A stretch of 64,000 bases of DNA, from the NCBI RefSeq assembly GCF_900182935.1, contig NZ_FXUE01000005.1, positions 124,001-188,000 on the forward strand, in the 5' to 3' direction. Made by a program: the position numbers and the translations under genes. The notes below the pieces were generated by a model. That model was not told where the DNA came from and did not search any database. It saw only the letters and a list, made by a program, of their open reading frames with translations. The stretch is from Fibrobacter sp. UWB10. Lineage in GTDB: Bacteria > Fibrobacterota > Fibrobacteria > Fibrobacterales > Fibrobacteraceae. Within the stretch, counting starts at the first letter, position 1. Every line of letters starts with the position of its first letter. Of this stretch, positions 1 through 64,000 are shown one piece after another.

Positions 1-514
1 GTTCGTCGAGCAACGAAAGAAGGTTCAAGCCCTGGAAGTAATACGGGTGATCCTTAGAAGCAATTACCGGTTCCAAGGCGAAACGGCTAATGTTATATTC
101 GTGATTGCGATAAAGGCAATAAGCACGCTGGTATTCGACCGCCTGCATAGAATCGTGGTCGGCAAAGTAGCGTTCAAATTCGTCGTACTTGGTAATAGCC
201 TTGCCCCATTCATGCTTATGGCGGAAAGATTCACCAATCAAGAACACTGCCTCGGCGGTACGTTTTTTGTTCTTGGGGAAACGTTCCAGCACGCGAGAGC
301 CTTTTTCGATAATCTTGTCGTATTTCTGGCGTTCTTCGGAACCGGGCAGAGAATTTTCACTATCGGGAATGCTGTCCAAGCGAGCTTGGCGCATTTCTCC
401 GGCCTGTTCATCCAGGCGTTCCGCATTGAACATATGGTTCAAGTAAGCACAGCAAGTACACCCCTCGAACACGAGGGCGAGCATTACAAGTGCCATGTAG
501 CGGATACGTAGCAT
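1..514 (-). CDS. TPR-like lipoprotein, C-terminus outside the window
   Basis: An open frame reads from an ATG at 514 to the left edge without a stop, giving at least 171 residues. The N-terminus has a short hydrophobic stretch (about residues 7-16) followed by Gly-Cys at 18-19, which looks like a lipoprotein signal although the lipobox is not canonical. The mature part is helical and hydrophilic, with segments such as AVFLIGESF and AVEYQRAYCLYR that resemble tetratricopeptide helices of the BamD/YbgF sort. It lies 35 bases downstream of the TPR membrane protein and the sigma factor, so the three are probably cotranscribed. A BamD-like or periplasmic scaffold role is only an inference, and the rest of the protein is needed to judge it. 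Confidence 0.7.
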   Translation of the reverse strand, partial: MLRIRYMALVMLALVFEGCTCCAYLNHMFNAERLDEQAGEMRQARLDSIPDSENSLPGSEERQKYDKIIEKGSRVLERFPKNKKRTAEAVFLIGESFRHKHEWGKAITKYDEFERYFADHDSMQAVEYQRAYCLYRNHEYNISRFALEPVIASKDHPYYFQGLNLLSLLDE

Positions 515-549
515 GGGAGTAAAGATACAAAATTAGAGTCTTTAAAACC

Positions 550-2265
550 CTAGTATTGGTTCAAGTACTTCGTGTAATCGCAGAGCTTGAGGCCTGGCGG
601 GAGCGCAGACTTGTCAAAGCGGACCATACGGACTTCGGCCGGTTTACCCACCACGCGGGCAAGCATTTCAAAGTTGTCCTGCGTTTCCCATACGGCAGCA
701 TCGATAATCAGGCCGTCACCGCAATCGGTTTCGCCAGTGCTGTTGCCAATACCCGAGATTCTGGAGTTTTGCTTCAGAAGTCGAGTATAGATTTCGGGGG
801 CAATTCCAAAATGATTCGTGGTCGAAGACGAGTCATGCACGACAACATGCACTTCGCGGAAATGATTCAAAGAATCGAAGACAACCGTGTAAGTATGCAT
901 GTACGGAGCAATAAAGAAGGTTTCTTGCCAGACATTCTTTGCCACAGGCCTGAAGTTTCCGATAGAATACTTCTTGAAGAATTCCTTGGGCGTTGCACCA
1001 TAGCGCACCACATAATGGCCAAGCATGGTCGAGAAGTCATGAACCGTAGACGGAGCCATCGTTTCACGGAGGCTATCGACAGCACGGTTCAGGTTCGCGG
1101 TCAAGCCGTCGTTCTTGTTAATCGGAGCGGGCCTTGTAATGTTCGATTCCTGAATGCGCTGCTGAATATCAGGGTATTCCGGATCGATTTTCTGGATTTC
1201 CTGGAACTGCTTGCGGGCAAGGTCAAACTGGCGGCCCTTCAAATAAGCGCGGCCAAGAGCTTCCTTGAGCGGCAGGTTTTCGGGATACTTGTCGACCATG
1301 GGTTCCAAAATATCGAGGGCGGTCTGCGCACGGTCTTGCGGAGAAAGAACCACGCCGTTACCCGGGCCCGGAGGAGATTTTTCACCCAGAGTAGAAACAG
1401 CATCTCGGGCAGGAGCGTAATCCGGCATGAACGCCAGAATGCGCTGGTAAATTTTTTCGGCAGCATCAAAGTGGCCCTGGTATTCATCCATGTAGCCCTG
1501 CAAAAGCAAGAGCTTGACATTCATCGGATACTGAGAAAGGGCGTATTCGACCACGGCAGCGCAGCTATCCAACTGTCCGCTACGGTGATAAAGGTCAGCA
1601 AGGTTTTCGTAGGCGGCAGGGACATCGCCACTCGAGAGACTCACCACCGTCTTGAATTCATTTGCAGCCTGCAAGAATCGGCCATTTTCCATGAGGAGTT
1701 GGCCATACCAAAGCCTAGTCTGGTACAAGGCGGGCGCACGTTCAGAGGCCACGCGAGCAAGTTCAAGAGCAGCGGCTGCATTGCCGGTCTGGTAAATTTT
1801 ACGGCTTTCAACGTAAGTCGACACGCCGGAACCCGGCAAGCGGGCCTGAAGCTTACCAATCAAAAGAGAAAGACGGTCCTGCTGATTATCCGAAAGCGGG
1901 CTCATTTCAAACAAAGTATTAATTTGTCCGAGAAGGGCCGGCAACAGGTCCGGATAAAGAACAATCACGCCATCATAAATATCATAGGCTGCCTGGTAAG
2001 AGCCCGAACGGGCAAGTTCTGTCGCACGGCGAAGTTCTGTTTGCACCTGCACCGGAACCTTGGCAATGTCGGCTGTCAAATCCGGGGTATCACCACGGGC
2101 AACGGTCGAACCGGCAGGCAAACCGTAAGGAATGCCGCCTACCGAAATTTTACTAGGGCCATAAACATCATAAATACGAAAGCCCGCAAAAGTAAGCAGG
2201 GCTCCGCAACAAAGGGTCAAAAACAAGTATGCAGCCCTACGGGCTGCCCAAGACGAATACGCCAT
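550..2265 (-). CDS. membrane-anchored TPR protein
   Basis: The 571-residue protein has one N-terminal membrane segment (about residues 13-31), so most of it should face the periplasm. Residues about 80-375 hold a series of TPR-like helix pairs, for example around YQAAYDIYDGVIVLYPDLLPA and FDLARKQFQEIQKIDP, as expected of a protein-protein interaction scaffold. The last ~170 residues are not TPR and I do not recognise them. The start codon overlaps the stop of the sigma factor gene by one base (TAATG), which implies translational coupling. A long open frame on the other strand is antisense shadow. No specific function can be assigned. Confidence 0.85.
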   Translation of the reverse strand: MAYSSWAARRAAYLFLTLCCGALLTFAGFRIYDVYGPSKISVGGIPYGLPAGSTVARGDTPDLTADIAKVPVQVQTELRRATELARSGSYQAAYDIYDGVIVLYPDLLPALLGQINTLFEMSPLSDNQQDRLSLLIGKLQARLPGSGVSTYVESRKIYQTGNAAAALELARVASERAPALYQTRLWYGQLLMENGRFLQAANEFKTVVSLSSGDVPAAYENLADLYHRSGQLDSCAAVVEYALSQYPMNVKLLLLQGYMDEYQGHFDAAEKIYQRILAFMPDYAPARDAVSTLGEKSPPGPGNGVVLSPQDRAQTALDILEPMVDKYPENLPLKEALGRAYLKGRQFDLARKQFQEIQKIDPEYPDIQQRIQESNITRPAPINKNDGLTANLNRAVDSLRETMAPSTVHDFSTMLGHYVVRYGATPKEFFKKYSIGNFRPVAKNVWQETFFIAPYMHTYTVVFDSLNHFREVHVVVHDSSSTTNHFGIAPEIYTRLLKQNSRISGIGNSTGETDCGDGLIIDAAVWETQDNFEMLARVVGKPAEVRMVRFDKSALPPGLKLCDYTKYLNQY

Positions 2266-3116
2266 TACTTTTCCAAGAAATCAGCCAGTTTTTCTTTATG
2301 TTCCTTGCTCTTTTGGAGACGACGCAAGGTTTTGTTCTTGATCTGGCGAACGCGTTCACGGCTCAGTTTCAAATCTTCACCGATATCCTTGAGCGTCGTA
2401 TCTTCAACCGTATCAAGTCCGTAGAACATGCGAAGGATTTCTTCTTCGCGCTGCGGCAGGGCGGACAAGGTTTCCTGGATGAGCTTACGGCGTTCATCCT
2501 TTTCCATGTCTTCGTCCTGGTTTCCGTCGGAACCCAAGACATCCATAAGCGTGCTGACCGTGTCACCGTTACCGCCGACATTCGTGCTGTCGCCAATGGG
2601 GGCATCGAGCGAAATGTCCACGATTTTTTCCATGACCTCGACGATGTCCTTTTCGAACGGTGCGAATTCGTCCATGGCAATGGTACGATCGTAGTCACCG
2701 TCGTTCTGCATCAAGGCACGTTTAAAGCGGTTGACCAAGGCAAGCTTGTTGGGCGGAATTCGGACCGCGCCCACCTGTTCAAACAGGGCTTTTTGGATAG
2801 ACTGGCGAATCCACCAGACCGCATAAGAAATAAACTTGACATCCTTACCCATATCAAAGCGTTTTGCCGCCTTGAACAGGCCGATATTTCCTTCGTTAAT
2901 CAAATCAAGCAGGGAAAGTCCACGCCCCTGATACTTTCTTGCGACACTCACCACAAAACGGAGGTTACCCCGAATGAGGCGTTGCAAGGCCGACTTGCGG
3001 ATTTCTTCCGCCTGATCGCTCTTGATAATCGCAAGCAGAGCCTCTTCTTCCTGAGGACTCAGGGTCGGAAACCTATTCAGATCCCTAAAATAAAGCGCTT
3101 CGTTTGCATCACTCAT
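2265..3116 (-). CDS. sigma-70 family RNA polymerase sigma factor (RpoD/SigA type)
   Basis: The 283-residue protein directs RNA polymerase to promoters. Region 2 is clear: NLRFVVSVARKYQGRGL (51-67), DLINEGNIGLFKAAKRFD (71-88) and the DNA-melting motif FISYAVWWIRQSI (95-107). Region 4 near the C-terminus has the helix-turn-helix with LKLSRERVRQIKNKTLRRL. Its length and lack of a long region 1.1 resemble the compact primary sigma factors of Bacteroidota and group 2 factors, so primary versus alternative role is unsettled. I chose the ATG at 3116 (MSDANE) over a TTG at 3134, because GAAGG lies at a workable distance upstream. It leads a coupled unit with the TPR genes downstream. Confidence 0.93.
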   Translation of the reverse strand: MSDANEALYFRDLNRFPTLSPQEEEALLAIIKSDQAEEIRKSALQRLIRGNLRFVVSVARKYQGRGLSLLDLINEGNIGLFKAAKRFDMGKDVKFISYAVWWIRQSIQKALFEQVGAVRIPPNKLALVNRFKRALMQNDGDYDRTIAMDEFAPFEKDIVEVMEKIVDISLDAPIGDSTNVGGNGDTVSTLMDVLGSDGNQDEDMEKDERRKLIQETLSALPQREEEILRMFYGLDTVEDTTLKDIGEDLKLSRERVRQIKNKTLRRLQKSKEHKEKLADFLEK

Positions 3117-3179
3117 AGAAATACATACCTTCAATTCTTCTAAGGAAATTCCCCTTGAAGACTATCCAAATATGTCTTT

Positions 3180-3476
3180 TTACTTTGTTTTCGTCAAGTT
3201 ATATAGCTTTTCGTAAGGGTAAATTCCCGAATTGTGCCCATCGCTAAAGGTAAGGCCCGCTGCATAGCGACCAATCGACTGCACTTTGACAAGCGTAATA
3301 TCTTGAGGCACAGTAGATTCATCCAAAAGTTTTTCGCCTGTATGTTCATCGACACACAATGCACACGGACAAGCCAATCTCAAATCGCGAATAGCGCATG
3401 CGCCGCGACTACCGTCGTTCCATTCAAAACCGAGACGGCCATCCTTTGTCCTAAATACTTTCTTGGGCTGGATCAT
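3180..3476 (-). CDS. DUF971 family protein, Mrp partner
   Basis: This 98-residue protein matches the DUF971 / gamma-butyrobetaine hydroxylase N-terminal-like family: a small beta fold with conserved RLACPCALCVDEHTG (33-47) and a C-terminal FSDGHNSGIYPYEKL. The Cys pattern CPCALC could bind metal. In many bacteria this family sits next to Mrp/ApbC, as here, where its ATG overlaps the mrp stop by four bases (ATGA). A role alongside the Fe-S carrier is therefore likely, though the biochemical activity is not established. Confidence 0.88.
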   Translation of the reverse strand: MIQPKKVFRTKDGRLGFEWNDGSRGACAIRDLRLACPCALCVDEHTGEKLLDESTVPQDITLVKVQSIGRYAAGLTFSDGHNSGIYPYEKLYNLTKTK

Positions 3477-4597
3477 ACATCCTCCTCGGGGAGTTCTGCG
3501 AATTCATAATTGAACGTCTTGAGCACACCGTCGCCTTCGGTCTTGAATACCGAGAGCGTGCGCACCATGGCATCGGCAGCCTGCATAAACGCCTTGGCCG
3601 ATTCAGAATTGGGGTCACGGAGCACGGCAGGAGTTCCTTGGTCGCCACAATCGGCAACCGCGGGTTCGAGCGGAACCTTTGCAATAACCGGCACGCCCCA
3701 ACTTTTGGCAATGCGGTCTCCACCACCTTCACGGAAAATATGATGAGCCTTGCCGCACTGGTCGCAAATAAAGTAACTCATGTTCTCGACGACGCCCACC
3801 ACAGGTACGCCCACGGAATCGAACATAGCAAGTCCCTTTCGGCAGTCTGCAAGGGCTACTTCTTGCGGAGTGGTCACCACCACAGCACCCGCCATCGGGC
3901 AATTCTGCGTAAGGGTCAGCTGAATGTCGCCTGTTCCAGGAGGAAAGTCCACCAGCAGGTAGTCGAGCTTGCCCCAGCGCACATGATGGATAAAGTGCTG
4001 AATCATTTGCGACACCATCGGGCCACGCCAAATGGTCGCCTTGTCGCTGTCGGCAAACATGCACATAGACACAATGCTAATACCGCCCTTTGCTTCGACC
4101 GGGGCAATCGTATTGTCTTCAAAAACTTCGGGAGCGCGGTCGATACCGAACATGAGACCCATACTCGGGCCATAAATGTCGGCATCCAGAATGCCCACTC
4201 GGGCGCCCGAGAGGCTCAACGCCATAGCGAGGTTTGCCGTCACGGTGGACTTGCCTACGCCGCCCTTGCCGCTTGCGACCGCCACCACATGAGCGACATC
4301 GCCGATGTACGAAACTTTCGGAGCCTGCGCCGCCGTATTGGAGCTATCCACGCGACCTTGTGCGGTAAACGTCACATTCACTTCGCTTGCGCCAAGCGAC
4401 TTCACAATCGTAATGCACTGGTCCTTGAACTTGTCGCGGATCGGGCATGCCGGCGTTGTAAGCTTAAGATCAAAGCTCACCTTGTCGCCATCGATCTTAA
4501 GATTCTGGACGAAGTTCAGTTCGACAATATTCTTGTGCAGGTCTGGGTCTTGGACCGCCTGCAGGGCCGTCATAATAGTCTGTTCATTCAACTGCAT
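3473..4597 (-). CDS. mrp: Mrp/ApbC/NBP35 family Fe-S cluster carrier ATPase
   Basis: The 374-residue protein has the family architecture: an N-terminal MIP18/DUF59 domain (about 1-85, with TTPACP at 47-52) and a P-loop ATPase with the deviant Walker A motif SGKGGVGKST (109-118). LLVDFPPGTGD (214-224) is the Walker B region. The CxxC at C278-C281 (ICDQCG) is the expected site for a bridging Fe-S cluster between two subunits. The family assembles and transfers Fe-S clusters in the cytoplasm. It precedes and overlaps the DUF971 gene, forming a two-gene unit. Confidence 0.95.
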   Translation of the reverse strand: MQLNEQTIMTALQAVQDPDLHKNIVELNFVQNLKIDGDKVSFDLKLTTPACPIRDKFKDQCITIVKSLGASEVNVTFTAQGRVDSSNTAAQAPKVSYIGDVAHVVAVASGKGGVGKSTVTANLAMALSLSGARVGILDADIYGPSMGLMFGIDRAPEVFEDNTIAPVEAKGGISIVSMCMFADSDKATIWRGPMVSQMIQHFIHHVRWGKLDYLLVDFPPGTGDIQLTLTQNCPMAGAVVVTTPQEVALADCRKGLAMFDSVGVPVVGVVENMSYFICDQCGKAHHIFREGGGDRIAKSWGVPVIAKVPLEPAVADCGDQGTPAVLRDPNSESAKAFMQAADAMVRTLSVFKTEGDGVLKTFNYEFAELPEEDV

Positions 4598-4703
4598 AAT
4601 GTAGGTCGGCGCCGCGCGCCTTTGAACGATGAGGTCGCTCGCAAGCTCGCTTTGAGGTATGAGTTTGTTTCTGAATCAAAATTTAGATTTTTCGCAAAGC
4701 GAA

Positions 4704-4736
4704 AAAAGACACGTACCAACAGTACGCGTCTTTTAT
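4704..4736 (-). terminator. Rho-independent terminator after the DJ-1/PfpI gene
   Basis: An inverted repeat with arms AAAAGACACGTAC (4704-4716) and GTACGCGTCTTTT (4722-4734) encloses a 5-base loop, with one mismatch. On the minus strand the second arm runs into a T tract. It lies between the stop of the DJ-1/PfpI gene and the mrp gene, so it probably ends the former. Confidence 0.75.
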
Positions 4737-4758
4737 AGAAAGAGTCTGTTTTTAAAAA

Positions 4759-5337
4759 TTAAATCTTGATTTTTGCGCCCATGAGCTTCACGAATTCGCG
4801 GACAATCGCCGTATCGCCAGGCCATGCCGGAGCAGTAACCAAGTTGCGGTCTACGACAGCTTCGTCTACGTTCACGGCCACATACTTGCCGCCAGCAAGA
4901 GTGATATCCGGGCCGACTGCGGGATAAGCCGTAGCCTTGTAGCCCTTCAGTACGCCAGCAGCCGCAAGCACCTGCGGACCGTGACAAATTGCAGCCACCG
5001 GTTTCTTAGCCTTGAAGAATTCCTTCACAATCTTGAGCACGCGTTCGTTGAGGCGAATGTATTCCGGAGCACGGCCGCCGGTAATGAACAAGCCTTCGTA
5101 ATCCTTCACTTTTACCGCATCAAAGTCAGCGGTGAGCGCAAAGTTGTGTCCGCGAGATTCAGAATAAGTCTGTTCGCCCAGAAAATCGTGAATTGCAGTT
5201 GCAACCGTGTCGCCAGCCTTCTTGTCGGGGCACACCGCATCTACCTGGTAGCCCAACATAGACATCGACTGGAACGGAACCATGGTTTCATAGTCTTCGG
5301 TAAAATCGCCGCAGAGAAGCAGAACTTTCTTTGTCAT
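4759..5337 (-). CDS. DJ-1/PfpI family protein
   Basis: The 192-residue protein has the flavodoxin-like DJ-1/PfpI fold. The nucleophile elbow is AAICHGPQ with Cys118 followed by His119, and the acidic partner is in FTEDYE near residue 14. [11 protein letters not shown] (83-93) is the family's conserved GG loop. Members include the PfpI protease/deglycase group and stress-protective glyoxalases; the sequence alone does not decide between them. It is transcribed alone, with a terminator downstream and about 120 bases of AT-rich sequence upstream. Confidence 0.9.
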
Positions 5338-5369
5338 TACGCACTCCTGATAAGTAGTTTGTTGTGTTT

Positions 5370-5395
5370 TTTACAGCCAACATAAGTTGGACTAA
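5370..5395 (-). terminator. possible weak terminator after the ABC ATPase gene
   Basis: A 5-bp hairpin CCAAC-ATAA-GTTGG is followed on the minus strand by CTGTAAAAAAC. It is the only obvious secondary structure in the 5338-5456 gap. The stem is short and the T tract is missing, so this is a weak call; the same gap must hold the promoter of the DJ-1/PfpI gene. Confidence 0.25.
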
Positions 5396-5456
5396 TAAAA
5401 TACATAAAACGTTACTCAAAAGTACGTATATAATTTTTAACAAGTTAATTCTAGAA

Positions 5457-6836
5457 CTAGGTTCCAGAGAACTTGGGCATTCTCAGCAAGTGTGTCATAC
5501 AAGGCGGCCATTCTTCTTCGTAATGACTTACCAAGATAATTGTCGTTTCTTTCGAAAGCAACTGCAACAAGCTAAAGATTTTGTCGCGGTATTCACCCTT
5601 GAGGCCTTGAGTCGGTTCGTCAAGCAAAAGCACCTTGGGCGGGCGGATAGCCGCACGCGCCATAAGCACCACGCGCTTGTCGATTGGCGACAAATCGCGG
5701 TAGCGAGCGTTCACATCTTCAAAACCCAAATAGTTCAGCCATTCCTTTGCCTTTGCGCGTTCTTCCCAAGTGGTATTGTCAGCCTTACAAAGATTTGCGG
5801 TAAAGCCCGTGCACAAGACTTCGGACAAGCTAAGGTCTTCGCGATACTGGAGCGCAAGTTCCGGCGAGAAAAATCCGAGTTTTGCCTTGTGATCCCAAAT
5901 GTTCAGGCCATGGCCCGGGCGTTCGCCCAAAAGGGTAATCTCGTTGTTGTAAATCTGCGGGTGGTCTGCGGTAAGCATGCCAAGCAGCGTACTCTTGCCG
6001 GCACCGTTTTCGCCCATGACCGCCCAATGTTCTCCCTTGCGAACAGTCCAGTTCAGATTCTTGAGCACATCGGTTTCGCCAAATCGAACATTCACGTTCT
6101 TGAGCTCGAAAAGAATTTCAGGGTCCGAAGTGTCGGGAGTGCCGAGATTCACAATCTCGTAGCCCTTCAATTCCTTCTTGGAATACTTGGGGGCGGCAAC
6201 TTCAGTTGGCAATTCGCCTGCATACGGAGTAAAAGTCTTGTTGGCGTAAACGAACGCCGGAATTTCAGGCAGTAATTCATCTTCACGGGCAAGGCGCACC
6301 GCCACCTTCAAGCCATCGCGTTTTGAAAGCTGAACCACGCTGGCCGCCAAGTGCCTGCGGTATTCCGGATCGAGGCCACCAAACAAATCGTTAAAGTAAA
6401 CCCACTCGGGTTTTTCCATCCACATGCGGGCAAGCAATACGCGACGCAGTTCTCCGTTCGAAAGACTCAAAAGCTTGCGTTCCAGAACTTCGTCGGTCAA
6501 ATCCGCAATCTTTAACGCTTCTTCCAATTTATCGGGGTCAGTTTCAGGCCATGCCATATCGTCGATATAGCGGTCGGTCTGCAAAAAGAACTTCTTTTTC
6601 AAGAGCAAGTGACGCACCAGCGGAGCTTCTTCGTCGTGCAGGCTAATAAAGCGCTGCTGAAAGAACGGCGCGAGCGCATGCTGAATCTTACGTTGCATCG
6701 CCTCCGACATGGTGGAGACATTTTCTTGCTGATTCAAAAAATGGGTAATGACTCTATCAAGATCTTCGCCCTCGGTGCTGAAAATCTGCACCTGCGGGAA
6801 CATTTCAATCAGAGCCTCAAAACGCTTGAATTCCAT
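5457..6836 (-). CDS. ModF/PhrA-like tandem ABC ATPase
   Basis: The 459-residue protein has two nucleotide-binding domains in one chain and no membrane segments. The second half is the complete one: Walker A GENGAGKST (275-283), Walker B VLLLDEPTQGL (402-412) and H-loop SHYEEE (His438); its signature region is degenerate (LSPIDKRVV). The first half lacks a Walker A but keeps a good signature LSNGELRRVLLARM (125-138). The halves therefore look complementary, as expected if they pair head to tail with one functional composite site. ModF-type proteins have this layout; their role in molybdate handling or repair is poorly defined. No permease gene is adjacent. Confidence 0.85.
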   Translation of the reverse strand: MEFKRFEALIEMFPQVQIFSTEGEDLDRVITHFLNQQENVSTMSEAMQRKIQHALAPFFQQRFISLHDEEAPLVRHLLLKKKFFLQTDRYIDDMAWPETDPDKLEEALKIADLTDEVLERKLLSLSNGELRRVLLARMWMEKPEWVYFNDLFGGLDPEYRRHLAASVVQLSKRDGLKVAVRLAREDELLPEIPAFVYANKTFTPYAGELPTEVAAPKYSKKELKGYEIVNLGTPDTSDPEILFELKNVNVRFGETDVLKNLNWTVRKGEHWAVMGENGAGKSTLLGMLTADHPQIYNNEITLLGERPGHGLNIWDHKAKLGFFSPELALQYREDLSLSEVLCTGFTANLCKADNTTWEERAKAKEWLNYLGFEDVNARYRDLSPIDKRVVLMARAAIRPPKVLLLDEPTQGLKGEYRDKIFSLLQLLSKETTIILVSHYEEEWPPCMTHLLRMPKFSGT

Positions 6837-6857
6837 GCGCCCAAATTTAGAAAAAAG

Positions 6858-8210
6858 TTACGGATTCAAATAACTAGAAGGTTGATACGGATCCTTGCAT
6901 TCCTTAACATTATCGAGTTTTTCGTTCGAAAAGACAATCCGCAGCATTGTTGAATCCGTTACCGATTTTAAAAGTCCAGCCTCGTTGTAATCAAGCGAAA
7001 GCTTTCCGATTTTGTCTCTTGATTCGAAATGAAGCGGAAGAAAAACGAATGGGAAATCTCTCCAATACGACTCCTTATATTGAGCATAAGATTTGAGTTT
7101 TCCATTTTCACCATATTCGTGTGTTGTGATAACTGAATTGGGGGAATACCGCCATCCAGGGAAAAAAGTCTCTTCATAGAAAGACGAATCTAGCACACTG
7201 TTGCCAGCAGCATCAAATAGTTTGGTCCGAGAATTCACAAACTTATAAAACCATATTTCATCCGAAATTTCCTTCACTAATTTTTCATTCTCGTAATAAC
7301 GAGTAATTTCCATTTCATAGCGTTTGCCACCGTATTTGACGATTTCACGATTTTCCTTAAACTTTCTCTTATAAAAGGCGACATTCCGTTTTGATTCGTC
7401 AAATATCTTCACGCTGTAATCCGCCGTATCGTTCGAAGAATATTCATAGCGATAAAAGTGACCACCTATTTTATACAGAACCGGGCGTTGCAAATTATCA
7501 AACAACATTTCTTCTGCACCGAGCCCATCACTCACATGCAAAGTACCTTCGGCATAAACTTCTCGCGTATTAAACGTATAACTGAGCATTTTTCCAGAAA
7601 CGGAATCCAGTTTCATTTTATTTTCGCTAATTACCTCGTCACAGTGTCCGTCACGCCACTTACAGGCAACGCATTCCGTCACCACCCCATTTTTGCGCTT
7701 TCCCACATACAAGCCAGAGTTTCCCGAAAAGTCCGTCATCAATGTAACAACAGAATCTGCAGATTCCGCTTTAATCTCTGTTGCAACTCGGAAACAACTA
7801 TCGTCTTTCGAATAATGCGTAAATAAAGTTCCCTCGCCCCACGTCGAACGGAGTTCTCCCTCCAAAGAATCCCTCACGTATCGTTGCGACAATTCGTATT
7901 CAGATTGCTGTCCTGGGATTTCTGGCAATTTAAAGAAGAAATCCGCCGTAGCTCCAACTTCCAAAAGCTCTTTCGGATCAAAATTATCCTCTCTCATGTA
8001 ACGCGGTACTTCTCCGCATGCAAGCCCCTGCGAAAAATGCTTTGAATAAATAAGCATATCCAACGCCTTTTCCGAGCTATGGAAATCTTCGTCAGACAAG
8101 AAAAAGCCCGGATCCAAAGAAAGCACACGATAAAGGTGATAGCCGCAAAATCCCACAACAAGTAAAAACGGAATGGCCGAAATTAACAGAATAATTAGGA
8201 ACTTTTTCAT
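6858..8210 (-). CDS. hypothetical membrane-anchored protein
   Basis: I do not recognise this 450-residue protein. It starts with a strongly hydrophobic segment (about residues 4-22) that could be a signal anchor, so the rest is probably periplasmic. Beyond it the sequence is rich in beta-prone, charged and aromatic segments and contains recurring phrases of the type YEYSSNDT, YENEKLVK and YGENGKLKSYAQYK. The last resemble the short beta-hairpin repeats of MORN/toxin-antitoxin YwqK-like proteins, but only loosely. It stands 21 bases upstream of the ABC ATPase gene on the same strand. Confidence 0.7.
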   Translation of the reverse strand: MKKFLIILLISAIPFLLVVGFCGYHLYRVLSLDPGFFLSDEDFHSSEKALDMLIYSKHFSQGLACGEVPRYMREDNFDPKELLEVGATADFFFKLPEIPGQQSEYELSQRYVRDSLEGELRSTWGEGTLFTHYSKDDSCFRVATEIKAESADSVVTLMTDFSGNSGLYVGKRKNGVVTECVACKWRDGHCDEVISENKMKLDSVSGKMLSYTFNTREVYAEGTLHVSDGLGAEEMLFDNLQRPVLYKIGGHFYRYEYSSNDTADYSVKIFDESKRNVAFYKRKFKENREIVKYGGKRYEMEITRYYENEKLVKEISDEIWFYKFVNSRTKLFDAAGNSVLDSSFYEETFFPGWRYSPNSVITTHEYGENGKLKSYAQYKESYWRDFPFVFLPLHFESRDKIGKLSLDYNEAGLLKSVTDSTMLRIVFSNEKLDNVKECKDPYQPSSYLNP

Positions 8211-8265
8211 TTAGTTTTTTCCAAACGTGATTTTTCTTAAAATAGCTTTATCTTACCAATACAAG

Positions 8266-8296
8266 AAACTCCCCGGACTGCTCTGGGGAGTTTTTT
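8266..8296. terminator. terminator between esterase and hypothetical gene
   Basis: The arms AAACTCCCC (8267-8275) and GGGGAGTTT (8285-8293) form a strong stem around a short loop, with a T run on the plus side and an A run entering it on the minus side. It lies just downstream of the minus-strand esterase gene, which it most likely terminates. Confidence 0.75.
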
Positions 8297-8316
8297 TGGA
8301 TGTGTTATAGGAAACT

Positions 8317-9738
8317 CTAGAACTTATTGAAGAAATCCCATGTGGCCTGCGGAACCCAAGTTTTATTCTGGCCGGGGTCCTTGTGATCCCAGATGTGGCC
8401 GCCGTTCTGTGTGCACCAGCGAACCGGGAAGCGTTCTTCAACAGTAGTGTAATCGTAGCACACGTGCGGACCGTTGCCGCCGTATTCCTGGGCCTTTTCG
8501 TTTTTGGCCTTGCCGCCTTCGGAGTTGAGTTCCAGGATGATATCGCGAGCGGCGCGACCCATCGTCGGAGTGCAAAGGTTGTCTTGCAAGCCAAGCACAC
8601 CCATCCAACCGACACCCTTCTTTTGGCGCTGCGGGAGCCAGATGTTACGTTCGGCAGTTTCGTATACAGCTACAGCACGGAGCACATCCTGATGGTTCCA
8701 GGAAAGGCCATTGCTGAACATGGAGCCGTAGCTAAATCCAGTCGAGAACACGCGGCTAGAGTCAATGCAAAGGTTGCTCTGCAAATCGGCCAAAAGTTCA
8801 TCGAAGAGCAGGTAGTCATCTTGACCCCACGGGGCCTGGTTTCCGTTACCTTCCGGCGCAACGAAGATTGCCGTCTTTTGGGTATCGAGCGGTTTTAAAC
8901 CATAATAGCCTTCTTGCTGCACACCGCCGGCCCAGCCACCCATGCAATGCATGCCGAAAATAAGCTTGTACGGTTTCTTGTTGTCATAATTATCGGGAAT
9001 ATCAATGCGGATAGTGCGCTTGCCCTTGCTCCACTGGAATTCGTAGCTGCCGGACTTGACGCGGCTCCAAGTCTTGCCGCAACCACGCGTGGGAACCGGA
9101 TCGTTCTTCAAGCCCCAACCGTAGGCATACTGCGGTTCCTGTTTTTGCTTTTTGAGCGTGAGAGCCAAATTCGTATCGAGATTGGTGAGCACCACCGAAA
9201 GCGTATCGAAGCCATCGGCGATGACCTTGAGCGTTTCGGTCGTTGTCAACCTCTTGAGAGCCGTCTTTGTGTTGCCACTATAAGACGAACCATAATTACC
9301 GTTCGATGTAAAGCGAATGCTACGCTGAGCCGATCCGATTTTTACGTTCGCATAATAAGAACCCTGAGCCTTGACACAAGCCTGCAAATCGAGGCTGCCC
9401 GAACCATAAAGGGTTTCGCTCAACAGGCGATTGCCCATCATGTCGAAGATTTGGACTTGTACGGGTTCGCTGGAACGTTGAGAAAACGAAAGCACACCGT
9501 TATTGACGCTTATATAGCCCGGAAGCACGCGCCCCATCACGGACATTTCCTCTTCATGGAATTTAAATTCACCTTTGTCATCGGTCGTTGTCGAAAGACC
9601 TTTTTTGACAAGCGAAACAGCAGCACCACTAACGGCGCCGCCCTGATCATCACTCACTTTGCCCGTAAGCGTATAGGCACTAGCCGATACAGCCATTGCG
9701 CAAGCGAGAGCTAGAGGTTCCCAAACACTCTTTTTCAT
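8317..9738 (-). CDS. secreted CE1-type esterase with N-terminal accessory domains
   Basis: The 473-residue protein has a signal peptide (1-21), then a carboxypeptidase regulatory-like beta sandwich (about 22-65, TLTGKVSDDQGGAVSGAAV), then a segment (about 90-145) with IFDMMGNRLL and YYANVKIG that resembles the C-terminal sorting-type module of Fibrobacter surface enzymes. The catalytic part (205-473) is an alpha/beta hydrolase of the feruloyl/acetylxylan esterase (CE1, LpqC/PHB depolymerase-like) kind: nucleophile GFSYG with Ser336, likely Asp386 (GLQDN) and His448 (GGHIW). It would cleave ester side groups from xylan outside the cell. The position of the sorting-like segment before the catalytic domain is unusual. 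Confidence 0.85.
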   Translation of the reverse strand: MKKSVWEPLALACAMAVSASAYTLTGKVSDDQGGAVSGAAVSLVKKGLSTTTDDKGEFKFHEEEMSVMGRVLPGYISVNNGVLSFSQRSSEPVQVQIFDMMGNRLLSETLYGSGSLDLQACVKAQGSYYANVKIGSAQRSIRFTSNGNYGSSYSGNTKTALKRLTTTETLKVIADGFDTLSVVLTNLDTNLALTLKKQKQEPQYAYGWGLKNDPVPTRGCGKTWSRVKSGSYEFQWSKGKRTIRIDIPDNYDNKKPYKLIFGMHCMGGWAGGVQQEGYYGLKPLDTQKTAIFVAPEGNGNQAPWGQDDYLLFDELLADLQSNLCIDSSRVFSTGFSYGSMFSNGLSWNHQDVLRAVAVYETAERNIWLPQRQKKGVGWMGVLGLQDNLCTPTMGRAARDIILELNSEGGKAKNEKAQEYGGNGPHVCYDYTTVEERFPVRWCTQNGGHIWDHKDPGQNKTWVPQATWDFFNKF

Positions 9739-9947
9739 AAATGCTCCTTTATTGCTATTTATGAAAATAATTTCAAATGTTGGCTATATTCCACGCCAAG
9801 ACGCAATTGCTTTGGACAAAATATCCAAAAGAGGTTTAGGGATATTTACAAGAGTATCGATTTACAACCTTTTTTCACACGTATTTAAAAGGAATAGGGC
9901 GGAATATACTATTTTATTACATAAATAACATTTAGTTTGGAGAAAAT
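9739..9947. promoter_or_regulatory. divergent intergenic region, esterase / outer-membrane protein
   Basis: This AT-rich 209-base gap separates divergent genes and should hold promoters for both. On the plus strand TATACT at 9905-9910 is a plausible -10 element for the outer-membrane protein, whose ATG at 9948 follows the ribosome binding sequence GGAG. I could not place a convincing -35 box. Confidence 0.4.
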
Positions 9948-10895
9948 ATGAAAAAGCTTTGGACGCTCTTTGCCAGCTCACTCTTGCTCGCATCAGTCTC
10001 TTTCGCACAAGACGACTTCGAATCTGAATACGAAGCCCAAGCCGAAGAACAGGTCGCCGACCAGCCCTCTGACCAATTCAACGACCAAACCGAAGATCAA
10101 TTTGCAGACCAGGCTAGCGAACCTGCCGAAGAAGCAGAACAGGCAAGCAATACCGAAGCCGCCCCTAGCCAGCCCGTTGTTCCGCAGTACCAGGCTCAGG
10201 ATAACACGCAGGCTACCGAACCGGCCAACACACAAAATGACGATTACGCAGAATCTAAACCGGCCGTCAACAAAACGGGCTTCGGTTTAAGGCTCGCTTT
10301 CGATTACGGCAGAATGTTCGGATTCAAGGATGACTTGGACAACGACAGCGATATCAGCGGCACACCGTCTGGCTTTGGTTTTGAAGGCGGTCTCATGGTT
10401 CGCGTCCAGATGATACCCAACCTTTTCTTTGCTCCCGAAATCAACGTGGCCTACATAAGCACCAACCACGAATACATGGATCATGAACGCAAATACACCA
10501 CCACAGATTTGGAAATTCCCTTGATGCTGCGCGGCGTTATCGCTGATAAGTTCTACGTATCGGGCGGTGCACAAATCAACTTGACCATAAACAGCAAGTC
10601 TGAAATCGACCCCATCGAAAATTCCGTTCTCAATTTCAAGATCGAAACCACCGAAAAAGTGGAACAGGCAACCTTTGGCGTAGGCATTGTCGCTGGCGCC
10701 GGTTACAATATTGTTGCAGGACTTTTTGTTGATTTACGCTTCTACATGGGACTCTCCGAACTTTACCCGGACGTAAAATCTCTCGACGACTACGCAGACG
10801 GCGATACCGCCGAAGAAGGCGAATATTCTCTGGTCAATATGTCTGGCGCAAGAATGATGAAGTTCAAGGCAGGCATTAGCTACTGGTTCATGTAA
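9948..10895 (+). CDS. outer-membrane beta-barrel protein with acidic Gln/Asp-rich linker
   Basis: The 315-residue protein begins with a signal peptide (1-20, cleaved near SFA-QD). Residues about 21-105 are low complexity, rich in Glu, Asp, Gln, Ala and Pro, with repeated DQ-containing units (DQPSDQFNDQTEDQFADQ). Residues 109-315 alternate polar and hydrophobic residues and end in an aromatic residue cluster (YWFM), as in small outer-membrane beta-barrels of the PorT/OMP_b-brl_2 type. The linker may sit in the periplasm near peptidoglycan. No ligand or partner can be named. The next gene, nnr, starts only 18 bases downstream. Confidence 0.8.
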   Translation: MKKLWTLFASSLLLASVSFAQDDFESEYEAQAEEQVADQPSDQFNDQTEDQFADQASEPAEEAEQASNTEAAPSQPVVPQYQAQDNTQATEPANTQNDDYAESKPAVNKTGFGLRLAFDYGRMFGFKDDLDNDSDISGTPSGFGFEGGLMVRVQMIPNLFFAPEINVAYISTNHEYMDHERKYTTTDLEIPLMLRGVIADKFYVSGGAQINLTINSKSEIDPIENSVLNFKIETTEKVEQATFGVGIVAGAGYNIVAGLFVDLRFYMGLSELYPDVKSLDDYADGDTAEEGEYSLVNMSGARMMKFKAGISYWFM

Positions 10896-10913
10896 TGCAA
10901 TAAAAGTAATAGT

Positions 10914-12554
10914 ATGAAAAACCTTTTTGGTCTTACATACAAAGAATGCGCTCCGGTAGTGACTGCCGAAGCCATGCGTTTTCTTGACGGCGACACCAAG
11001 AGAAGCCGCGTTTCGACATCGGGATTTTCTCCGTTCTGGGATCCACAAGCAGGCATAGAATCCGCAAACATCGACGAGTTCGAAACCGCAATCGATGCCG
11101 GATACGGCCTCATGAAACTTGCGGGCCGAAAGCTCTTTGAAAAAGCAGTCGCCATGCTCGGCGAAAAGCCCGAAAGCAAAACCGTTGCCGTATTTGTCGG
11201 TGGCGGAAACAACGGCGGTGACGGACTTGTTCTTGCAAAATTGCTGATAGATGCGGGCATTCCCTGCACCATCTATTCGCTTGCCCAGGCTGAGACTTTC
11301 AAGAACGAAGCCGCCATGGCCTACAAGGATTTTTCGGAAAGTGGCGGCAAGCTGATTTACATAAATGACCTTCCCGTTCACGACCCCAAGTTCGCACTTG
11401 CTGTGGACTGCATGCTCGGCAATGGAGCCTCGGGCGAACTTCGCCCAGCATTTGCACGAGTGGTAATTGCTCTGAACGACTGGAACATTCCGATTCTTGC
11501 AGCAGATTCTCCCACCGGTTTTGATTCTTCGGAACACCGCTGCGGCGAAAACTGCGTTCACGCCACCGAGACGCTTGTTTTCGGGCTACCGCGCTTGGAC
11601 GCCTACACCAACGAAGGCGCCCGCGTTTTCGGCAAGACTAGCGTTGAACCGCTTGATTATCCGGACAGTCAAATCGACAAAGTTTTGTCGGGCGTTTTCC
11701 TGGCAACCGAAGACATCATTCCCGCCCTGCTCCCCGACCGCGACGAATTTGGCGACAAGCGTAGCCAAGGTACAGCCATGGTGATTGCTGGTTCCGGCAA
11801 TATGACCGGTGCCGCCGCCCTTTGTACCAAGGCATGCCTCCGCAGCGGTGCAGGCCTTGTCACGACCGCGACACCAAAGGCCTTACTCCCGGCGTTGCAA
11901 TCAAAGCTTGACGAGCCCGTATTCTACGGAATCGGAGATGCTACGACGGACAAGCTTTCGATTATGCACTTGATGCAGTTGCAAGATTTAGCGATGCACC
12001 AGAATGCCATTGCTATTGGCCCTGGTCTTGGAACCGACACCGAAACGCAAGATGCCGTCCGCATGTTCTTGACCGGATTGCAGATTCCCGTGGTTGTCGA
12101 TGCCGACGCCATTAATGCCTGCGGTTCCGCATTCTTCTGCATGGAAGGCGGCCCCACGAATGCCATTATCACGCCGCACAAGCGTGAATGGGAACGCAAC
12201 TTTGGCCCGCTTCCGGCAAACGAGAATTTCTATCCGGAATACCTGCAACAGTTTGCGACACAGTTCAAGATTACAATCGTTCTAAAGGGTTGCCCCATTT
12301 ATGTGGCGATTCCCGATGGACGCGTGTACGTGATTCCGGCCCGCAATTCTGGCCTTGCTAAAGGCGGCGCAGGCGATGTGCTTACCGGCATTATCACAGC
12401 TCTCCTTGCACAAGGTTTGCCGACCGCTGAAGCAGCCGTACTCGGCGCACTCCTGCACCAGAAAGCCGGCAGACTCACGCGCGAAAAAATGGGAGCATTC
12501 GGCATGCTCCCGACTGACGTCATTGAAATGTTGCCCGCAGCATTCGGTTGCTAA
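10914..12554 (+). CDS. nnr: bifunctional NAD(P)H-hydrate epimerase / ADP-dependent dehydratase
   Basis: The 546-residue protein repairs hydrated NADH and NADPH. The N-terminal YjeF-type epimerase domain carries VGGGNNGGDGLVLA (95-108), the C-terminal ribokinase-like dehydratase carries VIAGSGNMTGAA, IGPGLG and the phosphate-binding GLAKGGAGDVLTG near residue 480. Length matches the usual fusion. It lies close behind the outer-membrane protein gene, which may place the two on one transcript, and converges on the flavodiiron gene with only 18 bases between the stops. A cytoplasmic housekeeping enzyme. Confidence 0.96.
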   Translation: MKNLFGLTYKECAPVVTAEAMRFLDGDTKRSRVSTSGFSPFWDPQAGIESANIDEFETAIDAGYGLMKLAGRKLFEKAVAMLGEKPESKTVAVFVGGGNNGGDGLVLAKLLIDAGIPCTIYSLAQAETFKNEAAMAYKDFSESGGKLIYINDLPVHDPKFALAVDCMLGNGASGELRPAFARVVIALNDWNIPILAADSPTGFDSSEHRCGENCVHATETLVFGLPRLDAYTNEGARVFGKTSVEPLDYPDSQIDKVLSGVFLATEDIIPALLPDRDEFGDKRSQGTAMVIAGSGNMTGAAALCTKACLRSGAGLVTTATPKALLPALQSKLDEPVFYGIGDATTDKLSIMHLMQLQDLAMHQNAIAIGPGLGTDTETQDAVRMFLTGLQIPVVVDADAINACGSAFFCMEGGPTNAIITPHKREWERNFGPLPANENFYPEYLQQFATQFKITIVLKGCPIYVAIPDGRVYVIPARNSGLAKGGAGDVLTGIITALLAQGLPTAEAAVLGALLHQKAGRLTREKMGAFGMLPTDVIEMLPAAFGC

Positions 12555-12572
12555 TCGGGCTCATTCTATCTA

Positions 12573-13730
12573 CTAAACCATCTCGGCCACAAGCTTATCC
12601 ATCGCTGCTTCGGACTCGGCGCTGAGCGTCGACTTCACCGTTACCACGGTTTCGGCGAGCGTCACGTTCTTGAGCGTGGCGAGGATTTCCGTCATTTTCT
12701 TAGCGGCCATGGGAGCCCAAGTGCCGTTTTCCACGACACCCACCTTGCGGTTAGAATAGTTCTTTGCCTTGAGGTGATTGAGGAAATCTTCCATCACCGG
12801 GAAGAGGCCCGCGTCATACGTGGGAGCGGCCACCACCATGCGGTCGTAACGGAAGGCGTCTTCGATGACTTCGGCCATGTCGCTGCGGGCAAGGTCAGAG
12901 ACCACGACCTTTTCGACACCGGCGGCGGTCAACTTTTCGGCAAGCTTTTCAGCGGCCTTCTTGGTTCCACCGTAGATCGAGGCAAATGCCACGAGCACGC
13001 CCTTGTCTTCGGGAGCGTAGCTGCTCCAGGTGTTGTACTTGTCGATGTAGTAACCGAGATTTTCGGTGAGCACGGGGCCATGCAACGGGCAAATCGTCTT
13101 GATGTCGAGTGCAGCCGCCTTCTTGAGAACCGCCTGCACCTGGTTGCCGTACTTGCCCACGATATTGAAGTAGTAGCGGCGGGCTTCGCATGCCCAGTCA
13201 TCCGGGTCGGCATCGTACACGCCGAACTTGCCGAATGCATCGGCTGCGAACAGCACCTTTTCACTCTGTTCATAGCTGAACAGCACTTCGGGCCAGTGTA
13301 CCATCGGGGCACCGATAAACTGTAACGTGTGCGCACCGAGCGAAAGCGTATCGCCTTCCTTCACGGTCTGCTTCTTGACCGATTCAGGGAGAGTCATGAA
13401 CTGCGGCAGGAGCGCGAAAGCCTTCGCCGAAGAAACAAGCGTTGCTTCCGGGTACTTCGCCACAAAATCAGCAATGCCACCGGCATGGTCCGGTTCCAGG
13501 TGGTGAATTACCAAGTAATCCGGCTTGCGGCCAGCGAGAGCGGCTTCCAGATTGGCAAGCCACTCGCCCACCTTGTGCGCATCGACCGTATCCGTCACGG
13601 CAATCTTTTCGTCTACAATCACATAAGAATTGTACGCCATGCCCTCGGGCACCACATACTGACCTTCGAACAAATCGATGTCGCGGTCATCGACACCGAC
13701 GTACTTGATATTTTCGCTAAAATTCTTCAT
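12573..13730 (-). CDS. fprA: flavodiiron protein (A-type flavoprotein)
   Basis: The 385-residue protein joins a metallo-beta-lactamase-fold diiron domain (about 1-245) to a flavodoxin domain (about 250-385). The diiron ligands are visible: HLEPDH (His77, Glu79, Asp81, His82), His145 in APMVHWPE, Asp164 in FAADAFG and His217 in CPLHGPV. The flavodoxin part starts at VLVAFASIYGGTKKAAE. The family reduces O2 to water and/or NO to N2O with electrons from rubredoxin or similar donors, protecting anaerobes. The sequence does not tell O2 from NO preference, and no rubredoxin gene is adjacent. Confidence 0.94.
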   Translation of the reverse strand: MKNFSENIKYVGVDDRDIDLFEGQYVVPEGMAYNSYVIVDEKIAVTDTVDAHKVGEWLANLEAALAGRKPDYLVIHHLEPDHAGGIADFVAKYPEATLVSSAKAFALLPQFMTLPESVKKQTVKEGDTLSLGAHTLQFIGAPMVHWPEVLFSYEQSEKVLFAADAFGKFGVYDADPDDWACEARRYYFNIVGKYGNQVQAVLKKAAALDIKTICPLHGPVLTENLGYYIDKYNTWSSYAPEDKGVLVAFASIYGGTKKAAEKLAEKLTAAGVEKVVVSDLARSDMAEVIEDAFRYDRMVVAAPTYDAGLFPVMEDFLNHLKAKNYSNRKVGVVENGTWAPMAAKKMTEILATLKNVTLAETVVTVKSTLSAESEAAMDKLVAEMV

Positions 13731-13756
13731 AGAGACTCCTTTTTGAGGAAAATATA

Positions 13757-14536
13757 CTAATCCTTCACGCAGCGGACAGGATATGCATTTATCTTTGCAA
13801 AATCATAGTAATCACCAACATACACATAATAATCTACATTCGTAACGTACATTGTAACAGCATAGAATTCATCCCTTGATGCCGTACTCCAGTATGCCGT
13901 ATACGTATCCCATCGGAGAAAGAATCCATATTGTCCATCATGATAATACATCGGAGAAACTGGAGCAACAGAGAACGAATAATCATCGGTTCCATTACTA
14001 TACCAACCTGTTGTCGTCTTTAGTTTGTCGCCGATAAAGTTGCCATATCCAATCGCATGAAAAAGATTATTCCACTCTTCTTCACTCGGAAGATGCCAGC
14101 CCGCAGGGCAAACACCCCGAACCACTGCAGCATGGTTGCATTCTGAACCATAACCACATCCCTTGCCGTTATCGGTAAAAACGCCAGCGCTATCCATTGC
14201 GGCGCTCCATAAATACAAACGACCATCTATTCCGCAATATTCAAGAGTATCGTTGTAACAAAAGCTACTTGAATCCATAGACGAAGTAGGCTGCAAGTAA
14301 CGGTAATTCAAATTTTCTTTCATCCACCAAAGATCGTGGATTTTCACTGTTTTATATGTCTGACCATCACGTTCATCCGTCAGCAATCCATACTCACAAT
14401 TATCTTCGGAATTCGATCGACAGGGAGGAACTTTCTCCATAATCCAAGCATCTGGGTTGCCAGATTCGTCACTACCGCAGGCAGCAAGGAATGCCGCAAC
14501 GAACACGAACGGCACAATTTTTGCATTCTTTTTCAT
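13757..14536 (-). CDS. lipoprotein with Fibrobacter succinogenes major paralogous domain
   Basis: The 259-residue protein has a lipoprotein signal with the lipidated Cys at residue 20 (AACGSD). The rest matches the FISUMP domain (TIGR02145): GQTYKTVKIHDLWWMKENLNY, SFCYNDTLEYCGIDGRLYLWSAAM, GVCPAGWHLPSEEEWNNL, and a C-terminal AYPVRCVKD. The family is greatly expanded in Fibrobacter and its function is unknown; the fold resembles formylglycine-enzyme/C-lectin-like domains in places. The several Cys residues may form disulfides outside the cytoplasm. This gene is the best organism marker in the window. Confidence 0.93.
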   Translation of the reverse strand: MKKNAKIVPFVFVAAFLAACGSDESGNPDAWIMEKVPPCRSNSEDNCEYGLLTDERDGQTYKTVKIHDLWWMKENLNYRYLQPTSSMDSSSFCYNDTLEYCGIDGRLYLWSAAMDSAGVFTDNGKGCGYGSECNHAAVVRGVCPAGWHLPSEEEWNNLFHAIGYGNFIGDKLKTTTGWYSNGTDDYSFSVAPVSPMYYHDGQYGFFLRWDTYTAYWSTASRDEFYAVTMYVTNVDYYVYVGDYYDFAKINAYPVRCVKD

Positions 14537-14539
14537 GGT

Positions 14540-15241
14540 TTAATCTTCCAAGAAATACTGCACGTTCGTCACGACGCGGACTTTCTTGATGTACGGCGTA
14601 TTTTCGTCGCGGTTTTCGATAGAGAATACGCCCTGCGTTGCCGTCTTGATTTTGCCGAGTTTGCTATCGGAATCTTTCGCAAACTTTTCGGCAGCACTCC
14701 TTGCGTTCTTAGTCGCTTCGTCAATCATGGCGGGCTTGATTTCGTTGAGGCCGTTAAAGCTATAAACGGTGCGGTACTGGTAATCGCCTCCACTAAAGGC
14801 GATTCCATGTTTCAGGAGTTCGCCCTGTTTTTCCATGGCCTTACGGACAAGTTCCACATTATTCGTGGCCACCGTTGCTACAACTGTCGCGACATAACGA
14901 TAAGCATGCTTGCCGCCGCTGTACAGTTCGCCATCGGCATCGACAATCGCCGGAGTCGAGTAAGTGATATTTTCTTTTTGAATGCCGTTTTCGAGCAGGA
15001 ACTTTTCAAGTATCTGCGACTTGGACTGTAACGTTGCTGAAAGTTCGGCAAGATCGTTACCCACCTCTTTGTACACAATCGGCCAAATCACAAAATCAGC
15101 CGAAACTTCGCGTTCGGCAAGTCCGCGCACAAACACCACGCGGTCACGGTCCTTGACATCAATTTGAGCGCGATAGAAAAAAGCACCCAAGCACAAAATG
15201 GCCACCGCCAAAATGATTGCTTCTTTAACTCTTGATTGCAT
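14540..15241 (-). CDS. SIMPL domain protein, membrane anchored
   Basis: The 233-residue protein starts at the ATG at 15241, supported by AAAAAAGGAG eight bases upstream; a longer frame upstream runs antisense into polA and is unlikely. An N-terminal hydrophobic segment (about 8-22) anchors it or is a signal peptide. The rest fits the SIMPL/DUF541 fold: VRGLAEREVSADFVIWPI and a central SKSQILEKFLLENG helix. Such proteins are periplasmic or membrane-bound and include the E. coli YggE oxidative-stress protein, but the biochemical role is unclear. Gap to the next minus gene (FISUMP lipoprotein) is 3 bases, so the two are cotranscribed. Confidence 0.88.
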   Translation of the reverse strand: MQSRVKEAIILAVAILCLGAFFYRAQIDVKDRDRVVFVRGLAEREVSADFVIWPIVYKEVGNDLAELSATLQSKSQILEKFLLENGIQKENITYSTPAIVDADGELYSGGKHAYRYVATVVATVATNNVELVRKAMEKQGELLKHGIAFSGGDYQYRTVYSFNGLNEIKPAMIDEATKNARSAAEKFAKDSDSKLGKIKTATQGVFSIENRDENTPYIKKVRVVTNVQYFLED

Positions 15242-15294
15242 ATCCAACTCCTTTTTTACATAAATCCAATATACAAATTTTCTACATTCAATGC

Positions 15295-18102
15295 ATGCCT
15301 GAAAAGACTCTACTTTTGCTCGACTCTTACGCGCTTGCGTTCCGCATGTTTTACGCCTATTCGCAGAACCCGCTGAAAAACAGCCAGGGCGAAGAGGTCT
15401 CGATGATGCACGGCTACTGGGGTGCAGTGCTCCGCATTCTTGCAAAGCACAAGCCGACGCATTTCGCCATTGCACGCGACGTGGCGCACACCAAGACCTT
15501 CAGGCACGAACTTTACCCCGACTACAAGGCCAATCGCGGGCCCATGCCCGAAGAAATGGCGGCTCAAATGCCGCTCCTTGGCGAAAGTCTAGAAGCAAGC
15601 GGAATTCCGCTCTTGTCGGAACCGGGTTACGAAGCGGACGACGTGATGGCAAGTACCGCCATGGCCGCGGTCGAAGCAGGCTTTGACCATGTGGTGATTC
15701 TAAGTAAAGACAAGGACATGTCGCAAATCGTAACCGACAAGATCCATCTTTTCCATTTGACGAAAGGCGCCGACGGCATTGACTTTGGCCCGGAACAGGT
15801 GCTTGAAAAATACGGTCTTCCGCCCGAAAAAATCCGCGACTACTTGGCACTCATGGGTGACGCAAGCGATAACGTTCCCGGCGTTCCGAAAGTAGGTCCG
15901 AAAACAGCCATCCAGTTGCTGAATGACTTTGGCGACATGGACAACCTTTACGCAAACCTGGATAAAGTGACCAAGAAGGGTTTGCATGACAATCTGGAAA
16001 ACAACCGCGAGAAAGCATTCCTCAGCCGCGAACTGGTGACGCTCCAGACCAAGCGCGCCTTTAGCGGTAATCTCGACACGCTGGAATACAACGGTCTGCA
16101 CGTGGATACTTTGGCGCAGATGTTCAAGGACCACGAAATCAACAGCCTGCTTCGCCTTTTGGAAGGCATTCCGAGCAAGACGGGCTTTGTGCGCGAAAGC
16201 GACGGCACCGGAAGCGCCGATTCTGCGAATGGTGACGCCGTAGTAAGCGCCGATTTCCCGGTCGATGTTCCGCCGACATACATTTGTGTTGACACCGATG
16301 AAATCTTCGAGCAGATGAAGGCCGAATTTGCCGCCGCAAGCACTGTGGGCATCGACACCGAAACGGATGGTCTCGACCCCATGCAATGCAACCTCGTAGG
16401 GCTTTGCCTTTCGGCAGACCCCGCCAAGGGCTACTACATTCCACTGGGACATTCTGATGAAATCGGATTCCCGCTGCCGACAGGTCCCAAGGGCAATTAC
16501 GACTTGAACAAGGTCAAGGCATGGTTTAGTGAATTTATTCAATCGCCGCGCGAACTCGTTTTCCATAACGCGAAATTTGATTTGCACGTGCTTGCCCGCA
16601 CATTCAAGATTCCGCAGAGCGCTATCGACAACGCAAATCTCATCGACACGCTGATTGCGGCTTGGATGCTTTCGCCGGGGCAATCGGGCCTTGGCCTCGA
16701 CAACCAGGTGATGCAACGCCTGCAGCACGAAATGATTCCGATTGAGAATTTGATTGGCCGCGGCAAGAACCAGATTACCTTCAACCGCGTAAACATCAAG
16801 GACGCGACGGAATACGGCGCCGAAGATGCGGTCTATACGCTTCGCCTGTGGGAACCTCTCAAGAAGGAACTCGAAAAGCTCGATTATGTGAAGTATTTCT
16901 TCGAGCAGGAAATGCCTCTCTTGAAGGTTCTTTTCCAGATGGAATCTGTGGGTGTCGCCATCGATGTTCCGGCCCTCAAGACGCTGGAGCAGGAACTGCA
17001 GCGCCGCATCGAAAACTTGGAAAAAGAAATCTGCGACATGGCCGGTTTCGAATTCAACATCGGTTCGCCCAAGCAACTCGGCGAAGTCCTTTTCGATACG
17101 CTCGGACTCCCCGAAATCAAGAAGCGCAGCACCGACGCCGTCGTTCTCGAAGAACTCAGCTTCAAGGCGCCACATCCAATCGTTTTCGCCGTCATCGAAT
17201 ACCGCGAACTCAAGAAAATGCAGAGCACCTACATCACGGTGCTTCCGACGCTGGTGAATCCGGATACCAAGCGCATTCACACGAGCTTTATCCAGTGGGG
17301 CACCGCAACGGGCCGCCTCTCTAGCCGCGATCCGAACCTGCAGAACATTCCCGTACGCAGCGACCTCGGCAAAAAGATTCGCGCCTCGTTCGTGCCGCAA
17401 AGCAAAGACAACGTGATTCTCGCCGTAGACTACTCGCAGATTGAATTGCGCATGCTCGCCCACTTGAGTGGCGACGAAGCGCTCATCGAAAGCTACAAGG
17501 AAGGCATCGACATTCACGCCCGTACCGCCGCAGCCATTTACGGAGTCAATCTCGACGAAGTCAACAGCGACATGCGCCGCGACGCCAAGGTGGTGAATTT
17601 CGGCGTACTCTACGGCATGACGGCCTTCCGCTTAAGCCGCGACCTGAAAATTCCGATGTCGCAGGCGAAGGACTTTATTACCGGCTACTTCGACATGTAC
17701 AAGGGCGTGCAGCAATACATCGAAGACATCAAGGCGGCCGCCCACCGCGACGGTTACGTGGAAACGCTTTCGGGCCGCCGCCGCTACATTGCAGGCATCG
17801 ATAGCAGCGACCGCATGGAATCGCAAATGGCCGAGCGCATGGCCGTGAATACTCCCGTCCAAGGCTCCGCCGCAGACCTCATCAAGATTGCGATGATCCG
17901 CATTCAAAAACGAATCAACGAAGAAAACTTGCCGCTCAAGATGATGTTGCAAGTCCATGACGAACTTGTATTCGAATGCCCCCGCGACCAGGTGGAACCC
18001 ATGTCGCAAATGGTCAAGGCCGAAATGGAAGGCGCCATGCAGCTCAAGGTTCCGCTTGTCGCAAGCGTCGGCTTCGGCGAGAACTGGCTAGAGGCACATT
18101 AA
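15295..18102 (+). CDS. polA: DNA polymerase I
   Basis: The 935-residue enzyme fills gaps and removes RNA primers. The 5'-3' nuclease domain occupies about 1-290 (YEADDVMAS, GDASDNVPGVPKVGPKTA), the 3'-5' exonuclease about 330-520 with an intact DTETDGLDP motif near 352, so proofreading is probably active. The family A polymerase domain follows, with motif A DYSQIELRMLAHL near 711, the O-helix region RRDAKVVNFGVLYG and motif C QVHDELVFE near 885. I start it at the ATG at 15295 (MPEKTL); no Shine-Dalgarno sequence precedes it. It diverges from the SIMPL gene over 53 bases. Confidence 0.97.
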   Translation: MPEKTLLLLDSYALAFRMFYAYSQNPLKNSQGEEVSMMHGYWGAVLRILAKHKPTHFAIARDVAHTKTFRHELYPDYKANRGPMPEEMAAQMPLLGESLEASGIPLLSEPGYEADDVMASTAMAAVEAGFDHVVILSKDKDMSQIVTDKIHLFHLTKGADGIDFGPEQVLEKYGLPPEKIRDYLALMGDASDNVPGVPKVGPKTAIQLLNDFGDMDNLYANLDKVTKKGLHDNLENNREKAFLSRELVTLQTKRAFSGNLDTLEYNGLHVDTLAQMFKDHEINSLLRLLEGIPSKTGFVRESDGTGSADSANGDAVVSADFPVDVPPTYICVDTDEIFEQMKAEFAAASTVGIDTETDGLDPMQCNLVGLCLSADPAKGYYIPLGHSDEIGFPLPTGPKGNYDLNKVKAWFSEFIQSPRELVFHNAKFDLHVLARTFKIPQSAIDNANLIDTLIAAWMLSPGQSGLGLDNQVMQRLQHEMIPIENLIGRGKNQITFNRVNIKDATEYGAEDAVYTLRLWEPLKKELEKLDYVKYFFEQEMPLLKVLFQMESVGVAIDVPALKTLEQELQRRIENLEKEICDMAGFEFNIGSPKQLGEVLFDTLGLPEIKKRSTDAVVLEELSFKAPHPIVFAVIEYRELKKMQSTYITVLPTLVNPDTKRIHTSFIQWGTATGRLSSRDPNLQNIPVRSDLGKKIRASFVPQSKDNVILAVDYSQIELRMLAHLSGDEALIESYKEGIDIHARTAAAIYGVNLDEVNSDMRRDAKVVNFGVLYGMTAFRLSRDLKIPMSQAKDFITGYFDMYKGVQQYIEDIKAAAHRDGYVETLSGRRRYIAGIDSSDRMESQMAERMAVNTPVQGSAADLIKIAMIRIQKRINEENLPLKMMLQVHDELVFECPRDQVEPMSQMVKAEMEGAMQLKVPLVASVGFGENWLEAH

Positions 18103-18109
18103 CTCCTAC

Positions 18110-18140
18110 AAAAGATTTACATAGTAACTAAATCTTTTCG
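18110..18140 (+). terminator. AT-rich terminator after polA
   Basis: A perfect 10-bp stem, AAAAGATTTA (18110-18119) and TAAATCTTTT (18129-18138), encloses a 9-base loop 7 bases after the polA stop. The second arm supplies the T run. The stem is low in GC, so termination may be partial. Confidence 0.6.
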
Positions 18141-18245
18141 TACGTTGTAAGCCGTTCAATAGTTTTTGATCGGCATCACACATTATATGATATGTTTCAA
18201 ATTTTTCGGTATAGATTAAGGGCGTATTTTGAAAAAGGACCGAAA

Positions 18246-19790
18246 ATGAAGCATATTCTTGCCAAAACCGCCCTCTTCGCCCTCGCAGGAACCCTTTCTG
18301 CGACCGCAGCGACGCTCCCCACCGCCAAAGAAGTCCAAGCCAACATGGGCATGGGTTTCAATATCGGCAACTCCATGGAAGTGCCGAACAACCCCACGGC
18401 TTGGGGTAACCCCTACCCGACTCAGGCTTTGCTCGATTCCGTGAAGGCGGCAGGATTCAACACGGTCCGAATCCCCTGCGCTTGGGACAGCCACACCAGT
18501 GGCGGCAAGGTCACCGAAACATGGCTCGACTCCGTAAAGACTGTAGTCGACTATGCCATGCGCGCAGGCCTCTACACGATTTTGAACATTCACCACGAAG
18601 GTGAAGGAGGCTGGTTCCAGAGCAACATCGGCACGAGCGTCGATAACGGCATCGACACCAAGATGAAGACTTACTGGACGCAGATTGCGAACAAGTTCAA
18701 GGACTACAATGAACGCTTGATGTTTGCAGGCGCCAACGAACCCGGCCCGAATGTGAATACGTGGACTCCGCAGCATGTATCCACGCTGATGCACTACTAC
18801 CAGACATTTATTGACGCAGTGCGTTCTACGGGCGGCAACAACGAAACCCGCACCTTGATTATTCAGGGTCTGAACACCGACATCGACAAGTCTGTCGCCA
18901 ACGCTCCGGTGAGCACCTTCCCGAAAGACAAGGTTGAAGGCCGCTTGATGTTCGAAGTGCATTACTACGATCCGTACCAGTACACGCTTATGACGAGCCA
19001 GCAAGACTGGGGTGCCAGCGAACCCATTCAGCCGCAGTACTACTATGGCGACTACACCAAAGCGAGCGAACCCAAGCACAACGCCGGTTACAACGCCTGG
19101 GCAGGCTCTGTCGATTCCAAGCTCGGAAGCATTGTTCACCCGCAGGAACAATTCGCCAAAATGAAGACAAACTATGTAGACAAAGGCTACCCGGTCATCG
19201 TCGGTGAATTCGGCGCAAACGTTCGCAGCCCGGAATTGAACGGTTCCGACCTGAACCTTCACAAGCAGGGCCGCGTACAGTGGCATAAAGACGTTGTTTC
19301 TGCCGCCAAGCAATACGGCCTTACCCCGATTCTCTGGGACATGGGCAACGAGAGCAATTCTGGCTACGACAACATGGCCTACATCCGCCGTCAGTCTTCA
19401 CCAGTGGGCAAGGTTCTTGAAACCGACGTCATCAACGCCATGCGCAGCGTGTACAACCTTGGCAATTACAACAACACCGGCGTCACCCACGTAGAAGACT
19501 TTATTACCGGCGGCAACAACACGCCCGCATCGAGCTCTAGCGAAATCGCTTCCAGCTCCAGCGCACCCACAACTACAATTATCGCAGGTCTGAATTCTAC
19601 GGTACAATTCATCCGCAGCGGCAACACGCTCTATTCCAACAAGGCTATCCGCCTGTTTGATGCAAACGGAAACCAGATTCGCGCATCTAAAAAGAATACA
19701 GGCCGTACAGAACTTTCACTCGTAGGACTCCACAAAGGCGTATACCTTGCCAAGAGCGCCAATAAGACCCTGCTTGTCGGTGTGAAGTAA
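18246..19790 (+). CDS. secreted GH5 endoglucanase, polyserine linker and C-terminal sorting-type module
   Basis: The 514-residue protein starts at 18246, where a 21-residue signal peptide begins (ending SATA). Residues about 25-425 are a GH5 (beta/alpha)8 cellulase: GFNIGNSMEVPNNPTAWGNP (38-57), RIPCAWD, acid/base Glu165 in ANEPG and nucleophile Glu321 in VGEFGAN. A Ser-rich linker (about 445-460, SSSSEIASSSSA) leads to a ~60-residue end module with RLFDANGNQIR and GLHKGVYLAK, of the type found at the C-terminus of many Fibrobacter secreted enzymes (basic terminal / T9SS-like domain). It would cut beta-1,4-glucan outside the cell. The next gene is a close paralogue. Confidence 0.93.
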   Translation: MKHILAKTALFALAGTLSATAATLPTAKEVQANMGMGFNIGNSMEVPNNPTAWGNPYPTQALLDSVKAAGFNTVRIPCAWDSHTSGGKVTETWLDSVKTVVDYAMRAGLYTILNIHHEGEGGWFQSNIGTSVDNGIDTKMKTYWTQIANKFKDYNERLMFAGANEPGPNVNTWTPQHVSTLMHYYQTFIDAVRSTGGNNETRTLIIQGLNTDIDKSVANAPVSTFPKDKVEGRLMFEVHYYDPYQYTLMTSQQDWGASEPIQPQYYYGDYTKASEPKHNAGYNAWAGSVDSKLGSIVHPQEQFAKMKTNYVDKGYPVIVGEFGANVRSPELNGSDLNLHKQGRVQWHKDVVSAAKQYGLTPILWDMGNESNSGYDNMAYIRRQSSPVGKVLETDVINAMRSVYNLGNYNNTGVTHVEDFITGGNNTPASSSSEIASSSSAPTTTIIAGLNSTVQFIRSGNTLYSNKAIRLFDANGNQIRASKKNTGRTELSLVGLHKGVYLAKSANKTLLVGVK

Positions 19791-19828
19791 AAACCTCTAC
19801 ACCTAACAAAAGTATCCTCATTAACAGT

Positions 19829-19868
19829 AATTGCCGATTTTCGCGTAAAATCGGCAATTTTCTTTTTC
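19829..19868 (+). terminator. Rho-independent terminator after the first GH5 gene
   Basis: A perfect 13-bp stem (arms AATTGCCGATTTT at 19829-19841 and its complement at 19847-19859) with loop CGCGT is followed by TTTCTTTTT. It separates the two cellulase genes, so they are probably transcribed independently. Confidence 0.88.
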
Positions 19869-19872
19869 AAAC

Positions 19873-19888
19873 GTAAACCCCAGTTTAC
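19873..19888. promoter_or_regulatory. candidate operator upstream of the second GH5 gene
   Basis: GTAAAC-CCCA-GTTTAC is a perfect inverted repeat with 6-bp arms lying between the terminator of the first cellulase gene and the start of the second, about 150 bases before its ATG. Size and symmetry fit a dimeric regulator's site. No regulator is identified. Confidence 0.3.
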
Positions 19889-20034
19889 ATTTGTTGAGAA
19901 TTCAGCACCGCAATTTTTCAACGCCGACACTATTTTATTTACATCATTACCCGCAGAATTTAATTTCAATACAAAGACTAAGATGTTTGGTTATCTAAGG
20001 CTTAAAACGGGTGCAACCCCAAAAGGAGCATAAA

Positions 20035-22125
20035 ATGAAACTTTACGGACTCTTCGGAATCGCCTGCGGCATGACGCTGCTTGCAAGCACTGCAGCATTT
20101 GCCCTCCCCAAGGCAACCGAAATTTACCCCGACATGGGTCTCGGCTATAACATCGGTAACACGATGGAAGTGCCCAAGAACCCGACACTTTGGGGCAACC
20201 CCTTCCCGGATGCCGCTTACGTGAAGGCCATCAAGGACGCAGGTTTCAACACCGTGCGTATCCCTTGCGCATGGGACAGCCACGCCTCTAACGGCACCAT
20301 TAACGCCGGCTGGCTCGACTCCGTAAAGACTGTTGTCGACCTCGTGATCGGCAACGGTATGTACGCCATTTTGAACAGCCACTGGGACGAAGGTTGGCTC
20401 GAAGACCACGTTTTTGACGGCAAGGGCTTCGACAAGACCGGCGAAGTGACTGTTTCTGCAGCCGATATCGCCGCCAAGCAGGAAAGCTACTGGAAGCAGA
20501 TCGCAACCAAGTTCGCCGAATACGACGAACACCTGATTTTTGCCTCTGCCAACGAACCGGGCGTGAACGACCCGTGGAACGGCGGTTCCGACAATGGTCA
20601 GTGGGCATTCGACGAAACCCGCATGCAGGTTCTCAAGAGCTATCACGAAGCATGCCTTAAGGCAGTGCGTTCTACCGGCGGAAACAACGCAACCCGTATC
20701 GTGGTCGTGCAGTCTCCGCGTACCGAAATTGACAAGTCTCCGTTGCTCGCATCCATGTACCCGACTGACCCGGCAGGCGAAGGCTACACCATGGCCGAAG
20801 TCCACTTCTATCCGTATCAGTTCTCTTTGATGACCAGCGGTGACGAAGACTGGGGCAAGATGTTCTACTACTGGGAAGACCAGACTCCGGGTAACGATGC
20901 CGCACACACTTGCTCCGGCTCCGCCCTCGGATCCAAGAAATCTATCGACCAGCTGTTCAGTGGCCTCAAGAGCCGTTTCTACGACAAGGGCATTCCTGTC
21001 GTGATTGGTGAAATGGGTGCCGTCAAGCGCCTCGGTGTCCTCACCGGTGACAACCTGAAGGTTCACCTGAAGGCACGCGCCGCCTGGTACGGCTATACGG
21101 TTGCCGCAGCCAAGAAGAACGGTCTCGTTCCTTGCGTGTGGGATACCGGCGACGAAGGCGATGGTAACTTCACCATTATTCGCCGCCAGGTAAACAAGTT
21201 CGGTGGCAACGTGGGCGATATTACCGACGTCGAAACCTTGAACGCTATGCGCGAAGCTTATGGCCAGGCATCTCTCCCGGGCAACAGCATTGATTCCCTC
21301 GTCAACCAGAACCCCGACATTCCCGAAACCGAAGCAGGCAAGGGCGTCCAGGTGACTTACCAGACTGTAACCTCTGACTCTAGCGAAGTGGGAACGCTGC
21401 GCATCAACCTCCAGGGTTCCAAGAAAGATCTTTCCAAATATGTGGGTATTGAAGTCCGCTTGAAGGGCGAAGTTGCCACGGCAGGTCCCTGCTCTGGCGC
21501 AAGCGATGGTTGCGGTGAATACGGCTGGACCTCCATGGACTTCTTCATGATGACGGGTGATAGCTGGGCATGGTTCGACGCCTCTATTCTTGAACAGGCC
21601 GACAAGGACCTCGACGCAGACGCATTCCAGACAATCCAAGTTAAGTGGGAAGACTTCCGCTCTGAACCGACCGGTCTCAACTCTGCAAACGCCATCGGTC
21701 TGAACCTCTATGGCACGCAGGTCACCGGCACCATTACCTTTGACTACATCAAGGGTATCAAGGCCGACGGTTCTACCGAAGTTATCGACGACTTTGACAA
21801 GAAACCGCAGCTCGAAGGCACCGCAAGCGGCAAGGTTGTCGCCCTCGACGGCAGCTCCGCCATCAAGCCCGCAACTGTTGCCGCCGCAAGCAAGATGCTC
21901 GTGAACGTGCAGCCCGGCATGGTGAGCGCCCACTTTGTAGCAGCCAAGACTGCTCCGGCCAAGGCAATGCTCATGAACAGCCTCGGTCAGGTGATTGCTC
22001 AGCAGAACTTTACCGCCAACAAGGGCATGAACTCGGTTGAACTTTCTAGCAACTATCGCGGCCCGGCAATGCTCATGATCAAGCAGGGCAGCCAGCGCTA
22101 CATGCAGAAGGTGATTCTGAAGTAA
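20035..22125 (+). CDS. secreted GH5 endoglucanase with beta-sandwich module and C-terminal sorting-type module
   Basis: The 696-residue protein starts at 20035 behind AAGGAG (20023-20028) and has a signal peptide (1-23, ending AFA). The GH5 domain (about 25-420) closely parallels its neighbour: GYNIGNTMEVPKNPTLWGNP, acid/base Glu174 in SANEPG, nucleophile Glu326 in IGEMGA. Residues about 440-590 form a probable carbohydrate-binding beta-sandwich (family 11/CIA30-like by look: VKWEDFRSEP, AIGLNLYGTQVTGTITFDYI), which the neighbour lacks. The end (about 620-696) is a Fibrobacter-type terminal module (AMLMNSLGQVIAQQN). Codon use is strongly biased, as for a highly expressed gene. It has no polyserine linker. 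Confidence 0.93.
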   Translation: MKLYGLFGIACGMTLLASTAAFALPKATEIYPDMGLGYNIGNTMEVPKNPTLWGNPFPDAAYVKAIKDAGFNTVRIPCAWDSHASNGTINAGWLDSVKTVVDLVIGNGMYAILNSHWDEGWLEDHVFDGKGFDKTGEVTVSAADIAAKQESYWKQIATKFAEYDEHLIFASANEPGVNDPWNGGSDNGQWAFDETRMQVLKSYHEACLKAVRSTGGNNATRIVVVQSPRTEIDKSPLLASMYPTDPAGEGYTMAEVHFYPYQFSLMTSGDEDWGKMFYYWEDQTPGNDAAHTCSGSALGSKKSIDQLFSGLKSRFYDKGIPVVIGEMGAVKRLGVLTGDNLKVHLKARAAWYGYTVAAAKKNGLVPCVWDTGDEGDGNFTIIRRQVNKFGGNVGDITDVETLNAMREAYGQASLPGNSIDSLVNQNPDIPETEAGKGVQVTYQTVTSDSSEVGTLRINLQGSKKDLSKYVGIEVRLKGEVATAGPCSGASDGCGEYGWTSMDFFMMTGDSWAWFDASILEQADKDLDADAFQTIQVKWEDFRSEPTGLNSANAIGLNLYGTQVTGTITFDYIKGIKADGSTEVIDDFDKKPQLEGTASGKVVALDGSSAIKPATVAAASKMLVNVQPGMVSAHFVAAKTAPAKAMLMNSLGQVIAQQNFTANKGMNSVELSSNYRGPAMLMIKQGSQRYMQKVILK

Positions 22126-22159
22126 AAAAATCCCGTCGTAAAAAAAGTCTGGTGTGGAT

Positions 22160-22257
22160 CCCGGCAAGGTTGGAGTGTCTAGCCGGGAGCTGCTTGGAAA
22201 AGCAGCGAAATCCGGTCCTACATAGGGCCGGATTTTTTTGCGTGGTTGCCACGCAAA
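22160..22257. other. run of four consecutive hairpins after the second GH5 gene
   Basis: Four stem-loops follow each other within 98 bases: CCCGGC/GCCGGG (22160-22187), GCTGCTT/AAGCAGC with loop GGAA (22189-22206), a 12-bp stem around AATCCGG (22208-22235) with a T run, and TTTGCGTGG/CCACGCAAA (22237-22257). The third is a normal terminator for the cellulase gene; the fourth could serve the convergent helicase gene, whose stop is at 22263. The first two are extra and could be a 3' stabilising structure or a dispersed repeat. Confidence 0.6.
22208..22241 (+). terminator. Rho-independent terminator after the second GH5 gene
   Basis: A 12-bp stem (22208-22219 with 22224-22235, one G-U pair) and a 4-base loop precede TTTTTTT. 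It is the third hairpin of the run described above and the only one with a proper T tract on the plus strand. Confidence 0.88.
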
Positions 22258-22262
22258 CCCGG

Positions 22263-25200
22263 CTAGTCGAGATTGAATATTTCGGTGAGTTGTTTGTCGT
22301 CCATGTTCGCAAGCCAGGTTTCGCCGGCGTTCACGGTCATGTCGGCAACAGCCTTCTTGGCCTGCAACAAGGCGTCGATTTTTTCTTCGAAGGTGCCCTT
22401 GGTAATAAAGCGGTGCACTTGCACGTTCTTGGTCTGCCCGATACGGAAGGCGCGGTCGGTGGCCTGTGCTTCGATAGCCGGATTCCACCACAAGTCGTAA
22501 TGAATCACCTGCGAGGCCGCAGTCAGATTCAGGCCGGTTCCAGCCGCCTTCAAGGACAGAATAAGTACCTTGACTTCCGGGTCTTCTTGGAACTTGCGGA
22601 CCATTTCGTTGCGCTGGTTCTGCGTGCAGCCGCCGTGATAGAAATCCGCCTTAATCATGAGTTCGCGATCGAGCGTTTCTTGCAAGAGTTCGCCCATTTC
22701 GCGGAACTGCGTAAAGATGATTGTCTTTTCGCCGGATTCTTCGATAGACTTGAGCAAATCGAGCAACATGCCGAGCTTGCCGGAATCTTCGACGCGGGCC
22801 TCCCCCGCCTTCAAATACGTGCGCGGGTGGTTGCAAATCTGCTTGAGCGCGAGAATCATCTGCAGAATCAAGCCCTTGCGCTTGAAGAGATTGTGACCAC
22901 CAGAACCTTCGCCGGCATCTAGCGAATCGCCCGCGGCAGCCGCAAGCACATCGTCATTGATATCGAGCGAGGCCCCCTCGGCCAAAAGTTCCAACTGTTT
23001 CATGAATTCGTCGAGCGTGCGCTTGTACAAGGCAGCCTGCGTGCGCGTGAGTTCGGCGTATTCATTCTGCTGAATCTTATCGGGCAAGTCGCTAATAATA
23101 GACTTATCCGTCTTCATGCGGCGCAGCATAAAGGGCGCCGTAATCTTCTTGAAATGCTCGGCCACCGCCTGGTTCGCGTTCTTCTGGATTGGCGTTTCGA
23201 ACTTGTCGCGGAACTCGTTTGCCGAGGGCAAAAAGCCGCGGTTGCAAAAGTCCATAATCGTCCAGAATTCCATAAGGCGGTTTTCGACCGGCGTGCCACT
23301 CATGGCAATCTTCATGGGCGCACGGAATGCGCGAATGCGGCGGCTCTGTTCGCTGTCGGCATTCTTGATGTTCTGCGCTTCGTCAATCACCACCACTTGC
23401 CAATTCAGCTTTTCCAGCTTTTTAAAGTCAAGGCGGCATGTCGAATACGTGGTAATCAGCAAGTCGGCATCAAACTTTTCAAGCTTGCGGTTGGCACCAT
23501 GGTATGCAAACACGGTCAGCGCGGGCGCGAACTTCTTGATTTCCATCTGCCAGTTCAGCAAAAGGCCCGCCGGCACCACCACAAGTGCGCGCCCTTCGGC
23601 AAGGCGCCCTTCTTGCTTTAGCTTGAGCAAGAAAGCAATCACCTGCAGCGTTTTACCCAGACCCATATCGTCAGCCAGAATGCAGCCAAAACCCATTTGC
23701 AGGTTCTTGTACATCCAGGAATAGCCGCGTTCCTGATACGGGCGGAGCGTCGCGTTCAAATTTTCGGGCAGCGAGCAGTTCGTTTCACTGCGCCAGGCGT
23801 CAAACTGGTCCTTCAGGCCATCGGTCATATCGACCGTAATGTCGTCGCATTTGCCGGTAAGGCATGCCTGCACCAGCTTAGCGGTAGACGGAATAAACTG
23901 TTCCGTAGCCTCGGCCGACTCCGCATTCTCGGAGCCATCGATGACTTCAACATCGTCAGAATCATCTGCTTTCTGTTTTTTCGCCTTCTCTTTTTCGCGT
24001 TCGTCCAAGCGCTGCTGCAACAAATCCAAGTCGTCTTTGTTGAATTCAATATAGCGGTCCTTGAACTTGAGTAAGCCTTCAGCATCGCGGGCAAGTTTCA
24101 GGAATTCTTCGGCCGAGATTTTGTCTTCGCCAAGAGCCACTTCCCAGTCAAAGTCCAGCAAGTCGCCTGCAGTAAACGCCCCGATTCCAAGGCTACCCTT
24201 CAACTTCATCTGGGTTTTCGGGCGAGTGCGTTCCAAAAGCGAGCGGGGAATTTCGGTCACAATTCCAAACACTTCGGACTTCTTGACCGTGTAATTCACG
24301 AATTCTTTGAGCTCGGCACCATGCATGACCACAGGCTCCGCCGCATGATTTTCAAGGTAAGCCTTCATGGGCTTGAAAATTTCGGCCATGCAATTCAGCA
24401 CATTCAAGAGCGACAAGAGTCTCGGATCGCTATCGCGGAACAGCTGCGCGAGCGGCACGCGACCAGAAGCATCTTCGATAAAGACATTCAGTGCAATTTC
24501 TTTGCCAAGTTCCGAGCAGACAAAAACAATCTTGTGGTTGAATTCCAGCGAATTGTAAACCGAGAACCACGCCTGAATCTTGGACGGAATCTTGAGGCCG
24601 TTGGCGGCAAGTTTGCCCGACTTGCAATCGAAAAAGAATCCGAGCAAGTTTTCATGCGGACCCTTCTTGTAATTCTGGGCGGTGCGGGCAAAACGCAAAA
24701 GCTTACCGATGAAAATCGAAAGAATATGCTCGGCCGCAGCATCCAGATCCTCACGAGATTTTTCTTCGCGAGAATTTTCTTCACGCGACCCATCGCGAAC
24801 AGTAAACGCAAAATCATCGGGCACGGACTTTTCAAGCTCAGCTACAATCGCAAGCACATCGGGCAACATTTCGGCAGGCAGCCAGCGCACCTGCGCGGTC
24901 ACGTTATTCAGCCAGAATACTTGCGGGTATATCGCCCCGCAACGCACCAGGTAATACGCCACCTGCAAAAGCTGGTGCAAAAAGCGGACGGTCACATGGT
25001 TATGCCAAACGCAATCCTGATTCAGGCGACAAAGGGCACCCATCACGTTTTCGACCGAAAGCGCAGAGGCCACCACCGTTTCATCGACCATCTGGTCAAA
25101 AGTCCACTGCCAGGGGCGAGCGTGAATCAGCTGCAGGCGTTCTTGTTCCATCAAGAACGTGCGGGCATGGTAAATGCCAAAGTCCTGCGCAAACTGGCCA

Positions 25201-25949
25201 AAGTTTTCAAAGTGGTTGTAGAATTCGCGGCAACGAGCCAACTCGTCGACAAAACTCTTCTTAAAGTTCCCCGCCGGGCAAAAATCCGGGAAGTTCTTGA
25301 GCATGGCCGGCAACACATGCGAATAGTCGCGCCATTCCTCAAACTTGAACATGGGCACGCGCGGGGCCGCCACCCGGTTATTCACCGGCAAAATGCGCAC
25401 CAGTGTCGATTCGCGCGGCACGTCCGATTCTACCGGTTCTTCGGGCTTATAATCCTTGAGATAAGCAATATCAAGCCCATGCAGTCTAAACAGCAAAAAC
25501 GGGTCGGCCGACGCCATTTCGGCCAGTTTCAGGAACACGCAAATCACGTAACGGCAAGGCAAAGCGTCCTTGCAGTCGCAATTCATGTTCACCTGGTCAA
25601 AGCTTTCGAACAGAGAAAGCCCGCATTTCGACAAAAGCAGTTCGATAGAGGGGTTGAGGGCGCCATTCGAAAGCGCCATAAGTTCAACCGGTTGCTGCTT
25701 TAAAAGCCCTACAAAAGCTTCCCCACGTTCCTTATCGAACTTGGGGAACACGAGGTACACATTGTGCAGACCCCCATTGGGGCCCTTGACCTCGGCCATG
25801 ACGCGATTATCGTTCACCGTAAACGGCTGAACCTGCCCGCGCCCCACATACTTAAAAGCATAATCGATATCGCGTTCAGAAGCACCCGCAAGCAAGCGGT
25901 CTAGCCACTGCTTGCTCCACCAAGCACTTCCATAAACACCATATTCCAT
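22263..25949 (-). CDS. SWI2/SNF2 family helicase with SWIM-like zinc finger
   Basis: This 1228-residue ATPase starts best at the ATG at 25949 (MEYGVYGSAWWSKQWL), since bacterial SWIM-type proteins begin this way. A SWIM-like element lies at C124-D-C126 ... C132-R-Y, but the usual final His is Tyr. The SNF2 motor fills the C-terminal half: Walker A DDMGLGKTLQ near 760, Walker B DEAQN near 854, MSGTPVENRL, then the helicase C domain with IIFTQFREMGELL and ATDRAFRIGQTKNVQVHR. The family moves along double-stranded DNA to remodel protein-DNA complexes. It is a stand-alone gene; an acidic stretch (KADDSDDVEVIDGSENAES) precedes the motor. Not obviously part of a defence cluster. Confidence 0.92.
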   Translation of the reverse strand: MEYGVYGSAWWSKQWLDRLLAGASERDIDYAFKYVGRGQVQPFTVNDNRVMAEVKGPNGGLHNVYLVFPKFDKERGEAFVGLLKQQPVELMALSNGALNPSIELLLSKCGLSLFESFDQVNMNCDCKDALPCRYVICVFLKLAEMASADPFLLFRLHGLDIAYLKDYKPEEPVESDVPRESTLVRILPVNNRVAAPRVPMFKFEEWRDYSHVLPAMLKNFPDFCPAGNFKKSFVDELARCREFYNHFENFGQFAQDFGIYHARTFLMEQERLQLIHARPWQWTFDQMVDETVVASALSVENVMGALCRLNQDCVWHNHVTVRFLHQLLQVAYYLVRCGAIYPQVFWLNNVTAQVRWLPAEMLPDVLAIVAELEKSVPDDFAFTVRDGSREENSREEKSREDLDAAAEHILSIFIGKLLRFARTAQNYKKGPHENLLGFFFDCKSGKLAANGLKIPSKIQAWFSVYNSLEFNHKIVFVCSELGKEIALNVFIEDASGRVPLAQLFRDSDPRLLSLLNVLNCMAEIFKPMKAYLENHAAEPVVMHGAELKEFVNYTVKKSEVFGIVTEIPRSLLERTRPKTQMKLKGSLGIGAFTAGDLLDFDWEVALGEDKISAEEFLKLARDAEGLLKFKDRYIEFNKDDLDLLQQRLDEREKEKAKKQKADDSDDVEVIDGSENAESAEATEQFIPSTAKLVQACLTGKCDDITVDMTDGLKDQFDAWRSETNCSLPENLNATLRPYQERGYSWMYKNLQMGFGCILADDMGLGKTLQVIAFLLKLKQEGRLAEGRALVVVPAGLLLNWQMEIKKFAPALTVFAYHGANRKLEKFDADLLITTYSTCRLDFKKLEKLNWQVVVIDEAQNIKNADSEQSRRIRAFRAPMKIAMSGTPVENRLMEFWTIMDFCNRGFLPSANEFRDKFETPIQKNANQAVAEHFKKITAPFMLRRMKTDKSIISDLPDKIQQNEYAELTRTQAALYKRTLDEFMKQLELLAEGASLDINDDVLAAAAGDSLDAGEGSGGHNLFKRKGLILQMILALKQICNHPRTYLKAGEARVEDSGKLGMLLDLLKSIEESGEKTIIFTQFREMGELLQETLDRELMIKADFYHGGCTQNQRNEMVRKFQEDPEVKVLILSLKAAGTGLNLTAASQVIHYDLWWNPAIEAQATDRAFRIGQTKNVQVHRFITKGTFEEKIDALLQAKKAVADMTVNAGETWLANMDDKQLTEIFNLD

Positions 25950-26415
25950 AGTCGCCCAAATATAGCAAATTTTCACGAAGAAAATTGCTCATTTGAGCAA
26001 TTTAATCATGACTATGTAGAACTTTAATGTTGAAGCACCGCCTGATGTTTAAAATTTTAAACAAAAAGGACTATAAAAGGGCTTTGTGCAAATCGACAGG
26101 ATTCAATGGCTCTTAAAAGCACGGTTCTTGTCAACATTCCATTAACAACAAAAAGTTCTACTTATCCTCGACTTACGGCGCTTCATTGAAAAACTAAGCA
26201 ACTTTGAAATTAAAAAAAATCTAAAATATTATTTTATTATAAAAAACTTAGACAAGTTAAACAATTGCAGGACGTTTTAAATACAGCGAAATACATTATT
26301 CTCCTTTATAAAAATTTTACAGTTATTTCAATCAAATAACGCAACAAAAGCACTTCAAAATACTTTATATTTGATTTTACCAACAATTTAACAAAGGAAA
26401 AAGGAGTAAGAACAA
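25950..26415. other. AT-rich 466-base intergenic region with two perfect palindromes
   Basis: This gap between divergent genes is very AT-rich. It holds a perfect inverted repeat AAATTGCTC-ATTT-GAGCAATTT (25982-26003), 33 bases before the helicase start, and an 18-base perfect palindrome TGTTTAAAATTTTAAACA (26046-26063). The ATG of the lipoprotein at 26416 follows AAGGAAAAAGGAG. Nothing in it looks like a credible protein gene. Promoters for both neighbours should be here, but I could not place them with confidence. Confidence 0.5.
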
Positions 26416-27027
26416 ATGAAATATATTTCCCTCGTAGCACTGTCTGCATTCTTGTTTGCATGCTCACAGGAATCCGGCCTCGGAACAGAAGCACGCGTCA
26501 ACGACGACTCTTCGATTGGCGAAAGCATTGCTTATGTTGGCGACATCCAAAACGGAACCGCTTTAGCAAGGAAAACCTACAACACTGCAGATTTCCCTGC
26601 ATCTAAGACTGTCACGCAGTTCCCCGTAAGAATGACCGGCTCTACAAGCATCTCTACAACTTACGATCCGGAAAACCTCTGCTACGATATTCTCGGAACA
26701 ACCACAACTAAAGTTGAAGTCTACGACAGCCAGGTTGGCGGAATGGTTCCGTATAGCAACGCCACTATCGAAAGCCACGTTTACCCGGTCAACACGAGAA
26801 ATCCGAATAAGTTCTTGGATGACGCTCGCCACGGTGTAAACCACGGCAACAATGTCGCCACAGCTCGCCATCACACAGAATGCTCCGCATACCTCGGATT
26901 CATCGGCGTTCACCGCGTCATTCACGGAAAGGACACAGTCGTGTTCACAACGTCGAAGGGCTTTAGCAACGAAAATGTTGCCAAAACCTATTACGACAAG
27001 TTTATCAAGAAGCTCTGGACAAAGTAA
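26416..27027 (+). CDS. small lipoprotein of unknown function
   Basis: The 203-residue protein has a lipoprotein signal with Cys16 (LFACSQE). I do not recognise the mature part. It contains two Cys residues beyond the lipid site (near LCYDI and ECSAY), suggesting a disulfide, and a His-rich stretch around ARHGVNHGNNVATARHH (about 140-157) that could bind metal. It is transcribed alone behind a strong AAGGAG-type ribosome site, with a terminator downstream and a long AT-rich leader. Confidence 0.75.
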   Translation: MKYISLVALSAFLFACSQESGLGTEARVNDDSSIGESIAYVGDIQNGTALARKTYNTADFPASKTVTQFPVRMTGSTSISTTYDPENLCYDILGTTTTKVEVYDSQVGGMVPYSNATIESHVYPVNTRNPNKFLDDARHGVNHGNNVATARHHTECSAYLGFIGVHRVIHGKDTVVFTTSKGFSNENVAKTYYDKFIKKLWTK

Positions 27028-27053
27028 TCTAAATTTTATCTAAACAACCTTGC

Positions 27054-27092
27054 AAAAAAAGACCGCATGCATTACGCACGCGGTCTTTTTAT
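27054..27092. terminator. bidirectional terminator
   Basis: Arms AAAAAGACCGC and GCGGTCTTTTT flank a 13-base loop that itself can pair (ATGC/GCAC region). A and T runs on both sides let it serve both the plus-strand lipoprotein and the convergent malic enzyme gene. Confidence 0.85.
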
Positions 27093-27114
27093 AAGACTAT
27101 TTTGAGCGACAGAT

Positions 27115-29436
27115 TTACCACATCTTGTCGTATTTTTTACGGTTCTTTTCTTCGTCTTTCTTTTCCTGAACAATGGCGTCGATCACGGCGGCAACAGTCA
27201 GGTTGAAGATATCATGCACAGAAGCATCGGTGTCGGTAAAGTGAACCGGCTTGTTCAAGCCCATCTGCACAGGACCGATGGATTCGCCCACGCCCATTTC
27301 GAGGAGCATCTTGCAAGTGGTATTTGCAGAAGAGAGGCACGGGAAGATGAGCGTATTGACCGTCTGGCCCTTGATCTTGTTGAACGGGTACTTGGTGTCG
27401 CGCAGGTCCTTATCGAGAGCCACGTTCACCTGCATTTCGCCGTCGATCACGTAATCCGGATACTGTTCATGAATCAAGCGCACCGCTTCGCGAGCAGTGT
27501 TGGACGTTCCGCGCGGAGCACCCTTGTCAGAACCGAAGTTTGCGTAACTGAGCATAGCCATCACCGGTTCGTGGGCAAAGAAGCGCACGGCGTCGTGAGT
27601 GAGCTTGACGATATCCACGAGCGTTTCTGCATCGGGGTCGCGGTTCACCAGCGTATCGGCCAGGAAGAACGTTCCCTTGCGGGTGCTCAAAATATGCATA
27701 GCGCCGAAGTGCTTGTATTCTTCGCGGATACCGATGATTTCCTTGGCGAGTTCAATCGTTTCGGAATACTTGGAGTAACCACCGGAAATGAGAGCGTCAG
27801 CGTCGCCCACCTTCACCATCATCATACCGAAGTGGTTCGGTTCAAACATGTCGTCGCGGGCTTCGTCGAGCGTCACACCGTTACGGCCGTTTTCTTCGGC
27901 GTAGATTTCGGCATACTTGCGGCGACGTTCAAATTCTTCCGGAGAACGCGGGTTCACGATCTTGATGCCCGTAAGGTCCAGCTGTTCGCGCTGGGCGATA
28001 ATCTGAATGCGTTCGGGGTTGCCGAGCAGAATCGGGTGTGCAACGCCTTCGGTCTTGGCCTGAACAGCGGCCTTGAGCATGTTAAGGTTGCTTTCGGCAA
28101 ACACCACGCGCTTCGGGTTGCTGCGAGCCGTATCACTGAACTGACGGATAAGCTTGTTGTCGTAACCCATCATGTCGCGCAGGCGATCATAGTAGGCATC
28201 CCAATCGGTAATAGGCTTGCGGGCCACACCGCTTTCGATAGCGGCCTTAGCCACAGCGATAGACACATCGGTCAAGAGGCGCGGATCGAGTGGCTTCGGA
28301 ATCAAGTATTCCTTACCGAAGGTAAAGCGCTGGGAGTTGTAAGCGATGTTCACCACATCCGGAACCGGCTTGTGGGCAAGGGCTGCAATGGCGCGCACGG
28401 CGGCGTGCTTCATGTGTTCGTTGATGCAGGTGGCGCGAACGTCGAGGGCTCCACGGAAAATGTAGGGGAAACCGATTACGTTGTTCACCTGGTTCGGATA
28501 GTCGCTGCGGCCCGTCGCAAAAATCAGGTCACCACGGCTTGCCATGGCTTCTTCGTAGCTGATTTCGGGGTTCGGGTTGGCGAGTGCGAAAACGATCGGC
28601 TGATCGGCCATGCTGCGGACCATTTCGCGAGTCAGGACGTTAGCCTTGGAGAGGCCGACGAACACATCTGCGCCCTTCATGGCATCTTCAAGCGTTTCGA
28701 TATCGGTGCGGTCGGTTGCAAAGAAAGCCTTCGCTTCGGTAAGGCCCTTGCGGTCCTTGCGAATGACACCCTTACTGTCGCACATCACCAAGTTTTCTTT
28801 CTTAAGACCGAGCGACAAGTAGAGGCGCGTGCAGGCGCAAGCGGCTGCACCCGCACCGTTCACCACCATCTTCACGTTGCGAATGCTCTTGCCAGCAACT
28901 TCGATAGCGTTCAAAAGGCCAGCAGAAGAAATGATAGCCGTACCATGCTGGTCATCGTGCATCACCGGGATATCGAGTTCTGCCTTGAGAGCGTCTTCGA
29001 TTTCAAAGCATTCCGGAGCCTTGATGTCTTCGAGGTTGATACCGCCGAACGTCGGGGCAATACCCTTCACGATTTCGATAAACTTCTTCGGATCCTTTTC
29101 GTTGATTTCGATGTCAAACACATCGATGCCGGCGTAAATCTTAAAGAGGAGAGCCTTACCTTCCATCACCGGCTTACCAGCGAGAGCGCCAATGTCGCCG
29201 AGGCCGAGCACTGCGGTACCGTTACTGATCACAGCGACGAGGTTACCCTTACCGGTGTATTCGTAAGCGAGGTTGTTATCCTTTTCAATTTCCAAGCAAG
29301 GAACAGCTACACCCGGAGTGTAAGCAAGACCCAAGTCGGTCTGCGTGCTATGCGGCTTGGTCGGCACGATTTCGATTTTGCCGGGCTTGCCCATGGCGTG
29401 GTATTCGAGAGCTTTTTCTTTTAAATCCTTGCTCAT
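27115..29436 (-). CDS. maeB: NADP-type malic enzyme fused to phosphotransacetylase-like domain
   Basis: The 773-residue protein converts malate to pyruvate and CO2. The malic enzyme part (about 1-430) shows [42 protein letters not shown] and [15 protein letters not shown]. The C-terminal PTA-like part (about 430-773) has [24 protein letters not shown] and [12 protein letters not shown]. In MaeB proteins this second domain usually regulates rather than catalyses, sensing acetyl-CoA and related metabolites. A 25-base inverted repeat lies in its upstream region. It fits succinate/acetate fermentation by supplying NADPH. Confidence 0.95.
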
Positions 29437-29513
29437 TCTTTTCTCCTTATTTTCGCCAGCATCTAAAGCCGCGAAAGTTCAATTTTTTCGCGCCCAAAAA
29501 TAGAAAAAAGAAA

Positions 29514-29538
29514 GGGTACTGTAAAGATTTTTGTACCC
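29514..29538. promoter_or_regulatory. inverted repeat upstream of maeB
   Basis: GGGTAC (29514-29519) and GTACCC (29533-29538) are perfect complements separated by 13 bases, about 80 bases upstream of the maeB start. It could be an operator, or a small hairpin in the leader. No regulator is identified. Confidence 0.3.
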
Positions 29539-29564
29539 ATTTAAGAAAGATGTATTTTTTTGAC

Positions 29565-29600
29565 GTCTAAAAGGAGTCTAGACGCCCCTTTTGGGCTTTT
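29565..29600 (-). terminator. possible terminator after nadC
   Basis: A GCCC/GGGC hairpin with loop CTTTT (29584-29596) follows the nadC stop on the minus strand, next to a second small GTCTA/TAGAC stem. A-rich sequence enters it on the minus strand, but the exit side has only a broken T run, so function is uncertain. Confidence 0.4.
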
Positions 29601-29607
29601 TTCTCTT

Positions 29608-30471
29608 TTAAATTCTCATGGAAATGTCGAGGGCCTTTACACTATGTGTAAGGGCGCCGACCGAAATATAGTCAAGGCCGAGGGTCGCAATTTCCTTGGC
29701 GCGTTCGAGCGTCATGTTGCCGGAACCTTCGACCAACACCTTGTCGCCGCTTTCCTTGATAATCTTCAAGGCTTCGGCCATCATTTCGTTGCTCATGTTG
29801 TCAAGCATAATTACGTCTACACCCTTGTTCAGGAGTGCGCGCAGCTGGTCAAAATTTTCGACTTCCATTTCGACCATCAAGTTCTGCTTGTTGTTCTTCT
29901 TCACGACTTCGAGAGCCTGGAGCACGCCACCTGCAGCAGCAATGTGGTTGTCCTTCACGAGCACCATGTCAAAGAGACCCATGCGATGGTTGGAACCGCC
30001 ACCCACGCGAACGGCATACTTCTGCAAAGTACGGAAACCGGGAACCGTCTTGCGGGTATCGAGAACTTTAGTTTTGCCAGCCTTCAAAGCTTCCTGGAAA
30101 GTATGGGCAACCGTTGCCACACCGGAAAGCTGCTGGATAAAATTCAAAAGCGTGCGTTCGCCCGTCAAGAGTTCGTGCGTCGTGCCGTCCATTTCGGCAA
30201 TCAAGTCACCCTTCTTCACGACATCGCCGTCTTTCTTGTGGAGAGTCACCTTCACGTTTGCCTTGAGTTCTTGGAACACAAGTTCAATCACCGGAAGGCC
30301 TGCGAGCACGCCGTCTTCTTTTGCAATCAAGCGGGCATGCTGCTTTTGGTCAGCAGGGATCGTCCATTCGCTCGTCACGTCACCCGTGCGAACGTCCTCG
30401 GCAAGCGCCAAGCGAATCATGGTCAAAGCATCTTCGGTAGGAAAAATCGGGGTGGAATTGTCGCCGTACAT
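29608..30471 (-). CDS. nadC: nicotinate-nucleotide pyrophosphorylase (carboxylating)
   Basis: The 287-residue enzyme makes nicotinate mononucleotide from quinolinate and PRPP in NAD synthesis. Diagnostic stretches are LAEDVRTGDVTSEWTIP, ERTLLNFIQQLSGVAT, LDTRKTVPGFRTLQKYAVRVGG, NHRMGLFDMVLVKDNH and the C-terminal VEGSGNMTLERAKEIA. Its start overlaps the stop of the upstream sugar transferase by one base (TAATG). nadA and nadB are not in the window. NAD-related genes are thus scattered (nnr lies 17 kb away). Confidence 0.96.
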   Translation of the reverse strand: MYGDNSTPIFPTEDALTMIRLALAEDVRTGDVTSEWTIPADQKQHARLIAKEDGVLAGLPVIELVFQELKANVKVTLHKKDGDVVKKGDLIAEMDGTTHELLTGERTLLNFIQQLSGVATVAHTFQEALKAGKTKVLDTRKTVPGFRTLQKYAVRVGGGSNHRMGLFDMVLVKDNHIAAAGGVLQALEVVKKNNKQNLMVEMEVENFDQLRALLNKGVDVIMLDNMSNEMMAEALKIIKESGDKVLVEGSGNMTLERAKEIATLGLDYISVGALTHSVKALDISMRI

Positions 30472-31922
30472 TACTGCGCTCCCTTGCCGGTTAGAACAAC
30501 ATAAACTGTACGCACCAAAATCTGGAAGTCAAGAAGCAGGCTCATGTTTTCGAAATAATACATGTCGTACTGCAACTTGATTTTCACGTCTTCGGTGCTG
30601 GTATCGTAATGGTGGCACACCTGAGCCCAACCGGTCAAACCCGGTTTCATTTTCAGGCGGCTAATATAGAACGGAATTTCTTCGCGAAGCTTGGCAATGA
30701 ACACGGCACGTTCCGGGCGCGGGCCCACCATGCTCATGTCGCCTTTAAGCACGCACAAAATTTGCGGAAGTTCATCGATACGGGTCTTGCGCAAGAACTT
30801 GCCCACCTTCGTAATGCGAGGGTCATCTTTAGTGGCCCACTGGGCACCGAACTTTTCGGCATCGGTACGCATGGTGCGGAACTTGAACACCGTAAACGGC
30901 TTACCATAAAGGCCAATGCGTTCCTGAGAATAGAACACCGGGCCATGGTCTTCGAGCTTGATTGCAATAGCAGCAAGCACACAAACCGGGAACGAAATAA
31001 TTCCGAGAAAGGCGCCAAACAGAATATCAATCACACGCTTCACGCGCACCTGCCACAAGGGCATGGTAAACGCAAACAATTCCTGCAATTCAAAACCATA
31101 AACCAAGTTCGCCTTGAACTGGCCGTTAATCACGCTGTAAAGTTCGGGCACCAAGTAAATGTGAACAGGCTGGTCGCACACCCACACAAGCACGCGCATA
31201 ATTTCTTGCGGCGAAGAACTTTCGTGCGCAATAATAATGCCCGTTACCTTGTACTTTTTAATGAGGGCAGCAAGGTCAGCGTACTTGCCGAGCACCGGCA
31301 CATTCGCAAACTCATGTTCCATGACCTGGAAGCGTTCATCGACAAAGCCCACCACGCGCTGGCCGCGTTCCGGAGTCTTTGCAAGCGCTTCGGCAATCTT
31401 TTTGCCGGCTTCGGTTGCACCCAGCACCAGAATGTTGTTCGCGCCAAAACCGCGGCTCAAAAGTCCACGCAGGCAGCGGTAAATAAACATTCTAAAGACA
31501 ATCACCAGGAACAGCGCAAAGCCGCCGTAAATAAAGATCCACGGGAATCGAGAACCGTACAGGTAACCCTGGTTGAGCGGTTCGTTCACCATGACCTTAC
31601 CGATAAATTCAGCGCCGAACAGCACCGCAATAATCAAGACAATGCCAATGAGAATCGCACGCAGCACACGCAAAGTCTGGTGCGTACGAGACATCAACAG
31701 CCATGAACGGTAAAGACCTGCGCATGTGAACAGCACAAGCCAGCCCACATTGAGCACGAGGCCCATGTGCCAATATTCGGCAAAAGTCTTGCTCGGATCG
31801 AACTTATCGGCAATCCAGCCACTGTGGAACTGCACCCAGAAGGCGAGCACAAAACAAATTGACAAGGCCACGAAGTCCGAAAGGACTACGAGAATGCGTT
31901 CCAATGTAGCTGCACGAATCAT
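30471..31922 (-). CDS. polyprenyl-phosphate sugar phosphotransferase (WbaP/WcaJ type)
   Basis: The 483-residue membrane enzyme starts glycan assembly by moving a sugar phosphate onto undecaprenyl phosphate. Four membrane segments lie in the first ~145 residues, then a Rossmann-like CoA-binding domain (about 155-275, NILVLGATEAGKKIAEAL), a fifth segment, and the bacterial sugar transferase domain: KRVIDILFGAFLGIISFPV, RIGLYGKPFTVFKFRTMRTDAE, RKTRIDELPQILCVLKGDMSMVGPRPE. This is the classical long architecture. It is followed by nadC with overlapping codons and preceded by hom, 55 bases upstream. Its product could be exopolysaccharide, capsule or O-antigen; the acceptor pathway is not in view. 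Confidence 0.93.
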   Translation of the reverse strand: MIRAATLERILVVLSDFVALSICFVLAFWVQFHSGWIADKFDPSKTFAEYWHMGLVLNVGWLVLFTCAGLYRSWLLMSRTHQTLRVLRAILIGIVLIIAVLFGAEFIGKVMVNEPLNQGYLYGSRFPWIFIYGGFALFLVIVFRMFIYRCLRGLLSRGFGANNILVLGATEAGKKIAEALAKTPERGQRVVGFVDERFQVMEHEFANVPVLGKYADLAALIKKYKVTGIIIAHESSSPQEIMRVLVWVCDQPVHIYLVPELYSVINGQFKANLVYGFELQELFAFTMPLWQVRVKRVIDILFGAFLGIISFPVCVLAAIAIKLEDHGPVFYSQERIGLYGKPFTVFKFRTMRTDAEKFGAQWATKDDPRITKVGKFLRKTRIDELPQILCVLKGDMSMVGPRPERAVFIAKLREEIPFYISRLKMKPGLTGWAQVCHHYDTSTEDVKIKLQYDMYYFENMSLLLDFQILVRTVYVVLTGKGAQ

Positions 31923-31977
31923 AGCAACCCTAAATTACCAAATTGCAGAGTTTCAGATTTTTCGTTTTACGCAGTTT

Positions 31978-33267
31978 TTAGGCGAGGAAACGAATCACCT
32001 GGCTCTTTTCGACAATTTCGGGCAGAGCGTCGATAGCGTCGACCGCCTTCGAGGTCTTGCAATCCTGAGTCTTTTCGGTGATCACCACGATAGAAACCTT
32101 ACCCGGATCCTTCACGTTCTTCTGGATAATGGTTTCGATGGAAATCTTGTTTTCAGCGAGGATGCTGGTAATCTTGGCGAGCACACCGCAAGCGTCACGA
32201 GAGGTGAAGCGCAGGTAGTAGCGGGCAGAGGTTTCCGAAATCGGAACGAGCGTTGCAGAGTTGTCGACGTTGAACCAGCCCATCGGGAGCGCCTTGCGGG
32301 AACCCTGATCCACAGAGCGGGCCAAGGAAACAAGGTCAGCCACCACGGCAGAGGCTGTCGGCAAGCGGCCGGCACCGGCGCCAGTCTGAACGGTTTCGCC
32401 CAGGTTGTCGCACTTGAGGTACACGGCATTGATCACGCCGTTCACGTTAGAGAGCAGGTTTTCGTTAGAAACGAAGCACGGATGGACACGGGCGTCCACG
32501 CGGTCACCGTCGCGGTGATAGATGCCGAGGAGCTTCACGCAGCAGCCAAGTTCCTTGGCGAATGCGATATCCTGGGCGGTAATCTTGGAAATACCCGTCA
32601 CATGAATCTTTTCGAAGTCCACGCGGTGGCCGCTGCAGAGGCTAGCGAGCAAGGCAGTCTTGTGAGCGGAGTCAATACCTTCGATATCGAAGGTCGGGTC
32701 AGCTTCGGCAAAGCCGAGCTTCTGGGCATCCTTCAGAACCACGTCAAAGTCCAGACCTTCGTCGGCCATGCGGCTGAGGATGTAGTTACAAGTACCGTTA
32801 ATAATGCAGCTCAGGTGTTCCACCGTAGAGCCGAGCAAGCCTTCCTGCAGGCTACGGATGATAGGAATGCCACCGCCAACAGCTGCTTCGAACAGCACAT
32901 GCAGGCCGTTCTTGGCTGCAAGCGGGAAAATTTCATGACCGTACTTGGCGAGGAGAGCCTTGTTGGCTGTCACCACGTGCTTGCCGCTTTCGAGGGCAGC
33001 AAGGATCCACTTGCGCGGCATGTTGTAGCCACCGGCAAGTTCCACGAGCACGTCGATATCGTTACCGGCAATCATTTCGTCGGCGTTGGTCGAAACCTTG
33101 TAGCCCTTTGCCTTGTACGGGGCAACTTCTTCTTCGGACTTGGCGCAGATGCAAGCCAGTTCGAGTTCAACACCGAGCTTTTCCTTGTATTCAGCAATCT
33201 TCTGTTCCAGAATCTGAATAACACCGCCACCGACGGTTCCAGTACCAATAAGACCAATACGCAGCAT
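31978..33267 (-). CDS. hom: homoserine dehydrogenase
   Basis: The 429-residue enzyme reduces aspartate semialdehyde to homoserine for threonine and methionine synthesis. I start it at the ATG at 33267 (MLRIGLIGTGTVGGGV), where the NAD(P)-binding motif begins; a longer upstream frame runs into the next gene. The catalytic domain includes GGGIPIIRSLQEGLLG, INGTCNYIL and ADPTFDIEGIDSAHK. The C-terminal ~80 residues are an ACT domain (YYLRFTSRDACGVLAKITSIL), suggesting feedback control by an amino acid. No thrB or thrC is adjacent. Confidence 0.96.
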   Translation of the reverse strand: MLRIGLIGTGTVGGGVIQILEQKIAEYKEKLGVELELACICAKSEEEVAPYKAKGYKVSTNADEMIAGNDIDVLVELAGGYNMPRKWILAALESGKHVVTANKALLAKYGHEIFPLAAKNGLHVLFEAAVGGGIPIIRSLQEGLLGSTVEHLSCIINGTCNYILSRMADEGLDFDVVLKDAQKLGFAEADPTFDIEGIDSAHKTALLASLCSGHRVDFEKIHVTGISKITAQDIAFAKELGCCVKLLGIYHRDGDRVDARVHPCFVSNENLLSNVNGVINAVYLKCDNLGETVQTGAGAGRLPTASAVVADLVSLARSVDQGSRKALPMGWFNVDNSATLVPISETSARYYLRFTSRDACGVLAKITSILAENKISIETIIQKNVKDPGKVSIVVITEKTQDCKTSKAVDAIDALPEIVEKSQVIRFLA

Positions 33268-33316
33268 AAGGCGTCTCCATTTTAAATTTTTACGCGCACA
33301 AATATAGAATTTTGCG

Positions 33317-35194
33317 CTAGTTTCCCACAGCCACCTTGCGAGTTCCGTAACCGATTCGGAGCACATAATGACCCGAAACAGGTACCGCGATGCTGAAATT
33401 CGCGCTATTTGCGGTTCCACGGAGCACCACATTGCCCTGCATGTCGAACAGTGCATACCTGTCGCCCACACGGGCTCCTGCCACCTGCAAGGTGCGATTT
33501 ACAACGCTCACACTAAACTGCGGCAACGGCATTCGCTCAAAGGAAGTAGTCTGTTCGCTACTAGAACTCGGTGTTTCAGAAGAGCTTGACGCATCAGAAG
33601 AACTGCTAGATACGCTCGAAGAGGATTCCTCGCTGGAACTTGAAACTGGGGGTGTAGTCCACTTGGCATAAAAGATCTGTGTACCAGTCGCTTTGGGGCT
33701 CACCGAAGTGACAGCATTCCCCAAAAATTGCCTGTTATCATACCAACCCGCAAAATAGAACCCTTCGCGAGTCACGAATTGTGCATCAGGAAGCGCTGTC
33801 TCCACTCCTTCTTCATAATACTTCAGCTCATGACCTTTTTCGATTTTGCCGCCTTCATCTAAAACGAAAAATACATAGTGTTTCGTGTTACTCCAATCAA
33901 AATGCGGGAGCACCTGCGTGCCAGCAGGGTCTTCGGCCCATACGAGACCATCGGCGCCATTTTCCACATAAGAACCGTTACGGTAAGTTTCAATCCAGCC
34001 TCGTAAATAACCAGCAACAACTCCACCCATTAAACGTTCTTCGGTAACACCTAGAACATCTTCTATTACCTTGTTAGTTGTATCCGACACATTAGCAACA
34101 AGAATATCCTCTTGCTCCACAAAAAAACAATTTTCAAATCTGATATCGCCGTCACCATATCCATACCCGAGAATAGTTCCTGCTTTTAGTGAAGAATCTG
34201 CATCGTAGGAAACATGCCCAGCATTATACGCATTAGCAATAGTAACGCCACCACCAATAAGGTCTGCGGCTTCTCCATAACCAACAAGCCCACCAACACT
34301 CGAGCCACCTTCTACGGCCCCCTTGTTGTAGACATTTTTGAAAAGAGCGTATTCGAAAGAAGTCGCTTTGCCTAATAAGCCTCCAACATACATCTGTCCG
34401 ACAACTTTTCCGGCATTATAGCTTTGGTCAATTTCGAGATTGCCCCTACTCGCCCAACCAACAAATCCACCAACAGAACTCTTACCGAAAACATCCCCTG
34501 AATTATAGGATCTTATTATATAGACATCGTCTTCATATTTACTCCCAATGAATCCCCCCACACTGTGCAATCCATTTACCATAGACAGATTGTAACTGTT
34601 CGATATATACAGCGATCCCTTATGCCATGTTGCGCTTCCAATAAAGCCTCCTACGCCAGATTCACCCTCAACCAAGCCTGCGGCATAGGAATTCGTTATT
34701 TCCATTTGGTTATTCGAATAATCGTTTACAAAGCCAACAAAGGCGCCCACATTTTCTTTTCCCGCAAAATAAAAGTCTTCAAGACCGAGGTTTAATATTT
34801 GAAAGCCTGACGCATTTTCAAATAAGCCCACACTTTTGTCACCGTTGCCATTAAAATACAATCCATATATAACATGGTTGTTCCCATCAAACTTTCCCGA
34901 AAAATCCTTCATCGGAGCCCACGGGACAAAATCCTTTTGCGAATTCAATTCGCCTTCGGAATTTAGCACTGATTCATTCACCACGATATCCTGAGTCAGC
35001 TTTCCGCACACGTTCCCTTGAGGATCACCTTCACCTGAACCATTCACAATGTCTGCAAATCCATAAAGTTCGGCGGCATCTGAAATTTGATAACAACCAT
35101 CCGACAAAGTTGGCATTTTTGAAGTAATAGTCGCCGCATTTGCAGACAAGGCTGTAAACAGAACTCCCGTAAAAATTGAAATCGTGAATTTCAT
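33317..35194 (-). CDS. secreted GLUG-repeat surface protein with polyserine linker
   Basis: The 625-residue protein has a signal peptide (1-20). Residues about 90-345 contain GLUG-type repeats built around VGGFIGS/VGGFVGW/VGGLLGK/VGGLVGY and SYN-G units, which predict a solenoid of short beta strands. A small InlB/Flg_new-like repeat follows (about 435-510, REGFYFAGWYDNRQF). A Ser-rich linker (about 515-550) leads to the C-terminal module YALFDMQGNVVLRG ... GHYVLRIGYGTRKVAVGN, the Fibrobacter secreted-protein type. No catalytic domain is seen, so an adhesin or substrate-binding role is possible but unproven. Confidence 0.85.
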   Translation of the reverse strand: MKFTISIFTGVLFTALSANAATITSKMPTLSDGCYQISDAAELYGFADIVNGSGEGDPQGNVCGKLTQDIVVNESVLNSEGELNSQKDFVPWAPMKDFSGKFDGNNHVIYGLYFNGNGDKSVGLFENASGFQILNLGLEDFYFAGKENVGAFVGFVNDYSNNQMEITNSYAAGLVEGESGVGGFIGSATWHKGSLYISNSYNLSMVNGLHSVGGFIGSKYEDDVYIIRSYNSGDVFGKSSVGGFVGWASRGNLEIDQSYNAGKVVGQMYVGGLLGKATSFEYALFKNVYNKGAVEGGSSVGGLVGYGEAADLIGGGVTIANAYNAGHVSYDADSSLKAGTILGYGYGDGDIRFENCFFVEQEDILVANVSDTTNKVIEDVLGVTEERLMGGVVAGYLRGWIETYRNGSYVENGADGLVWAEDPAGTQVLPHFDWSNTKHYVFFVLDEGGKIEKGHELKYYEEGVETALPDAQFVTREGFYFAGWYDNRQFLGNAVTSVSPKATGTQIFYAKWTTPPVSSSSEESSSSVSSSSSDASSSSETPSSSSEQTTSFERMPLPQFSVSVVNRTLQVAGARVGDRYALFDMQGNVVLRGTANSANFSIAVPVSGHYVLRIGYGTRKVAVGN

Positions 35195-35283
35195 AAAATC
35201 TCCTCTTTAATTCTGATTAGAAAGATACAATAATTGAAAGTTCAACTTTGCCTAAGCAGTTACAAGTAACTATATTTAGCGCC

Positions 35284-36456
35284 ATGGAACAGGAATCCGT
35301 TAACCCGGCAATTGGCTCAATTCTCGACGAGCAAAAGCTAAAGAACATTGTCTATCCGGCAAAGCTCTTTAGAACGCGTTTGAACGAAGAATTTATGCGT
35401 GCGAACCGCACCCGCAAGCCGTTCCTGTATATCAAGATGTATTCGCACCAGTACGACTTCTTTGGTTGGGGCAGCCCGAACAAGACCGTCGAAAACACCT
35501 GGCGAATCAGCATTTTGACCATGTTTTCGCACTTGCGCTTTATCGATGTTTTGGGCTACCTTTCCGATGGTAGCGGTCTCGGCATTATCTTGCTGAATTC
35601 CGACCTCTCGGTGTTGGAATCGATTCGCAAAGAAATCTTGCACAAGTTGAACGACGCAGGCCTTATCCAGACGCTCCGCATCAACCCGAAGCGCCCGATT
35701 TTCGAAGCCTACCTCTACACGGGTTACCAGGAAAAAGACAACCTGGAACTGGCCGATAAAATCAAAGACTTTAACAGCGCAAACGGTCGATTCTTCTCGC
35801 TTAGCCGCTTGAACCTCGACCACATTTGGGAACACCCGCACACCATTCGCTACCGCCACATGGTCAAGCGTTTTGTCGACGTGACCTGCACTAGCATTGC
35901 GATTGTGCTCTGCTCTCCCCTGCTCCTGTTCTGCGCCGCCGCAGTCAAGATTAGCGACCCGAAGGGTCCTGTCATATTCAAGCAGACCCGCGTAGGCAAG
36001 AACGGCAAACTGTTCACCATGTACAAGTTCCGCAGTATGTACGTGGATGCCGAAGAACGCAAAAAAGAATTGATGGCCCAGAACGAAACGGGCGGCAAGA
36101 CGTTCAAGATGAAGAACGACCCGCGTATCTATCCGTTCGGTCATGTGCTTCGCAAGTTCAGCCTCGACGAACTGCCACAGTTCTTCAACATTATCAAGGG
36201 CGACATGTCCATTGTGGGTCCGCGTCCGCCGATTCCGTCCGAGGTGGCGGAATACGAGCCCTGGCATCGCATGCGTTTGTCTGTAACGCCAGGTCTCACC
36301 TGCATTTGGCAGGTCAGCGGCCGCAGTAATATCAGCTTTGAAGGTCAGATGCGCCTCGACAACGACTACATCAAGCGCAACGGCAAGCTCAGTGACGATG
36401 TTTCGCTTATCCTCAAGACCTTCAAGGTCGTGTTCAAGGGCGAAGGCGCGTACTAG
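35284..36456 (+). CDS. sugar transferase with unusual soluble N-terminal domain
   Basis: The 390-residue protein starts at 35284 (MEQESVNP). The C-terminal half is a bacterial sugar transferase: one membrane helix (VDVTCTSIAIVLCSPLLLF), RVGKNGKLFTMYKFRSMYVDAEE, LRKFSLDELPQFFNIIKGDMSIVGPRPP and TCIWQVSGRSNI. The first ~190 residues lack the four membrane segments and CoA-binding domain of the longer paralogue. Instead they look like a degenerate GGDEF-type fold: RANRTRKPFLYIKMY, then DVLGYLSDGSGLGIILLNSD where an active cyclase would have R-GGDEF. If right, this could be a c-di-GMP or nucleotide sensor. It diverges from the GLUG gene and ends in a shared terminator. Confidence 0.85.
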   Translation: MEQESVNPAIGSILDEQKLKNIVYPAKLFRTRLNEEFMRANRTRKPFLYIKMYSHQYDFFGWGSPNKTVENTWRISILTMFSHLRFIDVLGYLSDGSGLGIILLNSDLSVLESIRKEILHKLNDAGLIQTLRINPKRPIFEAYLYTGYQEKDNLELADKIKDFNSANGRFFSLSRLNLDHIWEHPHTIRYRHMVKRFVDVTCTSIAIVLCSPLLLFCAAAVKISDPKGPVIFKQTRVGKNGKLFTMYKFRSMYVDAEERKKELMAQNETGGKTFKMKNDPRIYPFGHVLRKFSLDELPQFFNIIKGDMSIVGPRPPIPSEVAEYEPWHRMRLSVTPGLTCIWQVSGRSNISFEGQMRLDNDYIKRNGKLSDDVSLILKTFKVVFKGEGAY

Positions 36457-36474
36457 CCTGAAAACATTAAAATA

Positions 36475-36515
36475 GATCCTTCGATTCCGCCCAAAGGGCT
36501 ACACTCAGGATGACA
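36475..36515. repeat. REP-like dispersed intergenic sequence
   Basis: GATCCTTCGATTCCGCCC followed by AAAGGGCTACACTCAGGATGAC matches the general form of a palindromic intergenic repeat common in Fibrobacter and many other bacteria (GATCCTTCGACTCC...CTCAGGATGAC), with an internal GCCC-AAA-GGGC hairpin. It sits directly before a terminator. Identification is from memory of the motif; only this copy was noticed in the window. Confidence 0.5.
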
Positions 36516-36524
36516 CATACAGAA

Positions 36525-36549
36525 AAAACCCCGCTTATCGCGGGGTTTT
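36525..36549. terminator. bidirectional terminator
   Basis: A 10-bp stem, AAAACCCCGC with GCGGGGTTTT, and a 5-base loop lie between the convergent sugar transferase and ompH genes. It ends both transcripts. Confidence 0.92.
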
Positions 36550-36573
36550 AAAATTTTCAAACGATTTTAAAAA

Positions 36574-37089
36574 CTATCGGTTGTTCAGGTAGTCAAGCAC
36601 TTTCTGGGTCAGGTCGTTTTCTTTTTTCCAGAACACCACGGCGCCCGTTGCACGGTCGACCACCATGTCGTAGCCTTCCTGCAAGGCGATTTCGTTAATG
36701 GCCTTACGAATCAACTGAATGATCGGGCCACTCACCTTTTCGTTTTCAGAAATCAGTTCGCCCTTACGGCCATACACGCGGTCGATAAAGCTCTTGAGTT
36801 CCATGTCCTTCTTGTTGTACTCGGCTTCGAGCTCGCGCTTCTTTTCGTCGCTGAGCATAAGCACCTGTTTGTCGAGCTTTTCCTTAATGGCGGCAAGTTC
36901 CTTTTGCAGCAAGTTGCCCTGCTGTTCCCACTTTGCCACCTGACGGTCGTATTCTTCCTGAGCACGCTTGGTACCCTTGTAGCCGTCAAAAATCAGCTTG
37001 GAGTCCACATGCGCAATGCGCAAACCATCTTCGGCAAACGAGACGGCCGCAAACGCGAGAACCAAAACGATTAGCAGACGCTTAAGCAT
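36574..37089 (-). CDS. ompH: OmpH/Skp family periplasmic chaperone
   Basis: The 171-residue protein has a signal peptide (1-19) and the family layout: a short N-terminal strand RIAHVDSKLIFDGYKG, a long charged helical region (about 40-115) predicted to form the tentacle coiled coil, and a C-terminal strand with EIALQEGYDMVVDRATGAVVFWK. Skp-type trimers hold unfolded outer-membrane proteins. It follows bamA by 9 bases, the usual bamA-skp order. Confidence 0.93.
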   Translation of the reverse strand: MLKRLLIVLVLAFAAVSFAEDGLRIAHVDSKLIFDGYKGTKRAQEEYDRQVAKWEQQGNLLQKELAAIKEKLDKQVLMLSDEKKRELEAEYNKKDMELKSFIDRVYGRKGELISENEKVSGPIIQLIRKAINEIALQEGYDMVVDRATGAVVFWKKENDLTQKVLDYLNNR

Positions 37090-37098
37090 AGAGCCTCC

Positions 37099-39954
37099 TT
37101 AGAATCCTTGGCCGATAACAAAGTTGAACTGCATGTCGCCCACTTCGGTACGCTGCAAGCCACTATAGGTTTCACCCACATCTAACGGCCAAGCAAAGTC
37201 GAATCCGATAATACCGAGCATCGGCACAATCACGCGGAAACCGAAACCAATGTCTTTCTTGAGGCTCATCGGATCCCATTCGCTGAGCGGGTTCTTGGAC
37301 GGCTTCGGAACCTTGGTACGCGGGTTATAGCGTTCACCGAACACGTTACCGGCATCAAAGAAGAACGGCAACAGGTAGAAGGTCTGCGGCACAAGGCCAA
37401 GCTGCAGTTCCACACCCGTGTACTGGTAGCTGCGGCCCAAGCGGCGGTAACCGATAGAACCCGAGCTGTAACCACGCATCATGCCTTCGTAGCCCATCAC
37501 GCCACCCATGGTGTAAAGCGTGCGGTACTGCAACTGGTCACCAAAGATTACGCCATACTGGTTGGTAAGGGCAAGGGCCAAGCGGTCACGGAACAGCGGG
37601 AACCACCACTTGATTGTAAGTTCAGTCTTCACGAAGTTGAAGTCACTGAACAGCATGTCGTCTGCCCACTGAATGTCGAGCACGTAGCGAGAACCTTCGG
37701 TCGGGAACTGCGGCAGGTTCTTGTCATCACGGAGCAAGCGGAAGTTGATAGCAGATTCGATACCGGTGTAAACCACGTAGCTATCGTCAATGTTGTCACC
37801 CTGCTTGTTCATGAGCCAGCTGTAACCAATCTGACCGTAGAAGTAGTCATCGGGCCACTTAAGACGCTTACCCAGGTAAACACTTCCGCCGTAACGGGTA
37901 ATGTCCGGGTCGTCGTAATCGCTCATGTTCCACCATGAATAGCTGAGGCTTGCGCCCAAGGTAATCGGCTTGTCCAAGAACCAGGGTTCCTGGAAGCTGA
38001 TAGATGCACTCTTCTTATCGGCACCATATTCCACACTGAACGAGGCGGCCTGGCCGTCACCCATACAGCAGTTCGGAATAGAAACGCTTGCAGTACCCAC
38101 GACACCGTCGCTTTCGCTGTAAGACACGCCCAAGCTGAACTGGCCGGTACCGGCTTCCTTTTCTTGTACGGTAAAGTCGAGGTCCACTTCTTGTTCGCCC
38201 ACGACCTTAATGTCCGGAACGACAATGTCGAAGTAGTTGAGCTGCATGATTTCACGGAAACTACGTTCCAGCAAGGACTGGCGGTAGGTATCACCCGGAT
38301 ACAGGCGAACTTCGCGGCGAATCACCTTTTCGTTGGTCTTGGTGTTACCATGGATATGCACCTTGTGAATCTGGGCCGGAAGGCCTTCGGTCATCTTGTA
38401 AGACAGGTTCACAATCGAATCGTTTTCAAACGTACGGGTTTCTTCGTACTGGGCAAACAGGTAACCGTCTTCGCGGTATGCATCCAGAATGGCCTTGCGA
38501 GAAGCGTCATACTTGTACTGGTCGAACACTTCACCACTGTCGAGGCGGTAAGCGTAAGAAAGCATTCTGTCGTTCAGCACCTCGTTACCCGAGAAGTGCA
38601 GGCCACCCATGTAGTAGCGACGGCCTTCGTTCATGTGAATGTGAATCAGAATGGCGCTAGAAGTCTTAATGTTGTCGTACTTGTTCAAGGCCGGGAACAT
38701 GTCTTCGATCATGTAGCGGACCATGAGCTTTTCTTGGTAAGTAGAGCGCTTCTTGATCTTGCGGAGCGAGTCAATTTTAGCGTTTTTCCACTTGCGGCCA
38801 TCAACGATATCCAAGAATTCCTTGCGGGCACTTTCGTAGCGGATAATGTCGTTCAAGATTTTCCAAGCGTCTTCTTCGACCTTAACCTTGACCTTAGGTC
38901 TAGACACCCACGGCATTTCGCCCACGGCTCTGTGCTGGCGGAAGAAGTGCGTCACCTGCATGGTCGGCTTGCCGGCCATCTTGTAAAGCGGCGTAGCAGA
39001 GTCACCCAAAGCCAGGTTCATCTGATTATAAAGGACGTCGAGATTTTCGCCAAGCGGAACCATGCGACCCATATAGAACAGGCAGGTGGAGTCCGGCAAG
39101 TATTCGGCGCTGTATTCGGTAAGTTCTGCATCCAGGTAACCGAAATGACGGATGGCGTTCAACACCGTATCGCGGTCGGCTTCAAAAATGTTCTGCTTGA
39201 ATTCACCGCCGCCCCACCACTGGTCGAGCTTGGTGAGCATATGTTCCATGATATCTTCGGCAGGCACATGGTCGTTGCCCTGAATATCGAACTGACGGAC
39301 CTTGACCTTTTCGCCTTCGCGGACCAAGAAGGTCACCATATTCTTGTTTTCGTCGACCGGAGTTTCGCGGTAACCGACTTCGGCAAGCAGATAACCTTCG
39401 GTGCGGTAGTATTCCAAAATAGCCTGACGGTCGCGTTCCAGCTGGCTCTTGCTGTAAACCTGGCCCGGAATCATGCGGGTTTTGAGCTTCAAATCTTCTT
39501 CGGACACTTCGTCGCAGCCTTCGAATACGGCCGTATCAAGTGCCGGGAGTTCTTTAACCTTGAAAATGAGGTCGACATCGGTGCCATCGCCCACGTAATC
39601 AATCCAGGCGGTTACATCGTCAAAAAGGCCAGACTGGTAAAGAGAGGCCACCGAAGACTGGACCTTTTCGGTCAATGCCGTCGGAGAAAAACTTTGACCA
39701 TCGCGAATACCGATACGACTAAGGACAGCGCGGTCGTCCATGTGGACGGTTCCTTCGACCTTGACCTTGTGAATCTTATTTTCGACCATATAACTTTCGG
39801 ACATTTCAGACATGTCCAAAAGCTGGGCCTGAGCAAGCCCAACAAACATAGCAAGTAAAAACAGCCAACGGAAGCGCAGAATAAACCTACCTATAAACAA
39901 AATTCGGGACAAAAATACAAAAGTTAGGCGAGTTAGACCCGCCGCGGACTTCAT
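37099..39954 (-). CDS. bamA: outer-membrane protein assembly factor BamA
   Basis: The protein inserts beta-barrels into the outer membrane. POTRA-type repeats fill about residues 60-640 (IHKVKVEGTVHMDDRAVLSRIGI, KVRQFDIQGNDHVPAEDI, QIHKVHIHGNTKTNEKVIRREVRLYPGDTY), followed by the C-terminal 16-strand barrel (GQFSLGVSYSESDGV ... MQFNFVIGQGF). At 951 residues it is longer than usual (~800); the region about 300-450 carries extra sequence. The start is unsure: the ATG at 39954 has no ribosome site, while GGTAGG lies before an ATT/CTG pair at 39879-39882 that would give the compact signal peptide LRFRWLFLLAMFVGLAQA. Downstream is ompH. Confidence 0.94.
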   Translation of the reverse strand: MKSAAGLTRLTFVFLSRILFIGRFILRFRWLFLLAMFVGLAQAQLLDMSEMSESYMVENKIHKVKVEGTVHMDDRAVLSRIGIRDGQSFSPTALTEKVQSSVASLYQSGLFDDVTAWIDYVGDGTDVDLIFKVKELPALDTAVFEGCDEVSEEDLKLKTRMIPGQVYSKSQLERDRQAILEYYRTEGYLLAEVGYRETPVDENKNMVTFLVREGEKVKVRQFDIQGNDHVPAEDIMEHMLTKLDQWWGGGEFKQNIFEADRDTVLNAIRHFGYLDAELTEYSAEYLPDSTCLFYMGRMVPLGENLDVLYNQMNLALGDSATPLYKMAGKPTMQVTHFFRQHRAVGEMPWVSRPKVKVKVEEDAWKILNDIIRYESARKEFLDIVDGRKWKNAKIDSLRKIKKRSTYQEKLMVRYMIEDMFPALNKYDNIKTSSAILIHIHMNEGRRYYMGGLHFSGNEVLNDRMLSYAYRLDSGEVFDQYKYDASRKAILDAYREDGYLFAQYEETRTFENDSIVNLSYKMTEGLPAQIHKVHIHGNTKTNEKVIRREVRLYPGDTYRQSLLERSFREIMQLNYFDIVVPDIKVVGEQEVDLDFTVQEKEAGTGQFSLGVSYSESDGVVGTASVSIPNCCMGDGQAASFSVEYGADKKSASISFQEPWFLDKPITLGASLSYSWWNMSDYDDPDITRYGGSVYLGKRLKWPDDYFYGQIGYSWLMNKQGDNIDDSYVVYTGIESAINFRLLRDDKNLPQFPTEGSRYVLDIQWADDMLFSDFNFVKTELTIKWWFPLFRDRLALALTNQYGVIFGDQLQYRTLYTMGGVMGYEGMMRGYSSGSIGYRRLGRSYQYTGVELQLGLVPQTFYLLPFFFDAGNVFGERYNPRTKVPKPSKNPLSEWDPMSLKKDIGFGFRVIVPMLGIIGFDFAWPLDVGETYSGLQRTEVGDMQFNFVIGQGF

Positions 39955-39974
39955 TTTTTGCGATAAAATGCCGA

Positions 39975-41093
39975 TTATTCGAACAAATCCCTAATAGAAA
40001 CTCGACGCAGGCGTATCCGAAGCGGAATGGACTTGATATACATTTTCCAATAGTCCACCTCTTCCCAAAAGATTTCGGCCGGAGCAAGCCCCAAAAGCGA
40101 TAAAATTCGCTTTTTCTTTCGAATCCAGTGCTGCACGAAATTTCCGACAAATTTCTTTTTGTGCTTGCCGAAATTGCCGCCTGCGACACTGTCGCCCAGG
40201 ATTTTCACACCATACTTTTCATTGGGTGTACAAAGCATTTTGGCGCGGTCGAGTTTAAAAATATGCCCTAAAACCCACATGAGGGCGCCCGCAAAATCGC
40301 GAAGTCCAAACTTTTCCAGGTTTGCCGAAATAAATTTGCGGTCCGATTCCGAGGAATGTTCAAGCAATATGTAGTAATCCAGCAGTTGCTTTAACCCCAC
40401 GCCCGTGCCTAAAAAATGATGCTGAATATGCGCCAACTGCATGGCAAGCGCAAAGCGAATCGTAGGCACGTCAAAGCCTTCGGGCGTGCTTTCAGACTTC
40501 AGGATTTCTTTTTCTAAAAACGAAAGCAACCGACGGTGCGTAAACGGATTAAAATTCCCGGAAGACGGCCTAAAATGGACCTCTACCCCTACGCCACGGT
40601 CCTCTTTCAAATTGATATGATGGAACGATAATTGGACTTTCGGGTCGAATTCGAGCCCCACCTTTTGAAGCAGTTCCATAACGGCCTTTTTACCGCCTTC
40701 TACCCAAATGTCAATATCGCCAGCCTGGCGGGCATAAGGATTAGGGTAAAGCCTTGCATTGGCCGGGCCCTTGAGCACAGCCGACTTAGCCCCTTGTTCT
40801 TTGAAAAGCTGCGTGAGCCGAGCGGCCTCTTTGTTTAGCAAAACATTATGGCCTTTAACGGTTTCAGCCTCGCTTGCCCACTGGAATATTAGATCTAACG
40901 AAGGGCGCATGGCTTGGGGGAGCTTGGCAATCGCCCCGTAAGCAACACCTGCAAGCAACTGCCTTAACGCCTCGGCATGCACCAAATCCCATTGTTCGTC
41001 GGTTAATTTTTGGCCCCCGTTAAACACGGAATCTTCGGCACCTACCGCAATTCGCAGCAACTCGTACAAAGATTCTGTTTTCGAAAAAGCCAT
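39975..41093 (-). CDS. nucleotidyltransferase-fold protein (NTP_transf_5 family)
   Basis: The 372-residue protein starts at the ATG at 41093 (MAFSKTES). It carries the minimal nucleotidyltransferase signature AVLKGPANARLYPNPYARQAGDIDIWV, with likely metal-binding Asp126 and Asp128, and a later acidic partner in VEVHFRPS. This fits the uncharacterised NTP_transf_5 family (PF14907), often found in polysaccharide and surface-related loci. Substrate is unknown. It lies 20 bases upstream of bamA on the same strand, perhaps only by operon sharing. Confidence 0.85.
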   Translation of the reverse strand: MAFSKTESLYELLRIAVGAEDSVFNGGQKLTDEQWDLVHAEALRQLLAGVAYGAIAKLPQAMRPSLDLIFQWASEAETVKGHNVLLNKEAARLTQLFKEQGAKSAVLKGPANARLYPNPYARQAGDIDIWVEGGKKAVMELLQKVGLEFDPKVQLSFHHINLKEDRGVGVEVHFRPSSGNFNPFTHRRLLSFLEKEILKSESTPEGFDVPTIRFALAMQLAHIQHHFLGTGVGLKQLLDYYILLEHSSESDRKFISANLEKFGLRDFAGALMWVLGHIFKLDRAKMLCTPNEKYGVKILGDSVAGGNFGKHKKKFVGNFVQHWIRKKKRILSLLGLAPAEIFWEEVDYWKMYIKSIPLRIRLRRVSIRDLFE

Positions 41094-41219
41094 ACGTTTG
41101 AAATATAGATATTCAGAAATAGCCAAAACGGCCCCAAAACGGCGCAAAATAGGTTAAAAAACGCAAAAAAACGGCATTTTTTGTGTTCACGCCCGAAAGT
41201 TTTTATATACATTCAGTGT

Positions 41220-43013
41220 ATGACACCGCAAGCACTGAGATTATCCGAGATTACTATTTCGAATCTGCGTTCTATTCAGAGGCAGACGTTTCCGCTCAGT
41301 AGCTTTACCGCGCTCATTGGCTACAACAACGCCGGCAAAACGAATATCTTGATGGGTATTCGCTGGCTTTTGTCCAAATTTTCGCTCGACATTTCGTACT
41401 TTGACGACCCAAACCACCCTGTTGAAGTCATCGGCGTATTTGATGGCATTTCGGAACAGGTGCTAAACCGTTTGGGCGAAGAATACGCCGCCGAAGTACG
41501 CCCGTTCTTGCAGAACACTCCGCAAGGCCCTGGCCGCCTGCGCGTCAAAAAGGTGCAGCGCATTCCCAACGAAAACCCGGAAAGCCTTGAACTTTTCGTA
41601 TTCGTGCCGAGCAATCACCGCAAGGGCGACAAGCGCGAATGGGTGCGTCCCAATGACGCGTTCAAGTTTGCATACCACCGCATGTTCCCGGAATCAATTG
41701 CCATTTGGGACTTTGAAGGGAACCAGGCGTTCACCAAGCTTTTGCATGAAATTTTCAAACCGCTCGAACGCCGATTCGGTAACGAAATCAACACGCTTTT
41801 GAACAAATTCGCCGACCTGCTTTCGCCGGACAGCGAAAACCGCGCCGCTGAAATCAGCATTTTTGACCGAGAAGTCAACGAGAAACTTTCGCCGCTGTTC
41901 CCGAGCGTTAAAGTGGAATTCGACATTCCCATGCCGACTCTTGAAACATTCCTCAAGAGCGCAAGTCTTAAAGTCATCGACGAAGATGACGGCTTTGAAC
42001 GCGACATTAGCCGCATGGGCGAAGGTAGCAAGCGAGCCATTCAGATGGCACTGGTGCGTTACCTGGCAGACGTCAAGAAACACCACCACAACCATTACCT
42101 GAGCCGCACGCTGTTGCTCATTGATTCGCCGGAACTTTACCTGCACCCGCAGGCCGTAGAACTTGTGCGCGTGGCACTCAAGAATCTTTCGAACGAAGGC
42201 TACCAGGTGGTATTCGCTACCCACAGCGCCCAAATGGTGACTAGCGAAGACGTCAGCACCTCGCTCCTGATTCGTAAGAACAAAGAACGCGGCACCTTTA
42301 TGCGTAAGCGAATGGAAGACGCCGTGCACCAGGTGGTACAAGACGCTCCGAGCCAGCTCCAAATGCTCTTTAGCCTTTCAAACAGTAACGAACTATTGTT
42401 TGCAGACTACGTGCTTTTGACCGAAGGCAAGACCGAATGGCGTGTGCTCCCGGCGCTCTTTGAACGCATTACCGGGCAGTCCTTTGCCCTCATTAAATGT
42501 GCGCTAGTTCGCCAGGGCGGCGTGAGCAACACCCGCAAGAGCATGCAAGTGCTCGACGCCATGGACATGCCTGTGCGCGCCATTGTGGACTTGGATTATG
42601 CGTTTACCACCGCGACCCGCGACGGATTCTTAGAGCCCAACGATCCCGACATCAAGTACTGCCGCGACCTGTTCCGCGAACTCGCCTTCCATAACCATTT
42701 GCGCCTGGTGAACGGACTCCCCGTCAACAAGCACAGCAACATTAGTGCTTCTACCGCCTACGCCATGATGGCAGAAATGGAAGAAGCGCAACACCCCATT
42801 CGTAGCATTCATGCCAAGCTCCGCAACCAAGGCATTTGGGTGTGGACGCGTGGCGCCATCGAAGAGCACTTGGGTCTCGAAGCTAAGAATGAACAGGCAT
42901 GGAGCAAGTTCATTGAACGCAGCAAGTCTCCGGACTTTATAAAAACACTCCCCGATTACGCAGGAATCGAGGAGTTATGCCGCTGGATTATTGAAGGCAG
43001 CCACGGGAACTAG
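41220..43013 (+). CDS. OLD family ATP-dependent endonuclease (AAA + TOPRIM)
   Basis: The 597-residue protein starts at 41220 (MTPQALRLSEITISNLRS). The N-terminal ABC/SMC-like ATPase has Walker A IGYNNAGKTN (33-42), a signature-like SRMGEGSKRA and Walker B LLLIDSPELYLHPQ. The C-terminal TOPRIM nuclease has LLTEGKTEWRVLPAL with its Glu near 402 and DLDYAF near 457. OLD proteins are nucleases, some acting in phage defence (P2 Old, GajA of Gabija). No UvrD-like GajB gene follows, so it is not Gabija; it would be a stand-alone OLD. It overlaps the convergent trpS stop at the shared CTAG. Confidence 0.9.
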   Translation: MTPQALRLSEITISNLRSIQRQTFPLSSFTALIGYNNAGKTNILMGIRWLLSKFSLDISYFDDPNHPVEVIGVFDGISEQVLNRLGEEYAAEVRPFLQNTPQGPGRLRVKKVQRIPNENPESLELFVFVPSNHRKGDKREWVRPNDAFKFAYHRMFPESIAIWDFEGNQAFTKLLHEIFKPLERRFGNEINTLLNKFADLLSPDSENRAAEISIFDREVNEKLSPLFPSVKVEFDIPMPTLETFLKSASLKVIDEDDGFERDISRMGEGSKRAIQMALVRYLADVKKHHHNHYLSRTLLLIDSPELYLHPQAVELVRVALKNLSNEGYQVVFATHSAQMVTSEDVSTSLLIRKNKERGTFMRKRMEDAVHQVVQDAPSQLQMLFSLSNSNELLFADYVLLTEGKTEWRVLPALFERITGQSFALIKCALVRQGGVSNTRKSMQVLDAMDMPVRAIVDLDYAFTTATRDGFLEPNDPDIKYCRDLFRELAFHNHLRLVNGLPVNKHSNISASTAYAMMAEMEEAQHPIRSIHAKLRNQGIWVWTRGAIEEHLGLEAKNEQAWSKFIERSKSPDFIKTLPDYAGIEELCRWIIEGSHGN

Positions 43014-44005
43014 TAAGTTCCGAGCAGGCTACGTACCTTCTCCATCATAATTTTAGATTTAGCGCGAGCCTTTTCCTTACCGTAGGCAAGAATCTTGTCG
43101 ATTTCTTCGGTATGGCTGAGCAGGTAGAAGTACTTTTCGCGAGCAGGGCCGAGGTGTTCTTCGAGTACGTTCTGGAGTTCCTGCTTGGCGTGGCCCCAGC
43201 CCATGCCACCAGCGCGGTAGCGGGCAGCCAGAGCTTCGGTCTGTTCCGGCGTTGCAAAAAGCTTGTACAGCTTGAACACGTTGCAAGTGTCCGGATCCTT
43301 GGGTTCTTCAATGCCCTGAGAGTTCGTCACAATCTTGCCGATTTTCTTTTTGAGAGCCTTGCTTTCGAGGAAGATGTCGATGACGTTGTCGTAAGATTTA
43401 CTCATCTTGCGGCCGTCGAGACCCGGAATGATACCGGTGGTTTCCTGGAACACGGGTTCCGGAATGGTGAACACGTCTTCGCCAAAATGCTTGTTGAACT
43501 TGATGGCGATATCGCGAGCAAATTCCACGTGCTGCTTCTGGTCTTTACCAACCGGCACGATGTCTGCGCTGAACATGAGGATGTCGGCATCCATGAGGCA
43601 CGGGTAGCAATAGAGGCCCATGTTCACATTTGCATCCGGATCTTCGCCAGCGGCTTCGTTCTTCGCGACCTTATCCTTGTAGGCATGGGCACGGTTCATG
43701 AATCCCTTTGGCGTAAAGCAGCTCAAAGCCCAGCTCAGTTCGAAAATTTCAGGAATGTCGCTCTGCTTGTAGAACAGGCCTTCTTCCGGGTTCAGGCCAA
43801 GAGCAAGCCAGGTAGCCGCAATCTTGTAGATATTTGCGCGCATTTCGGCGCCGTTCTGCACCGTTGTCAGGGCATGATAGTCAGCAATAAAGTAGACCGT
43901 ATCGTAGGTCTTCGAAAGTTCGAGAGCCGGGCGAATGGCGCCCAGGTAGTTACCCAAGTGAGGTGTGCCGGTGGGCTTGATGCCCGTAAGAGAAATTTTT
44001 TTCAT
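43010..44005 (-). CDS. trpS: tryptophanyl-tRNA synthetase
   Basis: The 331-residue class I synthetase charges tRNA-Trp. The HIGH-type motif is TGTPHLGNYLGA (12-23), the KMSKS loop is GRKMSKSYDN, and YFIADYHALTT and GFMNRAHAYKDK are typical of the family. It closes a minus-strand run with coaX, a diguanylate cyclase and an epimerase, 15 bases after the last. Its stop overlaps that of the convergent OLD gene. Confidence 0.96.
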   Translation of the reverse strand: MKKISLTGIKPTGTPHLGNYLGAIRPALELSKTYDTVYFIADYHALTTVQNGAEMRANIYKIAATWLALGLNPEEGLFYKQSDIPEIFELSWALSCFTPKGFMNRAHAYKDKVAKNEAAGEDPDANVNMGLYCYPCLMDADILMFSADIVPVGKDQKQHVEFARDIAIKFNKHFGEDVFTIPEPVFQETTGIIPGLDGRKMSKSYDNVIDIFLESKALKKKIGKIVTNSQGIEEPKDPDTCNVFKLYKLFATPEQTEALAARYRAGGMGWGHAKQELQNVLEEHLGPAREKYFYLLSHTEEIDKILAYGKEKARAKSKIMMEKVRSLLGTY

Positions 44006-44020
44006 GGCGCAAATATAGGT

Positions 44021-44962
44021 TTATTGTTTATTGTCTTTTAAAAGCTTGTCGAAATACACAATCGTCTTTTCGAGGCCCTGGCGCAGAGGAATCGTCGGTT
44101 CCCAGCCGAGAGCAGACTTTGCAAGTTCAATGTTCGGGCGGCGCATCTTGGGGTCGTCACCCGGGAGCGGCTTGTACACGATTTTGCTCTTGGAGCTCGT
44201 GAGTTCAAGAACTTCTTTGGCAAGTTCGAGCATCGTGAATTCGCCGGGGTTTCCAATGTTGACCGGGCCAATAATCTTGTCCTGGTTCATCATGCGGATA
44301 AAGCCTTCAATCAAGTCGTCTACATAGCAGAAACTACGAGTCTGGCTTCCATCACCGTAAATGGTGATGTCTTCGCCCTTGAGAGCCTGCACGATAAAGT
44401 TACTGACCACGCGGCCATCGTTCATGAGCATGCGCGGGCCGTAGGTGTTAAAGATTCGTACAATGCGAATGTCCACATTGTTCTGGCGGTGGTAATCCAT
44501 GAACAAGGTTTCAGCAACGCGCTTGCCTTCGTCGTAGCAGCTGCGAATGCCAATCGGGTTCACGTTTCCCCAGTAGTCTTCGGTCTGCGGGTGCACGGCC
44601 GGATCGCCGTAAACTTCGCTTGTGCTCGCCTGAAGGATACGAGCCTTCACGCGCTTTGCCATGCCGAGCATGTTGATTGCACCCATCACGCTTGTCTTGA
44701 TGGTCTTTACCGGATTAAACTGGTAATGAATGGGGCTTGCGGGGCATGCCAAGTTAAAAATGCGGTCCACTTCCAACAGAATCGGTTCTGTCACGTCGTG
44801 GCGGATCAGTTCAAAGCGATGATTGTCGCGCAAGTGGTCGACATTCATCAAACGACCTGTAAAGTAGTTGTCAAGGCAAATGACTTCGTGACCGTCATTC
44901 AGCAGACGTTCACACAAGTGACTTCCTAAAAACCCAGCCCCACCAGTTACTAAACAGCGCAT
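44021..44962 (-). CDS. UDP-glucuronate decarboxylase-like NAD-dependent epimerase/dehydratase
   Basis: The 313-residue short-chain dehydrogenase begins at 44962, with GGAG seven bases upstream (a TTG at 44974 is less likely). It has the NAD motif GGAGFLGSH (7-15), the active-site pair Tyr143/Lys147 (CYDEGK) with Ser/Glu in STSEVYGDP, and [10 protein letters not shown] and [14 protein letters not shown] typical of UDP-xylose synthase. It probably makes UDP-xylose from UDP-glucuronate, or a related UDP-sugar, for surface glycans. It lies between a diguanylate cyclase and trpS. Confidence 0.88.
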
Positions 44963-44993
44963 ATTAAGCTCCAATTATATGAGCATAATATAG

Positions 44994-46016
44994 CTATTTA
45001 ACGACTTGGTTCTTACCGTGTTTCTTGCCCCAATAGAGTTTTTCGTCGGCCTGACGGATATATTCCTCGTAGTCCGCAATATTTTCGCCTGTACTAAGGC
45101 CAATCGTTGCCGTAATAGAAACCTTAGAATTCTTGTAATAAACCACCTGTTCCGCAAGTTTAGCGCGGAAGTTGCTCAAAAGTTCTAGAGCATGGGAGTT
45201 ATCCATCTGAGGCAGGTACAACACAAATTCTTCACCTCCCCAACGAACTGCCACGCCATTTTGAGGAAGACAACTTTCAATACACTTGCTCACCGCAGCC
45301 AAGACCTTATCGCCCGTTTCATGGCCATAGGTGTCGTTAATTTTCTTGAAGTCATCCACATCCAACATAGCCACTGAGTAAGAGGTTTCTTTTTCCTCTT
45401 TGCTACGCTTCATGATGCCTTCAAAGAATCGGCGGTTATAGAGTCCGGTCAGCATGTCATGATTGATGTTATAGTCCAGCTTTTCACGAGTGGTTTTAAG
45501 TTCTATCAAGTAAAGGTTTGACAAATAGAACAGTGTAAACAACGTAATGATCAAGTTCATGACTTTCACAAAAGAGCTGTGAAGCAGTACCAAATCCATC
45601 AGTTCCGGGTAAAGGGAATAATTAAAAACGGAAATCATGCTAATTGCAACCGCAAACATAGCTCCAATAAGCTGATATATGTGTTTTTTCCTGTTGGAAT
45701 AAGGCAGCATAAAGAAAATTACCGCCACCATGCCAATGACAAAAGTCAAGGTACCAAAATGACCGCCAGAAATCAACTCCGTCATGGCAGAGAAAAAGAT
45801 AATTTCGAAATAGGCAAAAGAAATCCTGAAATTTTCATTCTTGAAAATCGTAAGAATTGAAATGTACAATACAGAGCTAAAGCAGTTTAGAACCACCAGC
45901 GGGAAAAGCCCAAACTTCCAAAACAGGAACACGTTAAAAACGTGAACGCACAGACACATAATCAAGAAGATTACGGTCCTATGCTTCGAGAGCGTATTGA
46001 TAAGATTTTTCGGCAT
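44994..46016 (-). CDS. membrane diguanylate cyclase (GGEEF)
   Basis: The 340-residue protein has five or six membrane helices in residues ~12-170 and a C-terminal GGDEF domain (about 180-340). The active-site motif is RWGGEEF (258-264), with metal-binding Asp in MLDVDDFKKIND and NINHDMLTGLYNRRFF as expected. It should make cyclic di-GMP. The product-inhibition site (RxxD just before the active site) is absent: the sequence there is LPQN. The gene sits between coaX and the epimerase with short gaps, so its expression is tied to them. Confidence 0.92.
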   Translation of the reverse strand: MPKNLINTLSKHRTVIFLIMCLCVHVFNVFLFWKFGLFPLVVLNCFSSVLYISILTIFKNENFRISFAYFEIIFFSAMTELISGGHFGTLTFVIGMVAVIFFMLPYSNRKKHIYQLIGAMFAVAISMISVFNYSLYPELMDLVLLHSSFVKVMNLIITLFTLFYLSNLYLIELKTTREKLDYNINHDMLTGLYNRRFFEGIMKRSKEEKETSYSVAMLDVDDFKKINDTYGHETGDKVLAAVSKCIESCLPQNGVAVRWGGEEFVLYLPQMDNSHALELLSNFRAKLAEQVVYYKNSKVSITATIGLSTGENIADYEEYIRQADEKLYWGKKHGKNQVVK

Positions 46017-46045
46017 TTGTTTTTCCCCTTCTTACTTGAGAAAAC

Positions 46046-46885
46046 TTATTCTTCTTCTGAGTCCCGCGAGTCATCGCCGTAAGCAGAAGTCGCTGTCCCG
46101 TTCAACGCTACTAGCCGTATTCCTCGCAGAGTCAAGAACGGATCGTATTTATCAATCAGGGATGTTCTGCGAGCAATGGTTTTCCCCCAACCACCGGTCG
46201 CATACACGGGCATGTCGTCGCAGCCCATTTCCGTTTTGATTTTTCCGATCAGGAACTCCAACTGAGCAAGGAATCCGTACAGAAGACCTGCACGGATTGC
46301 GTCATCGGTATTGTCCGCCACCACAGCCTCGGGCCATTCAATCGTCACGGGCAAAAGGCGTGCGGCCTTTTCCGTCAAGGCATCCAAGCTTGCGTTAATG
46401 CCGGGAATAATCACGCCACCAGCAAAGGCGCCATCCTTCATGACGTCAAAAGTGGTCGCGGTCCCCATATCCACGACAATTGCATTCTTGAAGCCAGCCT
46501 CGCGCATGGCAACCACATTGCACAAACGGTCGGCACCAGCCATAGACGGGTTCTGGTAATTAATCTGCAAACCCATGCAGTTTTTGGAATTCACCACCTG
46601 CACGCGTTTTTTTAGCAAAGAATCTAAAGCCTTAATCCAGGGGCGTTCCAAAGCGGGCACCACGGTAGAAAGTCCCACGTGGGTAATCTCTTCGGACTTA
46701 ATCTTGGAGAACCTCAACAGGCCGCCCACTTTATTCATCACTTCATCAGAGGTCGTTTCCTTGCGGGTAGTCAAACGCCAATAATCAACAACCTTGGTAT
46801 CCTTAAAAATGCCAATCACCGTGTGGGAGTTACCCACATCGACCACAAAGGAAATCGTATTCTTCTTTTCAGCAGTCTTTTTCAT
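46046..46885 (-). CDS. coaX: type III pantothenate kinase
   Basis: The 279-residue kinase performs the first step of coenzyme A synthesis. It has the ASKHA-fold signatures VVDVGNSHTVIGIF (14-27), the pantothenate-site MAGADRLCNVVA and VVDMGTATTFDVM, and GGVIIPGINASLDAL. It heads a minus-strand unit of coaX, diguanylate cyclase, epimerase and trpS. The upstream 70 bases are shared with the divergent exporter gene. Confidence 0.95.
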   Translation of the reverse strand: MKKTAEKKNTISFVVDVGNSHTVIGIFKDTKVVDYWRLTTRKETTSDEVMNKVGGLLRFSKIKSEEITHVGLSTVVPALERPWIKALDSLLKKRVQVVNSKNCMGLQINYQNPSMAGADRLCNVVAMREAGFKNAIVVDMGTATTFDVMKDGAFAGGVIIPGINASLDALTEKAARLLPVTIEWPEAVVADNTDDAIRAGLLYGFLAQLEFLIGKIKTEMGCDDMPVYATGGWGKTIARRTSLIDKYDPFLTLRGIRLVALNGTATSAYGDDSRDSEEE

Positions 46886-46955
46886 CTGTAAAATTGTCTT
46901 TTCCTTAAAAGATATAATTTTTTTTCAAATCTCGAGGATTTCTATATATGTATGC

Positions 46956-47861
46956 ATGACCAATTTATGGTATACGCTTTTGCTCGTTCTGACCGCCGCC
47001 ATCTGGGGGTCGGGCTTTGTAGCCCAGATTGAGGGCAACGCCTTCGGGCCGTTCACCTTTTCGTGCATTCGTTGCTTTATCGCAGCCGGATTTTTAGCCC
47101 TAATTTTCAAAATTCTTGACATTTTCGGCAAAAGTCCGCGCAGGCCCCACAACCGCGAAGAGCGGCTTTTGCACTGGAAAGCCGGATTCTTTTGCGGGCT
47201 CGCCCTCTGTACCGCCATGAACTTGCAACAGCTGGGAATGTTTCTTGGCACCTCGGCCGGAAAATCGGGATTTTTGACAGCCTGCTACATTGTCCTTGTG
47301 CCCATCGTCAGCTTATTCATAGGCAAGAAGACTTCAATCAAGACTTGGCTATGCGTTGTCATCACGACCTTCGGGCTATACCTGCTATGCATCAAGGACG
47401 GTTTTTCGCTGGAACTTTCGGACGGAGTTTCGCTGTTGTGCGCCCTCGCCTTTTCAATCCACATTCTGGTCATCGACAAGTTCGTGAACCAGGTCGACCC
47501 GATTCGCGTTTCAGCAATCCAATTCTTGACCATCGGCATTTTGACAGCACCGCTAATGATTGTTTTCGATATGAAATTCCCGGCCATGGACTTTAGCACC
47601 GCGGCCGCCGCATTCATCAACCCAAGAGCGGTTGCAGGACTTTGCTTTGCAGCATTCTGTTCTAGCGGAATTGCCTACACATTGCAGATTGTCGCTCAAG
47701 ATAAAGTAAAACCCACCATAGCTTCGCTTACGATGAGTTTAGAATCGGTATTTGCTGTACTTGCGGGCTGGGCAATTCTCGGGGAACAACTTTCGGCCCG
47801 CGAAATTTGCGGATGCGCCATCATGATGGTCGCTATCGTTTTCGCACAAATTAAGCGCTAG
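46956..47861 (+). CDS. DMT-superfamily (EamA) transporter
   Basis: The 301-residue protein starts at 46956 (MTNLWYTLLLVLTAAIWGSGFV), the normal N-terminus of the EamA family. Ten hydrophobic helices in two repeats are apparent, with the second-repeat signatures SSGIAYTLQIVAQDKVKPTIASLTMSLESVFAVLAGW broken by short loops. Such proteins export amino acids or metabolites, but substrate cannot be read from sequence. It diverges from coaX. Its TAG stop overlaps the TAG of the convergent antiporter at CTAG (47858-47861). Confidence 0.9.
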   Translation: MTNLWYTLLLVLTAAIWGSGFVAQIEGNAFGPFTFSCIRCFIAAGFLALIFKILDIFGKSPRRPHNREERLLHWKAGFFCGLALCTAMNLQQLGMFLGTSAGKSGFLTACYIVLVPIVSLFIGKKTSIKTWLCVVITTFGLYLLCIKDGFSLELSDGVSLLCALAFSIHILVIDKFVNQVDPIRVSAIQFLTIGILTAPLMIVFDMKFPAMDFSTAAAAFINPRAVAGLCFAAFCSSGIAYTLQIVAQDKVKPTIASLTMSLESVFAVLAGWAILGEQLSAREICGCAIMMVAIVFAQIKR

Positions 47862-49447
47862 TTTTTGGCTTTCTTTTTAGCAGGCGTTTTTCTCGCGAAC
47901 ATATTTTTGGGCGAAAATCTTTTCTTGCGGCTAGCTTCACGCTGTTTTTTCAAAACCAGCAATCCGCCCACAACCAGCACGATTCCCACCAAAAGCGAAA
48001 GCAGCGCACTGCGAGTAAGGCCCGCGACAATGTAGCAGACAAAGCTGATTGCCGCCACACACAAGGCATAAGGCAGCTGCGTATTCACATGGCTCACATG
48101 ATCACATTCGGCGCCAGCGCTCGCCATAATTGTCGTATCCGAAATAGGCGAAATATGGTCACCGCAAACGGCACCTGCCATACAAGCAGAAATCGAAATA
48201 ATCATGAGACTGGGGTCGACACTAGAGAATGCGGCCACCACAATCGGAATCAAAATGCCAAACGTGCCCCAAGACGTTCCTGTGGAGAACGCAAGACCAA
48301 TGGCCACCAAGAATATAATAGCCGGCATAAAGTTCATGAGAGCAGTCGCACTACCCGTAACAATTCCTGCCACATAGTCCTTTGCGCCAAGCGTATCGGT
48401 AACACCCTTCAGGCTCCAAGCAAGCACAAGAATAATGATTGCAGGGACCATCGCCTTAAAGCCTTCGGGCAAACATTCCAAACACTTGTTGATTTTCAAG
48501 ACACGGCGACCCATGTACCAAATCACCGTTACAAAGAATGCGGCAAAGCTACCAAGCACCAGTCCAACCGAGGCATCGCTTGCGCCAAAGGCGTCTACAA
48601 AGCCCTTGTGAGCCTCTCCACTCGAAAAGAATCCGCCCGTATAAACCAAGCCCGTCACACAGAGGATAATCAGCACCACAATCGGGAAAATCAAGTCAAG
48701 CACCGTACCTTTAGCTTGATCAATATTCAGTTCTTCCATCTTGGCGCTAATCATATCGGCAGCCGATTCGCACCTTCTCATCGGTCCAAAATCAACCTTC
48801 AAAAGAACGAGAGCAAAAAGCGCCACAATAGTCAGCAAGGCATAAAAATTGAACGGAATCGCCTTCACAAAAAGACCCAGGCCATCTTCACCTTCGACAA
48901 AGCCAGTCACTGCCGCCGCCCAAGAACTCACCGGCGCGATAATACAAATCGGAGCTGCCGTCGCATCGATCAAGTAGGCCAGTTTTTCATGGCTGATTTT
49001 AAATTTATCTGTAACCGGGCGCATGACGCTACCCACTGTAAGGCAATTGAAGTAATCGTCTACGAAAATCAAAATGCCAAGAACAATCGTCGCTATTTGC
49101 GCACCGACCTTGGTTTTGATATGCAGCCTGGCCCAGTTTCCAAACGCCGCCGCTGCCCCCGACTTATTCATTAAGGCAACCATTGCGCCAAGCATTACCA
49201 AGAAAAACAGAATACCCACATTCCACGGGTCTGACACCTGTTTGACCATCCCGTTTTTGAACACAGCTTCCAAAAAGCCCGGGAAACTCCCCTGACTAAT
49301 GAAAAGCCCGCCGATAAGGACGCCGACAAATAAAGAGGAATAAGCCTCTTTGGTAATGAGAGCCAGGATAATAGCCACAATGGAGGGGACTAAAGCCCAA
49401 AAAGTTCCATGAAAAAAGGATACCGCTTCTACAGCCTGCTGTTCCAT
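47858..49447 (-). CDS. NhaC-family Na+/H+ antiporter
   Basis: The 529-residue membrane protein has a dozen or so hydrophobic segments and the NhaC-family patterns FVDDYFNCLTVGSVMRP, LAYLIDATAAPICIIAPVSSWAA, TGTSWGTFGILIPI and CGDHISPISDTTIMASAGAECDH. It ends in a strongly basic tail (KKRFSPKNMFARKTPAKKKAKN). It exchanges Na+ for H+ and helps with pH and salt balance; related members use malate or lysine as well. Transcribed alone, and convergent with the exporter gene. Confidence 0.92.
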   Translation of the reverse strand: MEQQAVEAVSFFHGTFWALVPSIVAIILALITKEAYSSLFVGVLIGGLFISQGSFPGFLEAVFKNGMVKQVSDPWNVGILFFLVMLGAMVALMNKSGAAAAFGNWARLHIKTKVGAQIATIVLGILIFVDDYFNCLTVGSVMRPVTDKFKISHEKLAYLIDATAAPICIIAPVSSWAAAVTGFVEGEDGLGLFVKAIPFNFYALLTIVALFALVLLKVDFGPMRRCESAADMISAKMEELNIDQAKGTVLDLIFPIVVLIILCVTGLVYTGGFFSSGEAHKGFVDAFGASDASVGLVLGSFAAFFVTVIWYMGRRVLKINKCLECLPEGFKAMVPAIIILVLAWSLKGVTDTLGAKDYVAGIVTGSATALMNFMPAIIFLVAIGLAFSTGTSWGTFGILIPIVVAAFSSVDPSLMIISISACMAGAVCGDHISPISDTTIMASAGAECDHVSHVNTQLPYALCVAAISFVCYIVAGLTRSALLSLLVGIVLVVGGLLVLKKQREASRKKRFSPKNMFARKTPAKKKAKN

Positions 49448-49632
49448 AATCTAATTCCTTACATGAACACCTTAATTATAGCAAATCCTAAAAAAACGGC
49501 GAGTGCCACGCCCTGTTGACAAAAATTAACGTAAAAAATCGGAACAAAACATTCCACTTTCCAAAAATAAATATATTTTATTTACACATTTACGAGTGCA
49601 GAATTCACTACACTCTAATTGGGATTGGATGT

Positions 49633-51267
49633 ATGAAGAAATATAAATACTTGTTGCCAGTGGCAATTATTGCCACCGGTTTTTGGGCATGCGGCGATGA
49701 GAACACGACCGCTACCGATTGTACCACAGAGCAATGCCTCATTGACAAATATGGCGAATTTAACGCAGATTCGGCAAATTTGGCCAATCAGCAGACTCAC
49801 AACGCAGATTCAGGCCTTGGAATCAGCGATGGACCGAACGTGATCGGTACACCGACAGATTCTTCGGGGAACGTCAACCAAGAACCCATTGTGACGCCGC
49901 AAGATTCAAACCAAACAGGCGACCCTGCAGGCGCACAAAACGACTCAATTCCAAATAATTCTTACACATCTTCAAGTTCTTTGACCTCAGAACCCGTTGT
50001 CGGATCTTCGAGCAGCGGACACCATCATCACACTTCTAGCAGCTCCGTCGGCGACGTAAAACCCGCCGAATCCAGTTCCAGCGAAGAAGTAATTATTCCG
50101 CCGACACCCGAGAACAACTTCGTGGAAGACCACCGCAGCGAATGCCAGATCGGCAATATCCCATCTAGCGTAAACAACGCAAAACTCCCGGACCCGTTCA
50201 TGGGTCTTGACGGCAAGCGCATTTCCTCGAAGGACGATTGGAAGTGCCGTCGCGAAGAAATCGGCGCCATGTACGAAAAACTCATGTTCGGTACAAAGCC
50301 GCGCAATCCCGAAAAGGTCGAAGGTTCTTACTCCGGCGGAAAGCTCACTATCAAGGTGACAGACAAGGGCAAATCCGGCAGTTTCTCCGTGAAAATCAGC
50401 AACGCGGGCACCAAGGACAAGCCGAAGCCGGCCATGATCGGTTTTGGCGGTGGCATGATGGGCGGTTGCGGAAGCCTCGGCAACGCAACGAACGGTCTCG
50501 ACATCGCCCAGATTACATTCAACCCGGATGACGTCGCCCCAGAAAGCGGTGGTGGCATGTTCTTCCAGCTTTATAACCAGGGCCAAGGCACCATCATCGC
50601 ATGGGCATGGGGTGTAAGCCGCATTATCGACGCTCTCGAAAAGACTCCGGAAGCGGGTATCGACGTGCATCACCTCGCCATGACGGGTTGCTCTCGTTGG
50701 GGCAAGGGAACTCTTGCCGTGGGTGCATTCGATGAACGTATCGCCCTTACTATTCCGCAAGAATCCGGTTCCGGTGGCGCATCGCTTTGGCGTGTGGGCG
50801 CTCAGGTCAACAAGCAGAAGGGCAAGCAGTTTGTGCAGGGTTTGAGCAGTGCCGGTACTGAAGGCCGCTGGATGATTTCTAGCTTTAAGAACTACGATGG
50901 CAAGGAAAACACGCTCCCGTTCGACCAGCACATGTTGGTGGCCATGGTGGCTCCGCGCGCCCTCCTCATCCTCGACAACGCTGGTCAGGAATGGCTGGGT
51001 GAAGTTCCGTCGAACTACTGCGGACAAGCTTCCAAGGAGGTCTATGACGCACTCGGCGTGACAGAGAACTACACCTACAGCCAGGAAGGCGGCCACGCGC
51101 ACTGCTCGCTCCCGAACGGACAGTTCGACGAAGTCAAGGACTTTATGAACAAGTTCCTGCTCGGCAAGGACGCCAAGACGGGTAAGATTGATTATTCCAA
51201 GAATACGCAGACAATCAACTTCAAGAAGTCCGAATGGATTGACTGGGATACACCGACTTTAAATTAA
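49633..51267 (+). CDS. glucuronoyl esterase (CE15), lipoprotein-like
   Basis: The 544-residue protein starts at 49633 (MKKYKYLLPVAIIATGFWACGDE), giving a lipoprotein signal with Cys20. A Ser/Pro/Asn-rich linker (about 45-150, with SSSSLTSEPVVGSSSSG) precedes a CE15 alpha/beta hydrolase: nucleophile Ser near 355 in TGCSRWGKG, Glu in IPQESGSGG, and His near 487 in GGHAHCSLPNGQ. CE15 enzymes cut the ester between lignin and 4-O-methyl-glucuronoyl xylan, opening plant walls. Linker and anchoring suggest surface display. A terminator follows the stop. Confidence 0.93.
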   Translation: MKKYKYLLPVAIIATGFWACGDENTTATDCTTEQCLIDKYGEFNADSANLANQQTHNADSGLGISDGPNVIGTPTDSSGNVNQEPIVTPQDSNQTGDPAGAQNDSIPNNSYTSSSSLTSEPVVGSSSSGHHHHTSSSSVGDVKPAESSSSEEVIIPPTPENNFVEDHRSECQIGNIPSSVNNAKLPDPFMGLDGKRISSKDDWKCRREEIGAMYEKLMFGTKPRNPEKVEGSYSGGKLTIKVTDKGKSGSFSVKISNAGTKDKPKPAMIGFGGGMMGGCGSLGNATNGLDIAQITFNPDDVAPESGGGMFFQLYNQGQGTIIAWAWGVSRIIDALEKTPEAGIDVHHLAMTGCSRWGKGTLAVGAFDERIALTIPQESGSGGASLWRVGAQVNKQKGKQFVQGLSSAGTEGRWMISSFKNYDGKENTLPFDQHMLVAMVAPRALLILDNAGQEWLGEVPSNYCGQASKEVYDALGVTENYTYSQEGGHAHCSLPNGQFDEVKDFMNKFLLGKDAKTGKIDYSKNTQTINFKKSEWIDWDTPTLN

Positions 51268-51293
51268 CTCCTCGAGAAATCCAGACACCTCAA

Positions 51294-51324
51294 AGACCTC
51301 CGACGCTAGTCGGGGGCCTTTTTT
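51294..51324 (+). terminator. Rho-independent terminator after the CE15 gene
   Basis: An imperfect stem CCTCCGAC-GCTA-GTCGGGGG (51297-51316) is followed by CCTTTTTT. It separates the esterase from the mini-protein gene. Confidence 0.8.
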
Positions 51325-51369
51325 GCATATCTTTTTTGCATATTTTTATGCGTTTTGCCCTATTGAGCC

Positions 51370-51398
51370 TTGACAAAGCCCCTAAAATTTTCTCTATT
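51370..51398 (+). promoter_or_regulatory. promoter of the small basic protein gene
   Basis: TTGACA (51370-51375) is a consensus -35 box, and TCTATT (51393-51398) a fair -10 at 17 bases spacing, about 45 bases upstream of the ATG at 51441. It is the clearest promoter in the window and suits a highly expressed ribosomal-type gene. Confidence 0.65.
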
Positions 51399-51440
51399 TG
51401 GAGGCACATTTTTAAGTTTAACCCTTAACGGAGAAACAAC

Positions 51441-51536
51441 ATGCCTTGCGGAAAGAAAAGAAAGCGCAGGAAGATTGCGACTCACAAGCGTAAGAAGCGC
51501 CGTCGTCGTGACCGTCACAAAAAGAAACTTCGCTAA
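51441..51536 (+). CDS. 31-residue AURKAIP1/COX24-type ribosomal mini-protein
   Basis: This tiny gene encodes a 31-residue protein of which about two thirds are Lys or Arg, beginning MPCGKKRKRRKIATHKRKKR. It matches the short AURKAIP1/COX24 domain proteins (mitochondrial mS38 relatives) seen in Bacteroidota and their kin, which have the same GKKRKRxKIxTHKRKKR core and are thought to be ribosome-bound. The ribosome site CGGAG lies about 9 bases before the ATG, a good promoter lies upstream and a terminator downstream. It is short enough to be missed by most gene finders. Confidence 0.85.
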   Translation: MPCGKKRKRRKIATHKRKKRRRRDRHKKKLR

Positions 51537-51572
51537 TATCCGTTAGCATTCTATTGTGATTTCCTGTTAAAG

Positions 51573-51597
51573 ACGGAGTGTAAAAGCTCCGTTTTTT
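51573..51597 (+). terminator. Rho-independent terminator after the mini-protein gene
   Basis: ACGGAG (51573-51578) and CTCCGT (51587-51592) form a stem with an 8-base loop, followed by TTTTTT. It makes the mini-protein gene a single-gene unit. Confidence 0.85.
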
Positions 51598-51638
51598 AAT
51601 TTTTTTTGTTTTACGGGCTTGCCCAAAGGAATCAAAAA

Positions 51639-52598
51639 ATGATTGATCGCAACAAGCACTTCCTCCGCCTCATGGACTGGAGCGAAGAAAAAATCCTGGA
51701 AACTATCGAAATCGCTTCTCGCCTGAAGGCAGAAGTCCACGCCGGCAAGGTATCTGACCGCCTGCACGGCCAGAACATCGCCATGTTCTTCGAAAAGCCC
51801 TCGCTGCGAACTATCACGACTTTCCAGGTGGGCATGAACCAGCTCGGCGGCCACGCCGTGTTGCTCGCCCCGGATTCCATTGGCCTTGGCAAGCGCGAAA
51901 GCGTCAAGGACGTCGCCCGCTGCCTTAGCCGCTGGGTGAACGCCATCGTGGTCCGCTGCTTTAAGCAGGACTTGGTGGAACAGCTCGCCGAATACGGTAG
52001 CGTGCCGGTCGTGAATGCATTGACCGACGACTATCACCCGTGCCAGGCAATCGCTTTTGCCCAGATGATTTGCGAAAACCTCGGCGGTTTCAAGAACGCC
52101 GATGGTAAGCCGAAGACCGTCGCCTTCATCGGTGACGGCAACAATGTGGCCAACTCCTTCCTCGCCCTCGCCTCCAAGGTGGGTATGAACTTCACGCTCG
52201 CCTGCCCGAAGGGCTTTGAACAGCCCGCCAAGGTGGTCGAAGAAGCTCAAGAAGGCCTGAAGAAGCACGGTTGCCAGTACCGCGTATTCCACGATCCGAA
52301 GGAAGCCGTCAAGGACGCCGACATTCTTTATAGCGACGTGTGGGTTTCTATGGGTCAGGAAGGCGAAAAGGCTACGAAGCAGTCTCACTTCTTGCCGTTC
52401 CAGATCAACGACGAACTCTTGAAGCTCGCTCCGGCTCACTGCAAGGTCAGCCACTGCTTGCCGGCTCACCGCGGCGAAGAAATCACGGACTCCGTGATGG
52501 ACAACCTCGACGTGAACATGAGCTTTGAAGAAGCGGAGAATAGACTTCACGCACATAAAGCTGTATTATGGCAAGTGATGGAACCTTTTGCTAAATAA
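51639..52598 (+). CDS. argF: ornithine carbamoyltransferase
   Basis: The 319-residue enzyme makes citrulline from ornithine and carbamoyl phosphate in arginine synthesis. I start it at the ATG at 51639, with AAAGGA upstream. The carbamoyl-phosphate loop is FFEKPSLRT, the HPCQ motif is present (DDYHPCQAIA), and the ornithine-binding end is HCLPAHRGEEITDSVMD. It lies alone between terminators, with no other arg gene nearby. Confidence 0.95.
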   Translation: MIDRNKHFLRLMDWSEEKILETIEIASRLKAEVHAGKVSDRLHGQNIAMFFEKPSLRTITTFQVGMNQLGGHAVLLAPDSIGLGKRESVKDVARCLSRWVNAIVVRCFKQDLVEQLAEYGSVPVVNALTDDYHPCQAIAFAQMICENLGGFKNADGKPKTVAFIGDGNNVANSFLALASKVGMNFTLACPKGFEQPAKVVEEAQEGLKKHGCQYRVFHDPKEAVKDADILYSDVWVSMGQEGEKATKQSHFLPFQINDELLKLAPAHCKVSHCLPAHRGEEITDSVMDNLDVNMSFEEAENRLHAHKAVLWQVMEPFAK

Positions 52599-52617
52599 AC
52601 TTCGCGATACTTCGTTG

Positions 52618-52659
52618 CGCTCGCACCTCACGTACGAATTTGTACGCTACGGGCGAGCG
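52618..52659. repeat. nested palindrome downstream of argF
   Basis: An outer repeat CGCTCGC (52618-52624) with GCGAGCG (52653-52659) encloses an inner CGTAC (52631-52635) with GTACG (52642-52646), just after the argF stop. A similar vocabulary (CGCTCGC, GCTCGC) occurs downstream of mrp near 4630. It may be a dispersed intergenic element. Confidence 0.4.
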
Positions 52660-52714
52660 ACGCCTCGTCTCACTCGTTTCTTTAACAAAATGTGATTTAT
52701 ATTTTTTATTTTGG

Positions 52715-52744
52715 AAAAAAAGCTCGGCGGTGCCGGGCTTTTTT
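52715..52744. terminator. bidirectional terminator between argF and the lipoprotein gene
   Basis: AGCTCGGC with GCCGGGCT (one G-U pair) and loop GGT, flanked by AAAAAA and TTTTTT. It can serve both convergent genes. Confidence 0.88.
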
Positions 52745-52767
52745 GTTAAGGTGTTTTTGAAATTTTA

Positions 52768-53688
52768 TTAGATGTAGTCTGGAATTACGCCGGTTCGTTG
52801 AATTTCTTTGCAATAGGCTTTCATATCCGCCACAGTTTCAGAGAAATAGCGATCTATATTCCCCGCCGAGACTTCTTCCGAAACATATTGGGTAACCATT
52901 CTACCATCGCATTCCACGTTCGTTTCTAGGCCTGTCGCAGCACCAAGGTCAAGAGTTTCAGCCTTGACCTCGGCACAAAACTCATCAATTTCGGCCTGAG
53001 AAACCGTATTTTCGAAAACATATTCAGTCGTGACCAGAAGAATTCCGTTCTTATATTCCAAAGAAAAATACATCGTGCCCGAGTCCGGTTGCACCGCAGC
53101 AAATTGGAAGTAGTCACTCAAATCCTTCGTGACACTGCAAGTCGCTCCTGTATCAGACGTTTCCGACAGATAAGCATTCATCGTTTTACAAACGTCTTCT
53201 GCAGATTTCAAAGCGTCATCAAAGCCCATTTCGGCATCCTCGACTTCGTGAATCGTCATGGAATGGTCTTCGCATGTTACGGTCGCATTCTTCGTGAGAG
53301 CATCTTGTTTGTTCACCTCACACAGCGCCTCAATCTTTGTCGCCGGTACAGATGCATCGTATACGGTCACGTAATCAATTTCCGCCTGGCCACCTGCAAT
53401 TGTTGTCGTAACCGTCGACAATGAACTGCCATCATCTATTTTCATGACAAAGGAATTTGCGGAAGTTTTTTCTACAGAACAAGGAACATCGGCAGAAGCA
53501 TTCGAATTGCCAGCATCATTATTCACAGCCGCATTATTTTCAGCAGCATTATTATTTGCCTCACCAGACTGATCCGTATTATTCACCTGGGGTCGATCCT
53601 CGTCTTTCGGCGAAGTAGAACTTTCAGAATCGCAAGCGGTAAAGACGAAAGCCGCCATTGCGGCGGACAGGAATAGTTTTTTGAGCAT
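52768..53688 (-). CDS. Asn-rich lipoprotein of unknown function
   Basis: The 306-residue protein has a lipoprotein signal (Cys19, FTACDSES) and then a low-complexity Asn/Ala/Asp linker (about 34-68, NNNAAENNAAVNN). The rest contains several regularly spaced Cys residues in repeated VTC-E / CSV / FC-E units, suggesting disulfide-stabilised domains arranged as tandem repeats (around 80-150 and 170-250). I do not recognise a family. Low-complexity linkers after the lipid anchor are common in Fibrobacter surface lipoproteins. Confidence 0.75.
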   Translation of the reverse strand: MLKKLFLSAAMAAFVFTACDSESSTSPKDEDRPQVNNTDQSGEANNNAAENNAAVNNDAGNSNASADVPCSVEKTSANSFVMKIDDGSSLSTVTTTIAGGQAEIDYVTVYDASVPATKIEALCEVNKQDALTKNATVTCEDHSMTIHEVEDAEMGFDDALKSAEDVCKTMNAYLSETSDTGATCSVTKDLSDYFQFAAVQPDSGTMYFSLEYKNGILLVTTEYVFENTVSQAEIDEFCAEVKAETLDLGAATGLETNVECDGRMVTQYVSEEVSAGNIDRYFSETVADMKAYCKEIQRTGVIPDYI

Positions 53689-54013
53689 ATAACCCCTTTT
53701 TAGAATAAAACGTTTACCTTCTTAATATAACATATAATTGTTCAAAAAGTACGGATAGTTCATCGCCTGGGCTTCTGTAAGCCGGCCTAAAGTCAGGCAC
53801 TTTTCATGCATTTACGCAATTGTATAAATCTTTTTACAAACAATTTATTAGTACAACATTATCCACATTAAATCTCATTCCATTTGCACAGCACACATTT
53901 CACGAATTACGTTGTACCAATAACAGCAAACAAATTATAATTTTTATTCTTTCCATACAATTCTTTTGTTTGTAAAAACTTAATTAGATTTTTCATACAA
54001 AAGAGTAATTTTT
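53689..54013. promoter_or_regulatory. AT-rich region before the contractile injection cluster
   Basis: This 325-base gap separates the minus-strand lipoprotein from the injection cluster and must hold promoters of both. It contains a perfect 13-bp inverted repeat, TTTTTACAAACAA (53831-53843) and TTGTTTGTAAAAA (53966-53978), 122 bases apart, plus a half-site AGCAAACAAAT near 53925. These could be operator sites for the cluster. A structured, possibly coding 90-base element lies at 53722-53811 on the minus strand. I could not place -10/-35 boxes. Confidence 0.45.
53722..53811 (-). other. small open frame with hairpin, possible leader or repeat
   Basis: An ATG-started frame of 29 codons on the minus strand (MHEKCLTLGRLTEAQAMN... 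ending FLNNYMLY) ends 33 bases before the lipoprotein start. Its middle can fold into GCCTG/CAGGC with an inner GGCTT/AAGCC. No ribosome site precedes it. It may be a short leader peptide with an attenuator, or a copy of a genome repeat; evidence for either is weak. Confidence 0.25.
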
Positions 54014-54592
54014 ATGATAAATGCATCACTGCAATTTTTAGCAGCACAGTTAAACCAGTACCTACGACGAAAGGCACAAACACAAGAAGATATCGTTGTT
54101 GTGTCGAGAATAATGGATAATGACGGCCGCGAATCGGAACATACAACCAACAAGCTCGTACTGTTTTTAACGAATGTCGAAAAAGATACGATGGCACACA
54201 CCAATTCGAAGCCGGAATACGATGGCTTTCGTAACATTGTGCGTTCAAAGCCCGTTTTCTTAAACCTGCACGTTGTTCTCGCAGCAAACTTCAAGCCAAA
54301 GCTTTACGAAGAATCGCTCAAATACTTGTCTAAGGCGGTCGGATTTTTTCAGGACCACAGCATTTTTGACCGCACAACATCTCCTGACCTAACCAATGGT
54401 CTCGAAAAGGTAATCATCGACGTAGAAAACCTGGACCTTCAGGAATTATGCAATTTGTGGAGTGTTACAGGCTGTAAATATGTACCCTCTGTCGTATACA
54501 AGGTTCGCACTGTTGCGCTCGGAAGCGGCTACTCTTATTACCGTCCATACGTCATTCACGTTCCAGACGATGCCGCTATCGGAGCCTTCTAA
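54014..54592 (+). CDS. DUF4255 (Pvc16-like) cap protein of contractile injection system
   Basis: The 192-residue protein resembles the DUF4255/Pvc16 family, which caps the tail end of Afp/PVC-type injection particles and of related phage-like tails. Visible family patterns are an N-terminal helix (SLQFLAAQLNQYLRR), a sheet with LVLFLTNVEKD and a central LNLHVVLAANFKPKLYEESLKYLSKAVGFFQ. It is the first gene of the cluster, unlike in Afp where the equivalent (Afp16) is last. The ATG overlaps nothing upstream; its stop overlaps the next start by one base (TAATG), implying coupling. Confidence 0.85.
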   Translation: MINASLQFLAAQLNQYLRRKAQTQEDIVVVSRIMDNDGRESEHTTNKLVLFLTNVEKDTMAHTNSKPEYDGFRNIVRSKPVFLNLHVVLAANFKPKLYEESLKYLSKAVGFFQDHSIFDRTTSPDLTNGLEKVIIDVENLDLQELCNLWSVTGCKYVPSVVYKVRTVALGSGYSYYRPYVIHVPDDAAIGAF

Positions 54593-55326
54593 TGAATTAC
54601 GGAATATGGGCAGACATTTTAGTAAGCCACGAGTACTTTTGTGGAAAGTACAGCGATTTCACTTTTGTTCCGGAGCTGGATTCTGAAACGACGATTCGCC
54701 GCGAAGGGTTCCTGATTCAAGAAGCAATCGGAGGCATTCGCCTGATTGCCCCTGAAGAAGCATTCGCAAGCAAAATTGAACTCGTTTTTTGGGTATATCC
54801 GACGGATCGCAACGTTTGGAGTGCGACCGACTTCGAAAACATTCCCGAAGACAGCATCGCCTTCGCCAAAATAAGCCAAGGTTCTTTGCAATGGGAATCT
54901 TGCACCAAGGATAAGATTCCCGAAAACATGCAAGTTCCAAAGCCCCTGTTCGGTATCGCTATAAGCAACCAGAACAACGTTGACAACAGCAGGGTCACCA
55001 TACCGCTCAAGACAAAGCACCTAAAATGGCGTTACAACATTTCCGGGCTATCCGTAAACAGGCCCGTGGAAATTGTAGGCTACAAGCCCAATACAGACGC
55101 CCCTTCTTTTGACATTGTCGAAGAGCACGCCGACACAATTGTCTTTATGTCGCAACAAGACATTCCCCTGCGTTACGGAGCCCCACCGCTTTTCCAATTG
55201 CGCGAAAAGAATTCTTCAAAGGCAATTATAAAATGCCTGCCGAACATGGACGCAAGATCCATCGCAACCGTTTGCCTCGATAAAAATAGGCGCGAAATTG
55301 TAGCAGAATCATTTATTAACACATAA
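54592..55326 (+). CDS. unrecognised protein of the injection cluster
   Basis: I do not recognise this 244-residue protein. It has no signal peptide or membrane segment and looks like an all-beta protein, with conserved-looking stretches FTFVPELDSETTIRREGFL and IRLIAPEE and a C-terminal beta-rich half with VNRPVEIVGYKPN and DIPLRYGAPPLFQLREKN. It is coupled to the cap gene by a one-base overlap and stands 22 bases before the sheath gene, so it is almost surely part of the particle or its assembly. A cap, adaptor or sheath-terminator role is a guess. Confidence 0.7.
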   Translation: MNYGIWADILVSHEYFCGKYSDFTFVPELDSETTIRREGFLIQEAIGGIRLIAPEEAFASKIELVFWVYPTDRNVWSATDFENIPEDSIAFAKISQGSLQWESCTKDKIPENMQVPKPLFGIAISNQNNVDNSRVTIPLKTKHLKWRYNISGLSVNRPVEIVGYKPNTDAPSFDIVEEHADTIVFMSQQDIPLRYGAPPLFQLREKNSSKAIIKCLPNMDARSIATVCLDKNRREIVAESFINT

Positions 55327-55348
55327 CCCCATAGGAGATAAAAACAAA

Positions 55349-56788
55349 ATGTCTGCATCCTATAAAACCCCCGGCGTCTATCTTGTCGAAAAAGACGCCT
55401 TCCCCAGTTCCGTAGTGGAAGTTGCCACGGCAATTCCCATGTTTATCGGCTACACCGAAAAGGCCGAATACAAGGGTCAGTCCGTATTCAACAAGCCATT
55501 CCGAATTTCATCTTTCGCAGAATACAGAGCTGTATTTGGCGAAAGCGCCCTTATGCGCTTTACGCTCGAAGACGGCAAGGTAACGCCGCCCAAGGTACGT
55601 TTCCGCCTGTTTGATGCAATCCGCATGTTCTACCAGAATGGCGGCGCCTCTTGCTACATTATGTCGGTAGGCCCCTATGGTGAAGAAATTTCGGAAAAGG
55701 CCTTGACCGAGGCAATTGTCCCGTTCGAAAAGGAACAGGAACCCACCTTGGTCGTGATTCCTGAAGCGGTTTCGCTCGAATCGGCAGACGCATGCGCCAA
55801 CGTTCAGAACGCCATGCTCGCCCACTGCGCCAAAATGAAGAACCGTTTTGCCATTCTCGACGTTTATGACGGCTACAAGGAACCGCGCGAATGCATTTCG
55901 GACTTCCGCGAAAAGGTCACGAACTTCTTGAATTACGGTGCCGTTTACTATCCGTGGCTCAACACGAGCGTGGTTCAGTCGAACGAAGTGACTTTTGCCA
56001 ACGTTGAAAACGTAGACGCTTTGGCCAAGATGCTTACGGACGCCGTGCCCGCAGAACCCGCCACGAAGGCAGAACAGATTAAGGCCGAAATCGACAAGAT
56101 GGCTGCCGCCGACGTCAAGGACGAAGCTGCCGTGCAGACCATTCACCGCACGCTCTCGGTCATTTGTCCGAATTACGCCACCATTATGGACCTGGTTCGC
56201 GAACAGCTGAACCTGATGCCGCCTACTGGCGCAATCGCTGGTATTTACACGATGGTCGACAACTCCATCGGCGTTTGGAAGGCTCCGGCAAACGTTGGCG
56301 TGAATGGCGTGATTTCTCCGGCAATCAACCTCACCAACGAAGAACAGGAAGACTTGAACGTTCCTATTAACGGTAAGGCCGTTAACGCTATCCGCACCTT
56401 CGTGGGCGACGGCAACAAGGTTTGGGGCGCACGCACGCTCGACGGCAACAGCCTCGATTGGCGCTATGTAAACGTTCGCCGCACCATGATTATGCTCGAA
56501 GAATCCATCAAGCTCGCATCCAAGGCATTCGTGTTCGAACCGAACACCGCAAACACTTGGGTCACCATGAAGGGCATGATTAACAACTTCTTGACAAGCA
56601 TCTGGAAGCGTGGCGGCCTTGCAGGCTCTAGCCCGGCAGACGCATTCGAAGTGTACGTTGGCCTCGGCGAAACCATGACGCCCGAAGATATTCTCGAAGG
56701 TATCTTGCGCATTACGGTCAAGGTCGCTTTGATCCGCCCGGCTGAATTCATCGAAATCACATTCCAGCAACAGCAGCAAAAGTCCTAA
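55349..56788 (+). CDS. contractile tail sheath protein
   Basis: The 479-residue protein matches the phage/Afp/PVC tail sheath family: N-terminal KTPGVYLVEKDAFPSSVVEVATAIPMFIGYTEKA (1-40 region), a central insertion, and the conserved C-terminal domain with WGARTLDG, WRYVNVRRTMIMLEESI and a final long helix with WVTMKGMINNFLTSIW and IRPAEFIEITFQQQ. It forms the outer tube that contracts to drive the needle. Afp and PVC have three sheath genes; only one is present here. Ribosome site TAGGAGA precedes the ATG. Codon use is that of a highly expressed gene. Confidence 0.93.
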   Translation: MSASYKTPGVYLVEKDAFPSSVVEVATAIPMFIGYTEKAEYKGQSVFNKPFRISSFAEYRAVFGESALMRFTLEDGKVTPPKVRFRLFDAIRMFYQNGGASCYIMSVGPYGEEISEKALTEAIVPFEKEQEPTLVVIPEAVSLESADACANVQNAMLAHCAKMKNRFAILDVYDGYKEPRECISDFREKVTNFLNYGAVYYPWLNTSVVQSNEVTFANVENVDALAKMLTDAVPAEPATKAEQIKAEIDKMAAADVKDEAAVQTIHRTLSVICPNYATIMDLVREQLNLMPPTGAIAGIYTMVDNSIGVWKAPANVGVNGVISPAINLTNEEQEDLNVPINGKAVNAIRTFVGDGNKVWGARTLDGNSLDWRYVNVRRTMIMLEESIKLASKAFVFEPNTANTWVTMKGMINNFLTSIWKRGGLAGSSPADAFEVYVGLGETMTPEDILEGILRITVKVALIRPAEFIEITFQQQQQKS

Positions 56789-56803
56789 TAGGAGGTAAAC
56801 AAA

Positions 56804-57262
56804 ATGGCAGAAGATGGATCTACTCAATCCGCAAGCATATGGCCCATGCCCAAATTCCACTTCCAGGTAAAGTGGGGCGACCAGGAAATGTCTTTCCAGG
56901 AAGTCACGGGTCTCGATGCTCAGTCCGAAGAAATCAAGTACCGTACCGGCGATAGCCCGATTTATTCCGTTATCAAGATGCCCGGCCTGATCAAGTACAG
57001 CAATGTTACTATGAAGAAGGGCATTTTCAAGGGCGACAATAAGTTCTGGGATTGGTTCAGCCAGATTAAGATGAATACGATCAAGAGGATCGATATTACA
57101 ATTAGCCTGCTGGACGAAGAAAATAACCCGGCTATGACTTGGACACTCAAGAACGCTTGGCCCACCAAGATTTCTGGTTATGAACTCAAGGCCGAAGGCA
57201 ATGAAGTTGCTGTCGAAAGCATCGAAATTGTCCACGAAGGCATGACGATTACTAACGGCTAA
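56804..57262 (+). CDS. inner tube protein 1 (T4 gp19-like / Afp1)
   Basis: The 152-residue protein is a tail tube (gp19/Hcp-fold) monomer: FHFQVKWGDQEMSFQEVTGLDAQSEEIKYR (17-47 region), KMPGLIKYSNVTMKKGIFKGD and the C-terminal EVAVESIEIVHEGM. It stacks as hexamers to form the rigid needle through which cargo passes. A strong GGAGG ribosome site precedes it. Followed after 8 bases by a second tube gene. Confidence 0.92.
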   Translation: MAEDGSTQSASIWPMPKFHFQVKWGDQEMSFQEVTGLDAQSEEIKYRTGDSPIYSVIKMPGLIKYSNVTMKKGIFKGDNKFWDWFSQIKMNTIKRIDITISLLDEENNPAMTWTLKNAWPTKISGYELKAEGNEVAVESIEIVHEGMTITNG

Positions 57263-57270
57263 GAAACCCC

Positions 57271-57723
57271 ATGGCAGATAAAGTCGAATGGCCGCTTCCT
57301 GTTGTGTTCCACTTTTCCGTAAAGCTGGGCAATTCAAAAGTTGCATTCAGCGAGGTATCCGGATTGGAAACCTCTATCGAGACAAAGGAAGTCCACAGCG
57401 GGGGCGACAATTCGACTGTCTACCATTTACCTCAAAAAGTAAAGTTTTCCGATTTAGTCCTAAAACGTGCCGTACTTTGCGAAAGCGACCCGCTTTACAG
57501 ATGGTGCACAAGCAGCATGAATTCCATGACGAACGCATTCAGGGTTACACCCAAATCAATCGAAGTAACTCTGTTAGACGAAAAAAACACACCCTTAGCA
57601 ACATGGACATTCAATGGTGCGTACCCTGTAAAATGGTCGTTCAGCACGCTTAACGCCATGAAGGGTGAAATCATGATAGAAACCTTGACGATGAAATACT
57701 GGAACGTGAAAAGGACTCTTTAA
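57271..57723 (+). CDS. inner tube protein 2 (Afp5-like)
   Basis: The 150-residue protein is a divergent paralogue of the first tube gene: FHFSVKLGNSKVAFSEVSGLE, KVKFSDLVLKRAVLCESDPLYRW and EIMIETLTMKYWNV. In Afp/PVC such a second tube protein (Afp5/Pvc5) forms the layer next to the baseplate. Its lower codon bias than the first tube gene fits a lower copy number. The next small gene starts one base past its stop. Confidence 0.88.
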   Translation: MADKVEWPLPVVFHFSVKLGNSKVAFSEVSGLETSIETKEVHSGGDNSTVYHLPQKVKFSDLVLKRAVLCESDPLYRWCTSSMNSMTNAFRVTPKSIEVTLLDEKNTPLATWTFNGAYPVKWSFSTLNAMKGEIMIETLTMKYWNVKRTL

Positions 57724-57724
57724 A

Positions 57725-57874
57725 ATGTCATTGGAAATCAAGAACCTCAGTATCAATGTCAGAATTGAAACGGACGAAAGCCTTCAAAAAGCGCCCGCAT
57801 CTCTTAAGGAAGATGTTTTAAAGGAATGCAAACGTTTAATTGAAGATTCCATGCGTCAGAATCAGGAGCGATAG
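57725..57874 (+). CDS. DUF5908-like small injection-cluster protein
   Basis: A 49-residue frame, ATG at 57725 to TAG at 57874, begins MSLEIKNLSINVRIE and ends in a charged helix (VLKECKRLIEDSMRQNQER). Size, shape and place between the tube and LysM genes match the DUF5908 / Afp6 position in known clusters, where a ~50-residue protein of unknown role occurs. The next gene begins 3 bases after its stop. It is too short for most gene finders. Confidence 0.75.
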   Translation: MSLEIKNLSINVRIETDESLQKAPASLKEDVLKECKRLIEDSMRQNQER

Positions 57875-57876
57875 TA

Positions 57877-58545
57877 ATGGACGGCCAAAATAAGATGACA
57901 TTCGAAGCTTTTCGTGAACACGACGGGCAGCTTTCGGCAATTAGCGATCGAAAGCCATTTACCGTTATGTTAAACCCAGACAGTCTGTCATTTTCAGCCT
58001 CAATCAACTACAGTAGTTATCGGGACACGGCTTACAGTGTTTACTCATCTCAATCTGCGCCTACCATTTCTATTCCGACAATTTATTTCGATACGACAGG
58101 AGTTGTTCCCAAAGAAGAATGGCCTCAAGGCTGTTCCACCATCAAGCAGATGGTAACTAAATTAAAAAAAGTCGTTTACGATTTTGATGGGGAGTCCCAC
58201 CAGCCGCCCGTCGTAAAATTAACCTGGGGCGACTACACCTATACTGTACGAGTTACAAAATTCGACGTCAAGTACACCCTATTCAACGTAACCGGCGAAC
58301 CCGTTCGAGCTGAAGTATCTATTGGAGCTAAATATTTTTATCTCGATTGGAAAAATACAGAAAAAAAATCTCCGGACTTAACGCACCTTGTAGAAGTTAA
58401 AGCTGGCGACACGCTCCCGCTCATGTGCAACCGAGTCTACAACGATTCTTCGTACTACCTTCAAATTGCACGAATCAACGGACTCACCAATTTCAGAAAT
58501 TTAAAACCTGGAACCATGTTGGAATTTCCACCAATTAGGGATTAA
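57877..58545 (+). CDS. LysM-containing tube/baseplate adaptor (Afp7/gp53-like)
   Basis: The 222-residue protein fits the CIS tube-associated family: FTVMLNPDSLSFSASINYSSY (29-49) and VVKLTWGDYTYTVRVTKFDVKYTLFN, then a C-terminal LysM-like module (about 172-222) with HLVEVKAGDTLPLMCNRVYNDSSYYLQIARINGL. Afp7/Pvc7 joins inner tube and spike. It ends 4 bases before the spike gene. Confidence 0.88.
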   Translation: MDGQNKMTFEAFREHDGQLSAISDRKPFTVMLNPDSLSFSASINYSSYRDTAYSVYSSQSAPTISIPTIYFDTTGVVPKEEWPQGCSTIKQMVTKLKKVVYDFDGESHQPPVVKLTWGDYTYTVRVTKFDVKYTLFNVTGEPVRAEVSIGAKYFYLDWKNTEKKSPDLTHLVEVKAGDTLPLMCNRVYNDSSYYLQIARINGLTNFRNLKPGTMLEFPPIRD

Positions 58546-58548
58546 TAT

Positions 58549-60330
58549 ATGCCAGAATCACCATTGAAAAATACCGGCGGAGTTGTTGAATGCGTTTTAT
58601 TTTGCAAGGGCAAAGCATTGCCATCGACCGCGCAAATTGTTACGGCCGACGTGGATTACCGAATCAACAGTATTCCTAAAGCGACCATCACCATTGCTGA
58701 CGGTGACATGCCTACCGGCAAATTCAACCTGTGCGAGGGAGACCAATTAAAGCCCGGCGAAGAAATAGAACTGAAAGCAGGCTACTCAACAGATCTTAAT
58801 TCCATTTTTAAGGGCGTAATCACACGTCTTGGAATTTCGGTATCAGAAGACGGCAAGAGTTGCACCAAAATAGAGTGTCGACACAAAGCCATCGCTCTCA
58901 CCGAATCGAGACATAACGCCAACTACCAAAATAAAAGCGACGATGACATTATCAGCGCCTTAGCTTCAAAATGCGGAGTCAATTCTTCTATTGGCGGCGG
59001 GCCCCATAAAGAACTGATGCAATACTACTGTACTGACTGGGACTTTATCATGACCCGCGCCGAAGCGAACGGTTGCTGGCTGCTTGCCGACCAAAGCGGT
59101 ACCACCATAGAACCTATCGCAGCCAAAGGAAATTCAGAACTTTCACTCACTTGGGGCACAGACATTATCGAATTCAACGCAAGTGTCAATTCAGAACACC
59201 AAGTGCAAAATGTAGAAGCCAGATCTTGGGACATTACCAAGCAAGAAATGATTTCCAATAAATCGGGCGTACAGTCTGTGCAAACGCAGGGGAACTTGAG
59301 TTCTAGCGACCTTGCAAAGGCACTTTCTATATCCGACCAGGTTCTACAAATCAATTCCCAAGTCGACAAAGGCATTTTGGGCACTTGGGCAAAAGCCGAA
59401 CAATTAAAGAACGAACTTTCGCGCATCAGCGGCAGCGTCAAATGCACCGGCAACGTGAAGGCGAATTTAGGCAAAATGGTAAAACTCGATTACTTGGGAT
59501 CGCGATTCAATGGCGACGCGCTTGTATCGGGAATTCACCATCACATGGAAGTCGGTTCATGGACAACGACCCTTTCTTTTGGAATGAAAAAAGAATGGTA
59601 TGTCGAAAAATTCAACACCATGGCACCGACGGCAGCAGGCTACAACTGCGGCATTACAGGGCTTTTAACGGGAATCGTTCTCCAAATCAGCGACGACCCC
59701 GACCAGCTCAATCGAGTCAAAGTCAAAATTCCCTTGATGCAAAACGAACAAGAGGGCGTATGGGCCCGCTTTGGAGTTCCTTACGCTTCGGAAGGATACG
59801 GGAGTCTGTTTTACCCCGAAGTCAACGACGAAGTGATTCTTGGATTCTTTAACGGAGACCCTTCTAGCCCCGTGATACTCGGGAGCCTGTACAGTTCTAA
59901 GCGGCAAGTTCCGCAGGAGCTTGAGAAAAAGAACAACACCAAGCAACTGCTAACTCGCGAAAAACTGAGCGTCACTTTTGACGAAGAAAAGAAATCGATT
60001 ACGGTTACGACTCCCGGAAATAGGAAAGTCGTACTGGATGACGACGGCAAAAAAATAACCCTAGAAGACCCCAACGGAAACAAGGTCGAAATGTCCGATA
60101 GCGGAATCAATCTCGAAACCAAAAAGGACGTTACCGTCAAAGCAACAGGAAAGTTCAAAGTCGACGCCAAGGGCGGTATTGAACTCAAATCGACCTCAGA
60201 CTTGAAAGCCGAAGGATTAAATGTAGAAATCAAGGCAAAAGTCGGGCTTAAAGCGCAAGGGACCGCAACTGCAGAATTTTCAGCATCAGGGCAGACCACC
60301 GTCAAGGGCGCCATGGTCATGATCAACTAA
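58549..60330 (+). CDS. VgrG-like spike protein (gp27-gp5 fusion, Afp8)
   Basis: The 593-residue protein has an N-terminal gp27-like hub (about 1-370), then the OB domain with the hallmark NRVKVKIPLMQ, EGVWARFGVPYA and NDEVILGFFNGDPSSPVILGSLYS, and a C-terminal beta-helix of repeating short strands (about 455-593, KVVLDDDGKKITLEDPNG, LKAEGLNVEIKAKVG). It punctures the target membrane. No extra effector domain is fused at the C-terminus. The following PAAR gene fits, as PAAR sharpens this spike's tip. Confidence 0.92.
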   Translation: MPESPLKNTGGVVECVLFCKGKALPSTAQIVTADVDYRINSIPKATITIADGDMPTGKFNLCEGDQLKPGEEIELKAGYSTDLNSIFKGVITRLGISVSEDGKSCTKIECRHKAIALTESRHNANYQNKSDDDIISALASKCGVNSSIGGGPHKELMQYYCTDWDFIMTRAEANGCWLLADQSGTTIEPIAAKGNSELSLTWGTDIIEFNASVNSEHQVQNVEARSWDITKQEMISNKSGVQSVQTQGNLSSSDLAKALSISDQVLQINSQVDKGILGTWAKAEQLKNELSRISGSVKCTGNVKANLGKMVKLDYLGSRFNGDALVSGIHHHMEVGSWTTTLSFGMKKEWYVEKFNTMAPTAAGYNCGITGLLTGIVLQISDDPDQLNRVKVKIPLMQNEQEGVWARFGVPYASEGYGSLFYPEVNDEVILGFFNGDPSSPVILGSLYSSKRQVPQELEKKNNTKQLLTREKLSVTFDEEKKSITVTTPGNRKVVLDDDGKKITLEDPNGNKVEMSDSGINLETKKDVTVKATGKFKVDAKGGIELKSTSDLKAEGLNVEIKAKVGLKAQGTATAEFSASGQTTVKGAMVMIN

Positions 60331-60342
60331 AGGAAACACAAA

Positions 60343-60642
60343 ATGCCTCCAGCAGCAAGACTTACAGATATGCACACATGCCCCATGCAAACGCCCGGAA
60401 CCCCGCCCGTGCCGCATGTCGGCGGGCCCATTGTGGGTCCCGGCGTTCCGACCGTGTTGATCGGGGGCATGCCCGCAGCTGTCATGGGTGACAGCTGCGT
60501 ATGCGTGGGGCCGCCTGACACGATTATCAAAGGATCTGCCACAGTCATGATTGGCAAAAAGCCGGCCGCACGCATGGGCGATTCTACCGCGCACGGCGGC
60601 ACAATCGCCCTGGGATGCCCCACGGTGCAAATCGGAGGTTAA
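60343..60642 (+). CDS. PAAR-type spike tip protein (Afp10-like)
   Basis: The 99-residue protein is rich in Gly, Pro, Ala and His/Cys residues: RLTDMHTCPMQTPG, GPIVGPGVPTVLIGGMPAAVMGDSCVC and GDSTAHGGTIALGCPTVQIGG. This is the PAAR repeat fold, a small cone tipped by a metal ion held by His/Cys. It stands alone without an effector extension. Order here (PAAR before gp25) is inverted relative to Afp9-Afp10. Confidence 0.92.
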   Translation: MPPAARLTDMHTCPMQTPGTPPVPHVGGPIVGPGVPTVLIGGMPAAVMGDSCVCVGPPDTIIKGSATVMIGKKPAARMGDSTAHGGTIALGCPTVQIGG

Positions 60643-61047
60643 ATGAGCGCACTCACCTTTTTAGGCCGCGGATGGAAATTCCCGCTCAAATTCGAGAATG
60701 GCGCAGTCGCCATGTCTGAAGCCGATGAAGACATCGACGAAAGCCTGCGCATTTTGCTCGGGACCTACCCCGGTGAGCGCCTGATGCGCCCGACTTTTGG
60801 CTGTCGCCTGCGCGACTATTGCTTTGGCGACTACGGCGAAAACACCCTCGCACGAATCAAAGAAGAAATCGAGCGGGCCATATCCAATTTCGAGCCGCGA
60901 GTCGAAATTGAAAACATTGACACCAAAATGAATTTAACAGAGGACGTTCTAGAAATCAATATCATTTACAAGGTGATTGCCACCAACAGCCGCCGCAATT
61001 TAGTTTACCCGTTTTACATAAACGAAGGTACAGACGTTACAATTTAA
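60643..61047 (+). CDS. gp25-like baseplate wedge protein (Afp9)
   Basis: The 134-residue protein matches the GPW/gp25 family, which starts sheath assembly at the baseplate: FLGRGWKFPLKFENGAVAMSEADEDIDESLRILLGT (5-40 region), PGERLMRPTFGCRL with the conserved EPR-like segment, and AISNFEPRVEIENI. The ATG directly abuts the stop of the PAAR gene. Confidence 0.92.
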   Translation: MSALTFLGRGWKFPLKFENGAVAMSEADEDIDESLRILLGTYPGERLMRPTFGCRLRDYCFGDYGENTLARIKEEIERAISNFEPRVEIENIDTKMNLTEDVLEINIIYKVIATNSRRNLVYPFYINEGTDVTI

Positions 61048-61057
61048 GGGAATATTC

Positions 61058-64000
61058 GTGAATCGAAGCATCTTTGTCAGCGAAGGGTTAAGCCAAGAGG
61101 CCCGCAAGTTCAAGGAACTTGCGCAAGGTTTTGTCGCTATTAACGACATGACCCTTCAGCAGTTGCTCGAAAAAATCTGCGAATACGAACAGGAACGCGA
61201 AAGCACCCCGATTATAAACAAAGAAGACATTCCCCTTCTGGCAAATGCGATTGAATTTGAATCTGACGGCAACACGGAACCATCAAAAGCTCTTTACGCC
61301 GTCGTCGCAAAACTCTTAGGCCGAATTCAGGAACGTTTAAATCAGCTGCCCGATCGCCGAATTGATTTTTATTTTCACAAGGTATTAGGTCAAAAGCCAA
61401 ACGAAGCTCATGGGGATCACGCTCACGTCGTTATCCCCGTAGAATCAAGCGGATTCCGGCACAAGCTTTTAAAGGGCGCACGCTTTATCGCAGGCACTAA
61501 TGAAAACGGTGAACCCATCGAATACAAATCCGTAAACGATGTTGAACTGAACGACATTCAGGTGCAAAAAATCTACACCTTGGCCGTTCCCGAAAATGGA
61601 ATCCCCACGGTCACCGACATTCCGGTATACACGCCGGAACAAGCCCTCGAAAGTAAAGACCCTACCCCGTATCCACTTTTTGGACTCACCCGCTCTGGCG
61701 ACCGATCGGCCGCCTCACAAAACGCTCGTATCGGTCTAGCAGTATCCTCCAGACTGCTTTACTTGAACGACGGTATCCGACGTATTAAAGTAAAAATCTT
61801 CTTCGATACCGAAAGCGTCAAAGGAACCCTCCTCGAAAAGGGCCAGTCGCCAGAGCAATTTATCAAATTCTTCGAAAACGCCTTCCGCATTTCGCTTTCG
61901 ACAGCAGAAGGCTGGTACGATGTTGAAGGCTATCAGCTAGATTCGAACCTTCTTGACTCGCGCACTGAGCAGAATTGTATTGGGCTGACCATACAGCTTT
62001 CGGAAATGGTTCCGCCGATTGTGAACTGCGATCCGGCCATACATGGAGCCGAATTCGACATGCAAGGCCCTGCGATGAAAATCATCGTTATGCCGCGGAC
62101 CTCTTACAATTCTTGGAACACACTCCGAAAGCTTAAACTGCGCAAAATTTCATTGCAAGCCAAAGTCACCGGCAGCCGTCGGCTGGCACTCAGCAACGAT
62201 ATCGGCCCGCTTGCAACAAGCGCCCCGGTGCAGCCCTTTGGCCCCATGCCCGCCGTAGGCAACTCCTTCATTGTCGGCTGCGAAGAAATTCGCGGAAAGA
62301 GACTTTCTGCATTTAGCATTCACGGCAATTGGCGCGGGCTACCCAACGTCAGAGATTTTGGCGACTGGTACAGACTATACCCCGAAGCCCCGCTAACCCG
62401 CGATTTTAAAGTGGGCGTAAGCGCCCTTTTGGGAGGCACTTGGTACCCGTTCAGTTCGCAAGCAGCCATCGAGCAAAAGCTTTTCCAAATCGAGCCCGAC
62501 AAAATTTCAGACCAATTTTATTTGTCGTGCGACGACGTTCTCGGAGGCTGTTCCGCAAGCCAGACCTACGATGCCGAAAATTTTGAATACACACCCAGCG
62601 CCCGCGACGGATTTTTCAAGATAAAACTGATATCGCCCGAAAAAGGCTTTATGCATCAAGAATATTCAAAAGTCCTTTGCGGGAACTTGATGCAACAGGC
62701 CATCAAAAAGAATTTCGGTCAAGACTTTAATTTACCACAACAGCCTTACACGCCGGAACTTGAAAACCTGTCGATTGACTACACTGCGACAGCAGAAATT
62801 AACTTGCGACATTCCGACAACAGCGATGGCGATTTCATCTACTTGCGCCCATGGGGCGTTAGCAAAAGATCGCAATTGCAGCTAGAAGGCGGCGCATTGC
62901 TCTTAGGGCTTGCCAATGCCAAGGCCGCCAAGAGCGTCAACCTGTATTTCGTATTAAATCGCGATTCCGATTACATTTACAACAACGAAGACTGCACCTA
63001 CACTTGGTCTTACTTGGGCGCTAACGGCTGGACAAAGCTCCCTGCCGACAACATTCTATACAATACAACCGCCCACTTTACCACATCGGGAATTGTTTCG
63101 CTCACGCTCCCAAAAGATTTCCAGACCGATTCGCCGCTAATGCCCGAAGGGCTATGCTGGTTACGCCTAGAAACCCAAAAGTGCTGGCGGCATTGCAGCC
63201 GTTTGTTTGCGGTGTATGCACAAGGCATCGAAGTCGTGCGCTGCAGCGGATTTGGCACCAAGGAAAGTTTCAAGCATTGCAAGCCCGGAACCATTAACGA
63301 ACTCGCCCAAAGTATTAGCGGCTTTTCGCAGGTTTTCCAGCTCGAAGAATCTTTTGGCGGCGAGCCTGAAGAAAACCAGAGCGAAATGCGGACACGAGTT
63401 GCAGAATACCTGTACCACCGCGACCGCGCCTTGACCGCAAAAGACTGCGAAAAACTGATTTTAGAGCAATTCCCCGAGGTGCACCTTGTCAAGTGCTTTG
63501 CTTGCCTAGACCCCGAAAAGCCAGACATTCCAACTCCCGGACAAATCCTTGTTGTACCTGTATCGTCTTTGTTCGACGACGGTCGCCGTGTATGGGACCC
63601 ATGCCTTAGCGGAAAAACCCTAGAAGACATCAAAATCTTTTTGAGCCAAAGGACCTCTTCTTTCTCAAAAATCTCGGTCATGAACCCGTTATTCGAAAAA
63701 ATTCAAATCCGCTGCAATGTGGATTTTATCAACGGAATCGACGAGGGCGAACGCCTTTTGGACCTAAACAAAGTAATCAACTGTTTTCTGTCACCGTGGA
63801 GTAATTCCCACCCCGAACACTTTTTCGGATGGTCGCTCAACAAGCAACACCTTTTATCACTTATCGAAAGTTTGCCCTATGTCAAAGCCGTCAGCGACTT
63901 CACGGTACTCAGAATTTGTTCGAAAGACAACTGCAATTATAACATGGAGGAATCCGACGAAAAGAATATTGGCTATATTCAAGGAACATATCCCTGGAGT
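61058..64000 (+). CDS. baseplate J-like protein (Afp11), C-terminus outside the window
   Basis: An uninterrupted frame from a GTG at 61058, behind AAGGG, runs to the window end: at least 981 residues. Segments such as LALSNDIGPLATSAPVQPFGPMPAVGNSF, YLRPWGVSKRSQLQLEGG, VAEYLYHRDRALTAKDCEKLILEQFPEVHLVKCF and GQILVVPVSSLFDDG fit the gpJ/Afp11 baseplate family, and length and position also fit. It would form the wedge arms of the baseplate. The rest of the cluster (Afp12-15 equivalents, fibres, cargo) must lie beyond the edge. Confidence 0.85.
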   Translation, partial: MNRSIFVSEGLSQEARKFKELAQGFVAINDMTLQQLLEKICEYEQERESTPIINKEDIPLLANAIEFESDGNTEPSKALYAVVAKLLGRIQERLNQLPDRRIDFYFHKVLGQKPNEAHGDHAHVVIPVESSGFRHKLLKGARFIAGTNENGEPIEYKSVNDVELNDIQVQKIYTLAVPENGIPTVTDIPVYTPEQALESKDPTPYPLFGLTRSGDRSAASQNARIGLAVSSRLLYLNDGIRRIKVKIFFDTESVKGTLLEKGQSPEQFIKFFENAFRISLSTAEGWYDVEGYQLDSNLLDSRTEQNCIGLTIQLSEMVPPIVNCDPAIHGAEFDMQGPAMKIIVMPRTSYNSWNTLRKLKLRKISLQAKVTGSRRLALSNDIGPLATSAPVQPFGPMPAVGNSFIVGCEEIRGKRLSAFSIHGNWRGLPNVRDFGDWYRLYPEAPLTRDFKVGVSALLGGTWYPFSSQAAIEQKLFQIEPDKISDQFYLSCDDVLGGCSASQTYDAENFEYTPSARDGFFKIKLISPEKGFMHQEYSKVLCGNLMQQAIKKNFGQDFNLPQQPYTPELENLSIDYTATAEINLRHSDNSDGDFIYLRPWGVSKRSQLQLEGGALLLGLANAKAAKSVNLYFVLNRDSDYIYNNEDCTYTWSYLGANGWTKLPADNILYNTTAHFTTSGIVSLTLPKDFQTDSPLMPEGLCWLRLETQKCWRHCSRLFAVYAQGIEVVRCSGFGTKESFKHCKPGTINELAQSISGFSQVFQLEESFGGEPEENQSEMRTRVAEYLYHRDRALTAKDCEKLILEQFPEVHLVKCFACLDPEKPDIPTPGQILVVPVSSLFDDGRRVWDPCLSGKTLEDIKIFLSQRTSSFSKISVMNPLFEKIQIRCNVDFINGIDEGERLLDLNKVINCFLSPWSNSHPEHFFGWSLNKQHLLSLIESLPYVKAVSDFTVLRICSKDNCNYNMEESDEKNIGYIQGTYPWS

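Follow-up and report, generated by a model that had tools for sequence, protein, structure and literature searches.

The DNA analysed here, a 64,000-nucleotide stretch from Fibrobacter sp. UWB10 (hereafter the window), carries a short gene that encodes, with a probability of about 95%, the Fibrobacter bS22, a peptide that would bind the 30S subunit and be made from a short mRNA with a promoter of its own. The gene itself, its homology and its conservation are directly supported by the analyses described below.

51441..51536, forward strand: bS22 gene, 31 codons and a stop codon, encoding a small and very basic protein of the 30S ribosomal subunit (based on phmmer homology and phylum-wide profile matches).

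The reading frame starts with an ATG at 51441 and stops with a TAA at 51534-51536, and its 31-residue product begins with MPCGKKRKRRK. Lysines and arginines make up 20 of the 31 residues, the computed pI is ~12.0, and the expected mass is about 4.0 kDa. The first-pass annotation had proposed an ORF of this length at these coordinates, and we confirm it as a real gene. It is flanked by a glucuronoyl-esterase-like gene upstream (PF22244) and by an aspartate/ornithine carbamoyltransferase gene (PF02729/PF00185), which we take to be argF. In tblastn searches with these two neighbouring genes, argF was present at 38 of 76 loci, all within the genus, and the esterase at 8 of 76, many of these loci being short.

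The identity of the product was established by searching the PDB with phmmer. The single window sequence matches Borrelia bS22 (8fmw chain V, E 1.1e-7), chain 5 of the F. johnsoniae structure 7jil, named 'S22 | L38' (E 1.6e-7), and 9i5v_10, an 'AURKAIP1/COX24 domain-containing protein' (E 3.5e-6). These alignments span residues 1-28 or 1-29, i.e., nearly the full length, and the fourth and last hit up to E 10 is an unrelated polymerase (E 3.4). A ten-row profile gives E values of 1.7e-14 to 7.2e-13 for the three chains and no further match up to E 1. Because this profile includes the three PDB chains themselves, and hence contains its own targets, the single-sequence phmmer search is the independent evidence. 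The window protein has in common with the bS22 of F. johnsoniae and Borrelia a significant full-length similarity to a chain modelled in the ribosome, a free-standing and very basic product of about 28-33 residues, and conservation in its lineage in single copy, as is the case for other ribosomal proteins. The proposal of a ribosomal mini-protein of the AURKAIP1/COX24 type was therefore right as to type, given the matches to solved bS22 chains and the conservation. By its sequence, the window gene is a member of a known and structurally characterised family of ribosomal proteins, of which it is an ordinary extension.

An A/G-rich stretch easily opens a frame rich in arginine and lysine, so that the ORF might have arisen by chance and its likeness to the family might be merely compositional. 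The short length and strongly biased composition of the protein would fit this, as would a PF08213 score below the cut-off and the lack of an NCBIfam hit. Yet for each of the three solved homologues, 0 of 5000 composition-preserving shuffles scored as high as the real protein, whose scores lie 13-15 standard deviations high. Moreover, the conserved residues occur in the same order across phyla, and silent variation goes along with a near-constant protein. A chance ORF is thus extremely improbable, and conservation across the phylum (150 of 167 genomes) refutes it.

This conservation was assessed at two levels of sensitivity. The single-sequence search (E <= 0.001) finds matches in 69 of 100 genomes, the own genome included: 53 of the 60 relatives within the genus (in two cases truncated at a contig end), 15 of the 16 rows G061-G076 (2 from the same order, 13 from the same class, 1 from the same phylum), and 0 of the 23 other phylum-level rows. 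The seven genus genomes without a match at this threshold are all incomplete (69-90%) and one is also contaminated, so that gene loss cannot be told apart from missing sequence in these genomes. A profile of ten rows, seven of them from the window's phylum, finds matches (E <= 0.1) in 150 of 167 phylum genomes, again including the own genome, and in 87 of the 89 genomes of high quality; most of the deep-branching matches are weak. The 17 genomes missed by the profile are 7 from the genus, 2 from the family, 1 from the class, and 7 other phylum-level rows. G095 and G098, two high-quality genomes of the phylum from outside the genus, show no bS22 match even with the profile. The own genome has one match, and double matches occur in two rows only, G135 (two fragments at contig ends) and G076. 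For comparison, the benchmark ribosomal proteins bL34 and bS21 are found in 58 and 56 of the 61 genus genomes, respectively. The first-pass annotation had named a lack of conservation as what would speak against the gene; we found it conserved.

The protein hardly varies over 52 genus loci (H26Q in 4 and L30I in 9), and silent variation is found at codons 14, 17-21, and 25-27. Codons 1-13 (51441-51479) show no silent change in these loci, even among AGA/AGG arginines, while CGT/CGC are used later in the gene. In the same 25 genomes, 22 of 28 degenerate codons are invariant in bS22 vs 18 of 41 in bL34 (Fisher p 0.006); the start of bL34 is likewise invariant, so the bS22 start devoid of silent changes allows no firm conclusion. 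At one genus locus (L037), the protein runs on for seven more residues because its usual stop codon has been lost to a small deletion, which may be an error of sequencing or assembly.

The same protein is found far beyond the phylum. A DNA pattern of the first 19 codons, with a cysteine at position 3, matches at least 119 loci, which are a sample, and among the 119 matches listed every locus reaches a stop codon 28-33 codons in. These listed matches include 71 from Bacteroidota, 22 from Spirochaetota, 7 from Ignavibacteriota, 4 from Omnitrophota, 4 from Fidelibacterota, and 2 from Fibrobacterota, as well as one each from Actinomycetota, Caldifarciminota, Chlorobiota, Cloacimonadota, Rhodothermota, and Armatimonadota, and 3 without a phylum. 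At least 12 phylum labels therefore carry the pattern, six of them with more than one row among the matches listed. The labels with a single row may be mislabelled metagenome bins; the bin behind the Actinomycetota row bears the title Streptomyces griseus, and many Bacteroidota rows have exactly the same protein. The two Fibrobacterota rows (titled Fibrimonadales/Fibrimonas) have the same protein as L239, a relative from the same family as the window, which supports the earlier placing of the window near Fibrobacter. Several copies titled Spirochaetaceae or Treponema start with GTG (V), e.g., L087, L098, and L106, and a GTG start is likewise reported for Borrelia bS22 (excerpts of PMC10618245). 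Since the same protein occurs under at least 12 phylum labels, the link of Fibrobacter to Bacteroidota and mitochondria put forward in the first-pass annotation is not a special one. It was too narrow: the protein is also present in Spirochaetota, Ignavibacteriota, Omnitrophota, Fidelibacterota, and other phyla, its best match in the PDB is spirochaetal, and none of its PDB hits up to E 10 is an mS38.

The search with PF08213 (COX24_C), put forward earlier as a check, did not bear out membership in this family: the window protein scores 9.4 bits (E 1.3), under the cut-off of 23, and the model has no match in the own genome. NCBIfam gives no hit for the window protein or for four relatives. Two of the eight relatives scanned pass PF08213. 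The three of the MPCG type score 8.9 and 8.3 bits or have no match, and five sequences of another form, M[A/S]xVKK, score 24.0, 23.3, 20.6, 20.2, and 15.2 bits. This second form comes from deep-branching members of the phylum. As the 33 phylum-level matches other than G076 are weak (E 6e-7 to 0.02), 31 of them were fetched and read, with a script picking the most basic frame; G093 and G106 were left out, the latter having an in-frame stop. All 31 loci read (L203-L233) have the form M/V-[A/S]-[S/N/T]-V-K-K-x-R-[K/R]...HKRKK...RHKK. Judged from these sequences, the M[A/S]xVKK bS22 of deep-branching members comes closer than the MPCGKKRK form to the model of COX24/mS38.

The relation to mS38 itself is weaker. 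With phmmer, the window protein has four PDB hits at E values up to 10, and no mS38 chain is among them. One M[A/S]xVKK sequence aligns with PDB mS38 chains (SVKKKRKKKMNKHKYRK) at E 0.63 and 3.4, and a mixed profile gives 0.074 and 0.88; none of these values is significant. A link to mS38 via the intermediate M[A/S]xVKK forms is thus suggestive, weak, and below significance. Even so, one phylum holds sequences that resemble the Bacteroidota/spirochaete type as well as sequences that resemble the COX24 type, a modest evolutionary bridge. The MPCGKKRK sequences and the M[A/S]xVKK intermediates could help to build a single model joining bacterial bS22 and mitochondrial mS38.

These results bear on annotation. 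The claim that such genes are normally missed is plausible in that the window protein has no NCBIfam hit and Borrelia bS22 was unannotated according to excerpts of PMC10618245; on the other hand, relatives do bear the name 'AURKAIP1/COX24 domain-containing' (9i5v_10; PMC10085706, in part). Since the family models tried miss the window gene (none in NCBIfam, below the cut-off in Pfam), a ribosomal protein may be absent from the annotation of Fibrobacterota, and the description of bS22 across the phylum is useful in this respect. The authors of the Borrelia study expected bS22 in other bacteria and considered it hard to annotate (PMC10618245, in part). As a member from Fibrobacterota, bS22 is new as far as the open-licence literature searched reaches: we found there no paper describing bS22 in Fibrobacter, and PMC9976891 makes no mention of S22, bL38, or 'small ribosomal protein'.

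The gene is surrounded by putative signals for its own expression, which would yield a short mRNA ending at a hairpin 3' of the gene.

51370..51398, forward strand: promoter-like pair predicted from sequence, TTGACA (51370-51375), a 17-nt spacer, and TCTATT (51393-51398; 4 of 6 positions of the -10 consensus).
51430..51433, forward strand: Shine-Dalgarno-like GGAG within a conserved AACGGAG, 7 nt before the ATG.
51569..51596, forward strand: intrinsic-terminator-like hairpin with a T tract, from a hairpin scan, and the sole stem predicted when 34 distinct 3' segments are folded as an alignment.

A consensus -35 box and a good ribosome-binding site had been noted earlier, and both hold: TTGACA is exact and GGAG lies 7 nt before the ATG. 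Of 52 genus loci, 51 keep the pattern TTGACA-N15..19-TCTATTT, and all 52 have AACGGAG in the 25 nt before the start codon. Both are also present at the two genus loci cut by contig ends, which were counted apart. The window copy is the only exact match to TTGACAN{15,18}TCTATTTG genome-wide. Our promoter scan skipped the TTGACA/TCTATT pair because its -10 box has no A at position 2. At L012, a genus locus, the promoter pattern is gone and the upstream sequence is different, with a terminator-like palindrome, possibly the result of rearrangement or misassembly. The predicted terminator was also recovered, though the region shows no excess of such hairpins relative to shuffled sequence (3 found vs 4.0 expected). 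Farther from the window, nine loci from other genera of the family, hand-chosen among 29 same-family profile matches, have TTGACA in 8 cases, the full promoter pattern in 1, AACGGAG in 5, and CCGTTAGC, a motif past the stop codon, in 4. The corresponding numbers for 14 order and class loci (L066 of G076 left out) are 11, 1, 0, and 0. At L234 and L239, from two other genera, the sequence immediately downstream looks, by eye, like the start of a protein with VIATGNAGKV, presumably RdgB-like.

Conservation in the genus extends past the coding sequence. CCGTTAGC is found within 20 nt of the stop codon at 52 of 52 genus loci, and genome-wide the motif has one exact occurrence and one with 3 mismatches. 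It belongs to a 3'-UTR segment (51537-51565; CCGTTAGCAT...GTGATTTCC in the window genome) that is conserved across the genus and partly across the family, and that has complementarity to two places, the region of the stop codon and the ribosome-binding region (51426-51433, with UAACGGA).

51532..51547, forward strand: possible small hairpin that spans the stop codon and pairs GCUAA (51532-51536) with UUAGC (51543-51547), from the minimum-energy fold and inside the conserved 3'-UTR segment.

In the 40 nt past the stop codon, mean identity is 86% for bS22 vs 68% for bL34 (25 genus loci, same genomes); beyond these 40 nt the order is reversed (62% for bS22 vs 74% for bL34 at 41-90, 36% vs 69% at 91-150). 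The same 40 nt are 76% identical for bS22 vs 31% for bS21 in 9 genomes, those 9 of 30 fetched loci that the bS21 start pattern did not miss, and in these genomes the upstream region is more conserved in bS21 than in bS22. All four of the nine other-genus loci that have CCGTTAGC also have AACGGAG, and L239 has AACGGAG without CCGTTAGC. L241, from a related genus, lacks the conserved 3' motif; another hairpin (ATAAAATC...GATTTTAT) takes its place, covering the stop codon and the bases behind it.

The conserved block could in principle be mainly an RNA element, regulatory or a small RNA, to which the peptide would be secondary. The conservation of the 3'-UTR past the coding sequence is in line with this, as are the first 13 codons without silent change in 52 loci. 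Against it, none of the 14 order and class loci carry either CCGTTAGC or AACGGAG and the protein stays, and an Rfam search of 51300-51660 gives matches only far below the gathering score (best E 1.8). We give this explanation a negligible probability. Nor was the 3'-UTR element taken to be an RNA structure kept by selection: folding the 34 distinct 3' segments (59 loci) as an alignment predicts only the terminator stem and not the stop-codon hairpin, and no compensatory changes were seen by eye in the alignment for either 3'-UTR pairing. Since UCCGUUAGC is able to pair with either GCUAA in the stop region or UAACGGA, the ends of the mini-mRNA could switch between open and closed, and in Fibrobacter and the genera nearest to it the bS22 mRNA might regulate itself in this way, possibly by sensing free bS22. 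We consider such self-regulation unlikely.

Once made, the bS22 peptide would act as its homologues do. It would fold as a bent helix whose lysines and arginines pack into a pocket of the 30S RNA formed by 16S helices h2, h27, h44, and h45, and would touch the 23S rRNA across the subunit interface. By analogy with homologues, a position on the inter-subunit face of the 30S, against these helices, is very likely. The bound peptide would then make h44 more rigid at its top, close to the decoding centre, and provide a further contact between the subunits. Borrelia bS22 occupies the pocket of h2/h27/h44/h45 and contacts H68, and excerpts of the same study report no transposon insertions in its gene (PMC10618245); peptide mass spectrometry there failed to pick up bS22, which was nevertheless visible in the density. 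In C. acnes, bS22 lies in a pocket of h27/h44/h45 and forms a bridge to H67 (PMC10085706, in part). The mitochondrial counterpart, mS38, is described as stabilising h44, with both efficient ribosome biogenesis and the initiation of translation on some mRNAs depending on it (parts of PMC10618245, PMC10085706, and PMC6582356). A basic peptide might also act outside the ribosome, as an antimicrobial or by binding nucleic acids, instead of or besides a ribosomal role, and the C. acnes bS22 peptide indeed inhibits the growth of other bacteria and in vitro translation (PMC10085706, in part). The closest homologues are nevertheless ribosomal proteins in solved structures, and the ORF begins right at the conserved bS22 sequence, which would leave no room for an N-terminal export signal. 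We therefore regard an extra-ribosomal role as very unlikely and retain a 30S-bound bS22.

Among known systems, eL41 of eukaryotic ribosomes has been described in the same pocket as bS22 (parts of PMC10618245 and PMC10085706); it is shorter than bS22 and a single helix without a bend (PMC10618245, in part). The PF08213 family, with actinobacterial bS22 and mitochondrial mS38, has the common core KKxRKxK(I/M)xxHKxxK; two M[A/S]xVKK forms from the phylum exceed its cut-off, unlike the window protein. The mS38 chains matched by a relative are much longer proteins (128 and 137 residues), in which the matching segment lies near the C-terminal end. The bS22 of F. johnsoniae (7jil) and Borrelia burgdorferi (8fmw) have 79% and 75% ungapped identity to the window protein, respectively, and share with it a similar length, a very basic composition, and a free-standing small protein. 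In contrast to these, the genus forms have 31 residues, end with LR or IR, and have R-D at positions 23-24; the window gene starts with ATG, whereas that of Borrelia starts with GUG (PMC10618245, in part). In other respects, the finding agrees with the solved structures and with the prediction made by the Borrelia authors (excerpts of PMC10618245).

What the first reader, a model, noticed from the sequence alone, without database searches (positions are those of the whole stretch)
54592..55326. Unrecognised beta-rich protein coupled to the cap gene
This 244-residue protein lies between the DUF4255 cap and the sheath, with one-base overlap to the first. I know no named Afp/PVC part with its features, so it may be a lineage-specific component or an adaptor that allows use of one sheath type.
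Basis: partly seen in the sequence, partly recalled or inferred. Interest (0 to 1): 0.65.

Follow-up and report, generated by a model that had tools for sequence, protein, structure and literature searches.

The report
Cap adaptor of a contractile injection system
The unnamed protein is the Fibrobacter version of a known part, the 'cap adaptor' (Alg16B/Cis16B), the ring that joins the cap of a phage-tail-like protein syringe to its contractile sheath; it is an ordinary part that simply has no family model in the databases.

Summary
The ORF is real: 54592-55326, 244 codons, sharing one base with the DUF4255/Pvc16_N cap gene and lying 22 bases before the sheath gene, inside a complete eCIS cluster. 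Profiles of its relatives, however, match all three solved cap adaptors over most or all of their length: Algoriphagus Alg16B (7adz, E 6e-36), Anabaena Cis16B (7b5i, E 1.5e-32) and SalCis16b (9r9n, E 3e-24). The predicted structure (pLDDT 92.7) has the first two as its best PDB fold matches. The same gene follows the cap in 24 of 28 Fibrobacterota cap loci (21 of 21 in the genus) and 23 of 30 sampled Bacteroidota loci. It is therefore a short member of a known family, not a lineage-specific novelty. One surprise: some Fibrobacter genomes that have lost the rest of the machine keep the adaptor gene. In one pair it shows 24 synonymous but only 2 amino-acid-changing differences.

The parts
54014..54592 (+). 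Cap protein, Alg16A/Cis16A type (Pvc16_N / DUF4255), 192 aa; short form without the C-terminal domain of Afp16/Pvc16
   Evidence: Pfam PF14065 E 3e-34; PDB 9r9n_B E 2.4e-29, 7b5i_AA E 2e-14, 7adz_0A E 8e-8
54592..55326 (+). Cap adaptor, Alg16B/Cis16B type, 244 aa (the finding)
   Evidence: Profile matches to 9r9n_C, 7adz_1A and 7b5i_AB; AF2 model pLDDT 92.7; Foldseek PDB top hits 7b5i_AB E 8e-11 and 7adz_1A E 9e-9; conserved slot
55349..56788 (+). Single contractile sheath protein (Cis2 type), 479 aa
   Evidence: Pfam PF04984 E 2.8e-12, PF17482 E 5.7e-12
56804..57262 (+). Inner tube protein 1
   Evidence: Pfam PF06841 E 6e-49
57271..57723 (+). Inner tube / tube initiator protein 2
   Evidence: Pfam PF06841 E 4e-36
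57725..57874 (+). Small DUF5908 protein, 49 aa, in the position of the Cis6/Alg6 spike plug (inferred)
   Evidence: Pfam PF19265 E 8e-7
57877..58545 (+). LysM / CIS_tube tube-initiator protein (Cis7 type)
   Evidence: Pfam PF19266 E 1.3e-28
58549..60330 (+). Spike (VgrG-like, Cis8 type)
   Evidence: Pfam PF04717 E 1.9e-23, PF05954
60343..60642 (+). PAAR spike tip (Cis10 type)
   Evidence: Pfam PF05488 E 4e-25
60643..61047 (+). gp25-like sheath initiator (Cis9 type)
   Evidence: Pfam PF04965 E 2.4e-22

Best explanation
The protein is the Fibrobacter cap adaptor of an extracellular contractile injection system, orthologous in kind and position to Alg16B (AlgoCIS) and Cis16B (Anabaena). By analogy with the solved structures, six copies form a ring at the end of the particle far from the baseplate: the protein's N-terminal part grips the C-terminal tail of the cap (54014-54592) and completes the handshake of the last sheath ring (55349-56788), locking tube, cap and sheath in the extended, loaded state. 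When the sheath contracts the ring is expected to be released. Shown here: homology, predicted fold, gene slot and co-occurrence with the sheath. Inferred from the relatives: six-fold ring, contacts, stabilising role and release on firing.
For: Profile of 18 Fibrobacter homologues matches SalCis16b over its full length, E 8e-12. A profile widened with Betaproteobacterial and Bacteroidota homologues matches SalCis16b 2e-21, Alg16B 1e-4 and Cis16B 1e-3. With 41 members it matches Alg16B 6e-36 (284/284 residues), Cis16B 1.5e-32 and SalCis16b 3e-24, with no other PDB hit at E<=1. AlphaFold model pLDDT 92.7, pTM 0.85; Foldseek top two of 350,542 chains are 7b5i_AB E 8e-11 and 7adz_1A E 9e-9, both prob 1.00. 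The cap next door is the short Alg16A-like form that goes with an adaptor (PMC8894135). The slot is conserved in 21/21 Fibrobacter cap loci, 24/28 in the phylum and 23/30 in Bacteroidota. All 13 Fibrobacter genomes with the sheath also have the adaptor. Function of Alg16B, including the deletion phenotype and its absence after firing, from PMC8894135 and PMC13314943; two-part cap in Anabaena from PMC8894136.
Against: Single-sequence search finds no PDB relative; homology to Alg16B and Cis16B only shows through profiles, at about 10% identity. Whole-chain TM-scores are modest (0.51-0.58 on the query) with high rmsd, as expected if domain angles or insertions differ. No experiment on a Fibrobacter particle is known to me. 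Intact adaptor genes in genomes without cap, tube or eCIS sheath do not fit a purely structural role.
Confidence: 0.95

Rival explanations
1. A lineage-specific eCIS component with no counterpart in known systems.
For: No Pfam, NCBIfam, PHROG or single-sequence PDB match; protein search among 101 relatives finds it only in the genus.
Against: Profile and fold matches to three solved cap adaptors; same slot in other phyla.
Confidence: 0.02
2. A cap adaptor specifically tied to single-sheath clusters, doing the work of the extra sheath types of Afp/PVC.
For: The window cluster has one sheath; AlgoCIS and Anabaena CIS have one sheath and an adaptor (PMC8894135, PMC8894136).
Against: L044 (G087) has three sheath genes and an adaptor (E 4.9e-16) beside its cap; several Bacteroidota clusters have cap directly followed by sheath with no adaptor found.
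Confidence: 0.03
3. The cap adaptor has a second role outside the particle, for example regulation or protection against a foreign injection system, which is why some genomes keep it after losing the machine.
For: Intact orphan copies beside a LuxR-type gene in genomes without Pvc16_N, eCIS tube or eCIS sheath; 24 synonymous vs 2 nonsynonymous differences between two orphans whose cap loss predates their split.
Against: Another copy is broken by a frameshift (G018:C43) and two orphans keep only fragments of the cap, as in ordinary decay after a deletion; only one close pair gives an informative count; genomes are draft or MAGs and recombination with intact copies is possible.
Confidence: 0.2

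Closest known systems
Alg16B, cap adaptor of AlgoCIS (Algoriphagus machipongonensis; PDB 7adz chain 1A; PMC8894135, PMC13314943)
   Same: Gene partner of a short Pvc16_N cap; full-length profile match (E 6e-36); matching predicted fold (E 9e-9); one-sheath cluster.
   Different: 244 aa instead of 284; about 11% structural-alignment identity; shorter N-terminal domain loops.
Cis16B / All3326, cap protein of the thylakoid-anchored Anabaena CIS (PDB 7b5i chain AB; PMC8894136)
   Same: Second protein of a two-part cap, terminates the sheath; profile E 1.5e-32; best fold match E 8e-11.
   Different: 399 aa with a long insertion that is absent here; about 10% identity.
SalCis16b (PDB 9r9n chain C)
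   Same: Closest by sequence: full-length match already with the Fibrobacter-only profile (E 8e-12); similar size (260 aa); its cap partner 9r9n_B is also the closest solved cap (E 2e-29).
   Different: No paper on it was found in the library; organism and particle not verified here.
Afp16 / Pvc16 C-terminal domain (Afp, PVC)
   Same: Also at the cap end, linked to the cap's N-terminal domain (PMC8894135).
   Different: Part of the cap polypeptide in Afp/PVC, and arranged vertically instead of parallel to the cap domain (PMC8894135); no sequence match found here.

Membership tests
Alg16B/Cis16B cap adaptor of CIS | Sequence homology to solved cap adaptors over the whole chain | tested here: met
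   7adz_1A 6e-36, 7b5i_AB 1.5e-32, 9r9n_C 2.9e-24, none of them used to build the profile
Alg16B/Cis16B cap adaptor of CIS | Fold: Ig-like N-terminal domain with extra helices plus a C-terminal beta-barrel | tested here: met
   AF2 model pLDDT 92.7; Foldseek top hits are 7b5i_AB and 7adz_1A, prob 1.00. Domain geometry not compared in detail
Alg16B/Cis16B cap adaptor of CIS | Encoded with a short Pvc16_N (DUF4255) cap lacking the Afp16 C-terminal domain | tested here: met
   Cap 192 aa, Pvc16_N covers residues 7-172; one-base overlap; conserved in 21/21 Fibrobacter cap loci
Alg16B/Cis16B cap adaptor of CIS | Present wherever the matching sheath is present | tested here: met
   13 of 13 Fibrobacter genomes with the sheath have it
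Alg16B/Cis16B cap adaptor of CIS | Hexameric ring contacting cap and the last sheath layer; loss gives uncapped or aberrant particles; released on firing | not testable with these tools
   Known for Alg16B (PMC8894135, PMC13314943); needs cryoEM or a deletion strain here
Afp16/Pvc16 cap (single-protein cap) | Pvc16_N domain in the protein itself | tested here: not met
   No Pvc16_N match in the 244-aa protein

The most novel reading that the evidence does not exclude
In some Fibrobacter lineages the cap adaptor has been kept, under purifying selection, after loss of cap, tube and sheath, so this protein family may have a function independent of the particle (for example a regulatory role with the neighbouring LuxR-type gene, or interference with injection systems of other cells).
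Probability: 0.2. Interest if true: 0.55.

Novelty: new member of a known kind. Interest (0 to 1): 0.22.

Why it matters
It gives a name to a gene that current annotation leaves blank in many eCIS clusters, because no Pfam, NCBIfam or PHROG model of the cap adaptor was found; a model built from these sequences would annotate it across Fibrobacterota, Bacteroidota and some Betaproteobacteria. It shows that the Fibrobacter eCIS has the two-part cap of the AlgoCIS/Anabaena type instead of the single-protein cap of Afp/PVC. The orphan copies raise a small testable question about whether the adaptor has a life outside the particle.

Tried and rejected
Pfam, NCBIfam, PHROGs and single-sequence PDB searches gave nothing for the target. 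Single-protein search in 101 relatives found only same-genus copies, which would have suggested lineage specificity; this was an effect of sensitivity and went away with profiles. Viral fold library: no match at E<=0.001, so no phage counterpart was identified. Foldseek hits beyond rank 2 are generic Ig-fold proteins with low TM-scores and were ignored. Pfam DUF6834_C and DUF3244 touched 3 and 1 of 41 members weakly and were not followed. Literature search for 'SalCIS' found no paper; no paper describing a Fibrobacter eCIS was found with the terms tried. The promoter/terminator scan around the gene was at shuffle level and not used.

Full report
Observation. The ORF at 54592-55326 on the + strand is intact, starts with ATG and encodes 244 aa. 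It overlaps the upstream ORF 54014-54592 by one base (TAATG at 54590-54594). That upstream gene is the DUF4255/Pvc16_N cap (E 3e-34) and the next gene, 55349-56788, is the sheath. The rest of an eCIS follows: two gp19-type tube proteins, a 49-aa DUF5908 protein, a CIS_tube/LysM protein, VgrG-like spike, PAAR and gp25. Beyond the window's end, in the same contig, come several proteins without Pfam matches in the place of the baseplate, then a CIS tape-measure protein, an AAA ATPase and two proteins with the eCIS_core domain typical of eCIS cargo.

Why it looked unrecognised. Pfam, NCBIfam and PHROGs have no model that matches it, and none of 41 gathered homologues gives a useful Pfam match either. 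A single-sequence search of the PDB finds nothing. The window lies in a Fibrobacter genome: near-identical and related loci are titled Fibrobacter in the public records.

What it is. Eighteen homologues from the genus (29-57% identity) give a profile whose only significant PDB match is 9r9n_C, named SalCis16b cap, over its full length (E 8e-12). Adding homologues from Nitrosomonas, Undibacterium, Gallionellales and a Bacteroidetes MAG, each lying directly after a Pvc16_N-like cap, gives a profile that also reaches Alg16B of AlgoCIS (7adz_1A, 1e-4) and Cis16B of the Anabaena system (7b5i_AB, 1e-3). A 41-member profile matches all three decisively: 6e-36, 1.5e-32 and 2.9e-24, with no other PDB sequence at E<=1. 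None of the three was in the profile. Independently, the predicted structure of the window protein (pLDDT 92.7, pTM 0.85) has 7b5i_AB (E 8e-11) and 7adz_1A (E 9e-9) as its two best PDB matches, both with probability 1.00; the third hit is at 5e-4 with TM 0.21 and the rest are generic Ig folds. A first model from the 18-member alignment gave the same two top hits. The cap next door is likewise of the short Alg16A/Cis16A kind: 192 aa against 197 in Alg16A and 293-295 in Pvc16/Afp16 (lengths from PMC8894135), with its best PDB matches in the same three complexes.

Distribution and slot. In Fibrobacterota (168 genomes searched), 26 genomes have a Pvc16_N cap at 28 loci; an adaptor homologue adjoins the cap at 24 of these, including all 21 in Fibrobacter. 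The four exceptions lie outside the genus; the three with enough flank to see carry a differently starting sheath (MPEYL... or MPQYL... type). In the 30 best of the Bacteroidota cap loci (77 of 396 sampled genomes have a cap), 23 have a detectable adaptor in the slot, and one of the others (L086) has a divergent protein there with a similar opening motif; five have the sheath directly after the cap. Within the 100 nearest relatives plus the window's genome, all 13 Fibrobacter genomes with the sheath also have the adaptor.

Mechanism. In AlgoCIS, a hexamer of Alg16B links the cap Alg16A to the most distal sheath layer; its N-terminus and the cap's C-terminus imitate the sheath handshake. Without it, particles lack cap and distal sheath layer, or are tube-baseplate complexes or jammed (PMC8894135). 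After firing, the space between cap and sheath shrinks and Alg16B is released, so it is thought to lock the loaded state (PMC13314943). In Anabaena, Cis16A terminates the tube and Cis16B the sheath (PMC8894136). I infer the same role here. The one-base overlap with the cap gene fits coupled, near-equal production of two proteins that would be used six copies each (inference).

The 'one sheath type' idea. The Fibrobacterota genome G087 has three successive sheath genes and a 372-aa adaptor homologue (E 4.9e-16) beside its cap, and several Bacteroidota clusters show no adaptor at all. The adaptor therefore does not simply track sheath number, though I made no full tally.

An unexpected side result. 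Four of the searched Fibrobacter genomes have an intact adaptor but no eCIS sheath or tube (G001, G026, G046, G050); three of them have no cap gene either (G001 has distant phage-type sheath matches on other contigs). In G026 and at a second site in G037, fragments of the cap gene remain beside the adaptor, which points to deletion of a former cluster. Intact clusters occupy the same site, next to a LuxR-type gene, in other genomes (L008, L016, L017). G001 and G046 share a colinear upstream region (93.5% identity over 613 bases) without cap, so the cap was lost before they split; yet their adaptors differ by 24 synonymous and only 2 nonsynonymous changes (167 and 562 sites). This suggests selection on the protein without its machine. 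Against this, one extra copy in G018 is frameshifted, and the evidence rests on one pair of draft genomes. I treat it as a lead.

Verdict. This is a new, short member of a known kind, the CIS cap adaptor. Interest is low to moderate, raised slightly by the missing family model and the orphan copies.

Noticed in passing
L031:8001-8732 (+), L046:5601-6332 (-), L033:8001-8735 (+), L037:7591-8325 (+), L048:7290-8024 (-): Orphan cap-adaptor genes in Fibrobacter sites that have lost the rest of the eCIS (L048 still has the cap). G001/G046 pair: 24 synonymous vs 2 nonsynonymous differences, so apparently still under selection.
   Followed up: partly
L036:7983-8730: A further orphan adaptor copy in G018 is split by a frameshift, i.e. 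a decaying copy, in a genome that has an intact eCIS elsewhere.
   Followed up: partly
L008, L016, L017, L031, L033, L046: The eCIS site of one Fibrobacter lineage is flanked by a divergent LuxR-type (GerE) gene with TPR-like repeats, and in orphan sites by a DUF1353 gene and an HD-domain gene; possibly the eCIS regulator.
   Followed up: partly
57725-57874: A 49-aa DUF5908 ORF between the second tube gene and the CIS_tube/LysM gene, in the position of the Cis6/Alg6 spike plug.
   Followed up: partly
61058-64000 and on (L107:559-5705): The baseplate-position genes (1024, 263 and 431 aa) match no Pfam family; the first runs off the window end.
   Followed up: no
L107:8101-10302, L107:10554-12596, L107:13068-14267: A 733-aa protein with a signal-like N-terminus and two eCIS_core (PF13699) proteins, likely cargo, close the cluster beyond the window.
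   Followed up: no
L044:9112-15846: A Fibrobacterota genome (G087) with three consecutive sheath genes together with a cap and a 372-aa cap adaptor.
   Followed up: partly
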